Assembly: GCA_002167435.2 (NCBI GenBank)
Contig: NHBR02000119.1
Span: forward strand, 1 to 64,000
Source: Allomuricauda sp. TMED12
Lineage (GTDB): Bacteria > Bacteroidota > Bacteroidia > Flavobacteriales > Flavobacteriaceae
Reading direction: 5' to 3'
Length of the DNA stretch: 64,000 bases
Shown here: piece by piece, positions 1 through 64,000 of the stretch
How positions within the stretch are numbered: position 1 is the stretch's first letter
How the letters are laid out: each line of letters begins with the position of its first letter
Notes under the pieces: generated by a model
Databases searched by the model: none
The model's input: only the letters and a program-made list of their open reading frames with translations
Told to the model about the DNA's origin: nothing
Made by a program: the position numbers and the translations under genes

Positions 1-293
1 GTGCTGTTCGCGGGGATGACAATATCCGTCGTGGTGCCGTCCTCGTTTCCGCCGCTTATGGTGTAGTTGACGGTGGTATCGTTCAACGGGTCCGCAACGT
101 CAAGACTCACAGTGAAGGTCAACGTCGCGGTGAGCGCATCCCCCTCCGCTACGGGAGCAGGGTCGTCTATCGAGACAACCACCTGCCCAAACCCTAATCC
201 AATCCCAAAAAGGAAAAAAAGAACAAAGAAAATGTATGCGCGACCCAAAGTGGTCTGCGTTCGATTTGAGGGATTTTTAAATAAGGTCGACAT
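1..293 (-). CDS. Partial exported protein with Calx-beta-like domain (3' end outside window)
   Basis: Reading the minus strand from ATG at 293-291 gives an uninterrupted frame to the window edge: a basic N-terminus (MSTLFKNPSNRTQ), a hydrophobic segment around residues 19-36 that looks like a signal peptide ending in GLGFGQ, and then a beta-strand-rich stretch with VVVSIDDPAPVAEGD and LTFTVSLDVADPLNDTT. This resembles Calx-beta/cadherin-like repeats found in large surface adhesins of Flavobacteriia, many of which are type IX secretion substrates. No C-terminal sorting domain can be checked because the gene leaves the window. The first 180 bases are about 59% G+C, clearly higher than the neighbours. 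This is common in repetitive adhesin genes but could also mark transfer. Family assignment rests on only about 60 mature residues. Confidence 0.6.
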   Translation of the reverse strand, partial: MSTLFKNPSNRTQTTLGRAYIFFVLFFLFGIGLGFGQVVVSIDDPAPVAEGDALTATLTFTVSLDVADPLNDTTVNYTISGGNEDGTTTDIVIPANS

Positions 294-365
294 CACCAAT
301 ACAATCAGTTTCAGTTGGGTTAAACGCAATGCTTAAGTAGGTGACTTGGGAACTACCAATATTAC

Positions 366-391
366 AAAAAAGGCAAGGAACATCCTTGCCT
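366..391 (-). terminator. Rho-independent terminator after fabD
   Basis: A 9-bp perfect stem (AGGCAAGGA at 371-379 pairing with TCCTTGCCT at 383-391) with a 3-base loop is followed on the minus strand by a run of six T (370-365). It lies 46 bases past the fabD stop and separates fabD from the Calx-beta gene. Confidence 0.75.
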
Positions 392-436
392 ATTTAGTTT
401 AAATCTCTATTTATTCGGATGAACTGTTTTCCTTAC

Positions 437-1321
437 TTAAGAAACTGCAGCAGAACTGGTTTCAGCCTCGCGGTGGATTTTTTTCACCAAACCTTGCAAT
501 ACCTTTCCTGGCCCCACTTCCACAAAGGATGTTGCCCCGTCTTTTACCATTTGCTGTACGCTTTGCGTCCACTTTACGGGGGCTGTTAATTGTAGTATCA
601 AGTTCTTTTTGATTTCCTCTGCATCGGATACCGCTGTAGTGGTCACATTTTGATAAATAGGACAGCCCGGCGTCTTAAATTCAGTGGATTCTATAGCAGC
701 GGCCAATTCCTCTCTTGCGGGCTCCATCAATGGAGAATGGAAAGCCCCTCCAACGGGCAGCAATAATGCTCTTCTGGCTCCGGCTTCCTTCATTTTTTCA
801 CAGGCTATGTTAACGGCATCAACCTCTCCGGAAATTACTAATTGCCCAGGACAGTTATAGTTGGCAGGTACCACAATTCCTTCAACCTCGGCACAGATTT
901 TTTCGACTACATCATCTTCCAAGCCCAAAACAGCAGCCATAGTACTGGGCTGAATTTCACAAGCTTTCTGCATGGCAAGAGCACGTTGCGAAACCAATTT
1001 CAAACCATCTTCAAAATTTAGAGTACCGTTAGCTACCAATGCAGAGAATTCACCCAAAGAGTGGCCTGCAACCATATCGGGCTTAAACGTATCGCCCAAC
1101 ACCTTGCTTAAAACTACAGAGTGCAAGAAGATAGCTGGCTGGGTTACCTTGGTCTGCTTTAGATCTTCGGCGGTTCCTTCGAACATGATATCGGTTATGG
1201 AAAACCCAAGAATTTCGTTGGCTCTTTCAAAAAGTTCCTGTGCTTCGGAATGGTTTTCGTACAGGTCCAAGCCCATACCTACAAATTGAGCTCCTTGTCC
1301 TGGAAAAATATATGCGTTCAT
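437..1321 (-). CDS. fabD: Malonyl-CoA:ACP transacylase
   Basis: Transfers malonyl groups from CoA to acyl carrier protein to supply fatty-acid chain elongation; cytoplasmic. At 294 residues it has normal FabD length. The N-terminal FPGQGAQFVGMG motif, the nucleophile elbow GHSLGE (Ser88) and the catalytic His in GGAFHSPLME (His195) are all present, as is the C-terminal GPGKVLQGLVKK segment. It is transcribed on the minus strand after a gamma-carbonic-anhydrase-like gene, 49 bases away. A TATTTTTG box lies between the two, so it may also have its own promoter. The stand-alone domain fits type II fatty-acid synthesis rather than a polyketide synthase module. Confidence 0.97.
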   Translation of the reverse strand: MNAYIFPGQGAQFVGMGLDLYENHSEAQELFERANEILGFSITDIMFEGTAEDLKQTKVTQPAIFLHSVVLSKVLGDTFKPDMVAGHSLGEFSALVANGTLNFEDGLKLVSQRALAMQKACEIQPSTMAAVLGLEDDVVEKICAEVEGIVVPANYNCPGQLVISGEVDAVNIACEKMKEAGARRALLLPVGGAFHSPLMEPAREELAAAIESTEFKTPGCPIYQNVTTTAVSDAEEIKKNLILQLTAPVKWTQSVQQMVKDGATSFVEVGPGKVLQGLVKKIHREAETSSAAVS

Positions 1322-1346
1322 AGTTGTCGAGATTTTTTGAGTGGGA

Positions 1347-1354
1347 CAAAAATA
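1347..1354 (-). promoter_or_regulatory. Candidate -7 box of fabD promoter
   Basis: The minus strand reads TATTTTTG, a perfect match to the Bacteroidota TAnnTTTG box, 25 bases upstream of the fabD start. No TTG is found at the expected -33 distance, so this is a half-supported promoter. Confidence 0.4.
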
Positions 1355-1370
1355 AGGATAATTTGTTTGC

Positions 1371-1886
1371 TTACTCCTCCTTGAACCAGCTGGAATACTT
1401 TACATAGTTGTTGGCAATCCTATCTATTTCGCCAGAGGAAAGTTCGGGGCTGATGTCCTTTATTTTTTTAGCGGGCATTCCCGCATAAATACTTCCTGAT
1501 TTTACGTGGGTACCTTTGGTAACCACAGCACCTGCAGCGATAATCGAATTACTTTCCACCACACAGTCGTCCATAACAATGCTGCCCATACCCACCAACA
1601 CATTGTCTTTGATGGTACAGCCGTGTACTATGGCATTATGACCAATGGAAACGTTATTTCCAATGGTGGTCGGGGATTTTTCATACGTACAATGAATAAC
1701 AGCGCCGTCCTGCACATTGACCTTATTACCCATTTTTATAAAATGGACGTCGCCCCTAATTACGGCATTGAACCAAACACTGCATTGGTCGCCCATACTC
1801 ACCTCGCCCACAATAGTGGCGTTTTCAGCGATAAAACAATCGTTTCCTATTTCTGGGGATTTTCCCCTCACGGGTTTGATAATCAT
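1371..1886 (-). CDS. Gamma-carbonic anhydrase family hexapeptide-repeat protein
   Basis: A 171-residue left-handed beta-helix protein of the YrdA/PaaY/gamma-carbonic anhydrase family. Repeated hexapeptide turns run from about residue 10 to 140, including IGNDCFIAENATIVGEVSMG and the family signature around RGDV and VNVQDGAVIH. The three histidines expected to bind metal in a trimer are present (His65, His83 and His88, the last two spaced five apart as in Cam). Zinc-dependent carbonic anhydrase or an acyl-CoA-related activity are both possible; family members are often annotated without demonstrated activity. It sits between the LytTR response regulator (56 bases upstream) and fabD on the same strand, probably co-transcribed. 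Confidence 0.85.
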   Translation of the reverse strand: MIIKPVRGKSPEIGNDCFIAENATIVGEVSMGDQCSVWFNAVIRGDVHFIKMGNKVNVQDGAVIHCTYEKSPTTIGNNVSIGHNAIVHGCTIKDNVLVGMGSIVMDDCVVESNSIIAAGAVVTKGTHVKSGSIYAGMPAKKIKDISPELSSGEIDRIANNYVKYSSWFKEE

Positions 1887-1942
1887 TCTGATGTGTTTTG
1901 AGATTTTGTAATAGTGTCCTCGACCTTGGTCGATGTGACAAT

Positions 1943-2674
1943 TTATTTAAAATACGATAATAAATCGGCTTTTTTGGAGGCGGATACCGAAAGTTCCTTG
2001 CCGTTGGACAGCACCACGCTGCCACCCTTCCCTTTTTTATACTTTACCACTTCGGCCACGTTTACCAAATAGGATTTATGGATACGGGTAAAGGAATAGG
2101 GTTGTAAGGCTTCCTCAAAATATTTTAAGGTTTTGCTCACTACTATTTTTTTCTTTTCCAAATAGATTTCCGTGTAGTTGTCATCTGCTTTGCAGAAATA
2201 AATATCCGATACATCCAACACTTGGAAACCATCTTGTTGCGGCAGGGTTATTTTTCCTTCTGCACCAACATGTTTGGCTTGGAGCACTTGCCCTTCTAGA
2301 GCATTTTCTTTTTCCTTGATGGCCCGCACATAATCCACAGCCTTGATCAATTCATCAATATTGATGGGTTTCATCAAATAATAGGCAGCGTGATGGTTCA
2401 AGGCATCCATCGCATATTGATTATAAGCGGTGACAAATATGGTTTCGAAAGTTCGGTCCGGTATTTTATCCAACAGGTCAAAAGCATTGCCAAAAGGCAT
2501 TTCCACATCCAAAAACACCAAATCCGGTTGATGCTTTTTGATTTCTTTCAAACCCTCTTCAATAGTTGCTCCTTCACCAAGTAAAGTGATGTTTTCACAA
2601 TATTTGCCCAAATAGTTCCGAAGGATTTCCCGACTATTGGCTTCATCTTCCACAATGACTGCTTTTAGTTCCAT
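1943..2674 (-). CDS. LytTR-family response regulator
   Basis: DNA-binding two-component response regulator. An N-terminal receiver domain (about residues 1-120) has the acidic pair in VEDE, the phospho-acceptor Asp in LVFLDVEMP (residue 56 counted from the ATG) and a conserved Lys in YYLMKPI. A C-terminal LytTR domain (about 140-243) contains FCKADDNYTEIYL and FTRIHKSYLVN. The histidine kinase gene ends at 2677 as TAGTG, so a GTG overlapping the stop by one base is a possible start; the ATG three bases later (2674) is preferred. Tight coupling to the kinase indicates a cognate pair. Target genes cannot be read from the sequence. Confidence 0.93.
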   Translation of the reverse strand: MELKAVIVEDEANSREILRNYLGKYCENITLLGEGATIEEGLKEIKKHQPDLVFLDVEMPFGNAFDLLDKIPDRTFETIFVTAYNQYAMDALNHHAAYYLMKPINIDELIKAVDYVRAIKEKENALEGQVLQAKHVGAEGKITLPQQDGFQVLDVSDIYFCKADDNYTEIYLEKKKIVVSKTLKYFEEALQPYSFTRIHKSYLVNVAEVVKYKKGKGGSVVLSNGKELSVSASKKADLLSYFK

Positions 2675-2676
2675 CA

Positions 2677-4887
2677 CTATTTTTTAAGTTTTAGGGATAC
2701 TTTGGTTCCTGTTTTATCCTCATTCAGATCAACAATCGATACTTCCACTCTATTCTTGTACATATCGTTCAAAATCTGGATTCGCTTTTGAATATTGCCC
2801 ATTCCCTTGGATTTTTGTTTACGCTGATTTGTGGTTTTCAATTCTGCTGATTTTTTCCTTCCAATACCATTGTCCTCAATACAGATTTCAAGCATATCGT
2901 TAGTCATTTGCCAGACCTTTATTTTTAAAAATCCCTTTCCTTCCTTGTAACGGAGTCCGTGCCATATAGCATTTTCAATATAAGGTTGAAGCAGCATCGG
3001 CGGGATTTGGAAGGCATCGACATCTATTTTTTTATCCACCTCGATTTCATAGTCAAACTTATCTGAGAATCTGGAATGCTCCAGTTTAACGTAGAGTTCC
3101 AACAGTTCCAATTCTTTGGCCAATGGAATAAAGTCCTCTTCGGAATTCTCGAGCACACTGCGCATCAACACCGAGAACTCACTCAAAAAGCGGTTAGCAC
3201 TGCGCTCATCGCTCTTGGCGATGTAATTGTTCACTGAATTGAGGGCATTAAATATAAAATGAGGGTTCATTTGGGTGCGAAGCGACTTCAATGCCAAAAG
3301 ATTGTTGGCCAGTTTTTGCTGTTTATTACTTCGATAATACAGAAATGCAGTTAGGGCCATCAATGCGATACCAAAAATGAGCGAATAGATTATCCATTTT
3401 TGACGCTTGCTGGTCTCTTCATACAACTGTTGTTCGGTTACCGCCAAGCTGTATTTGCTTTGACTCAGTTCCCGTTCTTGCTCTAAACTGGAGATACGGT
3501 TTTGGGTGTTTGCTATCTCACGATTAAAACGGGCCGCTCTTGATATTTCTTGCTCTTTTCGCACATACAAACTATCCACAACGGCCACATAATCTTGGTA
3601 GGACTCCAAGGCTTTGGTATAATCGCCCTTATAACGATACACTTCAGATAATTTTCGGGTCGCATCCTTTTGAACCACCAAATCATCATCTTTATCTGCC
3701 TCTACAATACTTTTTTCGAGATATGGTATGGCTTCGTCCAATTTATCTTGGGCGATATAGGCATTTGCAATTTTATAGTTGATGCGCTGTGAGGTTACCG
3801 TATCCCTTGTAGAGATTCCCTGCCCTGTTGAAGCGGCAGACTTCGGTAACTGCTGCAGTTCGTCCAGGTTTTTTTTCCGCAGTTGAATTTCATCATCATA
3901 GCGATTTTTTTGATTGTAAAAATCCGCAACCTTTTCACTTTCCTGAATCAATCTTTCTGGTGCAACTTTTTTGGAAAGATTCAAAGAGTTTTGATAAAAA
4001 CCTTCCGCCTCAATTACCCGGTCCTCACTAGCAAAGGCATCAGCTATTTTAGAGCTCAAATCTATTTCTTTTGGCGAAATCTGATTTTTTTCTGCAATAA
4101 GAAGCCCTTCTTGATAATAATCTTGTGCTTCTTTAAGGTTGGACAATTCCATATTGGCATCGCCCAATGTTTCGTAAAGCTCTATCCTTTGGTATGGAAC
4201 CATGTTTTTTACCCGAACCAATGGTTCCAAAATGGAAATCGCGCTCTCATAATTACCATTCAGCACATAAGTTTTACCCAACAACAATTTGGTTCTGTTG
4301 GATTCTTGAGCGGCCAAAGCATCCTTGAAATTTGTAATGGCTAAATCGTACTGATTGTGAAACATGTAGATTTCACCCAACACACGTAGCGAAGAAGAAA
4401 GTTCCCGTTTGTTTCCCGCACTGCCAAGAAGCTCCACGGAACGGGCAATAAAATCAATGCTTTTCTCGAAATCCGATTTTTTATAAAAGTTGGCCGAATC
4501 CAAAAAGCGCTGGTGATCCATAAGGGCACTTCTTGAACTGGAAGCTTCACGCTTCTGCGTTTGTACAGACCTAGCACTACCATAGCCCTCAACCAAAACA
4601 TCTACATCCTCACCTGACTTGATTCGGTAACGAACCGTTTTCAGTTCCGGCCCCTCAACAATTAGTATATCACCAATGGATGCCTTGATGGTAAACTCTC
4701 CCAAACCATTGGTTCTTGTGAATTGTCCCTTATCGGTAGAAACCTGAACCCCCGAAATAGGAACATAGTTTTCCTTTCCCTTAACAGAACCCCTGATTTC
4801 CATCTGACCTTGCACATTTCCAACTTGTGCCCAAGTACTCAGAGAGGTCATCAATACCAATATTATTATGTAGGCCTTGTGAATCAT
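2677..4887 (-). CDS. LytS-type sensor histidine kinase with TPR sensor region
   Basis: A 736-residue membrane sensor kinase. A signal peptide (1-21, ending STWAQ) precedes a carboxypeptidase-regulatory-like beta domain (about 28-105), a long TPR region (about 130-440), a coiled-coil stretch and one transmembrane helix (about 498-518). The cytoplasmic part is a LytS/His_kinase module with the phospho-acceptor in QMNPHFIFNALNS (His543), the ATP-binding N box ENAIWHG and DNGIGR. TPRs would thus lie in the periplasm. The partner regulator starts within the stop codon region. This architecture is common in Flavobacteriia. The signal sensed is unknown. Confidence 0.92.
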   Translation of the reverse strand: MIHKAYIIILVLMTSLSTWAQVGNVQGQMEIRGSVKGKENYVPISGVQVSTDKGQFTRTNGLGEFTIKASIGDILIVEGPELKTVRYRIKSGEDVDVLVEGYGSARSVQTQKREASSSRSALMDHQRFLDSANFYKKSDFEKSIDFIARSVELLGSAGNKRELSSSLRVLGEIYMFHNQYDLAITNFKDALAAQESNRTKLLLGKTYVLNGNYESAISILEPLVRVKNMVPYQRIELYETLGDANMELSNLKEAQDYYQEGLLIAEKNQISPKEIDLSSKIADAFASEDRVIEAEGFYQNSLNLSKKVAPERLIQESEKVADFYNQKNRYDDEIQLRKKNLDELQQLPKSAASTGQGISTRDTVTSQRINYKIANAYIAQDKLDEAIPYLEKSIVEADKDDDLVVQKDATRKLSEVYRYKGDYTKALESYQDYVAVVDSLYVRKEQEISRAARFNREIANTQNRISSLEQERELSQSKYSLAVTEQQLYEETSKRQKWIIYSLIFGIALMALTAFLYYRSNKQQKLANNLLALKSLRTQMNPHFIFNALNSVNNYIAKSDERSANRFLSEFSVLMRSVLENSEEDFIPLAKELELLELYVKLEHSRFSDKFDYEIEVDKKIDVDAFQIPPMLLQPYIENAIWHGLRYKEGKGFLKIKVWQMTNDMLEICIEDNGIGRKKSAELKTTNQRKQKSKGMGNIQKRIQILNDMYKNRVEVSIVDLNEDKTGTKVSLKLKK

Positions 4888-4924
4888 AACTTAGGTAAAC
4901 ATACTGCTTCCCAAGCATTTTAAA

Positions 4925-4991
4925 AAATAGGGCATTGCCTATTTAGGCTGAAAAACACCACGATTGTGACTCCTTACGAAGTCATATGACT
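4925..4991. promoter_or_regulatory. Two dyad elements in the kinase/vWA divergent spacer
   Basis: The 198-base spacer between the divergent kinase and vWA genes has no clear TAnnTTTG promoter. It holds an inverted repeat AAATAGG-N6-CCTATTT (4925-4944) and a perfect 12-bp palindrome AGTCATATGACT (4980-4991). Either could be a regulator site, perhaps for the adjacent LytTR regulator; this is inference from symmetry alone. Confidence 0.3.
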
Positions 4992-5085
4992 AGGTCACTC
5001 ACTTAAAGGGCAGTGTTGCTCATTCTAGATTTTTATTGATAAAAGTTGCCAATACATTTACCTCAACATTAAAAATTATTGCATC

Positions 5086-6255
5086 ATGAAACATATGAAT
5101 TACATTTTGGGCTCAGCACTATTGCTTTTTATGACCGGCACAAGCTATGGTTGTAACCTAAAGGCCCAAACCAGAGAGAGAACAACATTAACAACCCCTT
5201 ATGCCAGCAAGAAACCAGCAGAGCAATACGTTAAAATTGCCCTTTTATTGGACACCAGCAACAGCATGGACGGTCTAATCAATCAGGCCAAAGCTCAATT
5301 GTGGGATATTGTAAACGAATTTACCCATGCAAAATGTGGCACCAATGTTCGACCTTCCCTTCAAATTGCACTTTATGAGTATGGGAACGACAACCTTTCA
5401 TCACAGGAAGGGTATATTAGACAGGTTTTAGGTTTCAGTAATGACTTGGATGAGATTTCTGAGAAACTTTTTTCCTTGACTACCAATGGCGGTGAAGAAT
5501 ATTGCGGACAAGTAATCCACACTTCCTTAAAACAATTGGATTGGGGAAAAAATGCCGATGACCTTAAAATGATTTTTATCGCAGGCAATGAACCTTTCAC
5601 TCAAGGAAAATTAAATTATAAAGATGCCGCCATCAATGCACAAGAAAAAGATGTAATCGTAAACACCATTTTTTGCGGCAATTACGAGCAAGGAATTTCT
5701 ACGATGTGGAAAAATGGAGCCAAGCTAACAGGGGGAGAATACATGGCCATTGATCATAACAGGCAAGTGGTTCATATAAGCACACCCTATGACGATATCA
5801 TTATCCAATTGAACTCCAAATTGAACAACACTTATATCTCTTATGGTTCCATTGGAAGGCAAAAGAAAGAGCTTCAATCCATGCAGGATGCCAATGCCGC
5901 CGAACTGGAAGAGGTTGTAGCCGTAAAACGTGCCGTTAGCAAAAGCTCCCGATTGTACAAAAACTCTCAATGGGATTTAGTGGATGCTGCAGAGGACGAC
6001 GAGTCCATTATTTCAGAATTGAAGGAAAAAGAACTACCCGAGGAACTTCAAGGAAAATCCAAAAGTGAGATCAAGGCCTACATAAACGAAAAGAAAATGG
6101 AGCGTCAAGAAATCCAAAAGAAGATACAAGAGCTCAATGCCAAACGCGAAGTTTATATTGCCGAGCATAAAAAAGAAGAAATAGGAGAGCTCGAAAATGC
6201 AATGCTATCGGCCATAAAGGCCCAAGCTTCAAAGAAAAATTATACTTGGGATTAG
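5086..6255 (+). CDS. Exported von Willebrand factor A domain protein
   Basis: A 389-residue secreted or membrane-attached vWA protein. The N-terminus (1-28) is a signal peptide; a Cys at residue 23 in TSYGC gives a weak lipobox. The vWA domain begins about residue 48 with an intact MIDAS DxSxS motif (Asp56, Ser58, Ser60 in LLLDTSNSMD), predicting divalent-metal-dependent protein binding. The region beyond about residue 255 is charged and helical, probably coiled coil, and ends in KKNYTWD. No enzymatic domain is visible. It is a stand-alone plus-strand gene with its own terminator. Function beyond adhesion or complex assembly is unknown. Confidence 0.8.
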   Translation: MKHMNYILGSALLLFMTGTSYGCNLKAQTRERTTLTTPYASKKPAEQYVKIALLLDTSNSMDGLINQAKAQLWDIVNEFTHAKCGTNVRPSLQIALYEYGNDNLSSQEGYIRQVLGFSNDLDEISEKLFSLTTNGGEEYCGQVIHTSLKQLDWGKNADDLKMIFIAGNEPFTQGKLNYKDAAINAQEKDVIVNTIFCGNYEQGISTMWKNGAKLTGGEYMAIDHNRQVVHISTPYDDIIIQLNSKLNNTYISYGSIGRQKKELQSMQDANAAELEEVVAVKRAVSKSSRLYKNSQWDLVDAAEDDESIISELKEKELPEELQGKSKSEIKAYINEKKMERQEIQKKIQELNAKREVYIAEHKKEEIGELENAMLSAIKAQASKKNYTWD

Positions 6256-6280
6256 ATTTATTGTTGAACGATCAAGTCCG

Positions 6281-6310
6281 AACGGTCTATCTTAATTGAT
6301 AGGCCGTTTT
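6281..6310 (+). terminator. Terminator after the vWA gene
   Basis: AACGGTCTATC (6281-6291) and GATAGGCCGTT (6298-6308) form an 11-bp stem with one T-G wobble and a 6-base loop, followed by T residues on the plus strand. It touches the stop codon of the convergent PorP-like gene. Confidence 0.7.
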
Positions 6311-7305
6311 TAATTATTTGCAGCTGGGCAATAACAATCGTAACGTTTGCCATCATCGCTCTGTCCAAATTCATAACCCAAGGTAATTTGATGAAAACCA
6401 CCATTATCAAAACGTATATCCCCGGATTGATAAGAATAATTGTAAGAGAACATGAACCTGTTCACATTCACCCCAATAATTGGTGTGAACAATTGTAAAC
6501 GTTGTTCCCCAAAATTTCCGTTGGATTGAAATTGGGCACCATCAAAACTACGTCGGTATGACAATCCGGCCCATACGGTACCGAAACTCACATCGCGGTA
6601 TACTTTTGCATTTAGGTCCACGGTCTTTTCTTTGGTAAAATCCGTCATCTGGAACAAAATGGACGGCTCTATTCGCGTTTCCCTACCAAAAACATATCCT
6701 ACGGAGAACAAATAACGTCTTAAGTTATCAAACTCAGCTGCCGTGTATAAATCGCGCCCACTACCCAAAACATTTAGTATAGCTGCGTGAGCATAGAATT
6801 CAAATAAGTTATAAGAAACTCCAAGGTCTACATTAAAATAGCTCGTAGTATTCTTTACTCCCGTAACCACAGGGTCTGGAATTACAGACCTAAATTCGCT
6901 TTCATCCAAACTGCTTAAAATAACACCTGCACTTAAGCCAAAAGATAATTGGTTAAGCGTTCTAAAGTCACCTCCCAATTGTAAATGGTGCGCATAGGTT
7001 GCTTTAAAACCTGTTTGTGAGTGGTAGCCATTGGAATCGTTAAAAAGTATGCCCCCTATTCCACTACGCTCACCAACCCTGGAATTAATGTTCAAGGTTT
7101 GCAAGCTGGGTGCCTCATCCACATTGAACCATTGTTTCCTCGCCGTTAGACGAATTTTGGTACCATCGGCAATTCCTGCCATGGATGGGTAGACCAAGTA
7201 ATAATTGTCCGCTAAGTAATCAAAATACACCGGAATGCCTTCCTGTGCCTTGGCCATGGACCCAAAAAGCAGGGTTATGATAATTGAGGTTAAGATACGT
7301 CTCAT
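6310..7305 (-). CDS. PorP/SprF family type IX secretion outer-membrane protein
   Basis: A beta-barrel protein of the PorP/SprF family, which helps export or anchor particular type IX secretion substrates at the outer membrane. From the ATG at 7305 it is 331 residues with a clean signal peptide (MRRILTSIIITLLFGSMAKA, then QEG). The upstream ATG at 7347 would add 14 residues before the signal sequence and is less likely. The family pattern is visible: an early YYLVYPSMAG segment, repeated amphipathic strands, and a C-terminal strand reading ITLGYEF. No substrate gene for it is adjacent in this orientation; the convergent vWA protein is the nearest candidate, but that pairing is only a guess. 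Confidence 0.85.
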   Translation of the reverse strand: MRRILTSIIITLLFGSMAKAQEGIPVYFDYLADNYYLVYPSMAGIADGTKIRLTARKQWFNVDEAPSLQTLNINSRVGERSGIGGILFNDSNGYHSQTGFKATYAHHLQLGGDFRTLNQLSFGLSAGVILSSLDESEFRSVIPDPVVTGVKNTTSYFNVDLGVSYNLFEFYAHAAILNVLGSGRDLYTAAEFDNLRRYLFSVGYVFGRETRIEPSILFQMTDFTKEKTVDLNAKVYRDVSFGTVWAGLSYRRSFDGAQFQSNGNFGEQRLQLFTPIIGVNVNRFMFSYNYSYQSGDIRFDNGGFHQITLGYEFGQSDDGKRYDCYCPAANN

Positions 7306-7383
7306 GTGACGGTAGGGGCTAAATGGTTGTTTAATGCAATAAAACAATTAGATAACGGTATGCATCACACATTATTATAATAT

Positions 7384-7415
7384 TTTGCTACACATCTTAA
7401 CTATTGGTATTTTTG
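7384..7415 (+). promoter_or_regulatory. Promoter of the nfu gene
   Basis: TTTG (7384-7387), a 20-base spacer, then TATTTTTG (7408-7415) match the Bacteroidota TTG-N19/20-TAnnTTTG promoter. The ATG at 7431 follows 15 bases later. The promoter covers the alternative TTG start at 7404, which argues for the ATG. Confidence 0.65.
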
Positions 7416-7430
7416 TACCAAAGATTCAAG

Positions 7431-8327
7431 ATGAAAGAATACAATATTACGGTTGTTCCCACCAACAATGCCAAGATAATCAAGTTTGAGGCTAACCATT
7501 TTTTGGCAAAGGGCAACTACGAGTATAAAAACATAGATGAGGCCAAAGAGTCCCCTTTGGCGCAACAACTTTTCTACCTTCCTTTTGTTAAAACCGTTTA
7601 CATTGCCAGTAATTTTGTGGCCTTGGAACGTTTTGATATTGTTGAGTGGGATGATGTAAAAGACGAGGTCGCCCAGCAATTGGTCGAATACCTCAACGCT
7701 GGGGAACCAATTGTAAATGAGACCGACATTAAAAAGAAGCAACCCATTACGGTATATGCAGAGGTGACCCCCAATCCTGCGGTAATGAAATTCGTTTCGA
7801 ACAAAAAAATCGTTCCCAACACCTATGAGTTCAAAAATATTGACGAAGCCAAAGATTCGCCCTTGGCCATTGAGCTCTTTCACCTACCCTTTGTAAAAGA
7901 GGTTTTTATGGACGAAAACTATGTTTCCGTCACCAAATACGAGGTTGTTGATTGGGAAGAAATCAACATGCAACTGCGTGAATTCATCAGGGATTATTTG
8001 GCTGACGGAAAAGATGTTGTGACAGCGGAAGCCATACAAAAAAGCAAAGAAATTATAGAGCAGAAAACCACTGGCACGGATTACGATGACACATCTCTTC
8101 AGATTATTGACATTTTGGAAGAATATGTAAAGCCAGCCGTTGCCGGAGATGGAGGAAACATTCTATTTCAATCTTATGAAGAGGAAAGCGGAACAGTGAG
8201 CGTTATCCTTCAAGGAGCTTGCAGTGGCTGTCCATCGTCCACTTTCACCTTAAAAAATGGCATTGAGACCATGCTTAAGAACATGATGGGCGAAAAAATC
8301 AAGGAAGTAGTTGCTCTAAACGGATAA
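7431..8327 (+). CDS. NifU/Nfu-type Fe-S scaffold with duplicated N domain
   Basis: An iron-sulfur cluster carrier of the Nfu family, 298 residues. It has two tandem Nfu N-terminal domains (about 1-92 and 102-195), recognisable by the repeated NIDEAKxSPLAxxLFxLPFVK block. A C-terminal NifU domain (about 215-298) carries the cluster-binding CSGCPSS motif (Cys264, Cys267). The second N domain keeps the usual TPNPxxxKF start, while the first has VPTNNAKIIKF, so it is diverged. Usual Nfu proteins have one N domain. The ATG start is set by the promoter just upstream. Dodecin follows downstream, with no terminator seen between them. Confidence 0.92.
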   Translation: MKEYNITVVPTNNAKIIKFEANHFLAKGNYEYKNIDEAKESPLAQQLFYLPFVKTVYIASNFVALERFDIVEWDDVKDEVAQQLVEYLNAGEPIVNETDIKKKQPITVYAEVTPNPAVMKFVSNKKIVPNTYEFKNIDEAKDSPLAIELFHLPFVKEVFMDENYVSVTKYEVVDWEEINMQLREFIRDYLADGKDVVTAEAIQKSKEIIEQKTTGTDYDDTSLQIIDILEEYVKPAVAGDGGNILFQSYEEESGTVSVILQGACSGCPSSTFTLKNGIETMLKNMMGEKIKEVVALNG

Positions 8328-8397
8328 TTAACGCTGTTTTACTGCCGAATTCCCATCAAAATTTGTTAAATTGAAAGGAATCACAAAAACATTGACC

Positions 8398-8598
8398 ATG
8401 GCAGTTTTAAAAGTTATTGAAGTATTGGCGAATTCCGGCAAAAGCTGGGAAGATGCAACCAACAAAGCGTTGGAGCAAGCCTCAAAATCCGTTAAAAACA
8501 TTCGTTCCATCTATATCAACGAGCAAAGCGCCACGGTAAAAGATGGAAAGATTGACGACTACAGGGTGAACGTAAAGATTACCTTTGAAGTTCATTAA
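8398..8598 (+). CDS. Dodecin family flavin-binding protein
   Basis: A 66-residue protein of the dodecin family, small proteins that assemble into hollow dodecamers storing or buffering flavin. The ATG at 8398 gives MAVLKVIEVLANSGKSWEDA, the typical dodecin beginning, followed by the helix and two strands including VNVKITFEVH at the C-terminus. A TTG at 8371 in the same frame would add nine residues that the family lacks. It lies 70 bases after the nfu gene on the same strand and is closed by a strong terminator. Confidence 0.9.
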   Translation: MAVLKVIEVLANSGKSWEDATNKALEQASKSVKNIRSIYINEQSATVKDGKIDDYRVNVKITFEVH

Positions 8599-8616
8599 AA
8601 AATTAATGAAATGAAG

Positions 8617-8644
8617 ATGCGTCCAATAATGGACGCATTTTTTT
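8617..8644 (+). terminator. Strong terminator after dodecin
   Basis: ATGCGTCCA (8617-8625) pairs perfectly with TGGACGCAT (8630-8638) around a 4-base loop and is followed by seven T (8638-8644). It ends the nfu-dodecin unit just before the next gene. Confidence 0.85.
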
Positions 8645-8665
8645 ATGCGCAAAAATGCTCTCCTA

Positions 8666-10771
8666 ATGAAAAAAGTGCTTTTCTATTTATTAATTGCCGT
8701 AGCGGTCCTAAGCTGCAACCAAAAATCTAAAGAAGTGACCCACGAATATACCAATGCCCTAATAGATGAAACCAGCCCTTATCTGCTACAACACGCCCAC
8801 AACCCCGTAAATTGGGAAGCATGGCACCCCGATGTGTTGGAACGGGCTCAAAAAGAGGACAAGCTTTTACTTATTAGTATTGGGTATGCCGCCTGCCATT
8901 GGTGCCACGTGATGGAAGAGGAATGTTTTGAGGATGAGCAAGTGGCCCAATTGATGAACGAGAATTTTATCAACATAAAAATTGACCGAGAAGAACGTCC
9001 CGATGTGGACCAGATTTATATGGATGCCATTCAAATGATCTCTGGTCAAGGCGGATGGCCCCTTAATATTGTTGCCTTGCCAAATGGCAGACCTTTTTGG
9101 GGCGCAACCTATGTTCCCAAGGACAACTGGATAAAATCCTTGGAGCAACTGGCTGACCTTTATAAAAAGGACAAACAAAAGATTACCCAATATGCCAACG
9201 ACCTGGCCAACGGGCTCCAGGCCATCAACTTGGTGGAAAATGATACGGATAGTGAGCTTTATTCCTTAGCGCAATTGGATACCTCAGTGAATACTTGGAA
9301 GCAATATTTTGATACTTTTTTGGGCGGACACAAACGTGCTCCAAAATTTATGATGCCCAACAACTGGGACTTTTTATTGCATTATGCCACTGCGACCGAT
9401 GCACCCGAGATTATGGAATTTGTGGACACCACACTCACCAGAATGGCCTACGGGGGTGTTTACGATCATGTAGGTGGTGGATTTTCCCGATATGCAGTGG
9501 ACACCAAATGGCACATACCCCATTTTGAAAAAATGTTGTACGACAATGGACAATTGACAAGCCTTTATGCCAAAGCCTACGCGGTAACCAAAAATGAGCT
9601 GTATAAGAGTGTGGCGGAGCAAACCATCAGTTTTGTCCAAGAAGAGCTTATGGATGAGAGCGGTGGATTTTATTCCTCATTGGATGCGGATAGTCTGGAC
9701 GAAAATCAAAAACTTGAAGAAGGTGCTTATTATGTTTGGACCAAAGAAGAACTTATACAATTATTGGGTGATGATTATGAGGTGTTCCAAGCCTATTTTA
9801 ATATTAATTCCTATGGACTGTGGGAAGAGGGTAATTATGTTTTGATTAGAGACAAAAGTGATATCGAGGTAGCTGAAAAATTCAATATCACAGTTCCAGA
9901 ATTAAAAACCAAAATAAACGAGAGCCTTGCCCTACTCAAAAAAGCAAGGATCAAACGTGCTAAACCACGACTGGATGATAAAATTTTAACCTCATGGAAC
10001 GGATTGATGTTGAAAGGGCTGGTGGATGCCTATCGCTATCTAGGGAACGAAGAATATTTAAGTTTAGCATTAAAAAATGCCGAGTTTATTGAAAGTTACA
10101 TGATCAAAGATGATGGTTCCCTTTATCGGAACCATAAAAACGGCTCAAGCACTATCAACGCATTTTTGGATGATTATGCCACGGTAATCGACGCCTACTT
10201 TTCGCTCTATGAAGTCACCTTCGATGAAAAATGGCTGGATTTGGCCAAAAAGCTACTTGATTATTCCGAAAAACACTTTTGGGATGAAGCATCGAACATG
10301 TTTTTTTACACATCGGACGAAGATAAATCCTTGATAAGAAGAACAATAGAAATGGATGATAATGTGATTTCCTCCTCAAACTCCATGATGGCAATCAATC
10401 TTTTCAAGTTTCACAAACTTTTTCTTGATGAAGGGTATGGGGAGACTTCGAAGCAAATGCTGAAAAACGTTCAAAAGGATTTTGAAGAAAGGGGACAAAG
10501 CTTTTCCAACTGGTTGCATTTAGTTCTGTACCTCAACCAAAACTTTTACGAAATAGCCATAGTTGGCAAAGACTACAAATCCATAGGACAAGAAATCATC
10601 AAATCCTATGTTCCCAATAGCATTTTGGTGGGCTCCCAAAAGGATGGAAACCTGGAACTATTGAAAAACAGGGACGTACCTGGAAAAACTCTTGCCTATG
10701 TATGCATTGAAGGCGCCTGCAAACTACCCGTATCAAACGCTGAAGAAGTTCTAAAACAGCTAGCCGACTAA
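8666..10771 (+). CDS. DUF255 thioredoxin-domain lipoprotein (YyaL/SPATA20-like)
   Basis: A 701-residue protein from the ATG at 8666, which gives a lipoprotein signal MKKVLFYLLIAVAVLSC with Cys17 as lipidation site. An ATG at 8645 would put seven residues before it and abuts the preceding terminator. The N-terminal thioredoxin-like domain (about 30-190) has ETSPYLLQHAHNPVNW, the redox-type CHWCH (Cys77, Cys80) and DREERPDVDQIYM, all hallmarks of the YyaL/SPATA20 family. The rest is an alpha/alpha-toroid of glycosidase-like fold with FEKMLYDNGQL and DDKILTSWNGLM. The biochemical role is not established. Predicted extracytoplasmic location, since family members in other phyla are often cytosolic. 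Confidence 0.9.
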   Translation: MKKVLFYLLIAVAVLSCNQKSKEVTHEYTNALIDETSPYLLQHAHNPVNWEAWHPDVLERAQKEDKLLLISIGYAACHWCHVMEEECFEDEQVAQLMNENFINIKIDREERPDVDQIYMDAIQMISGQGGWPLNIVALPNGRPFWGATYVPKDNWIKSLEQLADLYKKDKQKITQYANDLANGLQAINLVENDTDSELYSLAQLDTSVNTWKQYFDTFLGGHKRAPKFMMPNNWDFLLHYATATDAPEIMEFVDTTLTRMAYGGVYDHVGGGFSRYAVDTKWHIPHFEKMLYDNGQLTSLYAKAYAVTKNELYKSVAEQTISFVQEELMDESGGFYSSLDADSLDENQKLEEGAYYVWTKEELIQLLGDDYEVFQAYFNINSYGLWEEGNYVLIRDKSDIEVAEKFNITVPELKTKINESLALLKKARIKRAKPRLDDKILTSWNGLMLKGLVDAYRYLGNEEYLSLALKNAEFIESYMIKDDGSLYRNHKNGSSTINAFLDDYATVIDAYFSLYEVTFDEKWLDLAKKLLDYSEKHFWDEASNMFFYTSDEDKSLIRRTIEMDDNVISSSNSMMAINLFKFHKLFLDEGYGETSKQMLKNVQKDFEERGQSFSNWLHLVLYLNQNFYEIAIVGKDYKSIGQEIIKSYVPNSILVGSQKDGNLELLKNRDVPGKTLAYVCIEGACKLPVSNAEEVLKQLAD

Positions 10772-10841
10772 CATTTATTTAAAAACCTTTTTTTATTTCA
10801 TTTGAATATTAATTACGTTGCTATTTAAACTAAAAACCATT

Positions 10842-11669
10842 ATGGAAGAATTAGAAAATTATCAAGATTACATAGACCAAGCTGTAGAATGGTCCTTTAG
10901 TGTATTGCCCAATCTTATTACTGCAATCATTACTTTTTTTGTGGGTGTTTGGGTTATCCGATTGATCAATAAAATGGTCCGCCGATTTTTTGCCAAGAAG
11001 GATTACGATGAAACCTTGGAATCATTTTTACAGAGTTTTATAAGTGTTATCCTTAAAGCTTTGGTGTTTGTTTTAGTGGTCACACAATTGGGAGTCAAAA
11101 CCTCATCCTTGGTTGCCTTGGTCGGTGCCGCTGGTCTTGCCATTGGTTTGGCCCTACAAGGTTCCTTGGCCAATTTTGCCGGAGGGGTACTCATTTTAAT
11201 CTTTAAACCTTTTAAGGTAGGGGATTTTATTTCAGCCCAAGGAGTGGACGGAACCGTAAAGGAAATCTCCATTTTCAATACAAAACTGAGCACGTTTGGC
11301 AACCAAATTGCCATTATCCCAAATGGACAGCTTTCCAACGGAAATGTGATCAATTATAATATGGAGAATACCCGAAGGGATAAATTTGATGTAGGGATTG
11401 GATATGGATCCAATATTAAAGAGGCCAAAGAAATTCTTTTAAAGATATGTGCCGAAAACCCCAGCATCAATACAGAACCTGCCCCCGAAGTATACGTAGG
11501 TGAATTGGGTGATAGTTCTGTAAACCTTACGCTCCGTTTTTGGGCCAATACCGATGTTTTTTGGCCTGCACATTTTTATGTGATAGAGCAAACCAAACTA
11601 CGTTTTGATGCCGCGGGAATTGAGATTCCATTCCCACAACGGGTGATGCACAAAGCTATGGAAGATTAA
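10842..11669 (+). CDS. Small-conductance mechanosensitive channel (MscS family)
   Basis: A 275-residue inner-membrane channel that opens on membrane tension to release solutes. It has three transmembrane segments: about 22-45, a second around 65-85, and the pore-lining helix about 90-120 rich in Gly/Ala (VALVGAAGLAIGLALQGSLANFAGG). The cytoplasmic beta domain follows, with FKPFKVGDFI and the ALQGSLANFAGGVLI region typical of MscS. The ATG at 10842 is chosen over a TTG at 10818. Its stop overlaps the convergent tsaB stop by four bases. Length is close to E. coli MscS (286). Confidence 0.94.
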   Translation: MEELENYQDYIDQAVEWSFSVLPNLITAIITFFVGVWVIRLINKMVRRFFAKKDYDETLESFLQSFISVILKALVFVLVVTQLGVKTSSLVALVGAAGLAIGLALQGSLANFAGGVLILIFKPFKVGDFISAQGVDGTVKEISIFNTKLSTFGNQIAIIPNGQLSNGNVINYNMENTRRDKFDVGIGYGSNIKEAKEILLKICAENPSINTEPAPEVYVGELGDSSVNLTLRFWANTDVFWPAHFYVIEQTKLRFDAAGIEIPFPQRVMHKAMED

Positions 11670-12346
11670 TTTTTCTTCTTTTTTTGCTGAAGGACAAAAT
11701 CTTTGAGGTAATAAGGTTCAAAATAGGCTACATCCTCAAATTGTTTTGACTCATATTTTTCAAAAGCAATCGAAACCATATCCTTGGCCGAAGGAACAAC
11801 AGATTCATTGAAAATAAAATTGGGGTGTTGCAAAACACCCCTACATTTTTCGGCGCCACTCCCCATTACATATACCTTGTTCTCACCAAGATATTCAACA
11901 AAGGATTCCTCATTGATCACTTCTGCGCGAGTCTCCCGTATTTTTTGATAGTTGTTATCATAAACACAGGAATACACTTCCATACGTCTGGCATCGAGCA
12001 CCGGAATTACCAATTCACCAGGCTTTAAATCCACTTGGTTGGCCATGCTCTGTAAAGTTGGGATGGAAATCAACGGAATGTCCAAGGAAAAACAGATTCC
12101 TTTTGCCGCCGACACCCCAATACGGAGTCCTGTATAGGAACCAGGACCTTTGCTTATGGCAACGGCATCGAGGTCCGAAAATGACAAAGAAGCCTCTTTC
12201 AAGGCTTCTTTTATAAATACATGTAATTGTTCCGAGTGCGAATAGCTCGCTGCATTGTTTTCTTTTAGGACAATGATTTCATCATCCCTTGAGATGCTCA
12301 CAGAGCAATTGGTTGTAGCTGTTTCTAAATGTAGTATTATGGCCAT
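11666..12346 (-). CDS. tsaB: tRNA threonylcarbamoyladenosine biosynthesis protein TsaB
   Basis: A 226-residue ASKHA-fold protein that acts with TsaD and TsaE to make the t6A37 modification of ANN-decoding tRNAs. The N-terminal ILHLETATTNCSVSI and the signature KGPGSYTGLRIG are present. The ATG at 12346 is preferred to GTG at 12355, because a TATCTTTG promoter box occupies 12355-12362 directly upstream. The gene follows the TolC-type gene of the efflux operon on the same strand. Its own promoter box suggests the essential gene does not depend on the efflux operon. Confidence 0.93.
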   Translation of the reverse strand: MAIILHLETATTNCSVSISRDDEIIVLKENNAASYSHSEQLHVFIKEALKEASLSFSDLDAVAISKGPGSYTGLRIGVSAAKGICFSLDIPLISIPTLQSMANQVDLKPGELVIPVLDARRMEVYSCVYDNNYQKIRETRAEVINEESFVEYLGENKVYVMGSGAEKCRGVLQHPNFIFNESVVPSAKDMVSIAFEKYESKQFEDVAYFEPYYLKDFVLQQKKKKN

Positions 12347-12354
12347 AGCGGCCA

Positions 12355-12362
12355 CAAAGATA
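12355..12362 (-). promoter_or_regulatory. Candidate -7 box of tsaB promoter
   Basis: The minus strand reads TATCTTTG, matching TAnnTTTG, with its last base only nine bases before the tsaB ATG; the leader would be a few bases at most. The nearest TTTGG upstream is 23 bases away, longer than the usual 19-20. Confidence 0.45.
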
Positions 12363-13712
12363 CTAGTTTAATGCAATCGGGATACCAAAGTAGAATTCCA
12401 ATATTTTCAATCGGAAAATGTAATTGTACTTGGTCCTTATTACATCGGCCTGGGCATTTTCCAGCCTGGCCTGTGCTTGACTGTATTCGAAGGCATTCAT
12501 TAAACCAACATCGTAACGGTCCTTGGCATACTCGTAGGACAAACGTCTAGCTTCCAGCGTTTTTTCTGCGGCTTCATAGGCCTTTTCAAACGTATTTACG
12601 TTTACATAGGCTTGTTGAATAGTACTTTCTAGAGCCAACTTATCCTGCTCCAACTGCAATTTGGCTTTTTCCAAACTTATTTTAGATCGCATAACGTTGT
12701 TGCGCGTGCTCCATCCATTGAAAATGGGGACGTTCAACTGGGCCCCATAACTAATACCATCAAAAATCCATAGTTGATCGGTAAAATTAGGAGTATATGG
12801 AACACCGTTTCCATCAGGTATCTGGGTTACATCGGAATACCGTGTACCGTATTGGAAAAACCCTGACAAAGTCGGCAAGTAAGCTCCCTTGGCAATCTTA
12901 AGATCTTGCTCGGCCAACCCTACATTGGTTTCAGAGAATTTAATGTCATTTCTAAAACCTAATGCTTTATCAAAAATAACCTTTGGTGAGTTTTTAAGAA
13001 TATCGGAAGGCGGTATAGAGAATTCCTCTTCTGCTATATCAAAGTTTTCGTAATCGGTTATCTGTAGCAATTGTGCTAGACTTACTCTTGATATGATTAC
13101 AAGACTTTCACCATTGATTATCTGCTGTTCTTGATTGGCAGCGGTAGCTTCAATTTCCAAAAGATCACCTCTTGGCACAACCCCGGATTCCACCAATTCC
13201 TTGGTTCTTTTCAGGTCTTGTTCCGTAACGGCGTATTGCGCTTTAAAGGTTTTAAGCTGTTCTTTATTGGAAACTACATCCAAGTAGGCGTTTGCTACGT
13301 TCAACCGAATATCGTCCTTTAAATTATCCAAACGGTATTGACTGGCAATAGCACTCATTTTTGCGCGGTTCAACCGGTTTATGTTCCTCAATCCATCAAA
13401 TAGTGTTACGTTGGAACTGAACCCGGCATTTACGTTAAATGCAGTGCTGTTCGTGGGCAAGTTGTTTGTTGGATTAATGGAGAAACCAGTATTACTCGAC
13501 ACCGATGTTGACGCATTTAAGTTGGGAAGAAAATTCCCCACGGCATCGGATTTATCAATTTGAGCATTCTCCAAATCCAGTTCAAATTGTTCTACGGTCA
13601 AGTTGTTATCTACTGCATATTCCACACATTCCTGAAGTGTCCATTTGCGCATTTGTGCGCTGGAAAAGGCAACGGCGAACAACAGTAATACTATTGTTAT
13701 GCTATTTTTCAT
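12363..13712 (-). CDS. TolC-family outer-membrane efflux channel
   Basis: Outer-membrane factor of a tripartite efflux pump, 449 residues from the ATG at 13712, which starts a clear signal peptide (MKNSITIVLLLFAVAFSSAQ). The ATG-like start at 13751 would add 13 charged residues ahead of it. After MRKWTLQECVEYAVDNNLTVEQ come two OEP repeats with long helices (about 30-230 and 245-445), and the conserved Asn/Gly-rich turns. It is the last gene of the efflux operon, 42 bases after an adaptor gene. Substrate is unknown. Confidence 0.92.
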   Translation of the reverse strand: MKNSITIVLLLFAVAFSSAQMRKWTLQECVEYAVDNNLTVEQFELDLENAQIDKSDAVGNFLPNLNASTSVSSNTGFSINPTNNLPTNSTAFNVNAGFSSNVTLFDGLRNINRLNRAKMSAIASQYRLDNLKDDIRLNVANAYLDVVSNKEQLKTFKAQYAVTEQDLKRTKELVESGVVPRGDLLEIEATAANQEQQIINGESLVIISRVSLAQLLQITDYENFDIAEEEFSIPPSDILKNSPKVIFDKALGFRNDIKFSETNVGLAEQDLKIAKGAYLPTLSGFFQYGTRYSDVTQIPDGNGVPYTPNFTDQLWIFDGISYGAQLNVPIFNGWSTRNNVMRSKISLEKAKLQLEQDKLALESTIQQAYVNVNTFEKAYEAAEKTLEARRLSYEYAKDRYDVGLMNAFEYSQAQARLENAQADVIRTKYNYIFRLKILEFYFGIPIALN

Positions 13713-13754
13713 TCGTTTTTTGATTTTGGTTGTTAAAATGATGGTCAACATGGC

Positions 13755-14873
13755 TTAATCTTCGTCAGATTTTTTCTCAAGCTTGTTCCAAACTTTGATT
13801 TTATCATCTTCACCAATCCCTGAAACAATTTCGACATCTATACCGTCACTTACACCCAACTCAAGATCTCTACGCTCAAACTCGTTCTCTCCCACTTCTA
13901 CCTCTACATAAGGCTTTTCCGTTTCTTTGTCAAATTGAAGCAAGGCTTCTTTTAAGGAAAGTACATCTTTCTTCTCTTCTAAAACAATGGAGGCATTGGC
14001 GCTGTAACCTGCTCTTACATATGAAGTACTATCGGTATCCTTAACGGCTAAATCTCCTTCGATTTTAAACTGAACAGCTCCCTCTTCCTCTACACCTTTT
14101 GGTGCAATAAATTTAAGGTTGGCATCAAATTTTTGTGCTTCCAGAGCTCCCAAACTAATTTCCAAAGGCATACCTACATGTAATTTTCCAACCTCGGCTT
14201 CGTCAACTTCTCCTTCAAATATCATTTTGGACATATCGGCGATAGTCGCAATTGTAGTACCCTCGTTAAAGTTGTTACTTTGGATTACCTGATCCCCTTC
14301 CTTCACAGGAATCTCCAAGATGGTTCCAGAAACAGTGGCCCTAATATTGGTGTTTGCACTCGCTGAACCTCCTGCAGAACCTTTTCTAATAATCTGATAA
14401 TCGGCCTGTGCATTTTTCAACTCTTGCAAGGCTTGTTCGTAGGTCAATTTCAAGTTATTGAAATCTTGATTGGAAATTACCCCTTTATCGAACAATGTTT
14501 TATTTCTATCGTACTCCAACTTGGCATTACTAAGGGCCAATTCGGCATTACGAACCCGACCTGCAGCCTGGTTCATGGATTGCTCGTTAGGAACTACTTT
14601 AATTACCGCAATAAGATCGCCAGATTGTACTCTTACTCCTTCTTCCAAAAGAATCTTGTCAATAATCCCAGAAATTTGAGGTTTGATGTTAATTTCATCC
14701 TCAGGAATAACTTTTCCGGTAACGATTACTTTATTGACGATGTCCTTTCGTTCTGCTGTTTCGGTTTTATACAGCTCTGCAGGAGTACTATTCTGCTTTA
14801 AAAAGTAGACAACTGCGGCCAAAATACCTATGACCACTACCCCTATCAATCCGTATTTTACATACTTGTTCAT
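13755..14873 (-). CDS. Efflux periplasmic adaptor, HlyD/MacA-like (copy B)
   Basis: A 372-residue membrane-fusion protein. One N-terminal transmembrane helix (about 7-25), a lipoyl/barrel-sandwich domain (KPQISGIIDKILLEEG and later VSGTILEIPVKEGD), a helical hairpin of about 80 residues, then beta-barrel and membrane-proximal domains ending GVSDGIDVEIVSGIGEDDKIKVW. It should link the MacB-like permeases to the TolC channel encoded next. It closely resembles the adaptor at 18204-19304 along the whole length; their shared phrases include KIKVVPN and VSDGI. The two adaptors are part of a duplicated block. Confidence 0.93.
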   Translation of the reverse strand: MNKYVKYGLIGVVVIGILAAVVYFLKQNSTPAELYKTETAERKDIVNKVIVTGKVIPEDEINIKPQISGIIDKILLEEGVRVQSGDLIAVIKVVPNEQSMNQAAGRVRNAELALSNAKLEYDRNKTLFDKGVISNQDFNNLKLTYEQALQELKNAQADYQIIRKGSAGGSASANTNIRATVSGTILEIPVKEGDQVIQSNNFNEGTTIATIADMSKMIFEGEVDEAEVGKLHVGMPLEISLGALEAQKFDANLKFIAPKGVEEEGAVQFKIEGDLAVKDTDSTSYVRAGYSANASIVLEEKKDVLSLKEALLQFDKETEKPYVEVEVGENEFERRDLELGVSDGIDVEIVSGIGEDDKIKVWNKLEKKSDED

Positions 14874-14912
14874 TATTGCTTATTTGATTTCGTTATTTAA
14901 TTGTGTTGATTA

Positions 14913-16169
14913 TTATTCTTCTCTTAATGCATCTATGGGTTTAATTCTTACAGCTCGGTTGGCCGGCAATAATCCAATGAGTACACTCAGCCCTACCATT
15001 AAAACAAATGATATGACAAATTGCGGTATGCTGATCATTGGCTTTACAAATGGAAAATCATCCCCACTGCCCCACATGGCATCCAAAATGGACAATATCC
15101 CTACTGCAACGGCAAAACCTACCAGACCGGCAAATGCTGTTAATACTATGGCTTCTACGACAATCTGACGTTTCACTATCTTAGGTGTTGCACCCAGGGC
15201 TCTTCTTACTCCTATTTCTTGTGTGCGTTCTTTTACAGTGATTAAAAGAATATTACTGATGGCAATTACACCAGCCAACAGTGTAAAGATTCCAACGAAA
15301 AATGAAAATCCTTTCAGAACTGTTGTAAATGCGGTGATATTGTTGAAAATCTCCGACATATCAAAACTTCCAATCGCACGTTCATCATCTGGGTGGATAT
15401 CGTATTTTGCCTTTAGAATATCCTTTATTTGTTTTTCAACGATCGGTACTGGAGTATTATCTTCTACCGCTATGGCCATCCATCCCATTCTATCACCCGA
15501 GTTAAAGGCCTTCTGGAAGGTGGTAAAAGGTATAAATACCGCATTTTCCCCGTCTATATTAATGTTGTTGTTTGGCTTATAAATACCTACAACAGAAAAG
15601 TATATACCGTTTATTCGGATTTCCTGACCTATGGCATTTTCGCCTTTGTCAAACAACAGTTTATAGGTTTCCTCACCGATAACACATACTTTTTTTGAAC
15701 CTTCTATATCGGTCTGGTTCAAAAATCGTCCTTCTACCAATTTCTTCTTGGTAATGTTATCAATTTCTGGAAAGTCGCCGTAAACAGATGAACCACTGGT
15801 TTGTCCATTTCGATAAACAGTTACCACACCTCGATGGTTACCCAACTCGATGCGCGGAGCCAATACTTCTATTTCAGGAATCTGTTTTTTGAGGATATCC
15901 GCATCTTCCAACTTGTACCTGATTCTTCTGCCGCGTTCAAAACCTTTGTAGGGCTCAGAAGTTGATTGACCCCATACAAACAAACTGTTCGAGGCAGTTC
16001 CCGCAAATAATTTATTGAATCCATTGCTCATTCCATTGGCCGAACCCAGCAACAACACCAAAATGATCATAGCAAAGATTACTCCCAGCATGGTGAGGAA
16101 GGTCCTAAGCATATTCTTGCCAAGGGTATGAAAAATCTCTATCCACAAGTCTTTATCGAATAACCACAT
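14913..16169 (-). CDS. MacB-like ABC transporter permease (P4)
   Basis: A 418-residue MacB/FtsX-type permease: one N-terminal transmembrane helix (about 22-45), a large MacB periplasmic core domain (about 48-240) and three C-terminal helices with the FtsX motif VKERTQEIGVRRALGATP. MacB-like proteins use ATP binding outside the membrane channel to move the adaptor-TolC assembly, rather than carry substrate through the membrane. There is no ATPase domain, so the separate ATP-binding protein at 17394 must serve it. It is most like permease P2 (19338-20594) at the start. P3 lies two bases upstream. Confidence 0.92.
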   Translation of the reverse strand: MWLFDKDLWIEIFHTLGKNMLRTFLTMLGVIFAMIILVLLLGSANGMSNGFNKLFAGTASNSLFVWGQSTSEPYKGFERGRRIRYKLEDADILKKQIPEIEVLAPRIELGNHRGVVTVYRNGQTSGSSVYGDFPEIDNITKKKLVEGRFLNQTDIEGSKKVCVIGEETYKLLFDKGENAIGQEIRINGIYFSVVGIYKPNNNINIDGENAVFIPFTTFQKAFNSGDRMGWMAIAVEDNTPVPIVEKQIKDILKAKYDIHPDDERAIGSFDMSEIFNNITAFTTVLKGFSFFVGIFTLLAGVIAISNILLITVKERTQEIGVRRALGATPKIVKRQIVVEAIVLTAFAGLVGFAVAVGILSILDAMWGSGDDFPFVKPMISIPQFVISFVLMVGLSVLIGLLPANRAVRIKPIDALREE

Positions 16170-16171
16170 AA

Positions 16172-17401
16172 CTATTTATCACTTAATGCAACAATGGGTT
16201 TAACATTAGCAGCCTTCATGGCCGGCAACAAGCCCGCCAATACTCCTGCAACTATCAAAACAATAGTGGCAGTGACCACTACTGAAAGGCTTACGGATGG
16301 ATTGCTAAAGGCAGGCGTCTCTATTGTAGGCCCTATGGCCGCCAGGATCATCCAAGCAAACAACAGTCCAATAAAACCAGAAATCGACGTAATGAAAACC
16401 GACTCCAATAGTACCAAGTTTATAATTTGACTAGGCCTTGCACCCAGGGCTTTCCGTACTCCGATTTCCTTGGTTCTTTCCTTAATGGTAAACACCATAA
16501 TATTCCCAATACCAACAATTCCTGCTATGAGTATCAAAAACCCAACACCGATACCAATTCCTTTCAACACAGCGGTAAAACTACTGATGTTATCAAAAGC
16601 CTCCGCGTAATTAAATACATATAAGCCAGATTGATCTTCCGGATCAATTTTGTGTCTTCTTTTCATTAGATCCTCCAACCTACTTGAAAACTCCAATGAC
16701 GTTGAAAGGTCATAGCTTGGATTATAGGTAAGGGCGATCATGTTAATATTATTGGTGTTCCCGTAAATTCGCTGATAGGTACTTATGGGAGCATATATTC
16801 TTCTTTCTGCGTTGTCGTCACCATCATCCGTAAATATTCCAATTACTCTAAAGGGCAATCCATTGAACTCCACAAATTTTCCCAAGGGGTCTTCGTCTTT
16901 AAAAAGATCCTCGGCAACTTTTCTACCAATTACGGCAACTTTGGCCTTGTTGATAAGGTCCGCTTCATTGATATATCTACCGGCAACGACCAAGGTTTTT
17001 TCAATAGCCTGATGATCGGGGTGGGTACCTTGCACGGAATAAGAACCCGTCTCATCCTTATATCTTGCGGTGGTGTTGGTATAATATCTGGCACTTATAT
17101 ATTCGACATCCTCCGGAAAGCTTCTCTTAATGTATTCCACATCATCATTTTTCAATTGGATTCGCCTGCCTTCCTCAAAACCTCCATAAGCCTTGGAAGT
17201 AGTTCCCGGACGCACAAAAATGGAATTAGTGGCATCATCGTTGAACTGGCCCACAAAACCATTTTCCATGCCGTTTACGGAAGCAAGGAGCATTACCAGT
17301 ATAAAGATGGCCCACCCCACGGAAAAACCCGTTAAAAATGTCCTAAGCTTATTGGTCTTAAGCGTATTAAATATTTCCTGCCAAACGTCCCGATCAAACA
17401 T
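16172..17401 (-). CDS. MacB-like ABC transporter permease (P3)
   Basis: A 409-residue permease with the same plan as P4: N-terminal helix (about 20-42), MacB core domain, three C-terminal helices and IKERTKEIGVRKALGARP. The opening MFDRDVWQEIFNTLKTNKLRTFLTG mirrors P1 at 20608-21852 (MFDLERWQEIFDTI and KNKLRTFLTG), so P3/P4 repeat P1/P2. Its start overlaps the ATPase gene by eight bases, which suggests translational coupling and a shared complex. Confidence 0.92.
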   Translation of the reverse strand: MFDRDVWQEIFNTLKTNKLRTFLTGFSVGWAIFILVMLLASVNGMENGFVGQFNDDATNSIFVRPGTTSKAYGGFEEGRRIQLKNDDVEYIKRSFPEDVEYISARYYTNTTARYKDETGSYSVQGTHPDHQAIEKTLVVAGRYINEADLINKAKVAVIGRKVAEDLFKDEDPLGKFVEFNGLPFRVIGIFTDDGDDNAERRIYAPISTYQRIYGNTNNINMIALTYNPSYDLSTSLEFSSRLEDLMKRRHKIDPEDQSGLYVFNYAEAFDNISSFTAVLKGIGIGVGFLILIAGIVGIGNIMVFTIKERTKEIGVRKALGARPSQIINLVLLESVFITSISGFIGLLFAWMILAAIGPTIETPAFSNPSVSLSVVVTATIVLIVAGVLAGLLPAMKAANVKPIVALSDK

Positions 17402-18095
17402 ATTGTTCCGCCCTTACTTGTTCGACTTTTTTATCTTCTACAATAACACCGTCTTTTAGGTGCACAATTCGTTTGCACATATGTGCAATATCCTCCTCGT
17501 GGGTAACCACCAAAATGGTATTCCCATCATCGTTAATTTTTTGGATAAGGTCCATTACCTCATAGGAAGTTGTACTGTCCAAAGCTCCCGTTGGCTCATC
17601 CGCCAACAACACTTTGGGTTCGGCCGCCATGGCACGTGCAATGGCCACCCTTTGCTTTTGTCCTCCGGACAATTCGCTAGGTAAATGGTCGGCCCATGGT
17701 TTTAGGCCCACTCTTTCCAAATATTTCATCGCTTTTTCTTGACGCTCCTTTCTTGGTACTTTTTGGTAATACAATGGAAGCGCCACATTCTCTAAAGCAC
17801 TTTTATAATTTATCAGGTTGAATGATTGGAAGATGAATCCCAAGAACTTATTTCTATATTGCGCCGCTTTGGTCTCGCTCAGGTTTTTAATCGGTACACC
17901 ATCCAAAGTATACTCACCGGAATCTGCACCATCCAACATTCCTAAAATGTTCAATAAGGTAGATTTTCCTGATCCTGAAGACCCCATAATGGCTACAAGC
18001 TCGCCTTCTTCTACTTTAAAATTTATCCCTTTTAAAACATGAAGGACATTACTCCCCATTTTATAGGATTTATGAAGATCTTTGATTTCTATCAT
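17394..18095 (-). CDS. ABC transporter ATP-binding protein (MacB/LolD type)
   Basis: A 233-residue cytoplasmic ATPase that powers the MacB-like permeases. Walker A GSSGSGKST (38-46), Q loop in FIFQSFNLIN, signature LSGGQKQRVAIARAMA, Walker B LLADEPTGALD and the H-loop VTHE are all intact. It is the only ATPase in an operon with four permeases. It sits between the two permease-adaptor blocks: adaptor A lies 108 bases upstream and P3 overlaps it. The spacer upstream holds a TCTTACT/AGTAAGA inverted repeat (18114-18139) but no clear promoter. Confidence 0.95.
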   Translation of the reverse strand: MIEIKDLHKSYKMGSNVLHVLKGINFKVEEGELVAIMGSSGSGKSTLLNILGMLDGADSGEYTLDGVPIKNLSETKAAQYRNKFLGFIFQSFNLINYKSALENVALPLYYQKVPRKERQEKAMKYLERVGLKPWADHLPSELSGGQKQRVAIARAMAAEPKVLLADEPTGALDSTTSYEVMDLIQKINDDGNTILVVTHEEDIAHMCKRIVHLKDGVIVEDKKVEQVRAEQYV

Positions 18096-18203
18096 GATTG
18101 GTGATGTTAGCTATCTTACTTTTACCTCTGCTAGTAAGACATATAAGTTGTTAAAATGTTACAAGATTTTTTACTTTTTTTTCTTAATGGTGATTTTTAT
18201 GGA

Positions 18204-19304
18204 CTATTCCTCTGCTAAAGCGTTCCATACCTTCACCTTGTCATTGGCTGCTATTCCCGACTTTACCTCTACAAAGATTCCATCACTAACACCAAGCTCT
18301 ACCTCTTTTCGTTCGAATTGCTGATCAGCTGTTTGTACCTCTACAAAGGGTTTTTTGGTGTCATCATCAAATTGCACCAAGGCTTCTTTTACGGCAAGGA
18401 CACTATCGGCCCGAGCTAAAATAATGGAGGCATTGGCACTGAGACCAGCCCTTATAAAAACGGTATCGCTCTTCTTCAATGTTCCCTTGATTTCAAATTG
18501 GATAGCACCGTTCTCTTCTTTTCCTTTTGGTGCGATATAATCCAAAACGGCGTCAAAAACATGGTTTTCTATGGCACCCACCGTAATTTCCAGTGGAAGG
18601 TCTTCTTTTATTTTGCCCACTTCGGATTCATCTACCTTACCTTCAAAAATCATTTTATCCACATCGGCAATGGCTGCAATGGTAGTCCCCTCGTTAAAGG
18701 TATTACTTTCTATTACTTGGTTCCCTACTTCCACGGGCACTTCGAGGACCATTCCACTTACCGTAGCCTTGATCAGGGTATTGGCAGAGCTGCTCAGCCC
18801 ACTTGTGGTTCCTGTTTTCACAATGTCATAGCGCTTGTTGGCCGCAGCGTATGACTGTTTTGCTTGGTCGAAGGCTACTTGAGCCCGCTCCAAATCTGTT
18901 TTGGGTATCACACCCTTTCCAAATAAGATGGACTGACGTTCGTAGTTTCGTTTTTGATCATCCAGGTTGATTTTCGCCTCATCAATGGCATTCTTTGCAT
19001 CATTGAGGGCAGAGAGATTGGGCACCACCTTGATTTTAGCCAAAAGGTCACCTGATTTTACATAATCACCCCCTTCTACATAAATTTCTTCAATCACCCC
19101 CGAAATATTGGGTTTGATCAGTACTTCTTCCAAAGGAAGAATGCTTCCCGTAGCCACTGCCTTTTTTACAATGGTTTGTTTGGAAGGGGTTTCCGTTTCA
19201 TATACCACAGGGTCCTCAGAATTTTTCTGGTACAAGTAATACATGGAGCCACCGAAAACTATTACGATGAGCAACAAGATGACAATGGTTACCGATTTTT
19301 TCAT
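18204..19304 (-). CDS. Efflux periplasmic adaptor, HlyD/MacA-like (copy A)
   Basis: A 366-residue membrane-fusion protein with an N-terminal anchor helix (about 5-25), lipoyl halves (KPNISGVIEEIYVEGGDYV and VSGMVLEVPVEVG), helical hairpin, and beta-barrel domains ending LGVSDGIFVEVKSGIAANDKVKVW. Domain order and many phrases match copy B at 13755-14873. It is preceded by P1 and P2, 33 bases after P2. Having two adaptors suggests either a mixed hexamer or two pumps that share one ATPase and one channel. Confidence 0.92.
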   Translation of the reverse strand: MKKSVTIVILLLIVIVFGGSMYYLYQKNSEDPVVYETETPSKQTIVKKAVATGSILPLEEVLIKPNISGVIEEIYVEGGDYVKSGDLLAKIKVVPNLSALNDAKNAIDEAKINLDDQKRNYERQSILFGKGVIPKTDLERAQVAFDQAKQSYAAANKRYDIVKTGTTSGLSSSANTLIKATVSGMVLEVPVEVGNQVIESNTFNEGTTIAAIADVDKMIFEGKVDESEVGKIKEDLPLEITVGAIENHVFDAVLDYIAPKGKEENGAIQFEIKGTLKKSDTVFIRAGLSANASIILARADSVLAVKEALVQFDDDTKKPFVEVQTADQQFERKEVELGVSDGIFVEVKSGIAANDKVKVWNALAEE

Positions 19305-19337
19305 TTTAATTGATGTTAACTGATTGATTTTTTCATT

Positions 19338-20594
19338 TTATTCTGTTCGCAATGCTTCAATGGGGCGTACCCGTATGGCGCTCTGTGCAGGTATAAAACC
19401 AGCCAGAAGTCCCGATACCATCAAAATTGTCAAAGCTCCGGTTACAACACCTACACTTACACTTGGACTCATAAACATGTCCACCGGACCTATACTATCC
19501 AACAAGGAGTTGATTCCAAATATGACCAATGATCCCAATATGATACCGACCATTCCTGAAATCAAGGTCAGGAAAATAGACTCCATCAAAATTTGTTTTT
19601 TTATGGACCATGGTTGTTCGCCCAAAGCTCTGCGTATTCCAATTTCTTTGGTACGTTCCTTTACCACAATAAGCATAATGTTACTCACCCCGATGATGCC
19701 CGACAAAAGCACCATAATACCAACGATATAAGCGACTCCCTTTAATGCCCCAAAAAGACTTTCAACTCGATTGTATTGTTCATACAGATCAAAATAGCCG
19801 ACAGCCCTTGTATCTTCTGGATGAACTTTGTGACGCTTCTTCATTACATCGACAATTTTATCCTTGAGTTGGGAAATGGAACTACCATCGTTTGCCGTAA
19901 TGGCCATCCAACCCACATCCTCGCCTCTATTAAATGCTTGGGAAAATGATGTAAAGGGGACAAATATTTCCTTTTGTCCCTCTTCTCCCCCACCGCTACT
20001 GTTCTTTTTATAGGTCCCGATGACCATAAAGTTTACCCCTTGTATTTTGATATAGGTCCCGAGCGCATCCTCATCCTTATCGTACAGGTCATTTTTCACC
20101 CCTTGGCCGATAATGGCTACTTTTCTTTTTTCATTAATGTCGTTATAGTTCAAAAACCGTCCGGCGGTGACCGCCATGGGGTCCTGATTGATGATTTCCG
20201 GATAATCGCCATATACATTATAGGCTCCTGTTCGGATACCTCTAACTACATTGTTATTACCCCCAAAACCACCAAGTTGGTTCCGCGGTGAAATAAACCG
20301 AAGGTCGGGCACATTATCACGAAGGGCCTGGACATCATTTATTTTGAACTCAAATCTTCTTCCCATGGGCAAGCCTTCATAACCCTTGGTCGTAGCCCTG
20401 GTCCACATGAACATGGTATTGGTGGCAATATTTCCAAAATCTTGTTTAATGCCATTCTCCAGTCCCTTGCCAGCGGCCAAAAGCACAATCAGAATAAAGA
20501 TACCCCAACAGACTCCGAAGGCTGTAAAGATGGTGCGCCACACATTGGTTGTGAGCACCTCTATAATTTCCCGCCATCTATCTTTATTGAACAT
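19338..20594 (-). CDS. MacB-like ABC transporter permease (P2)
   Basis: A 418-residue MacB/FtsX-type permease with an N-terminal helix (about 20-42), periplasmic core (about 45-260), three C-terminal helices and VKERTKEIGIRRALGEQPW. No ATPase domain is fused. It is the second gene of the operon, 13 bases after P1 and 33 before adaptor A. It pairs by sequence and position with P4. A charged, glycine-rich insertion (KNSSGGGEEGQKE) occurs in the core domain. Confidence 0.92.
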   Translation of the reverse strand: MFNKDRWREIIEVLTTNVWRTIFTAFGVCWGIFILIVLLAAGKGLENGIKQDFGNIATNTMFMWTRATTKGYEGLPMGRRFEFKINDVQALRDNVPDLRFISPRNQLGGFGGNNNVVRGIRTGAYNVYGDYPEIINQDPMAVTAGRFLNYNDINEKRKVAIIGQGVKNDLYDKDEDALGTYIKIQGVNFMVIGTYKKNSSGGGEEGQKEIFVPFTSFSQAFNRGEDVGWMAITANDGSSISQLKDKIVDVMKKRHKVHPEDTRAVGYFDLYEQYNRVESLFGALKGVAYIVGIMVLLSGIIGVSNIMLIVVKERTKEIGIRRALGEQPWSIKKQILMESIFLTLISGMVGIILGSLVIFGINSLLDSIGPVDMFMSPSVSVGVVTGALTILMVSGLLAGFIPAQSAIRVRPIEALRTE

Positions 20595-20607
20595 ATTAGC
20601 TTATGGG

Positions 20608-21852
20608 TTATTCATCTCGAAGAGATTCAATTACTTTAACTTTTGCTGCTCTGTACGCAGGCACAAAACCTGCCAAGGTTCCAGCGACTATCAAAACTAT
20701 TACTGTGGAAAAGGCTACATTGAAGTTTACGGATGGGTTCATAATGTAATCCACTTCAATATTTGGACCTACGATCTCCAAAAGGGCCATACTAAAAATA
20801 AGTCCGCCAAACCCTGAAATTGCAGTAACAAAAATGGCCTCGTGCAATATCATCCCGATAATGGACCATGGCTTTGCTCCCAAAGCTTTTCTAATTCCGA
20901 TTTCGCGGGTACGCTCCTTGACCACGATCATCATGATGTTGCTTACACCCACAACTCCAGCGATTATGGTACACACCCCGACAAACCAAAAAAATAATTT
21001 GATATTATTCGTTAGACCATAATAACGCTTGGCCTCTTCCATCGCGCTCCATACCTCGATAGCTCCAGTATCATCCGGAGCGATGGTATGGGTTTGTTGG
21101 AGATATTCCCGAAGTCCATTCTTAAAATCAATGGCTTGTGCCACAGCTTCATCAAAATTTCCCCTAGGCGGCAAAGTAAAAGACAAGTTGTTGAGTCTGT
21201 TTCCGCCATTGAAAGTCCTTTGGGCAGTAGAAATAGGAATGTAAATACGTTCTTCTTCACGATCCTCCATTTCTTTGTACACCCCAATTACCTTAAAGGG
21301 AATTCCCGAAATATCAATAAACTCACCAACGGGAGTTTTCACTTCACCAAATACATCTTTTTTTATTTTGTTCCCGATGATGGCCACCTTGCCATTGGAA
21401 ATTTCATCTTGGTAATTGATAAACCTTCCCTCTAACATTCTGGCATTTTCTATAAACTGAAAATCGGAAGCAACGCCCTGCACACTATATATCAGCGCTT
21501 CTTTTCCATAATTGACACTAACGCCGCGAACAAATATTCTGGCAGAACCATATTCAATATCTCCTTTGAACATGGCACTTGCTTGGTCATAATTTTCATT
21601 TATGAGCTGAATACGCCTTCCCGGATTTAGACCTTTATATTCTTTAGATGTTACTCCTGGCCATACCCAAACACTGGTGGAAGCATCTTGTTTGAACTCG
21701 TTTTCGATACCATTGCGCATACCTTGTCCAAATCCAAGTAGAATAACCAAAATGAAGATGCCCGAGGCTACGGAAAGCCCGGTTAAAAAAGTGCGGAGTT
21801 TGTTCTTTCGTATGGTGTCAAATATTTCTTGCCACCTTTCCAGGTCGAACAT
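20608..21852 (-). CDS. MacB-like ABC transporter permease (P1)
   Basis: A 414-residue permease and the first gene of the efflux operon. It has an N-terminal helix (about 20-42), MacB core domain, three C-terminal helices and VKERTREIGIRKALGAKPW. It corresponds to P3 in the second block. About 24 bases before its ATG is an imperfect dyad, GTGACGCAAGCGTTCAC, that could be an operator. No ATPase is fused, so it depends on the ATPase further down the operon. Confidence 0.92.
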   Translation of the reverse strand: MFDLERWQEIFDTIRKNKLRTFLTGLSVASGIFILVILLGFGQGMRNGIENEFKQDASTSVWVWPGVTSKEYKGLNPGRRIQLINENYDQASAMFKGDIEYGSARIFVRGVSVNYGKEALIYSVQGVASDFQFIENARMLEGRFINYQDEISNGKVAIIGNKIKKDVFGEVKTPVGEFIDISGIPFKVIGVYKEMEDREEERIYIPISTAQRTFNGGNRLNNLSFTLPPRGNFDEAVAQAIDFKNGLREYLQQTHTIAPDDTGAIEVWSAMEEAKRYYGLTNNIKLFFWFVGVCTIIAGVVGVSNIMMIVVKERTREIGIRKALGAKPWSIIGMILHEAIFVTAISGFGGLIFSMALLEIVGPNIEVDYIMNPSVNFNVAFSTVIVLIVAGTLAGFVPAYRAAKVKVIESLRDE

Positions 21853-21875
21853 GGGTTAGCGATTTTGATTGATGA

Positions 21876-21892
21876 GTGACGCAAGCGTTCAC
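21876..21892. promoter_or_regulatory. Candidate operator before the efflux operon
   Basis: GTGACGC-AA-GCGTTCAC is a dyad with a perfect ACGC-AA-GCGT core and GTGA/TCAC flanks offset by one base. It lies 24 bases upstream of P1. Efflux operons in Bacteroidota are often controlled by TetR-type repressors binding such sites, but no regulator gene is adjacent. Confidence 0.35.
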
Positions 21893-21956
21893 TTATAAGA
21901 CAATTAAAACCGTGAAATGTTACAGTTTAAGGTAAAATATCTTCGGATAGATTAAT

Positions 21957-22169
21957 TTACCCTCTCATTTTTCTATAGATAAAGTAAAATAGACCTGCCA
22001 CAAGGACATAAGGGACAGCCATGAGATAAACAATGCCATTATTGATAGCTTCTGCAGTTTTTCCATCAGATTCGCTTTCCACAACCGCACGACACATGGC
22101 ACATTGGGCTTCCGATACGCTCGGAAAAACCAATAGAACAAGTAGTAAGATGAGTAGTCTTGCCTTCAT
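21957..22169 (-). CDS. Small exported/membrane protein with CxxC, oxidase-assembly context
   Basis: A 70-residue protein with a signal peptide or first helix (1-21, ending SVSEA), a QCAMCRAVVES segment with a CxxC, and a C-terminal transmembrane helix (about 46-66) followed by YRKMRG. I do not recognise a named family. It sits seven bases after a DUF420 gene and near SCO and oxidase subunits, so the CxxC may act in thiol or copper handling during oxidase assembly. That role is inferred only from context. Confidence 0.75.
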   Translation of the reverse strand: MKARLLILLLVLLVFPSVSEAQCAMCRAVVESESDGKTAEAINNGIVYLMAVPYVLVAGLFYFIYRKMRG

Positions 22170-22176
22170 GGAATAA

Positions 22177-22713
22177 TCAATATTGATAGTATGGTGAAAT
22201 CATAAGATACACCAAAACGCCTGTAATGGCAACGTACAACCAAATTGGAAAAGTATATTTTGCCCATTGTCTGTGAGCTTCAAAATCATCTAGATATACT
22301 TTTGAATACGTAATCAATACCAATGGAATCACAGAAATGGACAGCACAATGTGCGTCATCAAAATGAAATAATATATAAACATTATGGGACCCTCTCCAC
22401 CAAAAATGGTAGTTTCGGATGTCATGTGATAGGCCACATACATCACTAGAAATAATGCCGATAGTATAATGTTGGTGGTCATTAACCTTCGATGTATCAA
22501 TTGTCGTCCATTTTTGATTGCCACGACGGCAGCAATCAATAAGATTGCGGTAAGACCGTTTATTCCAGCATAAATTGGCGGTAAAAAGGATAAAGGTTTA
22601 GCGTTTGGAATCTTGTAACCAAACAATAGGGCAACCACCAATGGGATTGCTATAGAAATTACGGTTATTAACTTATTGAACCGCTTTTCTTTTAAAGAAA
22701 TTTCCTCGGTCAT
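22177..22713 (-). CDS. DUF420 membrane protein
   Basis: A 178-residue integral membrane protein with about five helices. Histidines lie near the second and third helices (HRRLMTTN, YVAYHMTSE and LMTHIVLS), typical of the DUF420/YozB family. In Firmicutes a related protein (CtaM) is needed for maturation of cytochrome aa3-type oxidase. Here it overlaps the SCO gene by four bases and is in the oxidase accessory cluster, consistent with a haem or copper insertion role. Function in Bacteroidota is inferred. Confidence 0.85.
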   Translation of the reverse strand: MTEEISLKEKRFNKLITVISIAIPLVVALLFGYKIPNAKPLSFLPPIYAGINGLTAILLIAAVVAIKNGRQLIHRRLMTTNIILSALFLVMYVAYHMTSETTIFGGEGPIMFIYYFILMTHIVLSISVIPLVLITYSKVYLDDFEAHRQWAKYTFPIWLYVAITGVLVYLMISPYYQY

Positions 22714-23453
22714 TCTGCCAACAATTTTTTAATGTCCTCTTTTAAAATGGTAATCTGCTGAGTTTCTCCATCTGCATTTACCTCTTGTTCTTCAGTAATT
22801 GTACCCCGATAATAAATTAGCGGGTTACCAAATTCATCTTCACGGGAACGAATATACCCATTTTTATCAACCAAAGCGAACATACCTGAATGCTCAAAAC
22901 CACCCGGAGCCGCTTGTTCCTCACTGGCAAAAATGTAAAACCCTTCTTGGGCCAATTGATATATTTTATCCTGGTCACCTGTCATTAAATGCCAATCCTT
23001 ATCCGTAATCCCATATTTCTCAGCATACTTTGTCAATACAGATGGGGTGTCATATCTTGGGTTGATTGTAAAGGATGCCACTCCAAAATTTTCATCCTTT
23101 TTAAAGGCATCTTGGAGTTCTACCAAATTTTTCGTCATTACAGGGCAGATGGTCGGGCATGTTGTAAAAAAGAAGTCAACCACGTAAACTTTTCCCAAAT
23201 AATCCTCATTGGTGACCAATACGCTGTCTTGGTCATAAAATGAAAAGTTTGGCACTCTTCTCTTTTCTCCTTGGTTAACCACAAAACCTACCTTAATATC
23301 TTTGGAACTTACACTCATCCGGTCATTTTCGACAATCGTACCCCCCTTGACCCGCTTTGTAACTTCGTAAACAGCAAAAATTCCGAAAATCAGAATAATA
23401 GCGGATACCCAAATATAGGTGTGCTTCTTTTTGTTATTTGCTCCTGTTGGCAT
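22710..23453 (-). CDS. SCO1/SenC family copper chaperone
   Basis: A 247-residue membrane-anchored thioredoxin-fold protein that delivers copper to the CuA centre of cytochrome oxidase subunit II. An N-terminal helix (about 12-30) anchors it. The copper-binding CxxxC (Cys99 and Cys103 in FFTTCPTICPVM) and the distant His ligand (His188 in GFEHSGMFALVD) are all present. Its start lies 20 bases inside the end of the upstream gene, a cysteine-less relative, and it overlaps the downstream DUF420 gene by four bases. Tight coupling supports a shared assembly function. Confidence 0.94.
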   Translation of the reverse strand: MPTGANNKKKHTYIWVSAIILIFGIFAVYEVTKRVKGGTIVENDRMSVSSKDIKVGFVVNQGEKRRVPNFSFYDQDSVLVTNEDYLGKVYVVDFFFTTCPTICPVMTKNLVELQDAFKKDENFGVASFTINPRYDTPSVLTKYAEKYGITDKDWHLMTGDQDKIYQLAQEGFYIFASEEQAAPGGFEHSGMFALVDKNGYIRSREDEFGNPLIYYRGTITEEQEVNADGETQQITILKEDIKKLLAE

Positions 23454-24066
23454 TGTTCTTTTTTAAGGCCAAGCGATACTCCGCCAAGATTATCTTGACA
23501 TCGTCCACCATTTTATTGTTCAATTCTGCTACGGAAGAGGTATCAAAACCATATTTAACCCCCTCATCCTCATCATTGGTTCTTCCCCTAAGCTTAAGGT
23601 CCTTGTCTATTATAAAAACATTGGGAGTGAATAACTCTTCATCCAAATCAATATTTGACTTCAAAGAATTGAAGAGTTCCTTGATTTCAGCACCTGAGCC
23701 AAAGGCAAAATGCCATTTGTCCACATTGGAGAGCTTGCCCAACTCGTTCTTCAATTCAATTACCTGTTCTTCATTTCCTTTGGGAACCACCATTACTATC
23801 TGAAAATCATTGAACTCCCCAAACCTTTTATAGATTTTTTGGTTGAGATTGAATGCATTTCCTTGTTTAGCACCAACATTGTTTCCCAAAAAACCCAAAA
23901 TGGTAATTTTATCTTTAAGTTGTAAATGAGGGTCTAACGTGGAAACATTGGATACATTTTCACTTAGGACGGGCAGTCGCCCAAAATTATTTACCCCTGA
24001 AGCAAAAAATAAATAAACCACCACGGGGAGAATAAAAAGTACTCCTAATACGATTTTCTTTTTCAT
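23434..24066 (-). CDS. Cysteine-less SCO/thioredoxin-fold-like membrane protein
   Basis: A 210-residue protein with an N-terminal anchor helix (about 4-23) and a thioredoxin-like pattern: KDKITILGFLGN, a helix, then FTPNVFIIDKDLKLRGR. This last matches the layout of the neighbouring SCO (HSGMFALVDKNGYIRSR). It contains no cysteine at all; where SCO has CPTICP this protein has NNVGAKQ, and the SCO His is replaced by a Pro-Asn context. It therefore cannot bind copper or do thiol chemistry in the SCO manner. It is encoded directly before SCO with a 20-base overlap. A structural or chaperone-partner role is inferred. Confidence 0.75.
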   Translation of the reverse strand: MKKKIVLGVLFILPVVVYLFFASGVNNFGRLPVLSENVSNVSTLDPHLQLKDKITILGFLGNNVGAKQGNAFNLNQKIYKRFGEFNDFQIVMVVPKGNEEQVIELKNELGKLSNVDKWHFAFGSGAEIKELFNSLKSNIDLDEELFTPNVFIIDKDLKLRGRTNDEDEGVKYGFDTSSVAELNNKMVDDVKIILAEYRLALKKNNANRSK

Positions 24067-24084
24067 AGTGTTAAACCGTACAAA

Positions 24085-24116
24085 AATAAAAAAAGACGGT
24101 CGAAAAACCGTCTTTT
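24085..24116 (-). terminator. Terminator after oxidase subunit IV
   Basis: AAAAGACGGT (24091-24100) and ACCGTCTTTT (24107-24116) form a 10-bp stem with a 6-base loop. On the minus strand it is followed by a T-rich run (TTTTTTATTTTTG). It separates the ctaB-to-subunit-IV genes from the SCO-like genes, which may be read through or have a separate promoter. Confidence 0.75.
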
Positions 24117-24135
24117 AAATTTGTTAAATGCTTTT

Positions 24136-24519
24136 TTAAAAATTCCAAGTTATGAAGCCATCCTTGTAAACATTGTAAATATAATCTGCTTCGAAGAGCA
24201 AAATAAATATCAAATAACAGATGAGGAATACGGGGGTCCACACTATTACCCTTCTCAACGAAGTTTTCTCATCTCTCAAGTGCATAAAATCCCATGCAAT
24301 GTAATAGGCCTTGACCAAGGTTAAGACAATAAATATCCAATTAAGCAATTTCATACCCAAAAAGTGGCTATGGGTAAGTGCCCTTGGTTTGACAATACCC
24401 AATGCAACCTCAATGGTTGTAACTATCGTAAGAAAGATAAGTACTCCCCAAATTTTTTGGGTGTTCGACTTAAATTTTAGAAGTCCTCTGAAAATCTCAA
24501 GTTTATGCTCGTGTGCCAT
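24136..24519 (-). CDS. Cytochrome c oxidase subunit IV family protein
   Basis: A 127-residue membrane protein with three transmembrane helices (about 25-43, 53-75 and 88-110). The segment GMKLLNWIFIVLTLVKAYYIAWDFMHLRDE is typical of the prokaryotic subunit IV/CyoD-like family (cited over two parts: GMKLLNW and AYYIAWDFMHLRDE). It is an accessory subunit of the haem-copper oxidase, with no redox centre. It follows subunit III by 16 bases and is closed by a terminator. Confidence 0.88.
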   Translation of the reverse strand: MAHEHKLEIFRGLLKFKSNTQKIWGVLIFLTIVTTIEVALGIVKPRALTHSHFLGMKLLNWIFIVLTLVKAYYIAWDFMHLRDEKTSLRRVIVWTPVFLICYLIFILLFEADYIYNVYKDGFITWNF

Positions 24520-24535
24520 TTATATATCGATGTTG

Positions 24536-25510
24536 TTATACCAAATAAAAGAATGTAAATACGAATACCCATACCAAATCCACAAAGTGCCAGTAGAGCC
24601 CAACTTTTTCTACCATCTCGTAATGACCTCTACGCTGGTAAGTGCCAAGAATCACATTAAAGAAAATGATAACGTTGATAACTACACCTGAGAAAACGTG
24701 GAATCCGTGAAATCCAGTGATAAAGAAAAAGAAATCGGCAAATAATCGGTGACCGTATTCGTTGTGGATCAGGTTTGCCCCTTCCACCACTTGATTGGCT
24801 TCCAATATTTTCGCCAAGGATTGTTTTCTATCCAAAAGGGTCTTTTCCCCCTCTTCGTTCAACTGTTCGGTGCGGATAAGGATATTTGGTGTTGCCTTGA
24901 AACCTTCAACAACTTCGTTTAAAGAGTAAGAGGTTTTGTACCCTTCTTCTTCAAACCAAATACCTTCACTCGCTTGATGCTGTACTCTTTCTTCCGGCAG
25001 GGTTTCAGCAAAATCGGCCAAAGCGGCTCTTTCGCCAGTTTCCGCATTTACAAACTGAAGGATTCTTCCAGAGTTTGTCTCTAACGCTCCATAATCACCT
25101 TTTATAAACGTTGCCCATTCCCATGCCTGTGAACCAACGAAGATGGCACCACCGATTATGGTAAGGAACATATAAAGGATTACCTTCTTCTGTTTTAATT
25201 TATGACCTGCATCCACCGCCAAAACCATGGTCACCGAGGACATAATCAAAATAAAGGTCATAAATGCCACATAATACATGGGATAGTTTCCATGGAAAAA
25301 GGGCACGTGGGTAAATACCTGATCGGCAATTGGCCAAAGTTCTATGAACTTAAATCTTGAAAAACCATAGGCTACCAAAAAACCAGAAAAGGTCAAGGCA
25401 TCAGACATGATAAAAAACCACATCATCATTTTTCCATAGCTAGCACCAAGGGGTCTATTTCCACCTCCCCAAACGCTGTCTTCTGTACCGGTACTTACCG
25501 TTGCATCCAT
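24536..25510 (-). CDS. Cytochrome c oxidase subunit III (long form)
   Basis: A 324-residue haem-copper oxidase subunit III with seven-helix core motifs: MMWFFIMSDALTFSGFL near the start, and HGFHVFSGVVINV and GLYWHFVDLVWVFVF near the end. Between helices lies a hydrophilic insertion of roughly 110 residues (about 125-235, rich in Glu and Asn), which is absent from the shorter subunit III gene upstream. Subunit III stabilises proton uptake and has no metal. The 92-base gap before it holds a possible TAAATTTG promoter box. Confidence 0.9.
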   Translation of the reverse strand: MDATVSTGTEDSVWGGGNRPLGASYGKMMMWFFIMSDALTFSGFLVAYGFSRFKFIELWPIADQVFTHVPFFHGNYPMYYVAFMTFILIMSSVTMVLAVDAGHKLKQKKVILYMFLTIIGGAIFVGSQAWEWATFIKGDYGALETNSGRILQFVNAETGERAALADFAETLPEERVQHQASEGIWFEEEGYKTSYSLNEVVEGFKATPNILIRTEQLNEEGEKTLLDRKQSLAKILEANQVVEGANLIHNEYGHRLFADFFFFITGFHGFHVFSGVVINVIIFFNVILGTYQRRGHYEMVEKVGLYWHFVDLVWVFVFTFFYLV

Positions 25511-25538
25511 ATAAAAGGTCGTTTTATTAAAACTTTCA

Positions 25539-25546
25539 CAAATTTA
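25539..25546 (-). promoter_or_regulatory. Candidate -7 box before long subunit III gene
   Basis: The minus strand reads TAAATTTG, matching TAnnTTTG, 28 bases before the start of the long subunit III gene. The nearest TTTG upstream is 24 bases away, so the -33 part is weak. Confidence 0.3.
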
Positions 25547-25602
25547 CATTTTTTGACGTATTGTAAAAGACAAAGTTGAATGAAAACTGCTCCAATCAAA
25601 TT

Positions 25603-26184
25603 TTATTTTACGAAATACATGAATAGAATTAGATATACCCAGATAAAATCCAAAAAATGCCAGAAAGTGGCACCCAATTCCATTCCCAACATATTTTCAG
25701 GGGTATACTTATTTCTAAGTTGCTGAACCAAAACCACCAATAGGGTAATTAACCCAGCTACCACGTGCGCAATGTGCACGGCTGCCAACAAAAACACATA
25801 GGACATTTTTATATTACTGGTAGGACCGGTAAAATAATATCCGCTCTCCAACATTTGCGAAAAACCAACAAATTGCAGTGAGATAAAAGTAATTCCCAGA
25901 GCCAACGTGATGAGCAAAAATATAGTTCCCATCTTTTGGTTGTCTTTACCGACTGCCTTTTTTGCTGAAAAATAGGCCATACTACTTAAGATAATTATGA
26001 CCGTGCTGATGAAGAATGCGCTGGGCAACTCTAAATCGCTCACCCAATCTTCACGTTTGCTGCTTACAATATAGGCACTGGTCCAACCGGCAAAGCCCAT
26101 GATCAAACTCACAATACCAAACCAGAGCATCATTTTTTTTGCCCGCCTGTTCTTTTCCTTTGCTGTTCCTTGGGTTAAATCCAT
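25603..26184 (-). CDS. Cytochrome c oxidase subunit III family protein (short form)
   Basis: A 193-residue five-helix protein of the subunit III/CyoC family: MMLWFGIVSLIMGFAGWTSA near the N-terminus, then AAVHIAHVVAGLITLLV and a C-terminal LGATFWHFLDFIWVYLIL. It is one base after ctaB, so translation is likely coupled. It differs from the following long subunit III, and both occur together in other Flavobacteriia. Which one sits in the mature oxidase is not decidable from sequence. Confidence 0.9.
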   Translation of the reverse strand: MDLTQGTAKEKNRRAKKMMLWFGIVSLIMGFAGWTSAYIVSSKREDWVSDLELPSAFFISTVIIILSSMAYFSAKKAVGKDNQKMGTIFLLITLALGITFISLQFVGFSQMLESGYYFTGPTSNIKMSYVFLLAAVHIAHVVAGLITLLVVLVQQLRNKYTPENMLGMELGATFWHFLDFIWVYLILFMYFVK

Positions 26185-26185
26185 T

Positions 26186-27094
26186 TTAGCTTATAAACTT
26201 ATCTATTACGTATACTACTTGAATCAATGATATATAGGTAACACTGGCCAACATCAATTTACGTGCTGATGGATTGTCCCTATTTTCATATAATTTGAAT
26301 GCAAAAAACAACATGACCAATCCAGACAAAAATACAATAACGGCAGCTGGAATGGAAAGATGCAAACGTCCTGTAAAACCGAAAACCGGTAGTATGGAGA
26401 TAACAATCATCCAAATGGTGTAAAGAATAATCTGCAATGCAGTGCCTTTATCCTTATTACCGGTGGGCAACATTTTAAAACCTGCTTGTTTATAATCTTC
26501 ATCCAACATCCAACCGAGAGCCCAAAAATGAGGGAACTGCCAAAAAAACTGAATCATGAACAATGTTCCAGGTTCTATCCCAAAATCATCTGTCGCTGCG
26601 ACCCACCCCAACATAAATGGGATGGCACCTGGAAACGCACCAACAAAAACCGAAAGTGGGGACTTTGTTTTTAAAGGCGTATATACACTGGTGTACAAAA
26701 AAATGGATATGGCCCCAAACATAGCTGTTTTAGGGCTAAGTGCCAATAACGACAGAACGCCTAAAACGGTTAAAACAATGGCTATGACCAACGCAGTTCT
26801 TACGGACATTCTCCCTGAAGGGATAGGTCTGTTTTTGGTACGCCTCATAAGAGCGTCCAAATCTTTTTCTATAATTTGATTATAGGCATTGGATGCGCCG
26901 ACCATGCAATACCCGCCAAACATCAACAACAACAAAGACACCAAATTAATCTGATAGGCACCCAGCAAGTATCCGGCAATAGACGAGAAAACCACGCTAA
27001 TAGCCAATCTAGCCTTTGTAATCTCCTTAAAATCAGAAAATAGCAAGGAAAGGGTGTTGTTTTTTACGGAACCTACGGCAGATTTCATCCACAT
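26186..27094 (-). CDS. ctaB: Protohaem IX farnesyltransferase (haem O synthase)
   Basis: Adds a farnesyl group to haem b to form haem O, the precursor of haem A for the oxidase. 302 residues, about eight or nine transmembrane helices, UbiA prenyltransferase family. The first Asp-rich motif is in NAYNQIIEKDLDALMRRTKN with RPIPSG after it; a second acidic site appears in LDEDYKQAGFKMLP. It is the first gene of the oxidase accessory operon, directly after a good promoter. ATG at 27094 or 27088 is possible; the leader is about 10-16 bases either way. Confidence 0.95.
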   Translation of the reverse strand: MWMKSAVGSVKNNTLSLLFSDFKEITKARLAISVVFSSIAGYLLGAYQINLVSLLLLMFGGYCMVGASNAYNQIIEKDLDALMRRTKNRPIPSGRMSVRTALVIAIVLTVLGVLSLLALSPKTAMFGAISIFLYTSVYTPLKTKSPLSVFVGAFPGAIPFMLGWVAATDDFGIEPGTLFMIQFFWQFPHFWALGWMLDEDYKQAGFKMLPTGNKDKGTALQIILYTIWMIVISILPVFGFTGRLHLSIPAAVIVFLSGLVMLFFAFKLYENRDNPSARKLMLASVTYISLIQVVYVIDKFIS

Positions 27095-27107
27095 CTTTAT
27101 TGGCTGG

Positions 27108-27138
27108 CAAAGATAACGCCAGCAATTTTCATTTCCAA
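27108..27138 (-). promoter_or_regulatory. Promoter of the ctaB oxidase operon
   Basis: On the minus strand TTG (27138-27136), a 20-base spacer and TATCTTTG (27115-27108) give a full TTG-N20-TAnnTTTG promoter. The ctaB ATG begins 14 bases after the box. Confidence 0.65.
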
Positions 27139-27158
27139 CCTATTGAGGGTCTTTGTAT

Positions 27159-27166
27159 TATTTTTG
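27159..27166 (+). promoter_or_regulatory. Candidate -7 box of the metallo-hydrolase gene
   Basis: TATTTTTG matches TAnnTTTG, 42 bases before the ATG at 27209. No TTG stands at the proper distance upstream, so confidence is limited. Confidence 0.35.
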
Positions 27167-27208
27167 AATTATACACTACCTTAATAAAAATTTTCAAAAC
27201 ATCTAATC

Positions 27209-28108
27209 ATGCGCAATATCCTAAGTTTTTTGCTCTTATTATCTCTCGTGACAGCTCAAGCCCAGAGCGATGAAGTGAACATTACAATTGACACACTTGC
27301 TCAGAATACATATATGCTCACGGGTAGAGGTGGAAATATTGGTATTTATGTGGGACAGGATAAAGTTTTTATGATCGATGACCAATTTGCTCCGCTAAGT
27401 AAAAAAATTAAAGAAACTATTGAAACTCTTACCGATAAGCCCATCACTTACCTGGTGAACACCCATATGCACGGTGACCATACGGGTGGAAACGTCAACT
27501 TTAACACCGACAACACAATTTTGATAGCTCAAGACAATGCCAGAAAAAGGCTAAAGGCAAACGGACAAAAGAAGGTATCGACCAACGAGATGAATCAAAA
27601 GGATTTTGAAAACTCATTGCCAGAAATCACTTTTTCCGAAGACTTAACTTTTCATGATGGCGAGGAAACGTTAATGCTTTTTCATGTACACAATGCTCAT
27701 ACCGATGGAGATGTCATGATTTATTTCGTCAATGAAAATGTATTGCACATGGGGGACACTTATTTCTCCGGCCGATATCCATATATAGATTTGAACAGTG
27801 GAGGAACTATTAATGGATATATAGAGGCCCACAAAAAAGCCTTAATGGTAATCGATTCCGACACTAAAATCATTCCAGGACATGGCGAACCATCGAACAG
27901 GTCGGAACTGGAAAACTATATAAAGGTATTGGAAGACGTAAAGCGAACCATTCAAAAGGAAATAACTGCAGGAAAATCCTTGGAGGAGGTGAAAGCCAAC
28001 AACAATCTAACTTCCAAATATGACGCACAATATGGCACTGGATACATTAATCCTGAAAGGATAAGGGAAATTATATATTTAAGCCTTACCGCTTCTACTA
28101 AAGAGTAG
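27209..28108 (+). CDS. Exported MBL-fold metallo-hydrolase
   Basis: A 299-residue secreted metallo-beta-lactamase-fold enzyme. Signal peptide 1-19 (ending TAQAQ). The dinuclear metal site motif HMHGDHTGGN gives His86, His88, Asp90 and His91; later ligands are His164 in HNAHTDGDVM, Asp in MGDTYF and His in IIPGHGEP. This matches the family that includes subclass-B-like lactamases and SoxH/quinoprotein-relay proteins. The natural substrate is unknown; antibiotic hydrolysis should not be assumed. It is the only plus-strand gene among minus-strand oxidase and tonB genes and has a strong terminator. Confidence 0.88.
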   Translation: MRNILSFLLLLSLVTAQAQSDEVNITIDTLAQNTYMLTGRGGNIGIYVGQDKVFMIDDQFAPLSKKIKETIETLTDKPITYLVNTHMHGDHTGGNVNFNTDNTILIAQDNARKRLKANGQKKVSTNEMNQKDFENSLPEITFSEDLTFHDGEETLMLFHVHNAHTDGDVMIYFVNENVLHMGDTYFSGRYPYIDLNSGGTINGYIEAHKKALMVIDSDTKIIPGHGEPSNRSELENYIKVLEDVKRTIQKEITAGKSLEEVKANNNLTSKYDAQYGTGYINPERIREIIYLSLTASTKE

Positions 28109-28110
28109 TC

Positions 28111-28144
28111 AAAAAAAAGCCCTGACGTTTCCATCAGGGCTTTT
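28111..28144. terminator. Bidirectional terminator between metallo-hydrolase and tonB genes
   Basis: AAAAGCCCTGA (28115-28125) and TCAGGGCTTTT (28134-28144) form an 11-bp perfect stem with an 8-base loop, flanked by an A run on one side and T on the other. It can end transcripts from both converging genes. Confidence 0.85.
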
Positions 28145-28147
28145 CTC

Positions 28148-28167
28148 ATTCCTGCCTCGACAGGAAT
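28148..28167. repeat. REP-like short hairpin
   Basis: ATTCCTG (28148-28154), loop CCTCGA, CAGGAAT (28161-28167) is a perfect 7-bp hairpin just after the terminator and before the tonB stop. Similar ATTCCTG/CAGGAAT elements are scattered in intergenic DNA of Flavobacteriia. No second copy was seen in this window. Confidence 0.4.
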
Positions 28168-28177
28168 AGTATATATG

Positions 28178-28882
28178 TTACTGTAGCTTAAATGTAATCG
28201 GAATACTAAAAGGTACTTTTACAGCTCTACCTCTTTGTTTTCCTGGAGTCATTTTTGGTAGTTTCTGGATAATACGCATTGCCTCAGCTTCCAAGTTTTT
28301 GTCCGGTCCGCGCATTCTAATGTTACCAATGCTTCCATCTTTCTGAATAACAAAAATAACACTTACCCTACCTTGAACACCCATTTCTTGAGCGATTTCT
28401 GGATAGCGGAAGTTTTTACGAATGTGCTTCTGCATCATTTCTTGAAAACAAGCTTTTTTATCGCTGGCACCTTCACAACCTGGAAATACGGGAACGTCCT
28501 CAATTACAGCAAAAGGTACAGAAATGTCTTCTTCAACCTCTTCAACTTCTACTTCTTCGATTTCGATCACCTCTTCCTCTTGACTAGTTTCCGTTGACTC
28601 GATAACGGTCTCTTCCACTTCTTCTTCATCTTCTACAACCTCGATAACTTCGGGGGCAGCAGGTGGCGGTGGCGGTGGTGGAGTCTTAATCTGCTCGGTC
28701 ATCGGAACTTCCTCGTCCAATTGGTCTTCAACATTCATAGAAATGTCGTAGTTACTGACCTTGTCATATTTTTTCCACTCCATGGCTCCGTAGACCAAAG
28801 CCAAAACAGCAGCCAATCCTATAACAAAGTACAGTGCACTGTTTCTACCTACGTCCGCTTTCGGGTTCTTTTTTGGTTCCAT
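28178..28882 (-). CDS. tonB: TonB family energy transducer
   Basis: A 234-residue protein that couples the inner-membrane proton gradient to outer-membrane TonB-dependent receptors. It has an N-terminal anchor helix (about 14-32), a proline-rich stretch (KTPPPPPPPAAPEV, about 66-80), a long Glu/Val-rich spacer, and a C-terminal TonB domain (about 130-234) with NFRYPEIAQEMGVQGRVSV and VPFSIPITFKLQ. The anchor plus spacer plus C-terminal domain layout is typical of Bacteroidota TonB proteins, many per genome. A purine-rich AAGGAGAAAAGG precedes the ATG. Confidence 0.93.
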   Translation of the reverse strand: MEPKKNPKADVGRNSALYFVIGLAAVLALVYGAMEWKKYDKVSNYDISMNVEDQLDEEVPMTEQIKTPPPPPPPAAPEVIEVVEDEEEVEETVIESTETSQEEEVIEIEEVEVEEVEEDISVPFAVIEDVPVFPGCEGASDKKACFQEMMQKHIRKNFRYPEIAQEMGVQGRVSVIFVIQKDGSIGNIRMRGPDKNLEAEAMRIIQKLPKMTPGKQRGRAVKVPFSIPITFKLQ

Positions 28883-28944
28883 CCTTTTCTCCTTTTCTAA
28901 ATTTAGTGTTTGCTAATTTAATTATTAATTGGTTAAATAAACAA

Positions 28945-29355
28945 TTAAAATTTCCATTTTAACGGGTTTTTCTTAGAAAAAACCCACCGAATCAGTCCAA
29001 TTCCTGCAAATGCACCTAACGTATTTGCTAAAACATCGCCAAATTCGGCCATTCGATCAGTAGTAATCGTATACTGCAATATCTCAATAATTATACCATA
29101 GACAATGGCTAAAACCAAAACCATCTTAATGGTCTTGTTCATACCAAATCTTCCATTGGTTCTTTCCCGTATGCTCAGACAACCACCAAAACTGAACACC
29201 AAATAAAAAATAAAATGGGTTATTTTATCAGCATACGGTATGTTAAGCTTTCCTGCATCCAATTCCATACTCGAGAAAGAAAATAAGCTGAGCATTGTTA
29301 TGAACATTGCCCAGCTTACAAATAATAAGGTATATGCGTATTTTTTAAGCACCAA
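28945..29355 (-). CDS. VanZ family membrane protein
   Basis: A 136-residue membrane protein with four hydrophobic segments and the VanZ-like phrases [14 protein letters not shown], and GIIIEILQY followed by [20 protein letters not shown]. The name comes from a teicoplanin-resistance protein; the normal role of the family is unknown and resistance is not implied. Its start overlaps the 3' end of gcvH by 11 bases, so the two are co-transcribed. Confidence 0.88.
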
Positions 29356-29725
29356 TCAATGCCTTGTAATCTTCAGCACTCATAAGGTCATCAGTCTCAG
29401 AGGCTTCACTCATTTTAATTTTGATCATCCAACCATCACCATATGGGTCGGAGTTTACTTTTTCGGGCTCATCTTCCAAGGCTTCATTGAACTCGACGAT
29501 TTCCCCACTCAAAGGCAAAAACAAATCGGAAACTGTCTTCACAGCTTCAACTGTTCCAAAAACCTCTTCTTTATCCAATGTCTCGTCCAAAGTTTCTACT
29601 TCAACGTAAACTATATCCCCTAGTTCACTTTGGGCGAAATCCGTAATACCTACGGTTGCGATATCCCCATCTATCTTGACCCACTCATGGTCCTTGGTAT
29701 ACTTTAATTCTGATGGTATGTTCAT
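29345..29725 (-). CDS. gcvH: Glycine cleavage system H protein
   Basis: A 126-residue lipoyl carrier protein that shuttles the aminomethyl group between the P, T and L proteins of glycine cleavage. The lipoyl-bearing Lys is Lys63 in [13 protein letters not shown]; the beta-barrel motif [13 protein letters not shown] starts the protein. The other glycine cleavage genes are not nearby. It sits downstream of sprA with its own promoter and overlaps vanZ. Confidence 0.97.
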
Positions 29726-29752
29726 TACTATTTGTTTGAATTAGTAGATGGA

Positions 29753-29784
29753 CAAATGTAACAGATTGCCGAAAGCTTTTCAAA
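29753..29784 (-). promoter_or_regulatory. Promoter of gcvH-vanZ
   Basis: On the minus strand CTTTG (29784-29781), a 20-base spacer and TACATTTG (29760-29753) make a full Bacteroidota promoter 27 bases upstream of the gcvH ATG. Confidence 0.65.
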
Positions 29785-29816
29785 GAAACTTTATGACAAA
29801 ATGCAAGAAAAGTGTA

Positions 29817-32800
29817 TTAATTGCCAAAGTTATACCTCAGCGTAAAGCCGGCATTGATCGTTGTTTGTGGAAATGCAGTGGAAACTGCAAATTCTGAGAA
29901 CGAATGGTCGTAGAAGAACAGGGCGTTCAGACTTTTGCTCAAAGCATAATCGGCCGTAAACTTTATGGACATCAATTTTTGACCTGATGTGATTTGATTA
30001 TTGTCAATATCCAAATTACGGATTATCGTAATGTTGTCTCTAAGAGAAAGGTCTGCTTTTAAATTCAAGTCTCCTTTTAAACGTGTTTTCTCTCCACCAA
30101 TGTTGGTAACAAATTTTACATCCTTAAAACGATATCCAAGACCAAGGGTATATTCATTTCCATTGATTTCTGTTAAGAGATTGTTGTCAAAACTCAAGGA
30201 CAAGGTTCTACTGGTCCTTACCTCTGCCAAGAAGCTGAAGGAATTTTGCATTTCAAAATCCACCCGCATCAAAGGACTGAATTCATCCGTAAGCACCACA
30301 TTATTAATAAGGGTCTTGGGAAGTAAATCACTCGTTTCTGGATCAAAAGTAGTATTCTGACGTTCCAAATTGGTTTGGAAAGAGTTGACACTATATGCAG
30401 CACGATATCCATGACTTAATGAAAAACGCTTAAACTTCTTTTTAAACCATCGATTCTTCATTAAACCGGTATACTTTATATTCCAGTTTGGAATTGGAAT
30501 ATCTCTAAAGGCATCCATATTCACCCGATCTACATTCTGCCCGGTGTACGCTGCAAAGAATGCTGGAAGCAATACATCTTGCTGTGTTTTTCCATAACGC
30601 TCCGGAAAACCATCTTCATCGAGCTCTCCAGGATTTTCTCCCCTATCGGCAACCAATCTGTTGGCAATTGTAATCCTATTTTGTTTGAATTGCTCAAACG
30701 TCTCGGAATCGAATTCGTCGCTTTTATTGAATACTGTTCCGATCATTACTGTGGAAATACTAAAATTCCCCATTTCATTGATCAATCCATCTTGGCCGTT
30801 CATCCATTCTTCAGGACTGTAACTTTCTTGGGAGGAGCTCATATAATTTCTATCGGCACTCAAATCTATGGTCAAATCCTGAGTAGGTTGGGCCGTCGCA
30901 GTAATATTCAATTGCTTGTTCGTGTTTTGCATAAACTGCCTACTGTACTCCGGATAATCCGTCAACCACCCATTACGGGCAGCTTCAAACCGCACATCGG
31001 CTTGACTTCCAAAGACAAAGCCCAAAGTCGGACGTGTTGTTCCAATAAATCCAATGGATTGTGTATATCCAGGCAATACTGTACCACGGTTCTCACTATA
31101 ATTTACATTTACCCGTTTTACCATGGTTAGGATATCTACCAATGTGTTGAAACCTTTACTGGTTTTCTTTGGACCATCCGCATCTTCACCATTTGCAGGG
31201 TTACCAGCTTTATCTCTTCTGACCGCTGATTGGTTCGCCGTAACCTTCCCATCTCGTTTCTTTAAACCCAAAAAGTCATAAAAGCGCTGCATGCTCATGT
31301 TCGCCGTAAGATTATGGGTACTGGCATTTTGGACCACATTGATATCTTCTAGAGCAACCTCTCGCAATGCATCGCCACCTCGTTGCCAATCAAAATTACT
31401 GGTATAGGTATACTGCGCATTTATAAAATTGAGGAATGGAATCTTGCTAAAAGGCAATTCGTAGTTCAACTGCATTTGTTGCGCATGTCTATTGGGCTCT
31501 CCAATATCAAAAAATCCATCCCATAGATCAAGTGCCTCATTTATACCAGAATCGGGATTTTCGTCCACATTAAAATAATTACGAACAATATTATTATTGG
31601 AGGCAGTCAGGTTCAACCTCAAAGATTTGGTAAGACTATAATTGAGGGCATATTGCCAATTGAACAGGTAATTACGTTGCTGAAGCAATGGAAGCTCCAA
31701 TGCATCCACCCCTGGCTCTAAAACATCCCGATACCGTTGCTGGTTAAAGGAGCGATTATAGTTGGCATTTACCGAAAGACTTGTGGGCAAGGCATTAAAA
31801 TTCAAATCTTTTAACCATTGCCAATACTTTCCTGTAAGCATGGAATCCTTTTTGGCGAAAGGTGCTACGGGAGCTGGCTTAAAATTATGGTTATAGACAA
31901 ATCCTGTGGAAACATTTTGATCTCTGAGCTCAGCCACTTCAAAATCCCTGTGATCTGTCTCATTGTAAGAATAGTTGAAAGTGAAATTTTCCACGTCAAA
32001 GAAATTCTCTTCAGCTTCCTCTCCCCTATTTTTTCGCACACCAATCAAGTTGATGCTAGTGCGCTTGGTGTAATCCTCCGCCTGTTCTTTTATAGTCTCC
32101 GCCTCCTCCGCAGTTGCTGCAGCTGCAATCCTATCATCCAACCTTAAATCGTCATAAACTGGGTCGAACTCCGGAGTAATCAGGGTTTCAGAGATTCCGT
32201 AATTAAAAGGTAGCTGCAGATTCCATTTCTTTGGAAACAATTGCCCCACATTCACATTGGTCACTACATCATAGGATATGGCATCTTCCAAAGCACGTTC
32301 TGTTGGGGTCTGGTCTATGGAGCCAAAACCCGAAGTACTTCTGCTTCCTGTTGCCGTAACATTGGCAAAATCGGCCATATTGGCATCCAAAGCAGCCGTA
32401 GCAGCCCAACCCCCATTATTTTCGAGACCGGCCAAACGAAGCTCATTAAACCACACTTCACCACGGGCTGGAATATTATCAATGTTCTTGATACCGACCA
32501 TCATTCCGCGTATACTCCCTAAGGAAGGGTTACCTCGAATTCCTATTCGAACTCTGCCCAAAGTACGTGGAGCAAATTCATCCACTAGGACAGCCTCACC
32601 ATTCACAATTTCATAGTAATTGATTTCATCCAAGGTCTGATCGGATATTCCTTTTGACTTTACTTTGTTCAAATCGCTAAGTGCTACATCAATCTCGTTT
32701 ACATCTGGCCAAATTTCATCTGGCGATGAAGCTCCAAAGGAAGTAAACTGAAGGGGTAACTCTATCTGATAAAAATTTTGGGAGAAATCGGTTCCAATTC

Positions 32801-35800
32801 TAAGGAATCCAACCAATGGTGTATCACTATCAGAATAATCGGCATTGAATATCTTTTCGGCGTGCATGAACATTTTTAGACGTTCGTACTGGCGAACATC
32901 AATGTTCACATTTTTAAACACCCCACGAGAATCCTGAGACTCAAGATTTTCCACCACAAAAGATAGCGACTGTTCGTTCTGACGGATAATGGTATTATTG
33001 TTATTCAATTGTTCTCGTACCACTCCAGGGGGCAATACATAAGGTATGGGTTGTCTTCCGTAGTTCTCTTCGATGTTTACCGTGTTCACATCGGTTACGG
33101 TAGCATCATCCGAAGGATCATTGTCCACATTGGGCTGCAAGGAGTTGGTATATGTTCTCCAATCGCCGCGTACCAAATCCAGAGTGGCAAAACGAAGTAC
33201 GACATCATCTGAAAACCCGGTAAGGTACATTCTCATAAAGCTGATGGACCTAAAATCGGAGATTCCCCCTACGGCATCGGTAAAATCACTCAATGGAATT
33301 TTATACTGAATCCATCTGCGGTTCAACTGTGTTCCGTTGGGCAATGTTGGGGTTTGTCCTTCACGGATATCGGTTACGTACTGATCATCTATTGTTGTGT
33401 TGGGTTTAATTTGAATTCGGTATTCATAATAGCTGTTTACCGTATTCATGGTCAAATCCCTGTCAATGTCCTCAACATCGGGCAACGTAGTGGAACCCCT
33501 GTTTGTATCCGTAACTGCAACTGGAGAGTTTCCTTCGGTATTGTTAAAATCCAAGTACCTCTCCAAGATACCTCCCTCTCTGTTCAAATAGTATTGATAA
33601 TTGTCCAAGGCAGGATCCTCGGCTGGACCGTTATAAATGGTTTGTTCCTCGGCATCACCATACCCATCCAGTCCAAGGTCTTGGGCCGATCTATTCGCCT
33701 CATCCGCATCAAAAGCGTAAACCAAAGATTGTGTAGATGGAACCTGACCCCAAATAGTTTCTCTGGGCACTTCGTTGTTGGTACTTGCGGGCAGACCATT
33801 TTCATATTGTTTTCGGCCATCTTTTAGGATATCCTCTGAGATATTACCCAAGTTGAGCACCAACTCGCCAGCATTGGCATCCGTGGTCTCTCCATCAATA
33901 TAAGGGTCCAAAACCCAAAACTGAACAAATTCCACATTGGATTGTTCAAAATTGGTGCTGCTCAATGGACGCATAATGCCCCCCCATTTGGCATCCGGTG
34001 TTTCGGTTTCAAAACTTGGGTTAGCGTTATAAGGTCCTTTTTGATTGGGATAGTAAACAATATCCAAAGTACTTTGTACTTGTGTCTGTCCCTGAGCAAT
34101 ATCAGTCTCGGTAAACACCTCATCAATGAATACCCTACGGGTCGAGTTCAAGGAAATATCGTTGTCCGACATTCCAGAGGGCCTTTGATTGGTGTAAAAA
34201 ATAGGGTCGATAGTGTACCAGGCCATTTTTGCCCGTTCGTAACCCACATCAATACCAGTCCTATCTTCCAAAAATTCCACTGGTGGACTTGCCAATGTCC
34301 AACCCAAAGAGGAACGAATATCAATCAAGGCCTGCGCTCCTTCAAAATCATCCAAATAAGTGGTTGTTTCTCCTCTAAAATCCGCATTTTTTGGAGAATT
34401 AGGCCTTAAAAATGCTACTTCACCACGCAAAGAAAGATTAGAGGGCACATCGGTATCTACGTTCGGTAATTTGTTCGCTAACCTTGTTAGAAATGGCATT
34501 TCCGTACTGAAGTTTCCGTTAAGTCCAAAAATGGTATTGTTGACAGGTTCTATCCCATAATTGGATTTTTGGGTCAGAGGTCGTTCGTTTAAATTGAGTA
34601 AGGTCCCGCCCAAAACAAATTTATCGTTGAATTTATGCTCTACGTTAACCCCGGCAAATCTTCTTGTTTGCTGACCAAAAACCGCATTGTTCTCCACTGA
34701 AATATTGATAGGAGTATTGGAAGCTTCCAAACTTGGATCCAAAAGTTGAACCGTTCCTGCCTGATAGTTCACCGTATAATCAATTCCTTCCTGCAATTGA
34801 CGACCACCGGCAGTAACCGTTACGGAACCTTGCGGCACGTTGAAAGCCCCTATTGGTATTCCATTACCTGATTGAGAAGTATACTTACCTTTTATCTGGA
34901 ACCGGTTCTTTTCGGCATCTTGTAAAGAAGCTGCCTTGGTCTTGGCATACATATTTCGGAACACATACCGTTCCTGGTTAGGATTATACCCTTGATCATT
35001 ATCTACATCATAAACACCACCGCCCAATAGCTCAAAAAGATACGCCCCAAATGGCTCTACCTTTGTAAAAATAATACGACCTGATTGCGAATCAACGGTT
35101 ATTCCTTCTACGTAATCAAAAAATCCATCACCACCGGCTTGCACATCATTATACGTGTTCAACCGGTCCAAATTAAATACATTGAGCAATATTTGGTCCT
35201 GCAAACCTGTTGGCCAGCCTGCATTGGGATCCACGGGAGTGATATAGTTCCTTGGCGTTGGATCCGAATAAAGAATATTGAGTTTAAAATCCTCTTGATT
35301 TAATTGATAGGCCCCGGTAGAATAGATATTCTTCATCATCAAATCCCAAATAGGGTCTTGTACATTGGTAATGTTACTCTTTAGTAGTTTTAAAACCAAC
35401 GAGTTGTTTTCAATAAAGCTTGTGTCCAAGGAAACTGATGTGGCATCGATGCCCCCATTGGCAAACTCACCCACCTGAAACACCTGGCCATTATAGGTGT
35501 ACTGAAAAGCAACACCTAGAACTTCATCGTTGCTTAAACTTTGGCTCAAGGAAATATACCCCAGTTGGGAATCAAATTCGTAGTCTCGACCTGGCTCAAG
35601 TTTTCGGGCATTTTCCAGGATAGCATAGTCAAAACCTTGGTTTACGTTATATCCAGGAACGTTAAAACCGGATTCTACCGTAGCGATATCGCGAATTGAT
35701 TGCGTTAGCGCACCAGTTCCAATTTGATTCGGATCATAAGCATTTGCCCCATTTTGAGGCAATCCTGTTGCCACTGCGGATGCATTGAAAAACCCTGCCG

Positions 35801-36920
35801 GATCACCATTATTGACTCCGATACGGGTATTATCGGAAATGGCCTCACCCAGATCCTGAATGGCGACAACGTTTCTAACATTTTGTGTTTGCTGGTTCCT
35901 GTTCGTCACCCACACCTCTAATCGGGTAATCTGAACCTGACTTTGAATGAAAGGATAAAACTCTAGGGCCCGATCATAATTATCACGAAAATAATGTGCT
36001 AGGAAAAAGTGCCTATCCTCATCATAATCCAAAGCAGTTAAAGAAAATTCATTTACGGTACCTCCCCCTTGCGCAACTACGGTATTATTTTGTGATCGTT
36101 GTTCAGAGAAAACCGCGGTTACCGTAGTTTTGCCAAACTGAAGCTGTGTTTTAACACCAAATAAGCTCTGTGCACCGGTAATCAAAGAACTGTTGAGCGG
36201 CATGCTCACATTACCGATTTCTATTTTCTGAATGATATCGTCTTCTGTTGGAGTATAATCAAGTTTTACCAAGTTCTGAAAATCGAAGGTAGCTTCGGTA
36301 TCATAGTTGGCGGTTACCTGCAAACGCTCTCCAACTTTTCCCAATAAACTCAAACTAATACGTTGATCAAAATCAAAAGAAAGGTTGGTTCTGTTTCTTG
36401 GCGATAGTGCAGGGTTATCATTCTTCTGCCATAAAATCCCCAAATCCATCGCAACGGAACCTTGTGGAATCACCTCGATGGTATTTCCTCCAAAAATGGT
36501 CTCAAAAAAGTTGCTGTTCACATAAAAGTTGGGCAGTAGATTTTTACGCGCCTCCTCGCTTCCTTCTTTTTTCCCCGCATAGGCATCTGCCTTTTGCTTA
36601 AAGTAGGATTTCATCTGCTCCTTTTCTACAAGGTCGTAGTATTGTTCGGGAGTAAGAATTACGGGGTAATTGACGTTAAAGTCACCAATACTTTCGGTAT
36701 AAACGTAGGTATTTGTCTTTGGGTCGTAGGTATATTTCGCAACAATGCTATCGGGGTCTTCCATTATAAGGCGACCAAACGCAACTCCTGTCTTCACAGA
36801 ATCCTGAGCCTGCTCGTTGGTCTCCTGTGCCATAATGGTGGATATGGACAGTAAACAAACAACAAAGAAAATGTACTTAAAGCGCGTTGGTTTAAGTATT
36901 GGTTTTGCCCCTCTTTTCAA
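29817..36920 (-). CDS. sprA: Gliding motility/type IX secretion translocon protein SprA
   Basis: A 2367-residue outer-membrane beta barrel that forms the protein-conducting pore of the type IX secretion system and is needed for gliding in Flavobacterium. Length fits the family (about 2300-2450). A signal sequence (about 12-31, ending TIMAQ) precedes a long run of amphipathic strands; the last residues FTLRYNFGN give an aromatic C-terminal strand. SprA-like phrases include GDFNVNYPVILTPEQYYDL near residue 80 and ETTTYLDDFEGAQALIDIR near 880. The order ruvA-sprA-gcvH is also known in other Flavobacteriia. The gene starts five bases after the ruvA stop. Confidence 0.97.
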   Translation of the reverse strand: MKRGAKPILKPTRFKYIFFVVCLLSISTIMAQETNEQAQDSVKTGVAFGRLIMEDPDSIVAKYTYDPKTNTYVYTESIGDFNVNYPVILTPEQYYDLVEKEQMKSYFKQKADAYAGKKEGSEEARKNLLPNFYVNSNFFETIFGGNTIEVIPQGSVAMDLGILWQKNDNPALSPRNRTNLSFDFDQRISLSLLGKVGERLQVTANYDTEATFDFQNLVKLDYTPTEDDIIQKIEIGNVSMPLNSSLITGAQSLFGVKTQLQFGKTTVTAVFSEQRSQNNTVVAQGGGTVNEFSLTALDYDEDRHFFLAHYFRDNYDRALEFYPFIQSQVQITRLEVWVTNRNQQTQNVRNVVAIQDLGEAISDNTRIGVNNGDPAGFFNASAVATGLPQNGANAYDPNQIGTGALTQSIRDIATVESGFNVPGYNVNQGFDYAILENARKLEPGRDYEFDSQLGYISLSQSLSNDEVLGVAFQYTYNGQVFQVGEFANGGIDATSVSLDTSFIENNSLVLKLLKSNITNVQDPIWDLMMKNIYSTGAYQLNQEDFKLNILYSDPTPRNYITPVDPNAGWPTGLQDQILLNVFNLDRLNTYNDVQAGGDGFFDYVEGITVDSQSGRIIFTKVEPFGAYLFELLGGGVYDVDNDQGYNPNQERYVFRNMYAKTKAASLQDAEKNRFQIKGKYTSQSGNGIPIGAFNVPQGSVTVTAGGRQLQEGIDYTVNYQAGTVQLLDPSLEASNTPINISVENNAVFGQQTRRFAGVNVEHKFNDKFVLGGTLLNLNERPLTQKSNYGIEPVNNTIFGLNGNFSTEMPFLTRLANKLPNVDTDVPSNLSLRGEVAFLRPNSPKNADFRGETTTYLDDFEGAQALIDIRSSLGWTLASPPVEFLEDRTGIDVGYERAKMAWYTIDPIFYTNQRPSGMSDNDISLNSTRRVFIDEVFTETDIAQGQTQVQSTLDIVYYPNQKGPYNANPSFETETPDAKWGGIMRPLSSTNFEQSNVEFVQFWVLDPYIDGETTDANAGELVLNLGNISEDILKDGRKQYENGLPASTNNEVPRETIWGQVPSTQSLVYAFDADEANRSAQDLGLDGYGDAEEQTIYNGPAEDPALDNYQYYLNREGGILERYLDFNNTEGNSPVAVTDTNRGSTTLPDVEDIDRDLTMNTVNSYYEYRIQIKPNTTIDDQYVTDIREGQTPTLPNGTQLNRRWIQYKIPLSDFTDAVGGISDFRSISFMRMYLTGFSDDVVLRFATLDLVRGDWRTYTNSLQPNVDNDPSDDATVTDVNTVNIEENYGRQPIPYVLPPGVVREQLNNNNTIIRQNEQSLSFVVENLESQDSRGVFKNVNIDVRQYERLKMFMHAEKIFNADYSDSDTPLVGFLRIGTDFSQNFYQIELPLQFTSFGASSPDEIWPDVNEIDVALSDLNKVKSKGISDQTLDEINYYEIVNGEAVLVDEFAPRTLGRVRIGIRGNPSLGSIRGMMVGIKNIDNIPARGEVWFNELRLAGLENNGGWAATAALDANMADFANVTATGSRSTSGFGSIDQTPTERALEDAISYDVVTNVNVGQLFPKKWNLQLPFNYGISETLITPEFDPVYDDLRLDDRIAAAATAEEAETIKEQAEDYTKRTSINLIGVRKNRGEEAEENFFDVENFTFNYSYNETDHRDFEVAELRDQNVSTGFVYNHNFKPAPVAPFAKKDSMLTGKYWQWLKDLNFNALPTSLSVNANYNRSFNQQRYRDVLEPGVDALELPLLQQRNYLFNWQYALNYSLTKSLRLNLTASNNNIVRNYFNVDENPDSGINEALDLWDGFFDIGEPNRHAQQMQLNYELPFSKIPFLNFINAQYTYTSNFDWQRGGDALREVALEDINVVQNASTHNLTANMSMQRFYDFLGLKKRDGKVTANQSAVRRDKAGNPANGEDADGPKKTSKGFNTLVDILTMVKRVNVNYSENRGTVLPGYTQSIGFIGTTRPTLGFVFGSQADVRFEAARNGWLTDYPEYSRQFMQNTNKQLNITATAQPTQDLTIDLSADRNYMSSSQESYSPEEWMNGQDGLINEMGNFSISTVMIGTVFNKSDEFDSETFEQFKQNRITIANRLVADRGENPGELDEDGFPERYGKTQQDVLLPAFFAAYTGQNVDRVNMDAFRDIPIPNWNIKYTGLMKNRWFKKKFKRFSLSHGYRAAYSVNSFQTNLERQNTTFDPETSDLLPKTLINNVVLTDEFSPLMRVDFEMQNSFSFLAEVRTSRTLSLSFDNNLLTEINGNEYTLGLGYRFKDVKFVTNIGGEKTRLKGDLNLKADLSLRDNITIIRNLDIDNNQITSGQKLMSIKFTADYALSKSLNALFFYDHSFSEFAVSTAFPQTTINAGFTLRYNFGN

Positions 36921-36925
36921 ACTAG

Positions 36926-37507
36926 TTACAAATTTTTCAGCGCCAGTTTAATAATGTTCTCTACGCTTAGTGAAGTATCTTGGGAAAGTACCTTGTCAAC
37001 CACCTTTTCAGATTGCTTTCTGGTAAAACCAAGAACCTCTAATGCAGATAACGCTTCTTCTTTATTTGTATTGTTTGATTGCTGTGAAACTTCGCCTATG
37101 TCGTAGACTTTTAAAATCTTGTCCTTTAAATCCAAGATAACGCGCTGGGCGGTCTTAGCTCCAATGCCTTTTACAGACTGAATTGTTGGGACATCACCAT
37201 TGGCAATGGCATCCCTAACATCGAATGGAGACAAAGAGGACAACATAGTGCGCGCCGTGCTAGCACCAACACCCGAAACCGATATTAATAATCGGAAAAC
37301 TTCTCGCTCCGATTTTTCCGCAAAACCAAATAGCGTATGGGAGTCTTCCTTGACCAGTAAATCTGTATAAATGAAAATGTTTTCCTCATCAGAAAGCAAG
37401 GAAAAAGTGTGCAGGGAAATATTTAAAAAGTACCCCACCCCATTGCATTCTACAATGGCATATGTTGGGTTTTTCTCAACAAGTTTTCCTCTTAAATGGG
37501 TAATCAT
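36926..37507 (-). CDS. ruvA: Holliday junction DNA helicase subunit RuvA
   Basis: A 193-residue tetramerising protein that binds Holliday junctions and loads RuvB. An OB-fold domain (MITHLRGKLVEKNPTYAIVE) comes first, then two helix-hairpin-helix motifs (SVSGVGASTARTML and SVKGIGAKTAQRVILDLK), and a C-terminal RuvB-binding domain (SALEVLGFTRKQ). ruvB is encoded separately about 8.5 kb away at 46016-47038. The gene lies between maeB and sprA on the minus strand with gaps of 17 and 5 bases. Confidence 0.97.
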   Translation of the reverse strand: MITHLRGKLVEKNPTYAIVECNGVGYFLNISLHTFSLLSDEENIFIYTDLLVKEDSHTLFGFAEKSEREVFRLLISVSGVGASTARTMLSSLSPFDVRDAIANGDVPTIQSVKGIGAKTAQRVILDLKDKILKVYDIGEVSQQSNNTNKEEALSALEVLGFTRKQSEKVVDKVLSQDTSLSVENIIKLALKNL

Positions 37508-37524
37508 TAATTATAGGTTTTTCG

Positions 37525-39822
37525 TTACTCCCCTTGCATTTTTGCTTTCTTTCTTTTTTCTCGTTCTTGAGCATCAATTACTGCAACAGCAGCCATGTTA
37601 ACCATTTCGTCTACACTGGCACCCAATTGCAAAATATGGGCAGCACGGGTAAGACCAACCATAATTGGTCCAATGGAATCCGCATTGTTCAGGCCTTTCA
37701 GCAATTTATAAGTAATATTGGCTGATTCCAAGTTAGGAAAAACTAAGGTGTTGACCTTTTTACCTGATATTTTGGAAAACGGGAAGTTGTTATTACTCAA
37801 CTCGGGATCTAGAGCAAAATCGGTTTGAATCTCTCCATCTACGACGAGGTCAGGATTTCTATCGTGTAGAATCTTAACGGCCTCTCTCACCTTTTGTGCA
37901 TTGGGATGACTTGATGATCCAAAGTTAGCATAAGAAAGAAGTGCCATAACGGGCTTAAAACCAAAGGTTTTAGCCACATTAGCCGTCATCTGGGCGATCT
38001 CTGCCAGTTCTTCAGCATTGGGATCTATATTAATCGAGGTATCCGCTAAAAACAATGGTCCACGATCTGTGATCATGATATTTACAGTACTGGCATTTTG
38101 TACATTTTTAGCTCTACCCAATACTTCGAATACGGGTCGCAGTACTTTTGGATAAGCCCTGGAATAACCGGATATCATACCATCTGCATCTCCTTCCTTG
38201 AGCATCATGGCCCCAAAATAATTGCGCTTGCCCATGTTGACCCGAGCGCTGTATTTTGTTTCCCCTTTTCGTTTTCTTAATTCCCATAGCTTAAGTGCAT
38301 ATGTAGCCCTCATTTCCTTAAATTCATCCGAACGAGGATCTATGATTGGAACTTCAGCATCGAATTCGAGTTCCTTTTTTAAATTCTGAATAGTTTCCTT
38401 GTTACCAAGGAGAATGGGGTTGGCAATACCTTCATCATGGACAATTTGAGCCGCTTTCATTACATCCAACAACTCTGCTTCTGCAAAAACAATACGCTTA
38501 GGGTTCACTTTTGCCCTATTGTGCAACAACCTAACAACTTTATTGTCATTGCCGGACCTTTGATAGAGTTCCTCTTCATATTTCTCCCAATCTTGGATAG
38601 GTAATCGAGCTACTCCGCTTTCCATAGCTGCTTTGGCAACTGCGGGCGGGATTTTAGTGATCAGTCGGGGATCAAAAGGTTTGGGAATAATATAATTTTT
38701 CCCAAAAGTCAACCTTGTGGCATCGTAGGCTATATTAACCTGCTCTGGAACAGGCTCACGAGTAAGGTCTGCCAATGCCAAAACGGCGGCTTTCTTCATT
38801 TCCTCATTGATCTTGGTTGCCCTAACATCGAGCGCACCTCTAAAAATGAACGGAAAGCCCAGTACATTGTTAACTTGATTAGGATGGTCGGAACGACCGG
38901 TCGCCATAATTATATCCTTTCTTGTCTTACAGGCCAAACTGTACTCAATCTCTGGATCAGGGTTGGCCATAGCAAAGACAATCGGGTTTTCCGCCATGGA
39001 TTTCAGCATTTCCGGAGAAACAATATCCGCAATGGAAAGTCCGATAAACACATCGGAATCCTTCATGGCCTCTTCCAAAGTGTCAATTTTTCTATTGGTG
39101 GCAAATTCTTTCTTTTGGGAACTAAGATTGTCCCTGTCGTTTCGGATAACACCTTTACTATCCAACATCACAATGTTTTCGGCCTTTGCCCCGAAAGATT
39201 TATATAATCGAGTGCACGAAACTGCTGCCGCTCCGGCACCACTCACTACTATTTTGACCTCTTCTATTTTTTTTTCTGTAATCTCCAACGCATTCAGCAA
39301 AGCTGCCGCTGAGATAATGGCCGTCCCATGCTGATCATCGTGCATTACCGGAATGTCGAGTTCTTCCTTTAATCTGCGTTCTATCTCGAATGCTTCGGGA
39401 GCTTTGATATCCTCAAGGTTAATACCTCCAAATGTTGGTGCAATAGCCTTAACGGTTTCTACAAACTTATCCACATCGGTGGTATCTAGTTCAATATCAA
39501 TGCCATCGATATCGGAAAAAATCTTAAAGAGTAAACTTTTACCTTCCATTACAGGCTTTGAGGCTTCAGGACCAATATTTCCTAAGCCCAAAACTGCGGT
39601 TCCATTGGAAATTACTGCAACAATATTCCCTTTTGCGGTATACTTGTATACATCGTCCTTGTTCTTTTCGATTTCCAGACAGGGTTCTGCAACACCAGGG
39701 GAATATGCCAATGCTAAATCCCTTTGTGTGGAATAAGGTTTCGTTGGAACAATCTTTATTTTTCCTGGTTGTGGCTTTGCGTGATATAGTAGCGCTTCAC
39801 GCCTCTGCTTTTCTTTGCTCAT
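37525..39822 (-). CDS. maeB: NADP-dependent malic enzyme with phosphotransacetylase-like domain
   Basis: A 765-residue two-domain enzyme that decarboxylates malate to pyruvate, producing NADPH. The malic enzyme domain (about 1-420) has YSPGVAEPC, GLGNIGPEASKPVMEGKSLLF, the MHDDQHGTA region and a nucleotide-binding site VSGAGAAAVSCTR. The C-terminal phosphotransacetylase-like domain (about 430-765) has RIVFAEAE and ISGYSRAYPKVLRP; in related proteins it acts in regulation or oligomerisation rather than catalysis. An extended dyad (39850-39878) lies 28 bases upstream of the start and may regulate it. Confidence 0.95.
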   Translation of the reverse strand: MSKEKQRREALLYHAKPQPGKIKIVPTKPYSTQRDLALAYSPGVAEPCLEIEKNKDDVYKYTAKGNIVAVISNGTAVLGLGNIGPEASKPVMEGKSLLFKIFSDIDGIDIELDTTDVDKFVETVKAIAPTFGGINLEDIKAPEAFEIERRLKEELDIPVMHDDQHGTAIISAAALLNALEITEKKIEEVKIVVSGAGAAAVSCTRLYKSFGAKAENIVMLDSKGVIRNDRDNLSSQKKEFATNRKIDTLEEAMKDSDVFIGLSIADIVSPEMLKSMAENPIVFAMANPDPEIEYSLACKTRKDIIMATGRSDHPNQVNNVLGFPFIFRGALDVRATKINEEMKKAAVLALADLTREPVPEQVNIAYDATRLTFGKNYIIPKPFDPRLITKIPPAVAKAAMESGVARLPIQDWEKYEEELYQRSGNDNKVVRLLHNRAKVNPKRIVFAEAELLDVMKAAQIVHDEGIANPILLGNKETIQNLKKELEFDAEVPIIDPRSDEFKEMRATYALKLWELRKRKGETKYSARVNMGKRNYFGAMMLKEGDADGMISGYSRAYPKVLRPVFEVLGRAKNVQNASTVNIMITDRGPLFLADTSINIDPNAEELAEIAQMTANVAKTFGFKPVMALLSYANFGSSSHPNAQKVREAVKILHDRNPDLVVDGEIQTDFALDPELSNNNFPFSKISGKKVNTLVFPNLESANITYKLLKGLNNADSIGPIMVGLTRAAHILQLGASVDEMVNMAAVAVIDAQEREKRKKAKMQGE

Positions 39823-39849
39823 ATCGTCGAAAATGAATTGGTAAAGTTA

Positions 39850-39878
39850 GGATATTCCAAGCTTTTATTGGAAAATCC
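39850..39878. promoter_or_regulatory. Extended dyad upstream of maeB
   Basis: GGATATTCCAA (39850-39860) and TTGGAAAATCC (39868-39878) pair at 10 of 11 positions around a 7-base centre. It has no T-run suited to termination of a neighbouring gene, so an operator or leader hairpin for maeB is more likely. Confidence 0.4.
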
Positions 39879-39946
39879 GAAGAATCAATTTCTACTAAAA
39901 TAAAAACCAAAAAGGTTTGCACCCAATGTAACTTCCGTGGAACTGA

Positions 39947-41272
39947 TTAAGAGTCCAATGGATACTCTTCCTTCGCTTTTGATACATTGAGACGCATGGC
40001 CAAAATAGCAGCGATAACGAAAAATACGGCAGCAAACAACATGGCATTCACCGAATTACCCCCAAGAAGGTTTTTGAAAATAGGACCAAATGTCAGTGTC
40101 TCAATTCCCATGGGAATCACGATCATCATATTCAATATCCCCATGTACACGCCCCTTCTTTCCTGCGGAACCACTTTTGACACCATACTGTACGGGATAC
40201 CCATCATCGCGGCCCATCCTATACCGAACAATACCATGGGAAACAAAACGTAAACCGGGTCTTGAATATAGGGAATGGCAAAAAGAGCCACCGCAGTACC
40301 CAATAAGCTTAAAGCATAAACTTTTTTACCGCCAAATCGAAGTGTCAACGGAACAAGTACCAGAGCAACAACGGCTGTAACCACGTTGTAGGTCGTGCTC
40401 ATTTTCGCAGCTTGAGCAGCTGCTTCGGAAGTATCATATCCAAGAGAAACCCTAAACAAAGGGGTAATAAACTGCCAGTATACAAAAAGTGCATACCATT
40501 GGAATAAATACACAGCGGACAACTTCCACATAAATTTGGGCATCTCCTTAACTGCATGGCTAATTTCCACAAAAGGCACCTTAAATCTTTCGACAAAGGG
40601 AAGTGCTTTATGTTTATTGATTTCCGCCAACTCCTCATCGGTTGGAGGTATTTCTGGTGTTTTTAAAACCGACCATAAAATAGTGGCTATGGAAAGAAAC
40701 GACCCGATAAAAAAGGAATAATACAACCATTTGGGAACCGCTCCTTCAACTTCCTGTCCACCTCCGAACCAATCCTGAAATAAAAATATGGAGGCGTTGG
40801 CCAAAAGAATACCGGCACCCACAAAAAGACTTTGCATTTGATATCCTATACTGAATTGTGATTCGGGAAGCTTATCCCCTACAAATGCCCTGTAGGGTTC
40901 CATGGCCATATTGTTCCCCACATCCAAAATCCACAATAAACCTACTGCGAACCATAATGCCGGACTCAAAGGAAAAGCAAATAAGCACAAACTTCCCATT
41001 AAGGCCCCTATTAAAAAGAAGGGTTTTCGCCTTCCCCAACGCGGAGACCATGTTTTATCTGAAATTGCACCGATTATGGGTTGCACAATCAACCCGGTTA
41101 TGGGGCCAGCTATGTTTAAAATTGGAAGTATTTCTTCCTTGGCACCCAAAAAAAGAAAAATTGGGTTTATGGCACTTTGTTGAAGCCCAAAACTGTATTG
41201 GATCCCAAGAAATCCAACATTCATATTAAAAATTTGCCAAAAGCTTAATTTGGGTTTTTTGATTTTAATCAT
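39947..41272 (-). CDS. MFS transporter, SLC45/sugar type
   Basis: A 441-residue 12-helix transporter. The N-terminal part has NVGFLGIQYSFGLQQS and the loop signature SPRWGRRKPFFLIG; similar RxGRRxP motifs define the SLC45/GPH-like branch that moves disaccharides such as maltose or sucrose with protons or cations. The short interhelix loop carries NNMAMEPYRAF. No carbohydrate-active enzyme gene is adjacent, so the substrate is inferred from family only. It lies between queG and maeB, with gaps of 128 and 124 bases; no firm promoter was found. Confidence 0.85.
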   Translation of the reverse strand: MIKIKKPKLSFWQIFNMNVGFLGIQYSFGLQQSAINPIFLFLGAKEEILPILNIAGPITGLIVQPIIGAISDKTWSPRWGRRKPFFLIGALMGSLCLFAFPLSPALWFAVGLLWILDVGNNMAMEPYRAFVGDKLPESQFSIGYQMQSLFVGAGILLANASIFLFQDWFGGGQEVEGAVPKWLYYSFFIGSFLSIATILWSVLKTPEIPPTDEELAEINKHKALPFVERFKVPFVEISHAVKEMPKFMWKLSAVYLFQWYALFVYWQFITPLFRVSLGYDTSEAAAQAAKMSTTYNVVTAVVALVLVPLTLRFGGKKVYALSLLGTAVALFAIPYIQDPVYVLFPMVLFGIGWAAMMGIPYSMVSKVVPQERRGVYMGILNMMIVIPMGIETLTFGPIFKNLLGGNSVNAMLFAAVFFVIAAILAMRLNVSKAKEEYPLDS

Positions 41273-41400
41273 CCTGTTTGTTTAGCTAGTCATCAATATA
41301 GTCCTTGAAAAAATATGATTCTTACAAGAATATTGCTCAATATAATGTTTTTTCTCCTTGAGTAAAACAATCAGCATGTCCCGAATTCTTGAAAATGAAG

Positions 41401-42324
41401 TTATTTCTTCAAAAAATCGATGTTGCGTTTCAGTCCTGACAGTTTTGTTCTTTTTACTGCAGACTTTTTAAACACTTTTTTAAAAACATCTTCCGTAATT
41501 TCCTCCCAATCTTTTTTTGTGAATGCCAACAATTCTGGATTGGGATTGAAAAGAGGCTCATTATGAGGTTTTGAAAAGCGGTTCCATGGGCATACATCCT
41601 GACATACATCGCAGCCAAACATCCAATCGTCCAGTTTCCCATCAAATTCAGAGGGAATCTCATTCTTGAGTTCAATGGTAAGGTACGAGATGCATTTGCT
41701 TCCATCCACCATGTAAGGTTGCACAATGGCATCGGTTGGGCAAGCATCAATACAAGCAGTACAGGTACCACAATGGTCGGTTACAGGGGAGTCATAATCC
41801 AGCTCCAAGTCAACAATCAGTTCAGCTACAAAGTAAAACGAGCCCACTTGCTGAGTCAATAAGTTACTATGTTTGCCAATCCATCCCAATCCGCTTTTAG
41901 CGGCCCAAGCTTTATCCAGAACAGGTGCCGAATCCACAAATGCCCTTCCGCACACTTCCCCTATTTCCTCTTGAATGAAATGCAGCAAAGTCTTTAGCTT
42001 ATCCTTTATCACAAAGTGATAATCTGTGCCATAGGCGTATTTGGAGATTTTAAAGGAATCCGAGTTCTGTTCCTCAGAGGGAAAATAATTCAACAACAGT
42101 GAAATAACCGATTTGGAACCTTCGACCAATTTTGTAGGATCTAAACGCTTGTCAAAATGGTTCTCCATATACTGCATCTCGCCATGCATGTTTTGGTTAA
42201 GCCACTTTTCCAATCTGGGCGCTTCTTCCTCCAAAAACTCAGCTTTGGAAATACCACACGATAAAAAACCGAGGCGTTTGGCTTCGGTTTTTATAAGTTC
42301 TGTATTTTTTTGAAGAGCATTCAA
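41401..42324 (-). CDS. queG: Epoxyqueuosine reductase
   Basis: Cobalamin- and Fe-S-dependent enzyme that completes queuosine in tRNA. The two 4Fe-4S clusters are marked by [16 protein letters not shown] and [11 protein letters not shown]; the protein ends after a short C-terminal region. There is no in-frame ATG at the N-terminus. The TTG at 42324 gives 307 residues beginning [19 protein letters not shown], matching where relatives start; a TTG at 42363 would add 13 residues. A diverged second copy of this N-terminus at 43496-43546 begins at GTG at the same codon, which supports the TTG at 42324. The cupin gene ends 54 bases upstream on the same strand, so queG may be read from the TetR-controlled cupin promoter. 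Confidence 0.9.
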
Positions 42325-42378
42325 TATGGGTGCTTCGTAAAATATTGATATGCCAAGATACAAAAGAGAAAATCATTA

Positions 42379-42819
42379 TTACCGTGGCGGCGGAATGGCC
42401 ATATCAAAATCCGATGCCATAGCTAGAACCTTTTGAATAATTTCAGGCTCCACGGATTTCATAATTGCGTTGTCCTCACTTGCCGGCACCCCAAAAGTTT
42501 CAAAAAACTTGTAAAACCCTTTAGGGCTGTGAATATTTACCCAAGTACAATTAGAATTTGTTTTGTTACTGAATGTATGCAAGGTTCCCGGTGGAATATC
42601 TACAGATTCCCCCTCCTTGCATATGAAGGTTTCTCCATTTATAAAAAATTCCAGTTCCCCTTCCATAACCATAAAAGCTTCTTTGTATTCGCTATGCGAA
42701 TGTGGAGGCGGACCTTGCACTCCAGCCGGAGTTTCGCAGAGAACTAAATCATAATCACCTGTAGTAGGGTGAAATGTTATCTTATGGCCCAAGACCCATT
42801 TTGAAGTATTGTTTTTCAT
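42379..42819 (-). CDS. Cupin-domain protein under TetR control
   Basis: A 146-residue single-domain cupin. The two metal-binding motifs are visible: HSHSEYKEAFMVMEGELEFF (about residues 40-60), and a second around SVDIPPGTLHTF. The substrate is unknown; small cupins serve as isomerases, dioxygenases or sensors. The ATG at 42819 is chosen, since the upstream ATG at 42846 lies inside the -7 promoter box. The gene is divergent from tetR, sharing a 72-base spacer with two matching dyads, so it is the most likely target of that repressor. No terminator is visible before queG. Confidence 0.85.
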   Translation of the reverse strand: MKNNTSKWVLGHKITFHPTTGDYDLVLCETPAGVQGPPPHSHSEYKEAFMVMEGELEFFINGETFICKEGESVDIPPGTLHTFSNKTNSNCTWVNIHSPKGFYKFFETFGVPASEDNAIMKSVEPEIIQKVLAMASDFDMAIPPPR

Positions 42820-42822
42820 TTC

Positions 42823-42840
42823 ATGAGATTTTTGTCTCAC
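42823..42840. promoter_or_regulatory. TetR-type operator O1
   Basis: ATGAGA-TTTTTG-TCTCAC is an 18-base dyad with one mismatch. It starts at the last base of the cupin -7 box, covers the presumed transcription start and ends four bases before the cupin ATG, where a bound repressor would block initiation. It matches O2 at 16 of 18 positions. Confidence 0.7.
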
Positions 42841-42871
42841 AAACATACCTGTTAATTTCTTTAAATCAAAA
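42840..42871 (-). promoter_or_regulatory. Promoter of the cupin gene
   Basis: On the minus strand TTTTG (42871-42867), a 19-base spacer and TATGTTTG (42847-42840) give an excellent match to the Bacteroidota promoter. Operator O1 abuts and overlaps its -7 box by one base. Confidence 0.7.
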
Positions 42872-42875
42872 TTTT

Positions 42876-42893
42876 ATGAGATATTTGTCTCAT
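42876..42893. promoter_or_regulatory. TetR-type operator O2
   Basis: ATGAGA-TATTTG-TCTCAT has perfect 6-base arms. It overlaps the first two bases of the tetR start codon (42892), suggesting autorepression. Its centre is 53 bases from the centre of O1, about five helical turns. A GATATTTG one base off the -7 consensus lies inside it. Confidence 0.7.
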
Positions 42894-43488
42894 GAAAAAT
42901 GAGCATATCAAATCTGGACGCAAAAAACAGAAACAAAATACAAGAGATAAAATTCTAGAGGCCACTCGAAAATTACTGGAGAAAAAAGAGCCTTTATCCA
43001 TGGAAAAAATTGCACAGCATGCTGAAATTTCCAGAGCCACCATTTACCGGTACTACACCAATACCGATTCCATCTCTATGGATCTATTGCTCCAACTTAA
43101 CGTACCAGATACCAGTACCATTTTTGACCAAAACAAAGCAACTGCTCCCAGCGAGGCCATTTTAAGTATTCAAAAGGCCTATTTGGATTTTAGTTTTAAA
43201 AATGAACAAACTTCAAGAAAATTCTTGGCTGCCGTACTTTCCTCCACCAATTCCAAAATGAAGCGTGGACAAAATCGGATAACAACGCTTCGGAATTATT
43301 TTGAGGGCCATCAGACCTCGTTAACTGAGGAGGAAAAGGAAAAATTAATCCATGTCTCGGTACTTTTAATGGGTATAGAATCCGTAATTACCGCTAAAGA
43401 TGTTTGCGGGCTTGACGACGAAACAGCTGCCGCCTCGATTACATGGGGATTAGAAATGATTTTGAAAGGTTGTAACCTCAAAGATTAA
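42892..43488 (+). CDS. TetR/AcrR family transcriptional regulator
   Basis: A 198-residue repressor. The N-terminal helix-turn-helix (about residues 19-62) reads RDKILEATRKLLEK, then MEKIAQHAEISRATIYRYYTN, the standard TetR pattern; a lysine-rich tail of about 18 residues precedes it. The C-terminal ligand-binding domain is diverged, with no ligand identifiable. Two copies of a TGAGA-N6-TCTCA dyad lie in the spacer with the divergent cupin gene, one on its own start codon, so it probably represses both genes. The stop is followed after six bases by a hairpin that is part of a queG fragment. Confidence 0.93.
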   Translation: MKNEHIKSGRKKQKQNTRDKILEATRKLLEKKEPLSMEKIAQHAEISRATIYRYYTNTDSISMDLLLQLNVPDTSTIFDQNKATAPSEAILSIQKAYLDFSFKNEQTSRKFLAAVLSSTNSKMKRGQNRITTLRNYFEGHQTSLTEEEKEKLIHVSVLLMGIESVITAKDVCGLDDETAAASITWGLEMILKGCNLKD

Positions 43489-43494
43489 AAAAAA

Positions 43495-43517
43495 CGAGGC
43501 GTTTGGCCTCGGTTTTT
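43495..43517 (+). terminator. Terminator of tetR formed by a queG fragment
   Basis: CGAGGC (43495-43500), loop GTTTG, GCCTCG (43506-43511) followed by a T run (43513-43517). The same bases encode the TEAKRL part of a truncated queG start on the other strand. The intact queG gene has the matching hairpin in its coding region. Confidence 0.65.
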
Positions 43518-43546
43518 ATCAACTGCGTATTTTTTTCGGCATTCAC
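43496..43546 (-). pseudogene. Truncated second copy of the queG 5' end
   Basis: The minus strand from GTG at 43546 reads [17 protein letters not shown], then runs into the tetR end. The intact queG begins [19 protein letters not shown]: 14 of 17 residues match with one 3-base indel, and DNA identity is roughly 80% over about 50 bases. Similarity stops at the start codon on one side and at the tetR stop on the other. It is too long and too in-frame to be chance. It suggests that the cupin-tetR pair entered at the head of queG, leaving or bringing a second queG start. Confidence 0.8.
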
Positions 43547-43589
43547 GCCATAATGTTAACCCATAATTTTTCGATTTTTAGCATATGGG

Positions 43590-44000
43590 CTATTGGGCTT
43601 CTTTGATATAGCCCCAGCCTTCTTTTTGTTTCATGATGATTTCATAAATACCATCGGGTACAGAACCTACTCCGGGAATAAGGTTGTCCATCGTCATTTT
43701 ATGCCTTTTCATGGTCTGTTCGCAAATCACTATGTCCACATTGTTCCTTTTAACAATATCTGTCAAAGTTTCTCCGGCTACGGATGATTTCCTGTCTACC
43801 ATTTTATAGGCTCCGCTATATATCACTAATTCAAACTCCGATTGCGGATAGGCTTCGGCCATCAATCTTAAATGTTTGGCTGCTGTCCTATGTACATCGG
43901 GATTGCTGCTAGTTACATCAAATACTACTTTGATGGGTTCGGTTTGTGCCAGCATAATACCTGACACCATCAACATAAATAACACGATTAGTTTTTTCAT
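43590..44000 (-). CDS. Exported DsrE-like protein
   Basis: A 136-residue protein with a signal peptide (MKKLIVLFMLMVSGIMLAQ) from the ATG at 44000; the longer start at 44036 would put 12 residues in front and overlap the upstream gene. The mature part has DsrE/TusD-like layout: KVVFDVTSSNPDVHRTAAKH, FELVIYSGA, then DIVICEQTMKRHKM with one Cys, ending GVGSVPDGIYEIIMKQKEGW and GYIKEA. DsrE-family proteins carry sulfur as persulfide on a Cys; this Cys is at the usual place. It is the last gene of a three-gene operon with a Tat-exported DsrE-like protein and a TsdA-like cytochrome. Confidence 0.78.
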   Translation of the reverse strand: MKKLIVLFMLMVSGIMLAQTEPIKVVFDVTSSNPDVHRTAAKHLRLMAEAYPQSEFELVIYSGAYKMVDRKSSVAGETLTDIVKRNNVDIVICEQTMKRHKMTMDNLIPGVGSVPDGIYEIIMKQKEGWGYIKEAQ

Positions 44001-44008
44001 TTTTTCTG

Positions 44009-44683
44009 TTATTCTCCTGCAAAAATGTAACCACATCCTTCTTCTTGTGCCCTACCTAAGGCCCACACTCCAGAGGGCACTAACTGAATTCCGGGCAGTA
44101 CGGCATCTTTCCATTCTTCGTAAACTTCAGTTGGATCCTGTCCCATTTGTTGGGCAACTGCACCACTGTAGACATTCAGCGCCAGATTACAAACGCAGAA
44201 CATGGCACCTCTACTTTGCATGTCTTTAATCCCTTGAATCATTGGAAGCGGAAAATCGCCTTCTTGTGGCTCGTAAAATGGATTACGATCATACGGGGTT
44301 CCATCTGCTTTTTTAACGTGGAACATTTCACCCAAGGGATACTTTTTCCAAAGGTCGTCGTGCAATGCAAAGGGAATTGCGTCATGTCGAAGTACGGTCA
44401 TTGCCGTAATTTGATCATCCGAAGAACCCATTTCGTTGTTGGATAGATAGTATGCCCAGTTCCAAATTATTGGAAATCCTTTGTGCGGATAATTCCCATC
44501 ATAAACCACCCTATGCTTTCCCTTTATTGTTTTCATCCAGGACTCGGCATCGCCCATTTCTAAATCTGTAAAATCGGTCATTCCTGCAAATACAGGGTTT
44601 GTCAAAGCCGATAATGTGGATGCAGTGGCACCGAGCATCATCGCTCCCATAAAATTCCGTCTTGATTTTGTTGTTGTTCTCAT
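44009..44683 (-). CDS. Tat-exported DsrE-like protein
   Basis: A 224-residue protein with a twin-arginine signal (KSRRNFMGAMMLGATAS) and cleavage near NPVFA. The C-terminal part follows the same pattern as the small DsrE-like neighbour: RGAMFCVCNLALNV, then GIQLVPSGVWALGRAQEEGC and GYIFAGE. The CVC is where the neighbour has its single Cys. Tat export implies folding, perhaps with a cofactor or bound partner, before secretion. It lies eight bases before the small DsrE gene and 11 after the TsdA-like gene. A role in periplasmic sulfur handling is inferred. Confidence 0.75.
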   Translation of the reverse strand: MRTTTKSRRNFMGAMMLGATASTLSALTNPVFAGMTDFTDLEMGDAESWMKTIKGKHRVVYDGNYPHKGFPIIWNWAYYLSNNEMGSSDDQITAMTVLRHDAIPFALHDDLWKKYPLGEMFHVKKADGTPYDRNPFYEPQEGDFPLPMIQGIKDMQSRGAMFCVCNLALNVYSGAVAQQMGQDPTEVYEEWKDAVLPGIQLVPSGVWALGRAQEEGCGYIFAGE

Positions 44684-44694
44684 TGTGATTGTGT

Positions 44695-45783
44695 TTACTT
44701 GGTTTTACGCAGTTGATATTCCTTTTGGTAGTAATCCATAATAGGCTGGAAAGGTCCTAACTGATGTTGTTCTTCAGTAAAAGGATCAATGTAGGGACCA
44801 TAGGGAGTGGATACGGGCTTTTTGACCAGATCTGGAAAGTCTGCCTCTCTATTGGGCTTTGTAGGTCGAAGTTTTTGGTTAATGTAGCCTGCTACATCAT
44901 AAGCCTCCTCATCGGTAAGTGTAGGGTTATCAAAGGTGATACCGAAGGGCATATTTCCTTTGATAAATTGAGCTGCGGTAATCACACGTGTCATACCGGC
45001 TCCATTATTATAAGAATCGTTTCCCCACAGTGGTGGGTACAGATATAAGTCATTTTGTGGTAAACGCTGGCCTTGCCCATCTACACCATGGCAGATAACG
45101 CAATGTTTTTGATAAACGTTTTCTCCATGCGCTAAATCAACCGCTCTTTCTGGAATTTTTACTTTTAAAAAACCTTGGCCTTCAATTTTTCCGTTTGAAG
45201 GAGCAGCACGGCCCAACCAATCCATATAAGCGACCATTGCCACCATGGCATCGCTATTTTCCGGCAATTTTCTTCCGTTCATACTGCGTTCCATGCATCC
45301 ATTGATTCTTTCTTCGATGGTGCCAATCTTATTCTCACGCCCTCTAAATTGCGGGAATCTTTTGACCACCCCGATCAATGGTGCGGCATAGGGTTTTGTA
45401 CCTCCATCTAAATGGCAACTTGCACAGGCAAGATTGTTTCCTGCATATATCTGGGTTGAATCTTTTTGTTTGGGGCCAATGTGCAGCGGTGTATTTCTAA
45501 AAATTTCAAATCCTTTTTTTACAAGTATGTTTTTTTCGGTCAAGGACAAATTGTTCACATCGTAATCCATATAGTACACGCCATCTGGAATCGTGGCCAG
45601 CCCTTTTTCGGGACCGCCAAAACCAAAACCAAAACCGAAGCGCATCATCATAATGCCAAAAGCCATCACAATTATCAATGCTGAAAAAAATCCGATATAC
45701 ATCATCAATTTACGTATTTGACCGGTCACCAGCTGAACATCTCCCATTTCGGATGTTCCCGAGTTTTTAAGGTTATCCCCCAT
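44695..45783 (-). CDS. TsdA-like dihaem cytochrome (thiosulfate dehydrogenase/tetrathionate reductase family)
   Basis: A 362-residue c-type cytochrome anchored by one helix (about 27-47) rather than a cleaved signal. Two haem sites, CASCH (120-124) and CVICH (228-232). The TsdA hallmarks are present: GTKPYAAPLIGVVKRFPQFRGRE, ERINGCMERSMNG with Cys163 at the position of the unusual cysteine haem ligand, and KGNMPFGITF with Met278 as likely distal ligand of the second haem, then LTDEEAYDVAGYIN. TsdA joins two thiosulfate to tetrathionate or does the reverse. Two DsrE-like exported proteins follow in the same operon. The direction of the reaction cannot be read from sequence. Confidence 0.85.
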   Translation of the reverse strand: MGDNLKNSGTSEMGDVQLVTGQIRKLMMYIGFFSALIIVMAFGIMMMRFGFGFGFGGPEKGLATIPDGVYYMDYDVNNLSLTEKNILVKKGFEIFRNTPLHIGPKQKDSTQIYAGNNLACASCHLDGGTKPYAAPLIGVVKRFPQFRGRENKIGTIEERINGCMERSMNGRKLPENSDAMVAMVAYMDWLGRAAPSNGKIEGQGFLKVKIPERAVDLAHGENVYQKHCVICHGVDGQGQRLPQNDLYLYPPLWGNDSYNNGAGMTRVITAAQFIKGNMPFGITFDNPTLTDEEAYDVAGYINQKLRPTKPNREADFPDLVKKPVSTPYGPYIDPFTEEQHQLGPFQPIMDYYQKEYQLRKTK

Positions 45784-46015
45784 GATTTCAATAAGTATTA
45801 ATAGAAAAGCCTCGGCAGGGAATTAAATTCCCTTGGGTAAAATTTGGGAGTAAAATCTTGAATTTATGGAGTCTATATGATTGCGGAGATATTTCCCACA
45901 AAAATCGTAAACTTACAACCCGTTGTAAACCAAAGCAGTATATCAAGATACAAAAAGTATTTAACTATTGGTAGGCAAGCTCGATTGTTGTGCAGAAAAA
46001 TTGAACTGGCAGTGC

Positions 46016-47038
46016 TTAGAAAAGTCCTCCTTGGATACCACCCTTTTCCCTACCCAAATGTTTGTAAGCCAGTTCGGTTACTTCCCTTCCCCTTGGCGTA
46101 CGCATTATAAAGCCTTGCTGAATCAAGAATGGTTCATAAACTTCCTCTATGGTTTCTGCACTTTCAGACACCGCTGTCGCCAAAGTTGTTATCCCAACAG
46201 GACCTCCTTTAAATTTATCAATAATGGTACTCAGGATTTTATTGTCCATTTCATCTAGACCATGAGCATCCACATTTAAGGCTTTAAGTCCAAATTGAGA
46301 AATCTCCAAATCAATATTTCCGGTACCTTTGATCTGGGCAAAATCGCGAACCCTGCGCAACAATGCATTACATATTCTAGGGGTTCCCCTGCTACGACCA
46401 GCTATCTCTATAGCAGCATCGTTGGTAATCGGAACTTTAAGTATTTCTGCACTACGCTCCACAATGGTGGACAATAGTTCTGTATGATAATATTCCAATC
46501 GGCTCTGGATTCCAAATCTGGCACGCATTGGTGCCGTTAGCAATCCTGATCTAGTTGTTGCTCCTATTAAAGTAAAAGGACTTAAGTTGATTTGTACCGT
46601 ACGGGCATTAGGCCCGGTCTCAATCATAATGTCAATCTTGTAGTCCTCCATGGCAGAATATAAATATTCTTCCACGATGGGACTCAGCCGGTGAATTTCA
46701 TCAATAAAAAGAACATCGCGTTCTTCTAGATTGGTCAGAAGACCAGCCAAGTCCCCTGGTTTGTCCAAAACGGGACCAGAGGTAACTTTAATGTTTACAC
46801 CAAGTTCATTGGCCAAAATATGGGCCAAGGTAGTTTTTCCCAAACCTGGGGGTCCATGAAACAGTGTATGATCCAAAGCTTCTCCCCTAAGATTGGCCGC
46901 CTGCACAAAAATCTTTAAATTTTCGAGTACTTGCGCCTGCCCGGTAAAGTCGTCAAAACTAATGGGGCGTAAAGCTCTTTCTATATCAAACTCTTCTGGA
47001 GAAAGGTTTTCACCTGTTGGGTCTAAATTTTCGTTCAT
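46016..47038 (-). CDS. ruvB: Holliday junction branch-migration ATPase RuvB
   Basis: A 340-residue AAA+ motor that drives Holliday junction migration with RuvA. Walker [11 protein letters not shown], Walker [11 protein letters not shown], sensor regions ([12 protein letters not shown]) and the C-terminal winged helix ([13 protein letters not shown]) are all in place. A TATATTTG box ends eight bases before the ATG, giving a leader of only a few bases. The gene is not linked to ruvA. Confidence 0.97.
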
Positions 47039-47045
47039 GGTTCAA

Positions 47046-47053
47046 CAAATATA
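47046..47053 (-). promoter_or_regulatory. Candidate -7 box of ruvB promoter
   Basis: The minus strand reads TATATTTG, a perfect TAnnTTTG, directly before the ruvB start. A GTTT about 21 bases upstream may serve as the -33 part. The message would be nearly leaderless. Confidence 0.5.
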
Positions 47054-47099
47054 GTTGAAAAGCCTCGCTACTGGAAACGGTTTGTTTGCGAAACCAAGC

Positions 47100-47921
47100 T
47101 TACTGCTTTTTAATGAGCTGCACAGTATCCAGAAATTCTGTTATGGTAATATTTGGTGTACCATAAAGGAAAATGCTTGCACCTCCCGTGGCATTGATCC
47201 GGATATCACTAAATGCATATACTCTCGCATTGGCATTCCCTGCGATTTTAAGTTGGCAAGAACCTATTTGCATACTTTCTCCGCGATACTTGGCCATGTC
47301 CAATAAATTAGCTTGTAACCTTTCGGAGGTACCCTCCATGGTCAAAGATGAATTCCCTTCCATATCCAGTGCCCCTGTATTGATTTGGGCATAAACGTAG
47401 GCTTGCGCTCTTTTATTCAGGTTAATGTTCAAAGAATCCACCTCTACGTGAAAATCACCGCTACTAGTATCTTCCAAATTAACATCCATAACAGCAGCAT
47501 TAGCCTTTATGTCCATTTTTGCATTATTAAATCCATCCACAAACAGTTCATTGGATTCAATAATATCTTTGGAAACGATGCTTCCATTCTTTAATGTAAT
47601 GGCCTTAAGTTCGGTATACTTCACGGTAATTTCCAATTCCTTTTTTGCGGTTATGTTATAATAGGAACTGATTACCAAAGTACCGTCTTTGACTTCAAAT
47701 TTTAGGACATCTATTAAATTGTCATCAGCAATAAGATGATATCCTGGACCAAATGACTTATCAAGGTTGATTTCGATATCATCATTTAATACAATGGCAT
47801 CGAATGGTGGAAGCTCTTCGCTCACCTGTGTTACAATACGACTTCCTTTAATTTTAGGTTTCCGTTGTGCAATAGATATAATTGGGGATAGTACCAATAA
47901 TAGGATAAGTAACTTTTTCAT
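47100..47921 (-). CDS. DUF2807 (GIN domain) exported protein
   Basis: A 273-residue protein with a signal peptide (1-19, ending IISIAQ) and a beta-helix-like DUF2807 'head GIN' domain (about 35-255). The domain contains the usual FDAIVLNDDIEINLDKS opening and repeated short strands with IKANAAVMDVNLEDTSSGD. Function is unknown; proteins of this kind are common in Bacteroidota and are sometimes called putative auto-transporter adhesins. It lies on the minus strand between cox1 (with a terminator between) and ruvB (61 bases on). Confidence 0.85.
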   Translation of the reverse strand: MKKLLILLLVLSPIISIAQRKPKIKGSRIVTQVSEELPPFDAIVLNDDIEINLDKSFGPGYHLIADDNLIDVLKFEVKDGTLVISSYYNITAKKELEITVKYTELKAITLKNGSIVSKDIIESNELFVDGFNNAKMDIKANAAVMDVNLEDTSSGDFHVEVDSLNINLNKRAQAYVYAQINTGALDMEGNSSLTMEGTSERLQANLLDMAKYRGESMQIGSCQLKIAGNANARVYAFSDIRINATGGASIFLYGTPNITITEFLDTVQLIKKQ

Positions 47922-47993
47922 GATGGTCCTCTTTTTGACAGGGGGAAATGCTATTTAAAGATATACAATTCACTTCAAAATCCATTCCAATAA

Positions 47994-48022
47994 AAAAGCC
48001 CATCCAAAACGGACGGGCTTTT
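47994..48022 (-). terminator. Terminator of the act-cox operon
   Basis: AAAAGCCC-A-TCC and GGA-C-GGGCTTTT form a stem of 11 pairs with one A-C mismatch and a 5-base loop, followed on the minus strand by a T-rich run. It lies 20 bases after the cox1 stop. Confidence 0.8.
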
Positions 48023-48041
48023 CACTACTTTAAATATGCTC

Positions 48042-49865
48042 TTAATGGTTGAGTTCTTCCTCGTTCTCCTGAAGCGGAACGTTTTGCGGAACAAAATCCT
48101 GCCCTGCAATAATGTACTCACCATTCTCATAAGTTTTACTGTAATCGTATGCCCAACGGTAAACGTGAGGAATCTCTCCCGGCCAGTTTCCATGGATGTG
48201 CTCTTGAGGGGTTGTCCATTCCAAAGTATTGGAACCCCATGGGTTAACCGGTCCTTTTTTACCGTAAAAAATACTGGAGATAAAGTTGTAAACGAATATC
48301 AACTGTGCCAAACCTGCGATGATCGCAAATACGGTCATCAATACCTGTACGTTGGTCAATTCATCGAACATTGGGAATGCTGTGTTCTCGTAGTAACGTC
48401 TTGGTACACCGGCCATACCAACAAAATGCATTGGGAAGAATACCCCGTAGGCACAAACTGCAGTAACCCAGAAGTGGACATAACCCAAGTTCTTGTTCAT
48501 CATTCTTCCTTGGAACATTTTTGGAAACCAGTGATAAATACCAGCGAACATACCGTACAAGGCTGAAATACCCATCACCAAATGGAAGTGAGCTACAACG
48601 AAATATGTATCGTGAACGTTGATATCCAAAGTACTATCACCCAAAATGATACCTGTTAGACCACCGGTAATGAATGTTGACACCAAACCAATGGAGAACA
48701 ACATTGCCGGGTTGAGCTGCAGGTTACCCTTCCAGAGGGTAGTAATATAGTTAAATGCTTTTACCGCTGATGGAATCGCAATCAAAAGGGTTGTGAACGT
48801 AAACACAGATCCCAAGAATGGGTTCATACCGGATACGAACATGTGGTGACCCCATACAATTGTAGATAGGAACGCAATTGCCAAAATAGATGCTACCATC
48901 GCCCTATATCCAAAAATAGGCTTTCTAGCGTTTGTTGACATTACTTCTGATGTAATACCCAAAGCTGGCAACAGTACAATATATACCTCCGGGTGACCCA
49001 AGAACCAGAACAAGTGCTCGTACAATACCGGTGAACCACCTTGGTAGTGCAATACTTCTCCTTGTATAAAGATATCCGACAAGAAGAAAGAGGTACCGAA
49101 GCTTCTATCCATAATCAACAACAGGGCTGCTGAAAGCAATACCGGAAAAGAAACCACACCGATAATTGCCGTTACAAAGAACGCCCAAATAGTCAAAGGT
49201 AAACGTGTCATTGACATTCCCTTTGTTCTAAGATTGATTACGGTAACAATGTAGTTCAACGAACCTAAAAGAGACGAAGCAATGAAAATGGCCATGGACA
49301 CCAACCAAAGCGTCATACCCATACCAGAACCTGATTGAGCCATCGGCAATGCACTTAACGGTGGATAGATGGTCCATCCCGCTGCTGCAGGTCCAGCTTC
49401 TACGAACAATGAGATAATCATAATAACGGATGAAACAAAGAACATCCAATATGAGATCATGTTCATAAAACCTGAAGCCATATCCCTAGCACCTATTTGC
49501 AATGGAATTAAAAGGTTACTGAATGTACCACTCAATCCCTGAGTCAATACAAAGAATACCATTAAGGTACCGTGAATGGTTACCAATGCCAAATAGATAT
49601 CGGCATCCATTACACCATCTGGGGCCCATTTACCCAAAACAGCTTTAAAAATCCCGAAAGATTCCCCCGGCCAAGCCAATTGCATTCTAAACAACAATGA
49701 CATGGCTATACCAATGAATCCCATAATAAGACCTGTAATCAGATATTGCTTGGATATCATCTTATGGTCCTGACTGAAAATGTATTTTGTTATGAAAGTT
49801 TCCTTATGGTGATGTCCATGATCATCGTGGTGATCATCGTGACTTGCATGGGCTACTTCAGACAT
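48042..49865 (-). CDS. ctaD: Cytochrome c oxidase subunit I
   Basis: A 607-residue haem-copper oxidase catalytic subunit that reduces O2 to water and pumps protons. It has about 12 or more helices, with the CuB/haem a3 region WFLGHPEVYIVLLPALG and the HHMFVSGMNP motif after it. The six metal-ligand histidines lie in normal contexts (VTIHGTLMVFFV, GHPEVY, WGHHM and VAHFHLVMG). The His-rich N-terminus (HASHDDHHDDHGHHHKE, residues 6-22) is extra-membrane. The gene ends the act-cox operon, 35 bases after cox2, and a terminator follows. Genes for the other subunits are at 24-26 kb. Confidence 0.96.
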   Translation of the reverse strand: MSEVAHASHDDHHDDHGHHHKETFITKYIFSQDHKMISKQYLITGLIMGFIGIAMSLLFRMQLAWPGESFGIFKAVLGKWAPDGVMDADIYLALVTIHGTLMVFFVLTQGLSGTFSNLLIPLQIGARDMASGFMNMISYWMFFVSSVIMIISLFVEAGPAAAGWTIYPPLSALPMAQSGSGMGMTLWLVSMAIFIASSLLGSLNYIVTVINLRTKGMSMTRLPLTIWAFFVTAIIGVVSFPVLLSAALLLIMDRSFGTSFFLSDIFIQGEVLHYQGGSPVLYEHLFWFLGHPEVYIVLLPALGITSEVMSTNARKPIFGYRAMVASILAIAFLSTIVWGHHMFVSGMNPFLGSVFTFTTLLIAIPSAVKAFNYITTLWKGNLQLNPAMLFSIGLVSTFITGGLTGIILGDSTLDINVHDTYFVVAHFHLVMGISALYGMFAGIYHWFPKMFQGRMMNKNLGYVHFWVTAVCAYGVFFPMHFVGMAGVPRRYYENTAFPMFDELTNVQVLMTVFAIIAGLAQLIFVYNFISSIFYGKKGPVNPWGSNTLEWTTPQEHIHGNWPGEIPHVYRWAYDYSKTYENGEYIIAGQDFVPQNVPLQENEEELNH

Positions 49866-49900
49866 ATTCCAATTTATTTTTTCGTTATTCTTTTTGTTTG

Positions 49901-51025
49901 TTATTCTTCCGAAGTTGTATCTTCTAATTCAATATCTACACCATCTTCTGTGTTAAATGCTTGCTCGGTCTCATCAACCATAACAGATTCTTTGAAAGTC
50001 TTCTGTTCAGCAATCCATTTATTGTATTCTTCTTCAGTTTCCACTATAATCTTCATTTGCATATTATAGTGTGATTTACCGCATATTTTGTTACACAGCA
50101 AAACGTAATCAAACTCCCATGGGTCTGAGTTAGGTATTCCCTCTGCTGCCCTTTTTGCTCTAATAGCATTGGTTCTTTTAACCTTATCCACAACGTCAGG
50201 ATTCAATCGCATTTCCTCTGTTGTTACTGTTGGAGTGAAAGAAAACTGCGTAATCATACCGGGAACACAGTTCATTTGTGCTCTAAAGTGAGGCATATAA
50301 GCAGAATGCAATACATCTTGAGATCTCATTTTAAAGTTCACCTTTCTACCTACGGGCAAGTGTAATTCCTTTACAATAATGTCGTCTTCTGCATTGGGGT
50401 CGGATTCGTCCAATCCAAGTATATTGGCATTGGCGATATCAATCAACCTTACATTGGCTTCACCCAATACGTTATCTTCTCCGCTATATCTGGCTGTCCA
50501 ATTAAATTGTTGGGCGTAAAGTTCAACAACCAAGGGGTCATCATCCTCATTGATATCCATAATATTGGTCCAGGTATACAATCCCCAAAGAATCAAACCT
50601 GCCAATACAATTACAGGAATAATGGTCCATATAAACTCCAATCTGTCATTATCTGCAAAAAACAGTGCTTTTCTACCTTTTTGACCCCTGTACTTGTAAC
50701 CAAAGTAGTGCAATAGGGCTTGGGTAATCGTCTGAACAAAGAAAATAATCCCCATGGACACCAACATCAACTGATCGTATTCACCACCATGTTCGGATGC
50801 CGCTTCTGGCAATAAGGTTTTTCCATATTTTGCAAAACTGAAAATGGTGATTCCATAAATGAAAACCAGAAAGGCAAATAAAAGGTACCCATTGTTCTTG
50901 TTATCGGAATCATTGGCTATCTCAGCGCGCTCTGTTTTATTCTGCGATAATTCAAATATCTTGGTCATCTGCCAAATAGCAATCGCAACTAATACTAAAA
51001 CAGTAAATGTTAATAATGCAGTCAT
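49901..51025 (-). CDS. ctaC: Cytochrome c oxidase subunit II
   Basis: A 374-residue subunit that takes electrons from cytochrome c through a binuclear CuA centre. The CuA motif CNKICGKSHYNM with Met is complete, and the His before it is in VLHSAYMPHF. Four hydrophobic segments (about 2-19, 48-66, 85-105 and 135-157) precede the cupredoxin domain, two more than in classical subunit II. There is no fused cytochrome c domain (no CxxCH), so this is aa3-like rather than caa3. Electrons are expected to come from the ACIII cytochromes encoded upstream. Confidence 0.94.
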   Translation of the reverse strand: MTALLTFTVLVLVAIAIWQMTKIFELSQNKTERAEIANDSDNKNNGYLLFAFLVFIYGITIFSFAKYGKTLLPEAASEHGGEYDQLMLVSMGIIFFVQTITQALLHYFGYKYRGQKGRKALFFADNDRLEFIWTIIPVIVLAGLILWGLYTWTNIMDINEDDDPLVVELYAQQFNWTARYSGEDNVLGEANVRLIDIANANILGLDESDPNAEDDIIVKELHLPVGRKVNFKMRSQDVLHSAYMPHFRAQMNCVPGMITQFSFTPTVTTEEMRLNPDVVDKVKRTNAIRAKRAAEGIPNSDPWEFDYVLLCNKICGKSHYNMQMKIIVETEEEYNKWIAEQKTFKESVMVDETEQAFNTEDGVDIELEDTTSEE

Positions 51026-51052
51026 CGTTTATCTATCTAAGACTTAAATCGT

Positions 51053-52387
51053 TTAATAATGAAAATGTCTACTCTCTTCAATAAATGGGTTTCTTTTGGG
51101 TTGTAATGGGGCTTTTGTCAAAGCTGTGAACACCCAGAACACAAATAAACCTCCAAAGAATAAAATACCACCAATCTCAGGCAATCCAATATACCATTGA
51201 TCGCCAACCGTTGCAGGCATCACCATATTAAATATATCTAAATAGTGGCCAAAAAGAACCACAATACCAGTCATTATAACAAACCAATTTACCCTTTTAT
51301 AGTCACTGTTCATCAGTACCAATAATGGGAAAACAAAGTTCATTACCAACATACCAAAGAATGGTAATTTGTAATCTTGGAAACGAGCTATGTAATAGGT
51401 TACCTCCTCAGGTATATCTGCGTACCAAATAAGCATAAACTGTGAAAACCAAAGGTAAGTCCAGAATATACTGATACCAAACATAAACTTGGCCAAATCG
51501 TGGATATGACTGTTATTTACATCCTCTAAATATCCCTTCGATTTTAGGTAAACAGTAACCATTGCTATCACAGTAATACCTGAAACAAACATACTGGCAA
51601 AAACATACCATCCAAACAAAGTACTAAACCAGTGTGGATCCAAGCTCATAATCCAGTCCCATGACATCATGGATTCTGATATTAGGTAGAATACCAAGAA
51701 AGCCGCTGACCATCTAAAGTTTTTTACAAAATTGCTATTGTCGTCAGATTCATCTTGAGCTAAAGAAAGTTTCCTTGAATATTGACGATAGAAAATCCAA
51801 CCGCCCAAGAATATAGCGGCTCTTATCAAGAAAAAAGTTGGATTCAAATACCCTGCTTTGCCTTGTAATAGTTCATCGTGCGCCACGGTGTCCGCATCCA
51901 TCCAAACAAACATATGGTTCATATGCAATGTGGAAAGCAGTAGAATGACAAATACAATAATACCACCAGGAATCAAATATGCCGTTATTCCTTCCATAAC
52001 TCTAAAAAGCAATGGGGACCAACCAGCTTGTGCCGCGCGTTGTATAGCATAGAATGCGAATACGCCCAAAGCGATCATAAAGAAAAAGAAAGCAGCTACG
52101 TAAAGTGCGGACCAAGGTCTGTTTTGTAACTGGTGCAACAAATGTGTATCGTGAGAAGAATCGTGTTCTTCTCCATGCGAAGCTTCCGCACCGTGACCCT
52201 GTTCTTCACCATGGCTTTCGGCCGCTTCCGCATGCCCTCCACCATGACCATCGTCATGCACGGCTACCATGGCCTTGGCTTCTTCCACTGTTGATGGAGC
52301 TGACAAAAAACCAATTGCCAAGAAAATAACTCCAAGCCCCATGGCTATGAAAGATCCTATTCTAAGTTTGTTTGAAAAGGTATACAT
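51053..52387 (-). CDS. actF: Alternative complex III subunit F
   Basis: A 444-residue membrane protein with about ten helices, NrfD-like and related to ActC; it forms part of the quinol-oxidising membrane core of ACIII. Between the first and second helices lies a segment with ten histidines within residues 44-85 (DDGHGGGHAEAAESHGEE then GHGAEASHGEEHDSSHDTH). Helical motifs include WSALYVAAFFFFMIALG and WDWIMSLDPHWFSTLFGW. It is 27 bases before cox2 in the same operon and 17 after actE. Confidence 0.92.
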   Translation of the reverse strand: MYTFSNKLRIGSFIAMGLGVIFLAIGFLSAPSTVEEAKAMVAVHDDGHGGGHAEAAESHGEEQGHGAEASHGEEHDSSHDTHLLHQLQNRPWSALYVAAFFFFMIALGVFAFYAIQRAAQAGWSPLLFRVMEGITAYLIPGGIIVFVILLLSTLHMNHMFVWMDADTVAHDELLQGKAGYLNPTFFLIRAAIFLGGWIFYRQYSRKLSLAQDESDDNSNFVKNFRWSAAFLVFYLISESMMSWDWIMSLDPHWFSTLFGWYVFASMFVSGITVIAMVTVYLKSKGYLEDVNNSHIHDLAKFMFGISIFWTYLWFSQFMLIWYADIPEEVTYYIARFQDYKLPFFGMLVMNFVFPLLVLMNSDYKRVNWFVIMTGIVVLFGHYLDIFNMVMPATVGDQWYIGLPEIGGILFFGGLFVFWVFTALTKAPLQPKRNPFIEESRHFHY

Positions 52388-52404
52388 AGTTCGTTCTTAT
52401 CCTA

Positions 52405-52974
52405 TTATTTTGTTAGGTCTTCCTTTAACTTCATTACGTATTCGGATACTTGCCACATCTCTTTTTCATTGGCGAACTGTGAGGCATATGACCCCATAGA
52501 ATTCAATCCGTAATAAATGGTATGGTACGTAGTTCCTACTGTAATATTTCTGGCTACATCATCATAGCTGGGAACACCCAATATTTTTTCTCTCTTCACA
52601 AGATTACCTTGCCCATCTCCTTTTGCCCCATGACAAACAGCACAATAAATTGCATAGAGCTCTGCTCCTTCTGCCAAATTTTCCTCGCTTTTCAAGGAAT
52701 CCAATGGACTTGTATTCAATCTTGCCAGTTCTTTACCTTCTGGAGTGTTTTCAAACTCATAGGGCATGTATCCTCTGGAAATGGTTCCCTCTGCGGGCAA
52801 CAGGGCTTCTGTTCCATCCGGGAACAGCCCATTGTCAACACCTTGATAGGTTTCATATCCTACAGGTTCGTACATATTTGGCATGTATTGGTAGTTTGGA
52901 CTGTTTTTATCTGCGCAAGAGGCAGCAAACAGTACCAAAACCAAAGCAACACTTATTTTACCTAATTGCTTCAT
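52405..52974 (-). CDS. actE: Alternative complex III monohaem cytochrome c subunit
   Basis: A 189-residue lipoprotein cytochrome (signal MKQLGKISVALVLVLFAASC, lipid on Cys20). One haem c site CAVCHG around residue 113 and an axial Met in GLNSMGSYASQF, typical of class I cytochromes. In ACIII this subunit passes electrons from the pentahaem subunit or Fe-S chain to the oxidase. It is four bases after actD. Confidence 0.94.
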   Translation of the reverse strand: MKQLGKISVALVLVLFAASCADKNSPNYQYMPNMYEPVGYETYQGVDNGLFPDGTEALLPAEGTISRGYMPYEFENTPEGKELARLNTSPLDSLKSEENLAEGAELYAIYCAVCHGAKGDGQGNLVKREKILGVPSYDDVARNITVGTTYHTIYYGLNSMGSYASQFANEKEMWQVSEYVMKLKEDLTK

Positions 52975-52978
52975 ATTA

Positions 52979-53506
52979 TTATGACTCCTTTTCTGAAACT
53001 TTTACTTCTACCGCACCTGTTTCCCATAACAAATCGGCAAGTTCTTGTTCGTTATCGTGAACCCCCAATTCCATTAAAAAATGGTCATCGGTAGTTCTTT
53101 TATCGGGATTTTCTGCATTCTTGAATGGCCACATCCTACTTCTCAAATAAAAAGTTATCACCATTAAGTGAGCTGCGAAGAAAACCGTAAGTTCGAACAT
53201 AATTGGAACAAAGGCAGGCATATTATCCAAGTAACTAAAACTTGGCTTACCTCCAATATCCTGTGGCCAATCCTCAATCATGATATAGTTCATCATAACT
53301 ACGGAAACCGTCAACCCCAAACATCCATATAGGAAAGAGGTGATAGCTATCCGGGTATCCGCTAGGCCCATTGCCTTATCTAGACCGTGAACAGGAAAAG
53401 GAGTATACACCTCTTCTATATGATGGTGCTCTGCCCTAACCTTTTTTACGGCATGCATCAACACATCGTCATCGTTGTAAAGCGCTTGTATAACTTTTGA
53501 TGCCAT
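52979..53506 (-). CDS. actD: Alternative complex III subunit D (DUF3341)
   Basis: A 175-residue protein of the DUF3341 family with two transmembrane helices (about 55-78 and 98-120), the latter followed by RSRMWPFKNAENPD. The N-terminal part has EEVYTPFPVHGLDKAMGL, conserved in ActD. It has no cofactor; it stabilises the complex. It sits two bases after actC and four before actE. Confidence 0.93.
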   Translation of the reverse strand: MASKVIQALYNDDDVLMHAVKKVRAEHHHIEEVYTPFPVHGLDKAMGLADTRIAITSFLYGCLGLTVSVVMMNYIMIEDWPQDIGGKPSFSYLDNMPAFVPIMFELTVFFAAHLMVITFYLRSRMWPFKNAENPDKRTTDDHFLMELGVHDNEQELADLLWETGAVEVKVSEKES

Positions 53507-53508
53507 AA

Positions 53509-55260
53509 TTATTTTTTATCGTTTAACAACTTTGCTTGACCAGCCCAATCGTCGCGTTGCGCGCGCCCTGGGAACCTTCCGGTAATCGAATCCAACAAAT
53601 CATACTCCTTTTCGGTCATTCTAGCGACCTGTGCATAGGTAAATATGCCTATCTCGTTCAAGGTACGCTCCATTTCGGGGCCGACACCTTTTATCTTTTT
53701 CAAATCGTCCGGGGTTTCTGTAGCGGCATCGAAAGTACCAATGGAACCCAGCAACTCGGACACTCCCACTTTATCACCAACAGTTGGCTTGGCCTCTCCC
53801 ATCAACACGTCATCGGTAATTGGCTCACCGTAGCTTACAACCTTGTTGACGTTCGTTGGCATTTCATAGAGAGGTTTACCTGCATCCCTCAATTTTTTGT
53901 ATTTCCCTCCCGATGCTTTTAAAATTGATTTCACCTCTGCTTGTGCAATTACCGGGAATGTTCTAGCATATAATAGGAACAATACGAAGAAGAAGCCAAT
54001 GGTTCCAATAAATATCCCGATGTCCACAAAGGTCGGGGAGAACATAGTCCAAGAAGATGGCAAGTAATCCCTGTGCAATGAGGTTACGATAATTACAAAA
54101 CGCTCAAACCACATACCTATGTTAACGACAATAGAAATGAAGAAGGAGAACATAATGCTGGTACGCAATTTTTTGAACCACATAAACTGCGGCGAGAAAA
54201 CATTACAGGTCATCATGGACCAGTAAGCCCACCAATATGGTCCCGTAGCTCTGTTCAAGAACGCATATTGTTCGTATTCAACTCCTGAATACCACGCAAT
54301 GAACAACTCTGTGATATAGGCACACCCAACAATGGAACCTGTAATCATAATTACAATGTTCATTAATTCGATATGTTGTACCGTAATATACGCTTCTAGA
54401 CTACACACTTTACGCATAATGATCAAAAGCGTGTTCACCATGGCAAATCCAGAGAAAATCGCTCCAGCAACAAAGTATGGTGGAAAAATGGTAGTGTGCC
54501 ATCCTGGAATCACCGAGGTAGCAAAGTCAAAAGATACAATGGTGTGTACGGAAAGTACCAAAGGTGTGGCCAAACCGGCCAATACCAAGGAAACTTCCTC
54601 AAAACGCTGCCAATCTTTTGCACGACCTGTCCAACCGAAGCTCAACAAGCTGTATATTTTCTTTTGGAACGGTTTTACCGCTCTATCACGAATCATCGCA
54701 AAATCAGGCAAAAGACCTGTCCACCAAAACACCAATGATACAGAAAGGTAGGTTGAAATCGCAAACACGTCCCAAAGCAAGGGAGAGTTAAAGTTTACCC
54801 AAAGTGAACCAAACTGGTTCGGTACTGGAAGTACCCAATAAGCCAACCATGGACGACCCATGTGAATAATTGGGAACAATCCTGCCTGGATAACCGAGAA
54901 AATGGTCATAGCCTCCGCAGAACGGTTGATTGCCATTCTCCATTTTTGACGGAAAAGCAATAGTACAGCTGAAATAAGTGTACCTGCGTGACCAATACCT
55001 ACCCACCATACAAAGTTGGTGATATCCCAGGCCCAGTTAACGGTTCGGTTAAGACCCCAAACCCCAATACCCGTGGAAACGGTATAAATGATACATCCTA
55101 GACCCCAGAGGAATGCCACTAGTGCGATGGTGAAAACAATCCACCATTGCTTATTGGCCTTTCCCTCAACCGGACGGGCAATGTCCACTGTTACATCGTG
55201 GTATCCTTTGTCTCCGACCACTAAGGGCTTTCGAATAGGTGCTTCGTAATGCGACGCCAT
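53509..55260 (-). CDS. actC: Alternative complex III subunit C with C-terminal helix-hairpin-helix tail
   Basis: A 583-residue NrfD-like membrane protein with about ten helices; the family binds quinol at the periplasmic side. Core motifs include VWWVGIGHAGTLISAVLLLF and FISIVVNIGMWFERFVI. After the last helix (about residue 425) is a cytoplasmic tail of about 150 residues; its final part reads PDDLKKIKGVGPEMERTLNE and GIFTYAQVARMT, a helix-hairpin-helix motif like those in ribosome- or DNA-associated proteins. Classical ActC ends soon after the membrane region. The tail's role is unknown. Confidence 0.93.
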   Translation of the reverse strand: MASHYEAPIRKPLVVGDKGYHDVTVDIARPVEGKANKQWWIVFTIALVAFLWGLGCIIYTVSTGIGVWGLNRTVNWAWDITNFVWWVGIGHAGTLISAVLLLFRQKWRMAINRSAEAMTIFSVIQAGLFPIIHMGRPWLAYWVLPVPNQFGSLWVNFNSPLLWDVFAISTYLSVSLVFWWTGLLPDFAMIRDRAVKPFQKKIYSLLSFGWTGRAKDWQRFEEVSLVLAGLATPLVLSVHTIVSFDFATSVIPGWHTTIFPPYFVAGAIFSGFAMVNTLLIIMRKVCSLEAYITVQHIELMNIVIMITGSIVGCAYITELFIAWYSGVEYEQYAFLNRATGPYWWAYWSMMTCNVFSPQFMWFKKLRTSIMFSFFISIVVNIGMWFERFVIIVTSLHRDYLPSSWTMFSPTFVDIGIFIGTIGFFFVLFLLYARTFPVIAQAEVKSILKASGGKYKKLRDAGKPLYEMPTNVNKVVSYGEPITDDVLMGEAKPTVGDKVGVSELLGSIGTFDAATETPDDLKKIKGVGPEMERTLNEIGIFTYAQVARMTEKEYDLLDSITGRFPGRAQRDDWAGQAKLLNDKK

Positions 55261-55293
55261 AATTTATCTTCTAGTTACTTCTTTTTTTATTGA

Positions 55294-58200
55294 TTAAGCC
55301 TCGTTGGTGTTTCTAACCTTTACATGATAGAACACGTTTGGTTTCGTTCCTACATGCTCCAACAAATGGTACATTCTGTCATCCTCTTTCAACTCTGCTA
55401 CCTTACTGTCATGGTCATTGATATCACCAAAAACCATAGCTCCACTGCTACAAGCTGCTGAACAAGCAGTTTGGAACTCGCCATCTTTGATGACCCTTCC
55501 ATCTCTCTTGGCATCCAAAATAGTTTTTTGTGTCATTTGGATACACATGGAGCATTTTTCCATAACACCTCTTGAACGTACATTAACATCTGGGTTAATT
55601 ACCATTTTACCCAAATCGTTGTTCATGTTAAAGTCAAACTCGTCATTGTCGCTATACAAGAACCAGTTGAACCTACGAACTTTATATGGACAGTTGTTTG
55701 CACAATATCTTGTACCTACACAACGGTTATAAGCCATATGATTTTGCCCTTGCCTACTATGAGATGTTGCCGCTACAGGGCAAACTGTTTCGCACGGTGC
55801 ATGATTACAATGCTGGCACATTACGGGCTGGAAAGCCACTTGTGGATTGGCAGAAGGATCTTCCATCTCTCTGAATCCTCCAAGAGAACCTTTCTCTCCC
55901 CAAAGACCATCCATTTCTTCTTTCTTCTCATTATCTCCTTCAAAAGTTTCTTCTGAAGAATAGTATCTATCAATACGCAACCAGTGCATATCTCTAGAAC
56001 GACGCATTTCAGCTTTTCCAACAACAGGAACGTTATTCTCTGCATGACACGCTATAACACAAGCACCACAACCGGTACAAGCATTTAAATCGATGGACAA
56101 ATTAAAGTGATGTCCTATACTTCTATCAAATTCATCCCACAAATCCGCATCTGGCGAAGTAACGGGAATTTCATTGTGGTTCAAAGAGACGTGCGGCATT
56201 GGATTCCATTCCGCATGATCTTTAGTATTAAAAATCTCCAAGGTGGTTTCCTTGATGATATCACCTCTACCCATCAATGTCTTTTGCGACTGCACACAAG
56301 CAAACTCATGCACTCCTGAGGCTTTTTCAACAGTAACAGATTGCACATCGGAGAAATTACCATATAATGTATAGGCATTAACCCCTATTGCCATCTCTTC
56401 CTGCATTCCAGCTTTTCTACCGTAACCATAAGAAAGACCTACGGTTCCCACCGTCTGGCCAGGCTGAACAATAACCGGTACACTTTCCAGCACTTTTCCA
56501 TCAACGGTAAGGTTTACATAACCACCGTTAAGTCCACCATCGGCCTCAATCGTATTTTCAAGACCCCAAGCTTCGGCATCCGCTTTGGAAACAGTTACAT
56601 AATTGTCCCAAGAAACCCTAGAAATAGGATCAGGGAATTCTTGCAACCAAGGGTTGTTGGCCTGACGACCATCCCCCATTCCTACTTTGGAATAAAGCAC
56701 CAACTCGGTACCTGGACTTGTTGAATTCACCAAAGAACGCACCGCTGAGGCAATTGGAACGATTTCTGGCTGCTCTTCCCCTGAATCGGAAGTAACAGTT
56801 TCTTCAACAGCAACAACTGGCGCTACATAAACACCATCTTGCAATGCCTTGTTCCAAGATCCACCTTGAAGCAAATCCGTACTCCAAGTTTCTTTAATGT
56901 ATTCATAATATGTTTTCTCGACGCCCATCCATGTCAACAGTGCAGTTTGAAACTGTTTTGTATCAAACAACTCACGAATGGCAGGTTGCATCAAGCTATA
57001 TTGTCCTTTTTTAAATTCGGCATCACCCCAAGATTCTAAGTAATGGGAAGCTGCAGCCACATAACTGGAAGCCTGTGCTGTTTCATCATTAATATAAGCA
57101 AAGTCAACTGACACATCTACCTGCTCTAGTCCTGAAATGAACTCTTCAGCATTTGGCAATGTGTATGCTGGGTTAACACCATCCATAATCAATGCACCCA
57201 CACGGCCCGCGTTCATATCAGCAACCAATTTGGCCACTTTAGCTGCGTCACCCTGACGCACATATTTTGGTTTTTCGACATCAAAGGCCTCACTGGCCAA
57301 CAATTTGTTGATCGCTAAAACAACAGTCTGTGCATTTTCGTCATTAAGACCACTTACAACAACAGCTTTACTGCCCGCTTTTTTGATTTCAGCCGCAACT
57401 TTATCAACGGCCTCGTCTACATCAGAAGTTCCGCCGCCAACACTGCTACCGTTTAACTTACCATACAATTTGGCAAGGGCGATTTTTTGCTGCGTAGGTG
57501 TCATTGGATATCTTTTATCCGCATTGGCCCCCGTCAAAGACATGTTGGCCTCCAACTGCACGTGCCTGGACATCTTTCCATTTTTTGGAACACGGCCTTT
57601 TGCATAACCGGAATCATATCCACCACCTTGCCAATCACCTAGAAAATCAGCTCCGAAAGAAACAATCAAATCAGCTTTCTCGAAATCATAATCCGGCAAG
57701 GCACGCTCACCATAAGCCTTATTAAATGCATTTAGAGCAGCATCTTCAGAAATGGCATCATAAACCACATGGTTCACATTCTCGCCGTAAGCTGCTTTAA
57801 ACTCAGATATCAACTTAGTAGTTGAGGGGCTGGCATAGGTCTGTGTCAATAACACTACTTGCTTGTTGGAGCCTTTCAAAGCATTCAACTTTGCTTTGAC
57901 AGTAGCATCCAAAACTTTCCACTCAACAGGTTCACCATTGGCCATCGGCCCTTGAACTCTTTTACTATCGTACAATGACAAAACAGAGGCCTGCACCCTT
58001 GCATTGGCACCCCCATTAACTTTGGCATCGGTATTGTTTTCAATTTTGATCGGCCTTCCTTCCCTGGTCTTCACCAAGATGCTGGCAAAGTCAAAACCAT
58101 CCGCTATAGTGGTAGCGTAATAATTCGCCACACCAGGAACTATATTGTCCGGCTGCACTACGTAAGGAATGGATTTATGGACCGGGCCTTCGCACGCCGC

Positions 58201-58404
58201 AACCGTAGCTGCTGCCGTACTGAAACCTACATATTTTAAGAAATCCCTACGGGATGTGTTGGAGGAAGACAAGTTTTCCTTGTCGCCCAAAAATTCATCA
58301 ACGGGAATTTCCTCTGTAAACTCGTTGTTTCTTAGCGCCTCAACAATGGAATCGTTCGGGTTTAACTCCGCTTCACTTTTCCAATATTTTTTGTTTGATG
58401 CCAT
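55294..58404 (-). CDS. actB: Alternative complex III subunit B (molybdopterin-family plus Fe-S domain)
   Basis: A 1036-residue protein that fuses a molybdopterin-oxidoreductase-like domain (about 60-720) with a ferredoxin-like Fe-S domain (about 745-1000). The Tat-type leader has SRRDFLKYVGFSTAAATVAAC, whose Cys may be lipidated. The Fe-S part has CTGCGACVIACHAENN, CQHCNHAPCETVCPVA, CVGTRYCANNCPYKV and CSMCIQMTQ, enough for four clusters. In ACIII the first domain lacks a Mo cofactor, and the Fe-S chain relays electrons from quinol to haems. It is 32 bases after actA and 33 before actC. Confidence 0.95.
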   Translation of the reverse strand: MASNKKYWKSEAELNPNDSIVEALRNNEFTEEIPVDEFLGDKENLSSSNTSRRDFLKYVGFSTAAATVAACEGPVHKSIPYVVQPDNIVPGVANYYATTIADGFDFASILVKTREGRPIKIENNTDAKVNGGANARVQASVLSLYDSKRVQGPMANGEPVEWKVLDATVKAKLNALKGSNKQVVLLTQTYASPSTTKLISEFKAAYGENVNHVVYDAISEDAALNAFNKAYGERALPDYDFEKADLIVSFGADFLGDWQGGGYDSGYAKGRVPKNGKMSRHVQLEANMSLTGANADKRYPMTPTQQKIALAKLYGKLNGSSVGGGTSDVDEAVDKVAAEIKKAGSKAVVVSGLNDENAQTVVLAINKLLASEAFDVEKPKYVRQGDAAKVAKLVADMNAGRVGALIMDGVNPAYTLPNAEEFISGLEQVDVSVDFAYINDETAQASSYVAAASHYLESWGDAEFKKGQYSLMQPAIRELFDTKQFQTALLTWMGVEKTYYEYIKETWSTDLLQGGSWNKALQDGVYVAPVVAVEETVTSDSGEEQPEIVPIASAVRSLVNSTSPGTELVLYSKVGMGDGRQANNPWLQEFPDPISRVSWDNYVTVSKADAEAWGLENTIEADGGLNGGYVNLTVDGKVLESVPVIVQPGQTVGTVGLSYGYGRKAGMQEEMAIGVNAYTLYGNFSDVQSVTVEKASGVHEFACVQSQKTLMGRGDIIKETTLEIFNTKDHAEWNPMPHVSLNHNEIPVTSPDADLWDEFDRSIGHHFNLSIDLNACTGCGACVIACHAENNVPVVGKAEMRRSRDMHWLRIDRYYSSEETFEGDNEKKEEMDGLWGEKGSLGGFREMEDPSANPQVAFQPVMCQHCNHAPCETVCPVAATSHSRQGQNHMAYNRCVGTRYCANNCPYKVRRFNWFLYSDNDEFDFNMNNDLGKMVINPDVNVRSRGVMEKCSMCIQMTQKTILDAKRDGRVIKDGEFQTACSAACSSGAMVFGDINDHDSKVAELKEDDRMYHLLEHVGTKPNVFYHVKVRNTNEA

Positions 58405-58436
58405 ACGATATATCTGAGATTATCTTCTTTTAATTC

Positions 58437-59804
58437 TTAATAGTGACATTTACCACATTCCAAACCGCCCATCATGGCAGCAGTCAATTCCTCAACACCA
58501 TACTTTTTGGACAATTCTTCATGGATTGCTTCGTAATAGGCGTTGCCCTGAACCTTAACATTGGTCTCACGGTGACAATTAATACACCATCCCATAGTCA
58601 ATGGAGCGAATTGCTCTACAATTTCCATCTCCTCAACTGGACCGTGACAAGTTTGACACTCTACACCGGCCACAGAAACGTGCTGGGAGTGGTTGAAATA
58701 AGCAAAATCCGGTAATTGATGAATCCTAACCCATTCCACTGGTTCCGAATCACCCGTGTAGCTCTGGTTTTCTTCATCCCAACCTACTGCCTTATATAAT
58801 TTTTTGATTTCTCCTGTATAAAATTCATTCGTATACCCGTTAGCCAAATCCTCTGCCGACGGCCCTTCCGGGTTACCTGCATACTCATAAATGGATTTAT
58901 GACAGTTCATACAAACATTTAAGGAAGGTATACCTGAAGTTTTGGACACCCTTGCTGAAGAGTGACAATATTTACAATCAACCTTATTATCACCTGCATG
59001 AATCTTGTGAGAAAAATGTATGGGCTGAACAGGAGCGTAACCTTGATCGATTCCAACCTGCATCATCCATCCATATGCGAAATACGCACTAGCCAAAAGC
59101 AAGAACACCACGCTCACCAAAACCAAGAACTGATTTTGAACAAATGCCTTCCATAGCGGCAAACGTTTTTCTTTTTCCTGCGCAAGAACAACTCCATTAG
59201 CTTCGGCAATCCTTCGCAAAGTCTTGTTAACCAAAATCAACATAACCACCAAAAGACCAAACACTAAGGCCAGCGCCCCAAGAATCATCTCGTTAGATAT
59301 TCCGGAACTTGAACCTGTTGCCTCACCTCCCGCAGGAGCAGCAGCCGTTGCAGCAGCTGGCGCCGGTGGTGGAGCCGCAGTGTAAGCCAAAATATCGTCT
59401 ATATCTTCGTTTGACAATGTTGGAAAGGGGGTCATTGCCGCCTGATTATACTCTGCATAAATTTTATTTGCGTAGGAATCCCCAGAAGAAATAACGCCAG
59501 GGCTATTTTTAATCCAAGCATAAATCCATTCCTTATCCAAACCTTCATCTTCTGCCAACCTTGCTTCCACATTGGCCAAAGCAGGACCGGTCATTTTGCG
59601 CTCCAAGGCATGACATGCAGCACAATTCTGGTTAAAAAGTTGCTTACCTTTCGCGGGGTCTCCTCCAGATGCAACTGCAGTTTCCTCCGTAGCTACGTCA
59701 GTGGCAGCTTCGGATTCTTCCTGTGCATAAAAAGATGTGGAGAATAATAGGAGAGTTAAACCTAAAACTTTTGAAAATAGATGGCGGTATAAAACCTTTT
59801 TCAT
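58437..59804 (-). CDS. actA: Alternative complex III subunit A, hexahaem form
   Basis: A 455-residue protein with a signal peptide (1-27). An N-terminal monohaem cytochrome domain (about 48-143) has CAACH at 61-65. After a Pro/Ala linker come two transmembrane helices (about 172-192 and 224-246), then a pentahaem domain with CKYCH (277), CMNCH (298), CQTCH, CINCH and CGKCH near the C-terminus. The typical ActA is pentahaem; the extra N-terminal haem domain makes six. It is the first gene of the act-cox operon. A TACTTTTG box lies about 88 bases upstream. Confidence 0.93.
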   Translation of the reverse strand: MKKVLYRHLFSKVLGLTLLLFSTSFYAQEESEAATDVATEETAVASGGDPAKGKQLFNQNCAACHALERKMTGPALANVEARLAEDEGLDKEWIYAWIKNSPGVISSGDSYANKIYAEYNQAAMTPFPTLSNEDIDDILAYTAAPPPAPAAATAAAPAGGEATGSSSGISNEMILGALALVFGLLVVMLILVNKTLRRIAEANGVVLAQEKEKRLPLWKAFVQNQFLVLVSVVFLLLASAYFAYGWMMQVGIDQGYAPVQPIHFSHKIHAGDNKVDCKYCHSSARVSKTSGIPSLNVCMNCHKSIYEYAGNPEGPSAEDLANGYTNEFYTGEIKKLYKAVGWDEENQSYTGDSEPVEWVRIHQLPDFAYFNHSQHVSVAGVECQTCHGPVEEMEIVEQFAPLTMGWCINCHRETNVKVQGNAYYEAIHEELSKKYGVEELTAAMMGGLECGKCHY

Positions 59805-59891
59805 ATTCGTTAAATTTCTATCGAAATCTTTGGTACGATTCTTTCTATTGAGTTTGAGAGCAATAGCTTTTTACCCTACCAAGAATGGCAA

Positions 59892-59899
59892 CAAAAGTA
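59892..59899 (-). promoter_or_regulatory. Candidate -7 box of the act-cox operon
   Basis: The minus strand reads TACTTTTG, matching TAnnTTTG, followed by TTGCCATTC; it would give a leader of about 80 bases for actA. The upstream region has no exact TTG at the right distance. No other -7 match is seen in this 235-base spacer on this strand. Confidence 0.45.
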
Positions 59900-59978
59900 A
59901 GACATACAGGTATTTTTTGAAATGTTAAGGTATTTATAACTTATAATTTATAAAGATTCTAAATAACTTTGCCCCGAC

Positions 59979-60006
59979 TTGGTTATCCTATAATAATCTA
60001 CATTTG
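59979..60006 (+). promoter_or_regulatory. Candidate promoter of the SPOR gene
   Basis: TTG (59979-59981), a 17-base spacer and TACATTTG (59999-60006) lie 33 bases before the ATG at 60040. A second box TAACTTTG (59964-59971) further upstream is an alternative. Confidence 0.5.
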
Positions 60007-60039
60007 CAATAAGCGCAAACAATACAACACTGAAACAAC

Positions 60040-60417
60040 ATGAAAACCACAGTATTTACAGCAATTTTAATTGGTTTGACTACTCAGATTTCCGCACAGG
60101 ATGCACAAGTGACCATTCAACAAGATTCAAAAATTGATGAATTGGTAAAACTTTACGCTAAGGTTCATGCTAATTCTGGATTTTACCAAATTCAGGTTGG
60201 TTTTGGGAACTATAAGAAGGCACAAGAGTTATTAAATCAGGTAGAAATTGATTTTCCTACTTGGTATTCTAAAATAGAGTTTGAATCACCTACATACCGA
60301 GTAAGACTAGGTAGGTTTAAAACTAAATTGGAGGCTGAACGAAAGTATCTGGAGGTTCGAAAAAAATATCCGGACGCCATGCTTCTTAAACCAGAGGAAA
60401 AAGAAACCAAATCATAA
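60040..60417 (+). CDS. Exported SPOR-domain protein
   Basis: A 125-residue protein with a signal peptide (MKTTVFTAILIGLTTQISAQ) and one SPOR domain (about 45-115): SGFYQIQVGFGNYKKAQELL, and YRVRLGRFKTKLEAERKYLE. SPOR domains bind denuded peptidoglycan glycan strands, often at the division septum. No other domain is present. It stands alone between act and infB genes and shares a bidirectional terminator with infB. Confidence 0.9.
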   Translation: MKTTVFTAILIGLTTQISAQDAQVTIQQDSKIDELVKLYAKVHANSGFYQIQVGFGNYKKAQELLNQVEIDFPTWYSKIEFESPTYRVRLGRFKTKLEAERKYLEVRKKYPDAMLLKPEEKETKS

Positions 60418-60447
60418 AAAAATCCCGCTCAAAAGGCGGGATTTTTT
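60416..60447. terminator. Bidirectional terminator between SPOR gene and infB
   Basis: AAAAATCCCGC and GCGGGATTTTT pair around a short loop (TCAAAAG) with A and T runs on both sides. It can end both the plus-strand SPOR transcript and the nusA-infB transcript. Confidence 0.85.
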
Positions 60448-60473
60448 ATTTGAATAGATATTAATTTTACCTG

Positions 60474-63224
60474 TTACAGCTTTTTCTTGACCGCAACTTC
60501 TTGGAAGGCTTCAACAATATCCCCTTCCCTAATATCATTGTAATTCTTAATTTGAAGTCCACAATCGTACCCTTTGGATACTTCTTTGACATCATCTTTA
60601 AATCGTTTCAGCGAAGCCAGCTCACCCGTGTAAATCACTACCCCGTCGCTAATCAACCTGATACGTGAGTTTCTAAAGATTTTACCACTGGTAACCATAC
60701 AACCCGCAATGGTTCCTATCTTAGAAATCTTAAAGGTTTCCCTGATTTCTGCATTACCTGTGATTTCTTCTTTCATCTCTGGAGACAACATACCCTCCAT
60801 TGCATCTTTGAGGTCATTGATGGCATCATATATAATGGAGTATGTCCTGATATCGATTTCTTCTTTATCCGCAATGGTCCTGGCGTTACCCATTGGCCTT
60901 ACATTAAATCCGATTATAATCGCATCGGAGGCACTTGCCAACAACACATCGGATTCTGTAATGGCACCAACTCCTTTGTGAATAATGTTCACTTGAATTT
61001 CATCTGTGGACAATTTCTGGAATGAATCCGTTAATGCCTCTACGGAACCATCCACATCACCTTTAAGGATAATGTTCAGTTCTTGGAAATCACCCAGTGC
61101 GATTCTTCGCCCAATTTCATCCAAGGTAATATGACGCTGTGTTCTTACCGATTGCTCACGCTGCAACTGCGAACGTTTTGCTGCAATCTGCTTTGCTTCA
61201 CGCTCATCTTCCAATACATGGAACCTATCACCAGCCTGAGGCGCCCCATCCAATCCTAAAATAGAAATTGGCGTGGCGGGTCCTGCACTTTCAACATTTT
61301 TACCCCTTTCATCCTGCATTGCCTTGACCTTACCACTACAAGTTCCAGCCAACACATAATCCCCGATATTTAAGGTTCCGGTCTGCACCAATATGGTAGC
61401 GACATAACCACGTCCTTTATCCAAGAAGGCTTCCACAACCGTTCCCGTTGCCAATCTATCTGGATTTGCCTTAAGCTCTAACAGCTCCGCTTCCAGCAAG
61501 ACTTTTTCCAACAACTCGGGCACTCCCTGCCCAGTCTTGGCAGAGATATCCTGGGATTGCACTTTACCTCCCCAGTCTTCTACCAACAAATTCATACTGG
61601 CCAAGCCTTCTTTAATCTTATCAGGGTTTGCCGTAGGTTTATCCACTTTGTTGATTGCAAATACTATAGGTACTCCTGCTGCTTGCGCATGACTAATCGC
61701 CTCTTTGGTTTGAGGCATAATATCATCATCCGCCGCAATAACGATAATAGCAATATCGGTTACTTGGGCACCACGCGCTCGCATAGCGGTAAACGCTTCG
61801 TGGCCTGGTGTATCCAAGAATGTTATTTTTTGCCCATCTTCCAAAGAAACTCCATAAGCACCAATATGCTGGGTAATACCCCCACTCTCACCTGCGATTA
61901 CATTCTCTTGACGGACATAATCCAATAAAGATGTTTTACCATGATCTACGTGCCCCATTACCGTAACAATCGGTGCTCGAGGCTCCAAATCTTCCGGAGT
62001 GTCCTCCACTTCCTCGATGGTTTCCTCGATTTCCGCGGTCACAAACTCTACTTCATAACCAAATTCATCAGCAACAATAGAAAGGGTCTCGGCATCCAAA
62101 CGCTGGTTCAACGTTACCATGATGCCCAAGGACATACAGGCCGAAATAATCTGGGTCGTTGAAACATTCATCATGGTAGCAAGCTCATTGACCGTAACAA
62201 ATTCGGTCACCTTGAGAATCTTGCTCTCCATTTCTTGTTTCTCAAGATCTTTCTCCGTTTGCTGACGGTGCTGATCCCTTTTCTCCCTACGATATTTGGC
62301 TCCTTTGCCTTTACTGGATTTCCCTTGAAGTTTTTCCAAGGTTTCCCGCACCTGTTTTTGTACTTCTTCTTCGGTAGGCTCTACCTTAGGAGCGGATGAA
62401 CGCTGTCCTTTTCTGCCCGGTCCTCCTCTATTTGGGCGACCACCACCAGATTGCGGTCCACTTTTGACGATTCTTCTTCGGCGTTTTTTGCGGTCACCGC
62501 TATCCGATGCACTTCCTTTATTGGCATTGGATTTTTGATTATCCTCTTTCTTCTTTTTGACAGGTTTTTTAAACTTTGAAAGGTCTATTTTATCACCTGT
62601 GATCTTAGGCCCTGAAAGCTTTTGGTAATTAGTTTTCAAGGTTCCTGTTTCTGAGGTTTCGGAAGTCTCTTTGCTTTCCTCTTTGGCCTCTACTTCTTTC
62701 TTTTCTGGAGATTCTGGAGATTCTGGAGATTTTGGCTTTTCAGACTTTTCCTTGACCGGCATTTCCTCCTTTACTTTCTCTTCGCCCTTTTCGGGCTCAA
62801 CTTTTGGAGCTTCCTCTTCTTTTGGCTTCTCCTCCTTAGGCTTGGGCTTGTCCGATTTTTTATCCAAATCTATTTTACCTACGGTTTTGGGTCCAGAAAG
62901 CTCAGCTTTGGCTTTAACCACTTGCTGTTCCGCTTCTTTTTTCTCCTTCGCCAACCTTCGCTCTTCCTGTTCTTTCTCCATTCGGATCCGGATTGCTTCC
63001 TTCTCCTTCCTTTTTTCTTCACCAACTTCCTTCGAAGCAACCTTTTTGCTCTTATCCGTTTGGAATTCATCCAACAGAACTTGATACACCTCATTGGATA
63101 TCTTTGTTGTAGGCCGCGCCTCCACCTCATGCCCTTCCGAGTTAAGGTAGTCGACCGCTCTATCCAGTGAAATATTCAATTCTCTAAGAACTTTGTTCAG
63201 TCGTATTGTTGGATTTTCTGCCAT
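60474..63224 (-). CDS. infB: Translation initiation factor IF-2
   Basis: A 916-residue GTPase that positions initiator tRNA on the ribosome. An IF-2 N-terminal domain (1-60) is followed by a long charged, Lys/Glu-rich linker (about 65-320), then the G domain with [26 protein letters not shown] and NKVDKP, and domains II-IV ending [15 protein letters not shown]. The linker includes an SPE triplet repeat from three copies of a 9-base unit (62703-62729) that may vary in number among strains. It is 42 bases after nusA, the usual nusA-infB order. Confidence 0.97.
62703..62729 (-). repeat. 9-base tandem repeat in the infB linker
   Basis: TTCTGGAGA occurs three times head to tail on the plus strand, encoding repeated Ser-Pro-Glu on the other strand. 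The unit length keeps frame, so copy number could change without harm. Confidence 0.7.
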
Positions 63225-63266
63225 AAATAATTTTACTTGCCCTAAATTTTCGCTGCTAATATAAGC

Positions 63267-64000
63267 CTAATCTTCAAATTCTTCCTTGAGGATGCGAACG
63301 ACCTCTTGGATTGTTTCTTCTTCAAGATCGGTTCGCTTCACCAAATCTTTCACATCTTGTTCCAAAACGCTACGTGCGGTATCCAATCCAATCTTCTTGA
63401 ATTCTTCGATCACCCAGCTTTCTATCTCATCAGAAAACTCAGTCAATTCAACATCTTCCTCAACGCCTTCGCGGAACACATCTATTTCATAACCAGTTAA
63501 TTGACCGGCCAATCGTATGTTATGCCCACCTCTACCAATGGCCTTGGAAACTTCCTCTGGCTTTAGGTATACTTGGGCTGTCTTTTTCTCGTCGTTCAAT
63601 TTAACAGATGATACCCTTGCAGGACTAAGTGCACGGGTCACCATTAATTGAGGGTTATTGGTCCAGTTGATAACATCGATATTCTCGTTACCCAACTCAC
63701 GGACAATTCCATGGATTCGAGATCCCTTCATACCCACACAGGCACCTACGGGATCAATTCTATCATCGTAAGAGTCCACGGCAACCTTGGCTTTCTCACC
63801 CGGGATACGCACTGCCTTTTTAATAGTAATCAATCCATCGAACACCTCTGGGATTTCCTGGAAGAACAATTGTTCCAAGAAAATGGGTGATGTTCTGGAC
63901 ATGATGATGGCTGGCTTGTTCCCTTTAAGCTCCACACTCTCTATAATTCCGCGTACGTTGTCTCCCTTACGGAAAAAGTCGGATGGAATCTGCTTTTCTT
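63267..64000 (-). CDS. nusA: Transcription termination/antitermination factor NusA (5' end outside window)
   Basis: The 3' 243 codons or so of nusA; the reading frame is open to the window edge (EKQIPSDFFRKGDNVRGIIE before the first in-frame ATG-like codon at 63935), so the gene starts beyond 64000. Visible parts are the end of the S1 domain, KH1 (VGACVGMKGSRIHGIVREL) and KH2 (AIGRGGHNIRLAGQLTGYE), and an acidic C-terminal tail ending REEFED-like KEEFED. NusA binds RNA polymerase and RNA. It precedes infB in the same transcript. Confidence 0.95.
   Translation of the reverse strand, partial: EKQIPSDFFRKGDNVRGIIESVELKGNKPAIIMSRTSPIFLEQLFFQEIPEVFDGLITIKKAVRIPGEKAKVAVDSYDDRIDPVGACVGMKGSRIHGIVRELGNENIDVINWTNNPQLMVTRALSPARVSSVKLNDEKKTAQVYLKPEEVSKAIGRGGHNIRLAGQLTGYEIDVFREGVEEDVELTEFSDEIESWVIEEFKKIGLDTARSVLEQDVKDLVKRTDLEEETIQEVVRILKEEFED

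What the first reader, a model, noticed from the sequence alone, without database searches (positions are those of the whole stretch)
42271..43546. Cupin-tetR pair bracketed by two copies of the queG start: a small gene-restoring insertion
The intact queG begins at 42324 and a diverged, truncated copy of the same start lies at 43496-43546, 1225 bases away in the same orientation. The copies share about 80% of bases and 14 of 17 residues ([17 protein letters not shown]), including one in-frame 3-base indel. Similarity ends exactly at the start codon on one side. Between them lie only cupin, tetR and their operators, and no integrase. The simplest reading is that a cassette entered at the queG 5' end and either brought its own queG head or split an older one; homologous exchange with a relative is an alternative. 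As a result queG may now be transcribed from the TetR-controlled cupin promoter, and the broken copy supplies the tetR terminator.
Basis: seen in the sequence. Interest (0 to 1): 0.7.

Follow-up and report, generated by a model that had tools for sequence, protein, structure and literature searches.

The report
Swappable gene cassettes capping queG
In marine Muricauda-type bacteria, small sets of genes are swapped and stacked just before the tRNA-modification gene queG, each arriving with its own version of the first codons of queG, and this genome keeps the discarded old start as a fossil between two such sets.

Summary
In detail: 43489-43546 is a second queG 5' end, and its only other match in the genome is the intact queG head. 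It is the resident's old head: with its leader it matches closest relative G018 at 108 of 111 bases; G018 has the same upstream genes, an intact queG and no cupin-tetR. The intact head matches a tetR-cupin carrier, G016 (102 of 114). So cupin-tetR arrived with its own queG head.

The ruvB-queG gap is an exchange site in the genus: 2 bp in 13 of 68 genomes, cargo in 55, at least 25 changes of cargo class on a tree, no recombinase in the 12 of 13 cargo clusters scanned. In 13 disjoint close pairs with different cargo, queG heads differ (0.24-0.57) while sequence beyond does not. The averaged switch falls at a terminator-like palindrome in queG codons about 11-20, conserved at codon level in much of the family.

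Recombination between relatives, with rare one-sided illegitimate joins that stack cassettes, fits best. The old palindrome may now terminate dsrE and tetR; TetR control of queG is untested.

The parts
41401..42324 (-). queG (epoxyqueuosine reductase), intact; body recipient-like
   Evidence: Pfam QueG_DUF1730 and Fer4_16; body nearest G018 (0.887)
42265..42324 (-). Start and N-terminal codons of queG that came with the cupin-tetR cassette (right-hand limit not placed)
   Evidence: with leader 102 of 114 identical to tetR-cupin carrier G016; informative sites nt 1-60: 8 donor, 1 recipient, 1 neither
42264..42291 (.). Terminator-like palindrome encoded by queG codons about 11-20, conserved in much of the family
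42379..42846 (-). Small cupin protein (ORF as listed; a start at 42819 seems likelier, since the longer ORF runs through an operator-like palindrome; inference)
   Evidence: Cupin_2 E 1e-15; present in 9 of 71 genus loci
42824..42839 (.). Operator-like palindrome TGAGATTTTTGTCTCA at the cupin start
   Evidence: read; related motif in other tetR-cupin loci
42877..42892 (.). Operator-like palindrome TGAGATATTTGTCTCA at the tetR start
   Evidence: read; same or closely related motif in the 9 tetR-cupin loci printed
42892..43488 (+). TetR-family regulator, divergent from cupin
   Evidence: TetR_N E 1e-7
43489..43546 (-). Fossil of the resident's old queG head, ending at the palindrome's T-run
   Evidence: 21 of 21 bases before the palindrome match G018
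43495..43511 (.). Old palindrome, now between convergent dsrE and tetR; terminator-like on both strands
43547..43589 (-). Old queG leader between dsrE stop and fossil start
   Evidence: aligned to G018
43590..45783 (-). Older resident cassette A: DsrE-like protein, Tat-type protein, SoxA/TsdA-type cytochrome c
   Evidence: the Tat signal is my reading of the sequence, not a tool result
46016..47038 (-). ruvB, the other fixed edge of the exchange site

Best explanation
The ruvB-queG junction is a cassette exchange site in this genus. DNA from a relative carrying tetR-cupin plus that relative's queG start recombined into a resident locus that already carried the cytc-g44009-dsrE cassette. One join used homology in queG, at or after the conserved palindrome. 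The other was an illegitimate join of the incoming tetR 3' end to the T-run of the resident's queG palindrome. The result is a chimeric but intact queG (new start, old body) and a fossil of the old start between dsrE and tetR. Shown: the empty site, the origins of both heads, and genus-wide coupling of head and cargo. Inferred: the illegitimate nature of the left join, the recombination route, and that the fossil palindrome terminates dsrE and tetR transcripts.
For: Empty site in the closest relative. Head origins. Ancestral adjacency: 2-bp gap in 13 of 68 genus genomes, and gaps of -13 to 6 in the 6 of 12 out-of-family genomes where ruvB was found in the fetched stretch. Cargo classes need at least 25 changes on a ruvB + queG-body tree of 68 genomes, B (tetR-cupin) alone 5. 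Heads track cargo after correcting for queG body (0.103 vs largest 0.022 of 500 shuffles), while nt about 70-220 do not (0.0005). In 13 disjoint close pairs with different cargo, head identity has median 0.52 vs 0.90 in 19 same-cargo pairs (U=0, p=2e-6), with no difference at +60 to +225 (p=0.37). Three further genomes hold stranded queG pieces: G080 (head, also ending after the palindrome's T-run) and G026/G086 (queG codons about 43-60 fused to a ruvB tail).
Against: The right-hand switch in this genome is not placed: sites 1-60 are 8 donor to 1 recipient, 61-230 mixed (11 to 9), 231-921 recipient (89 to 25), and the best single breakpoint is nt 231. No close donor is sampled (tetR 69% identical at best), so microhomology at the left join is not seen. 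G073, which also has cassette A followed by tetR-cupin, has an unrelated terminator and no queG fossil. Shuffles of cargo labels ignore descent. Natural competence in this genus was not tested.
Confidence: 0.8

Rival explanations
1. Site-specific recombination: the queG palindrome is an attachment site for a recombinase encoded elsewhere, and cassettes integrate there as units ending in their own queG head.
For: Both head fossils found (G000, G080) end at the palindrome. In the five pairs printed, the switch from unrelated to near-identical sequence falls at the palindrome. The top ten of 276 ten-codon windows for codon constraint in queG overlap it.
Against: No recombinase in one representative each of 12 of 13 cargo clusters (C9, an ORF opposite dsrE, was not scanned; ORFs under 90 aa were not considered). 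The palindrome is also a long near-identical block, so ordinary crossovers would fall there. G026/G086 joins lie elsewhere in queG. A scan for the palindrome with up to 6 substitutions in the intervals of 36 loci found it only at the window's fossil, so cassette left ends do not carry it.
Confidence: 0.12
2. Insertion only, with no queG head transferred: cassettes land before queG and the first nine codons, being loosely constrained, drift fast.
For: The first codons of queG differ strongly between distant relatives (about 0.49-0.64 identity).
Against: Close same-cargo pairs keep heads at median 0.90 (range 0.67-1.00) while equally close different-cargo pairs lie at 0.24-0.57; fossil and intact head match different genomes.
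Confidence: 0.05
3. Local duplication of the queG start within this genome followed by divergence.
For: Two copies in one orientation 1222 bases apart.
Against: Copies match each other at 44 of 54 bases but match different relatives far better.
Confidence: 0.02

Closest known systems
[quoted passage not shown]
   Different: Those dusA elements are 22.8-37.1 kb with integrase and excision factor; here the ruvB-queG cargo is 0.4-5.5 kb and no recombinase gene was found in what was scanned.
T6SS effector-immunity module displacement in Vibrio cholerae (PMC5361080, passages read)
   Same: Cassettes exchanged by recombination; the authors propose one-sided homology-facilitated illegitimate joins that leave older genes stranded.
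   Different: There immunity genes are retained in arrays at the 3' side; here the start of a downstream core gene is exchanged and the cargo is metabolic or regulatory.
Hotspots flanked by core genes without mobile elements (PMC5635113, passages read)
   Same: Variable cargo between two core genes, explained by recombination at the flanks.
   Different: Here the averaged edges are sharp: the ruvB stop and codons about 11-20 of queG.

Membership tests
Gene-restoring integrative element (dusA/prfC type) | Supplies a new 5' coding end to the target gene | tested here: met
Gene-restoring integrative element (dusA/prfC type) | Encodes integrase and excision factor | tested here: not met
   between the two heads the Pfam-tested genes are cupin and TetR only
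Core-gene-flanked exchange hotspot without mobile elements | Different cargo between the same two core genes in relatives | tested here: met
   55 of 68 genomes carry cargo, at least 25 changes of class
Core-gene-flanked exchange hotspot without mobile elements | No recognisable mobile-element gene | tested here: inconclusive
   none in the window interval; 5 of 71 loci carry a GIY-YIG protein next to inverted repeats
Homology-facilitated illegitimate recombination | One homologous and one illegitimate join in the same event | tested here: inconclusive
   queG homology on the right, switch not placed; left join at a T-run, donor flank not sampled
Intrinsic terminator | G+C stem followed by T-run | tested here: met
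   fossil: both strands. The intact copy was not listed by that scan, but folds as a stem with a T-run
Intrinsic terminator | Ends transcripts in the cell | not testable with these tools
   no transcript data

The most novel reading that the evidence does not exclude
The palindrome inside the start of queG is both a conserved control element (an intragenic terminator or attenuator that decides whether upstream transcripts reach queG) and the preferred recombination point at which promoter-carrying cassettes are swapped, so that a tRNA-modification gene is repeatedly re-plugged into new regulation by exchange of its first codons.
Probability: 0.25. Interest if true: 0.8.

Novelty: new variant of a known kind. 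Interest (0 to 1): 0.55.

Why it matters
It shows cassette exchange at the start of a core gene without a visible recombinase, caught mid-stack with its fossil, and it exposes a palindrome conserved at synonymous sites inside queG across much of a bacterial family. Both are directly testable: one by transcript mapping, the other by counting junctions in more strains. It could link queuosine synthesis to changeable promoters.

Tried and rejected
Chance similarity: rejected. Local duplication: rejected. Fossil as a conserved small gene: rejected. Generic terminator resemblance: exact AAAACCGA-(8-14)-TCGGTTTT palindromes occur at 3 places in the genome and one is queG. Terminators after dsrE in G001, G004 and G086 resemble the palindrome and were not counted as fossils; G001's profile hit is weak (E 0.014). 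RNA family: one hit in Rfam, far below its gathering score. Single codons elsewhere in queG also score high (three Ser columns with AGT/AGC), probably because Ser has two codon blocks.

Palindrome and upstream gene: all six core pairs are kept in 13 of 16 named loci with ruvB adjacent, 9 of 20 with a gap of 1300-1420 bp (P450-sized; content not checked) and 29 of 43 others (first two compared: p 0.04). In the genus 7 of 8 broken stems are in the P450 class (3 of 10 intact vs 60 of 61; p 7e-7), but only 4 independent pairs exist on starred branches, and these come from the unaligned tree, which has an artefactual long branch; the realigned tree gives 4 palindrome changes. So this is a lead only. 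Queuosine-sensitive attenuation: codon 7 is Tyr, His or Asn in 56 of 71 genus and 39 of 40 family genomes, Arg or Trp in the rest; not pursued.

Papers: queG + ruvB + Flavobacteri gave 0 papers; epoxyqueuosine reductase + terminator + Bacteroid gave 3, listing only; some searches were read as listings, and four papers found as passages. The pair selection used ungapped positions, so a few genomes with small indels (mostly P450 class) may be missing from the close pairs; G005, with unknown cargo, was left out of these counts. Same-cargo pairs were also capped at body identity 0.97.

Full report
Setting. The window is contig G000:C137 of a 4.34 Mb draft genome. Names of matching records in a public collection place its genus among Muricauda, Allomuricauda and Flagellimonas; some G handles share exact contig lengths with these records (for example 199261 bases for [Muricauda] yonaguniensis and G012). 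All 71 genomes of the genus that were searched carry queG.

The observation. The two queG heads are real and in one orientation, with starts 1222 bases apart and 44 of 54 aligned bases identical. The fragment's only other match in the genome is the intact head. The 28-base core is not expected by chance.

Where each head comes from. Against the closest relative G018 (queG 96% identical as protein), the fragment and its leader match 108 of 111 bases; the intact leader and head match 102 of 114 bases of G016, which carries tetR-cupin-queG. The 21 bases before the palindrome in the fragment rank G018 first (1.00), followed by five more genomes with the same upstream cassette. The queG body of the window is nearest G018 (0.887), and on trees of ruvB plus queG body G000 and G018 are sisters. 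G018 has ruvB-cytc-g44009-dsrE-queG and no cupin-tetR. So cupin-tetR with a new queG head was added to a G018-like locus.

The site. I fetched the ruvB-queG region from the other 70 genus genomes. ruvB was in reach in 68 of 71; the gap is 2 bp in 13, and 55 have gaps of 429-5528 bp with at least one ORF of 90 aa or more. Gaps of -13 to 6 bp also occur in the 6 of 12 fetched out-of-family genomes in which ruvB was found, so adjacency looks ancestral. Cargo ORFs fall into 13 clusters. One representative each of 12 was scanned: SoxA/TsdA-type cytochrome, a protein with no Pfam hit, DsrE, cupin, TetR, P450, two SCO4226-like proteins (one with an AraC-type domain), GIY-YIG, cytochrome c, PIN and PAP2; the last is an ORF opposite dsrE. 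None scanned is a recombinase. Classes by the gene nearest queG: A 18, none 13, P450 10, B (tetR-cupin) 9, D 6, cytochrome only 6, E 5, G 2, F 1, unknown 1. A realigned tree of 68 genomes needs at least 25 changes of class, and 5 for B.

Fossils. Profiles of queG and of the ruvB end, run on the 58 intervals longer than 30 bp, found strong queG pieces in four: G000; G080 (a head that ends after the palindrome's T-run, before the GIY-YIG cassette); and G026 and G086 (queG codons about 43-60 fused to a ruvB C-terminal tail; near-identical, so probably one shared event). G001 has a weak hit. G073, which also has cassette A followed by tetR-cupin, has no fossil.

Head and cargo move together. After correcting for queG body identity, pairs with the same cargo share the head more than others (0.103; largest of 500 shuffles 0.022), but the stretch just after the palindrome shows no such link (0.0005). 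Shuffles ignore descent, so I also took disjoint close pairs: 13 with different and 19 with the same cargo, body identity medians both 0.87. Head identity is 0.52 vs 0.90 with no overlap (U=0, p=2e-6); nt +60 to +225 do not differ (p=0.37). In the averaged profile of 68 different-cargo and 50 same-cargo close pairs, identity upstream of the palindrome falls to the level of distant pairs, rises through the palindrome, and reaches the same-cargo level by about +48 to +72. In the five pairs printed, near-identity begins at the palindrome. On the ruvB side the change falls at the stop codon, with a slight dip in the last 36 bases of ruvB. For the window itself the right switch lies somewhere between nt about 43 and 231 of queG; I cannot place it.

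The palindrome. Codons [10 protein letters not shown] of queG spell a stem with a T-run. In 71 genus genomes CTC is used for the Leu in 67, against 12% elsewhere in the gene; in 40 genomes of other genera of the family (chosen by me from 274 with a match, biased to close ones) 32, against 6%. The ten most constrained of 276 windows in the genus, and of 86 in the family set, overlap it. Predicted stems beat codon-sampled ones on both strands, the antisense more (genus means -11.9 vs -5.9 sense, -13.5 vs -3.9 antisense). All six core pairs are kept in 63 of 71 genus genomes and 30 of 40 in the family set. In a broader named set 47 of 79 keep CTC, and the 12 out-of-family genomes mostly lack it, so it is not universal. 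In the genus it is mostly lost where a P450 gene is upstream (7 of 10 broken vs 1 of 61, p=7e-7), but independent losses are few, so the link to transcription is a lead.

Mechanism. The simplest route is recombination with a relative's DNA. Exchange of whole cassettes needs only homology at the two edges. Stacking, as here, needs one homologous join in queG and one illegitimate join; the left join sits at a T-run, but no close donor is sampled. Passages on homology-facilitated illegitimate recombination in Vibrio (PMC5361080) and on small variable segments (PMC2884548) describe such events. The most similar outcome I found on record is the dusA and SXT elements (PMC8409611, passages), which bring an integrase; none was found here.

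Consequences. dsrE and tetR are convergent across the fossil palindrome, terminator-like on both strands. queG now follows cupin by 54 bases, downstream of a promoter region with two operator-like palindromes found in same or related form in the other tetR-cupin loci. That queG is under TetR control is plausible and untested.

Noticed in passing
Upstream of queG in G004 (L033), G063 (L093), G074 (L110), G080 (L090), G086 (L088): A GIY-YIG protein next to inverted copies of a REP-like sequence; the exact 23-base form occurs in 9 of 70 genus genomes, in 5 of them at this locus. It looks like a small mobile element.
   Followed up: partly
queG codons about 11-20, 42264-42291: Strong synonymous-site conservation of a terminator-like palindrome in much of the family, broken in the genus mainly where a P450 gene is upstream.
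   Followed up: partly
queG codon 7 region, 42301-42306: The residue is Tyr, His or Asn (codons read by queuosine tRNAs, recalled) in 56 of 71 genus and 39 of 40 family genomes; Arg or Trp in 15 genus genomes, 13 of them with cassette A. May be protein constraint.
   Followed up: partly
L046 6075-6160 (G026) and L088 (G086): queG codons about 43-60 fused directly to a ruvB C-terminal tail.
   Followed up: partly
43590-45783: Cassette A: SoxA/TsdA-type cytochrome, a protein with a sub-threshold thiosulfate dehydrogenase hit, and DsrE; perhaps sulfur oxidation.
   Followed up: no
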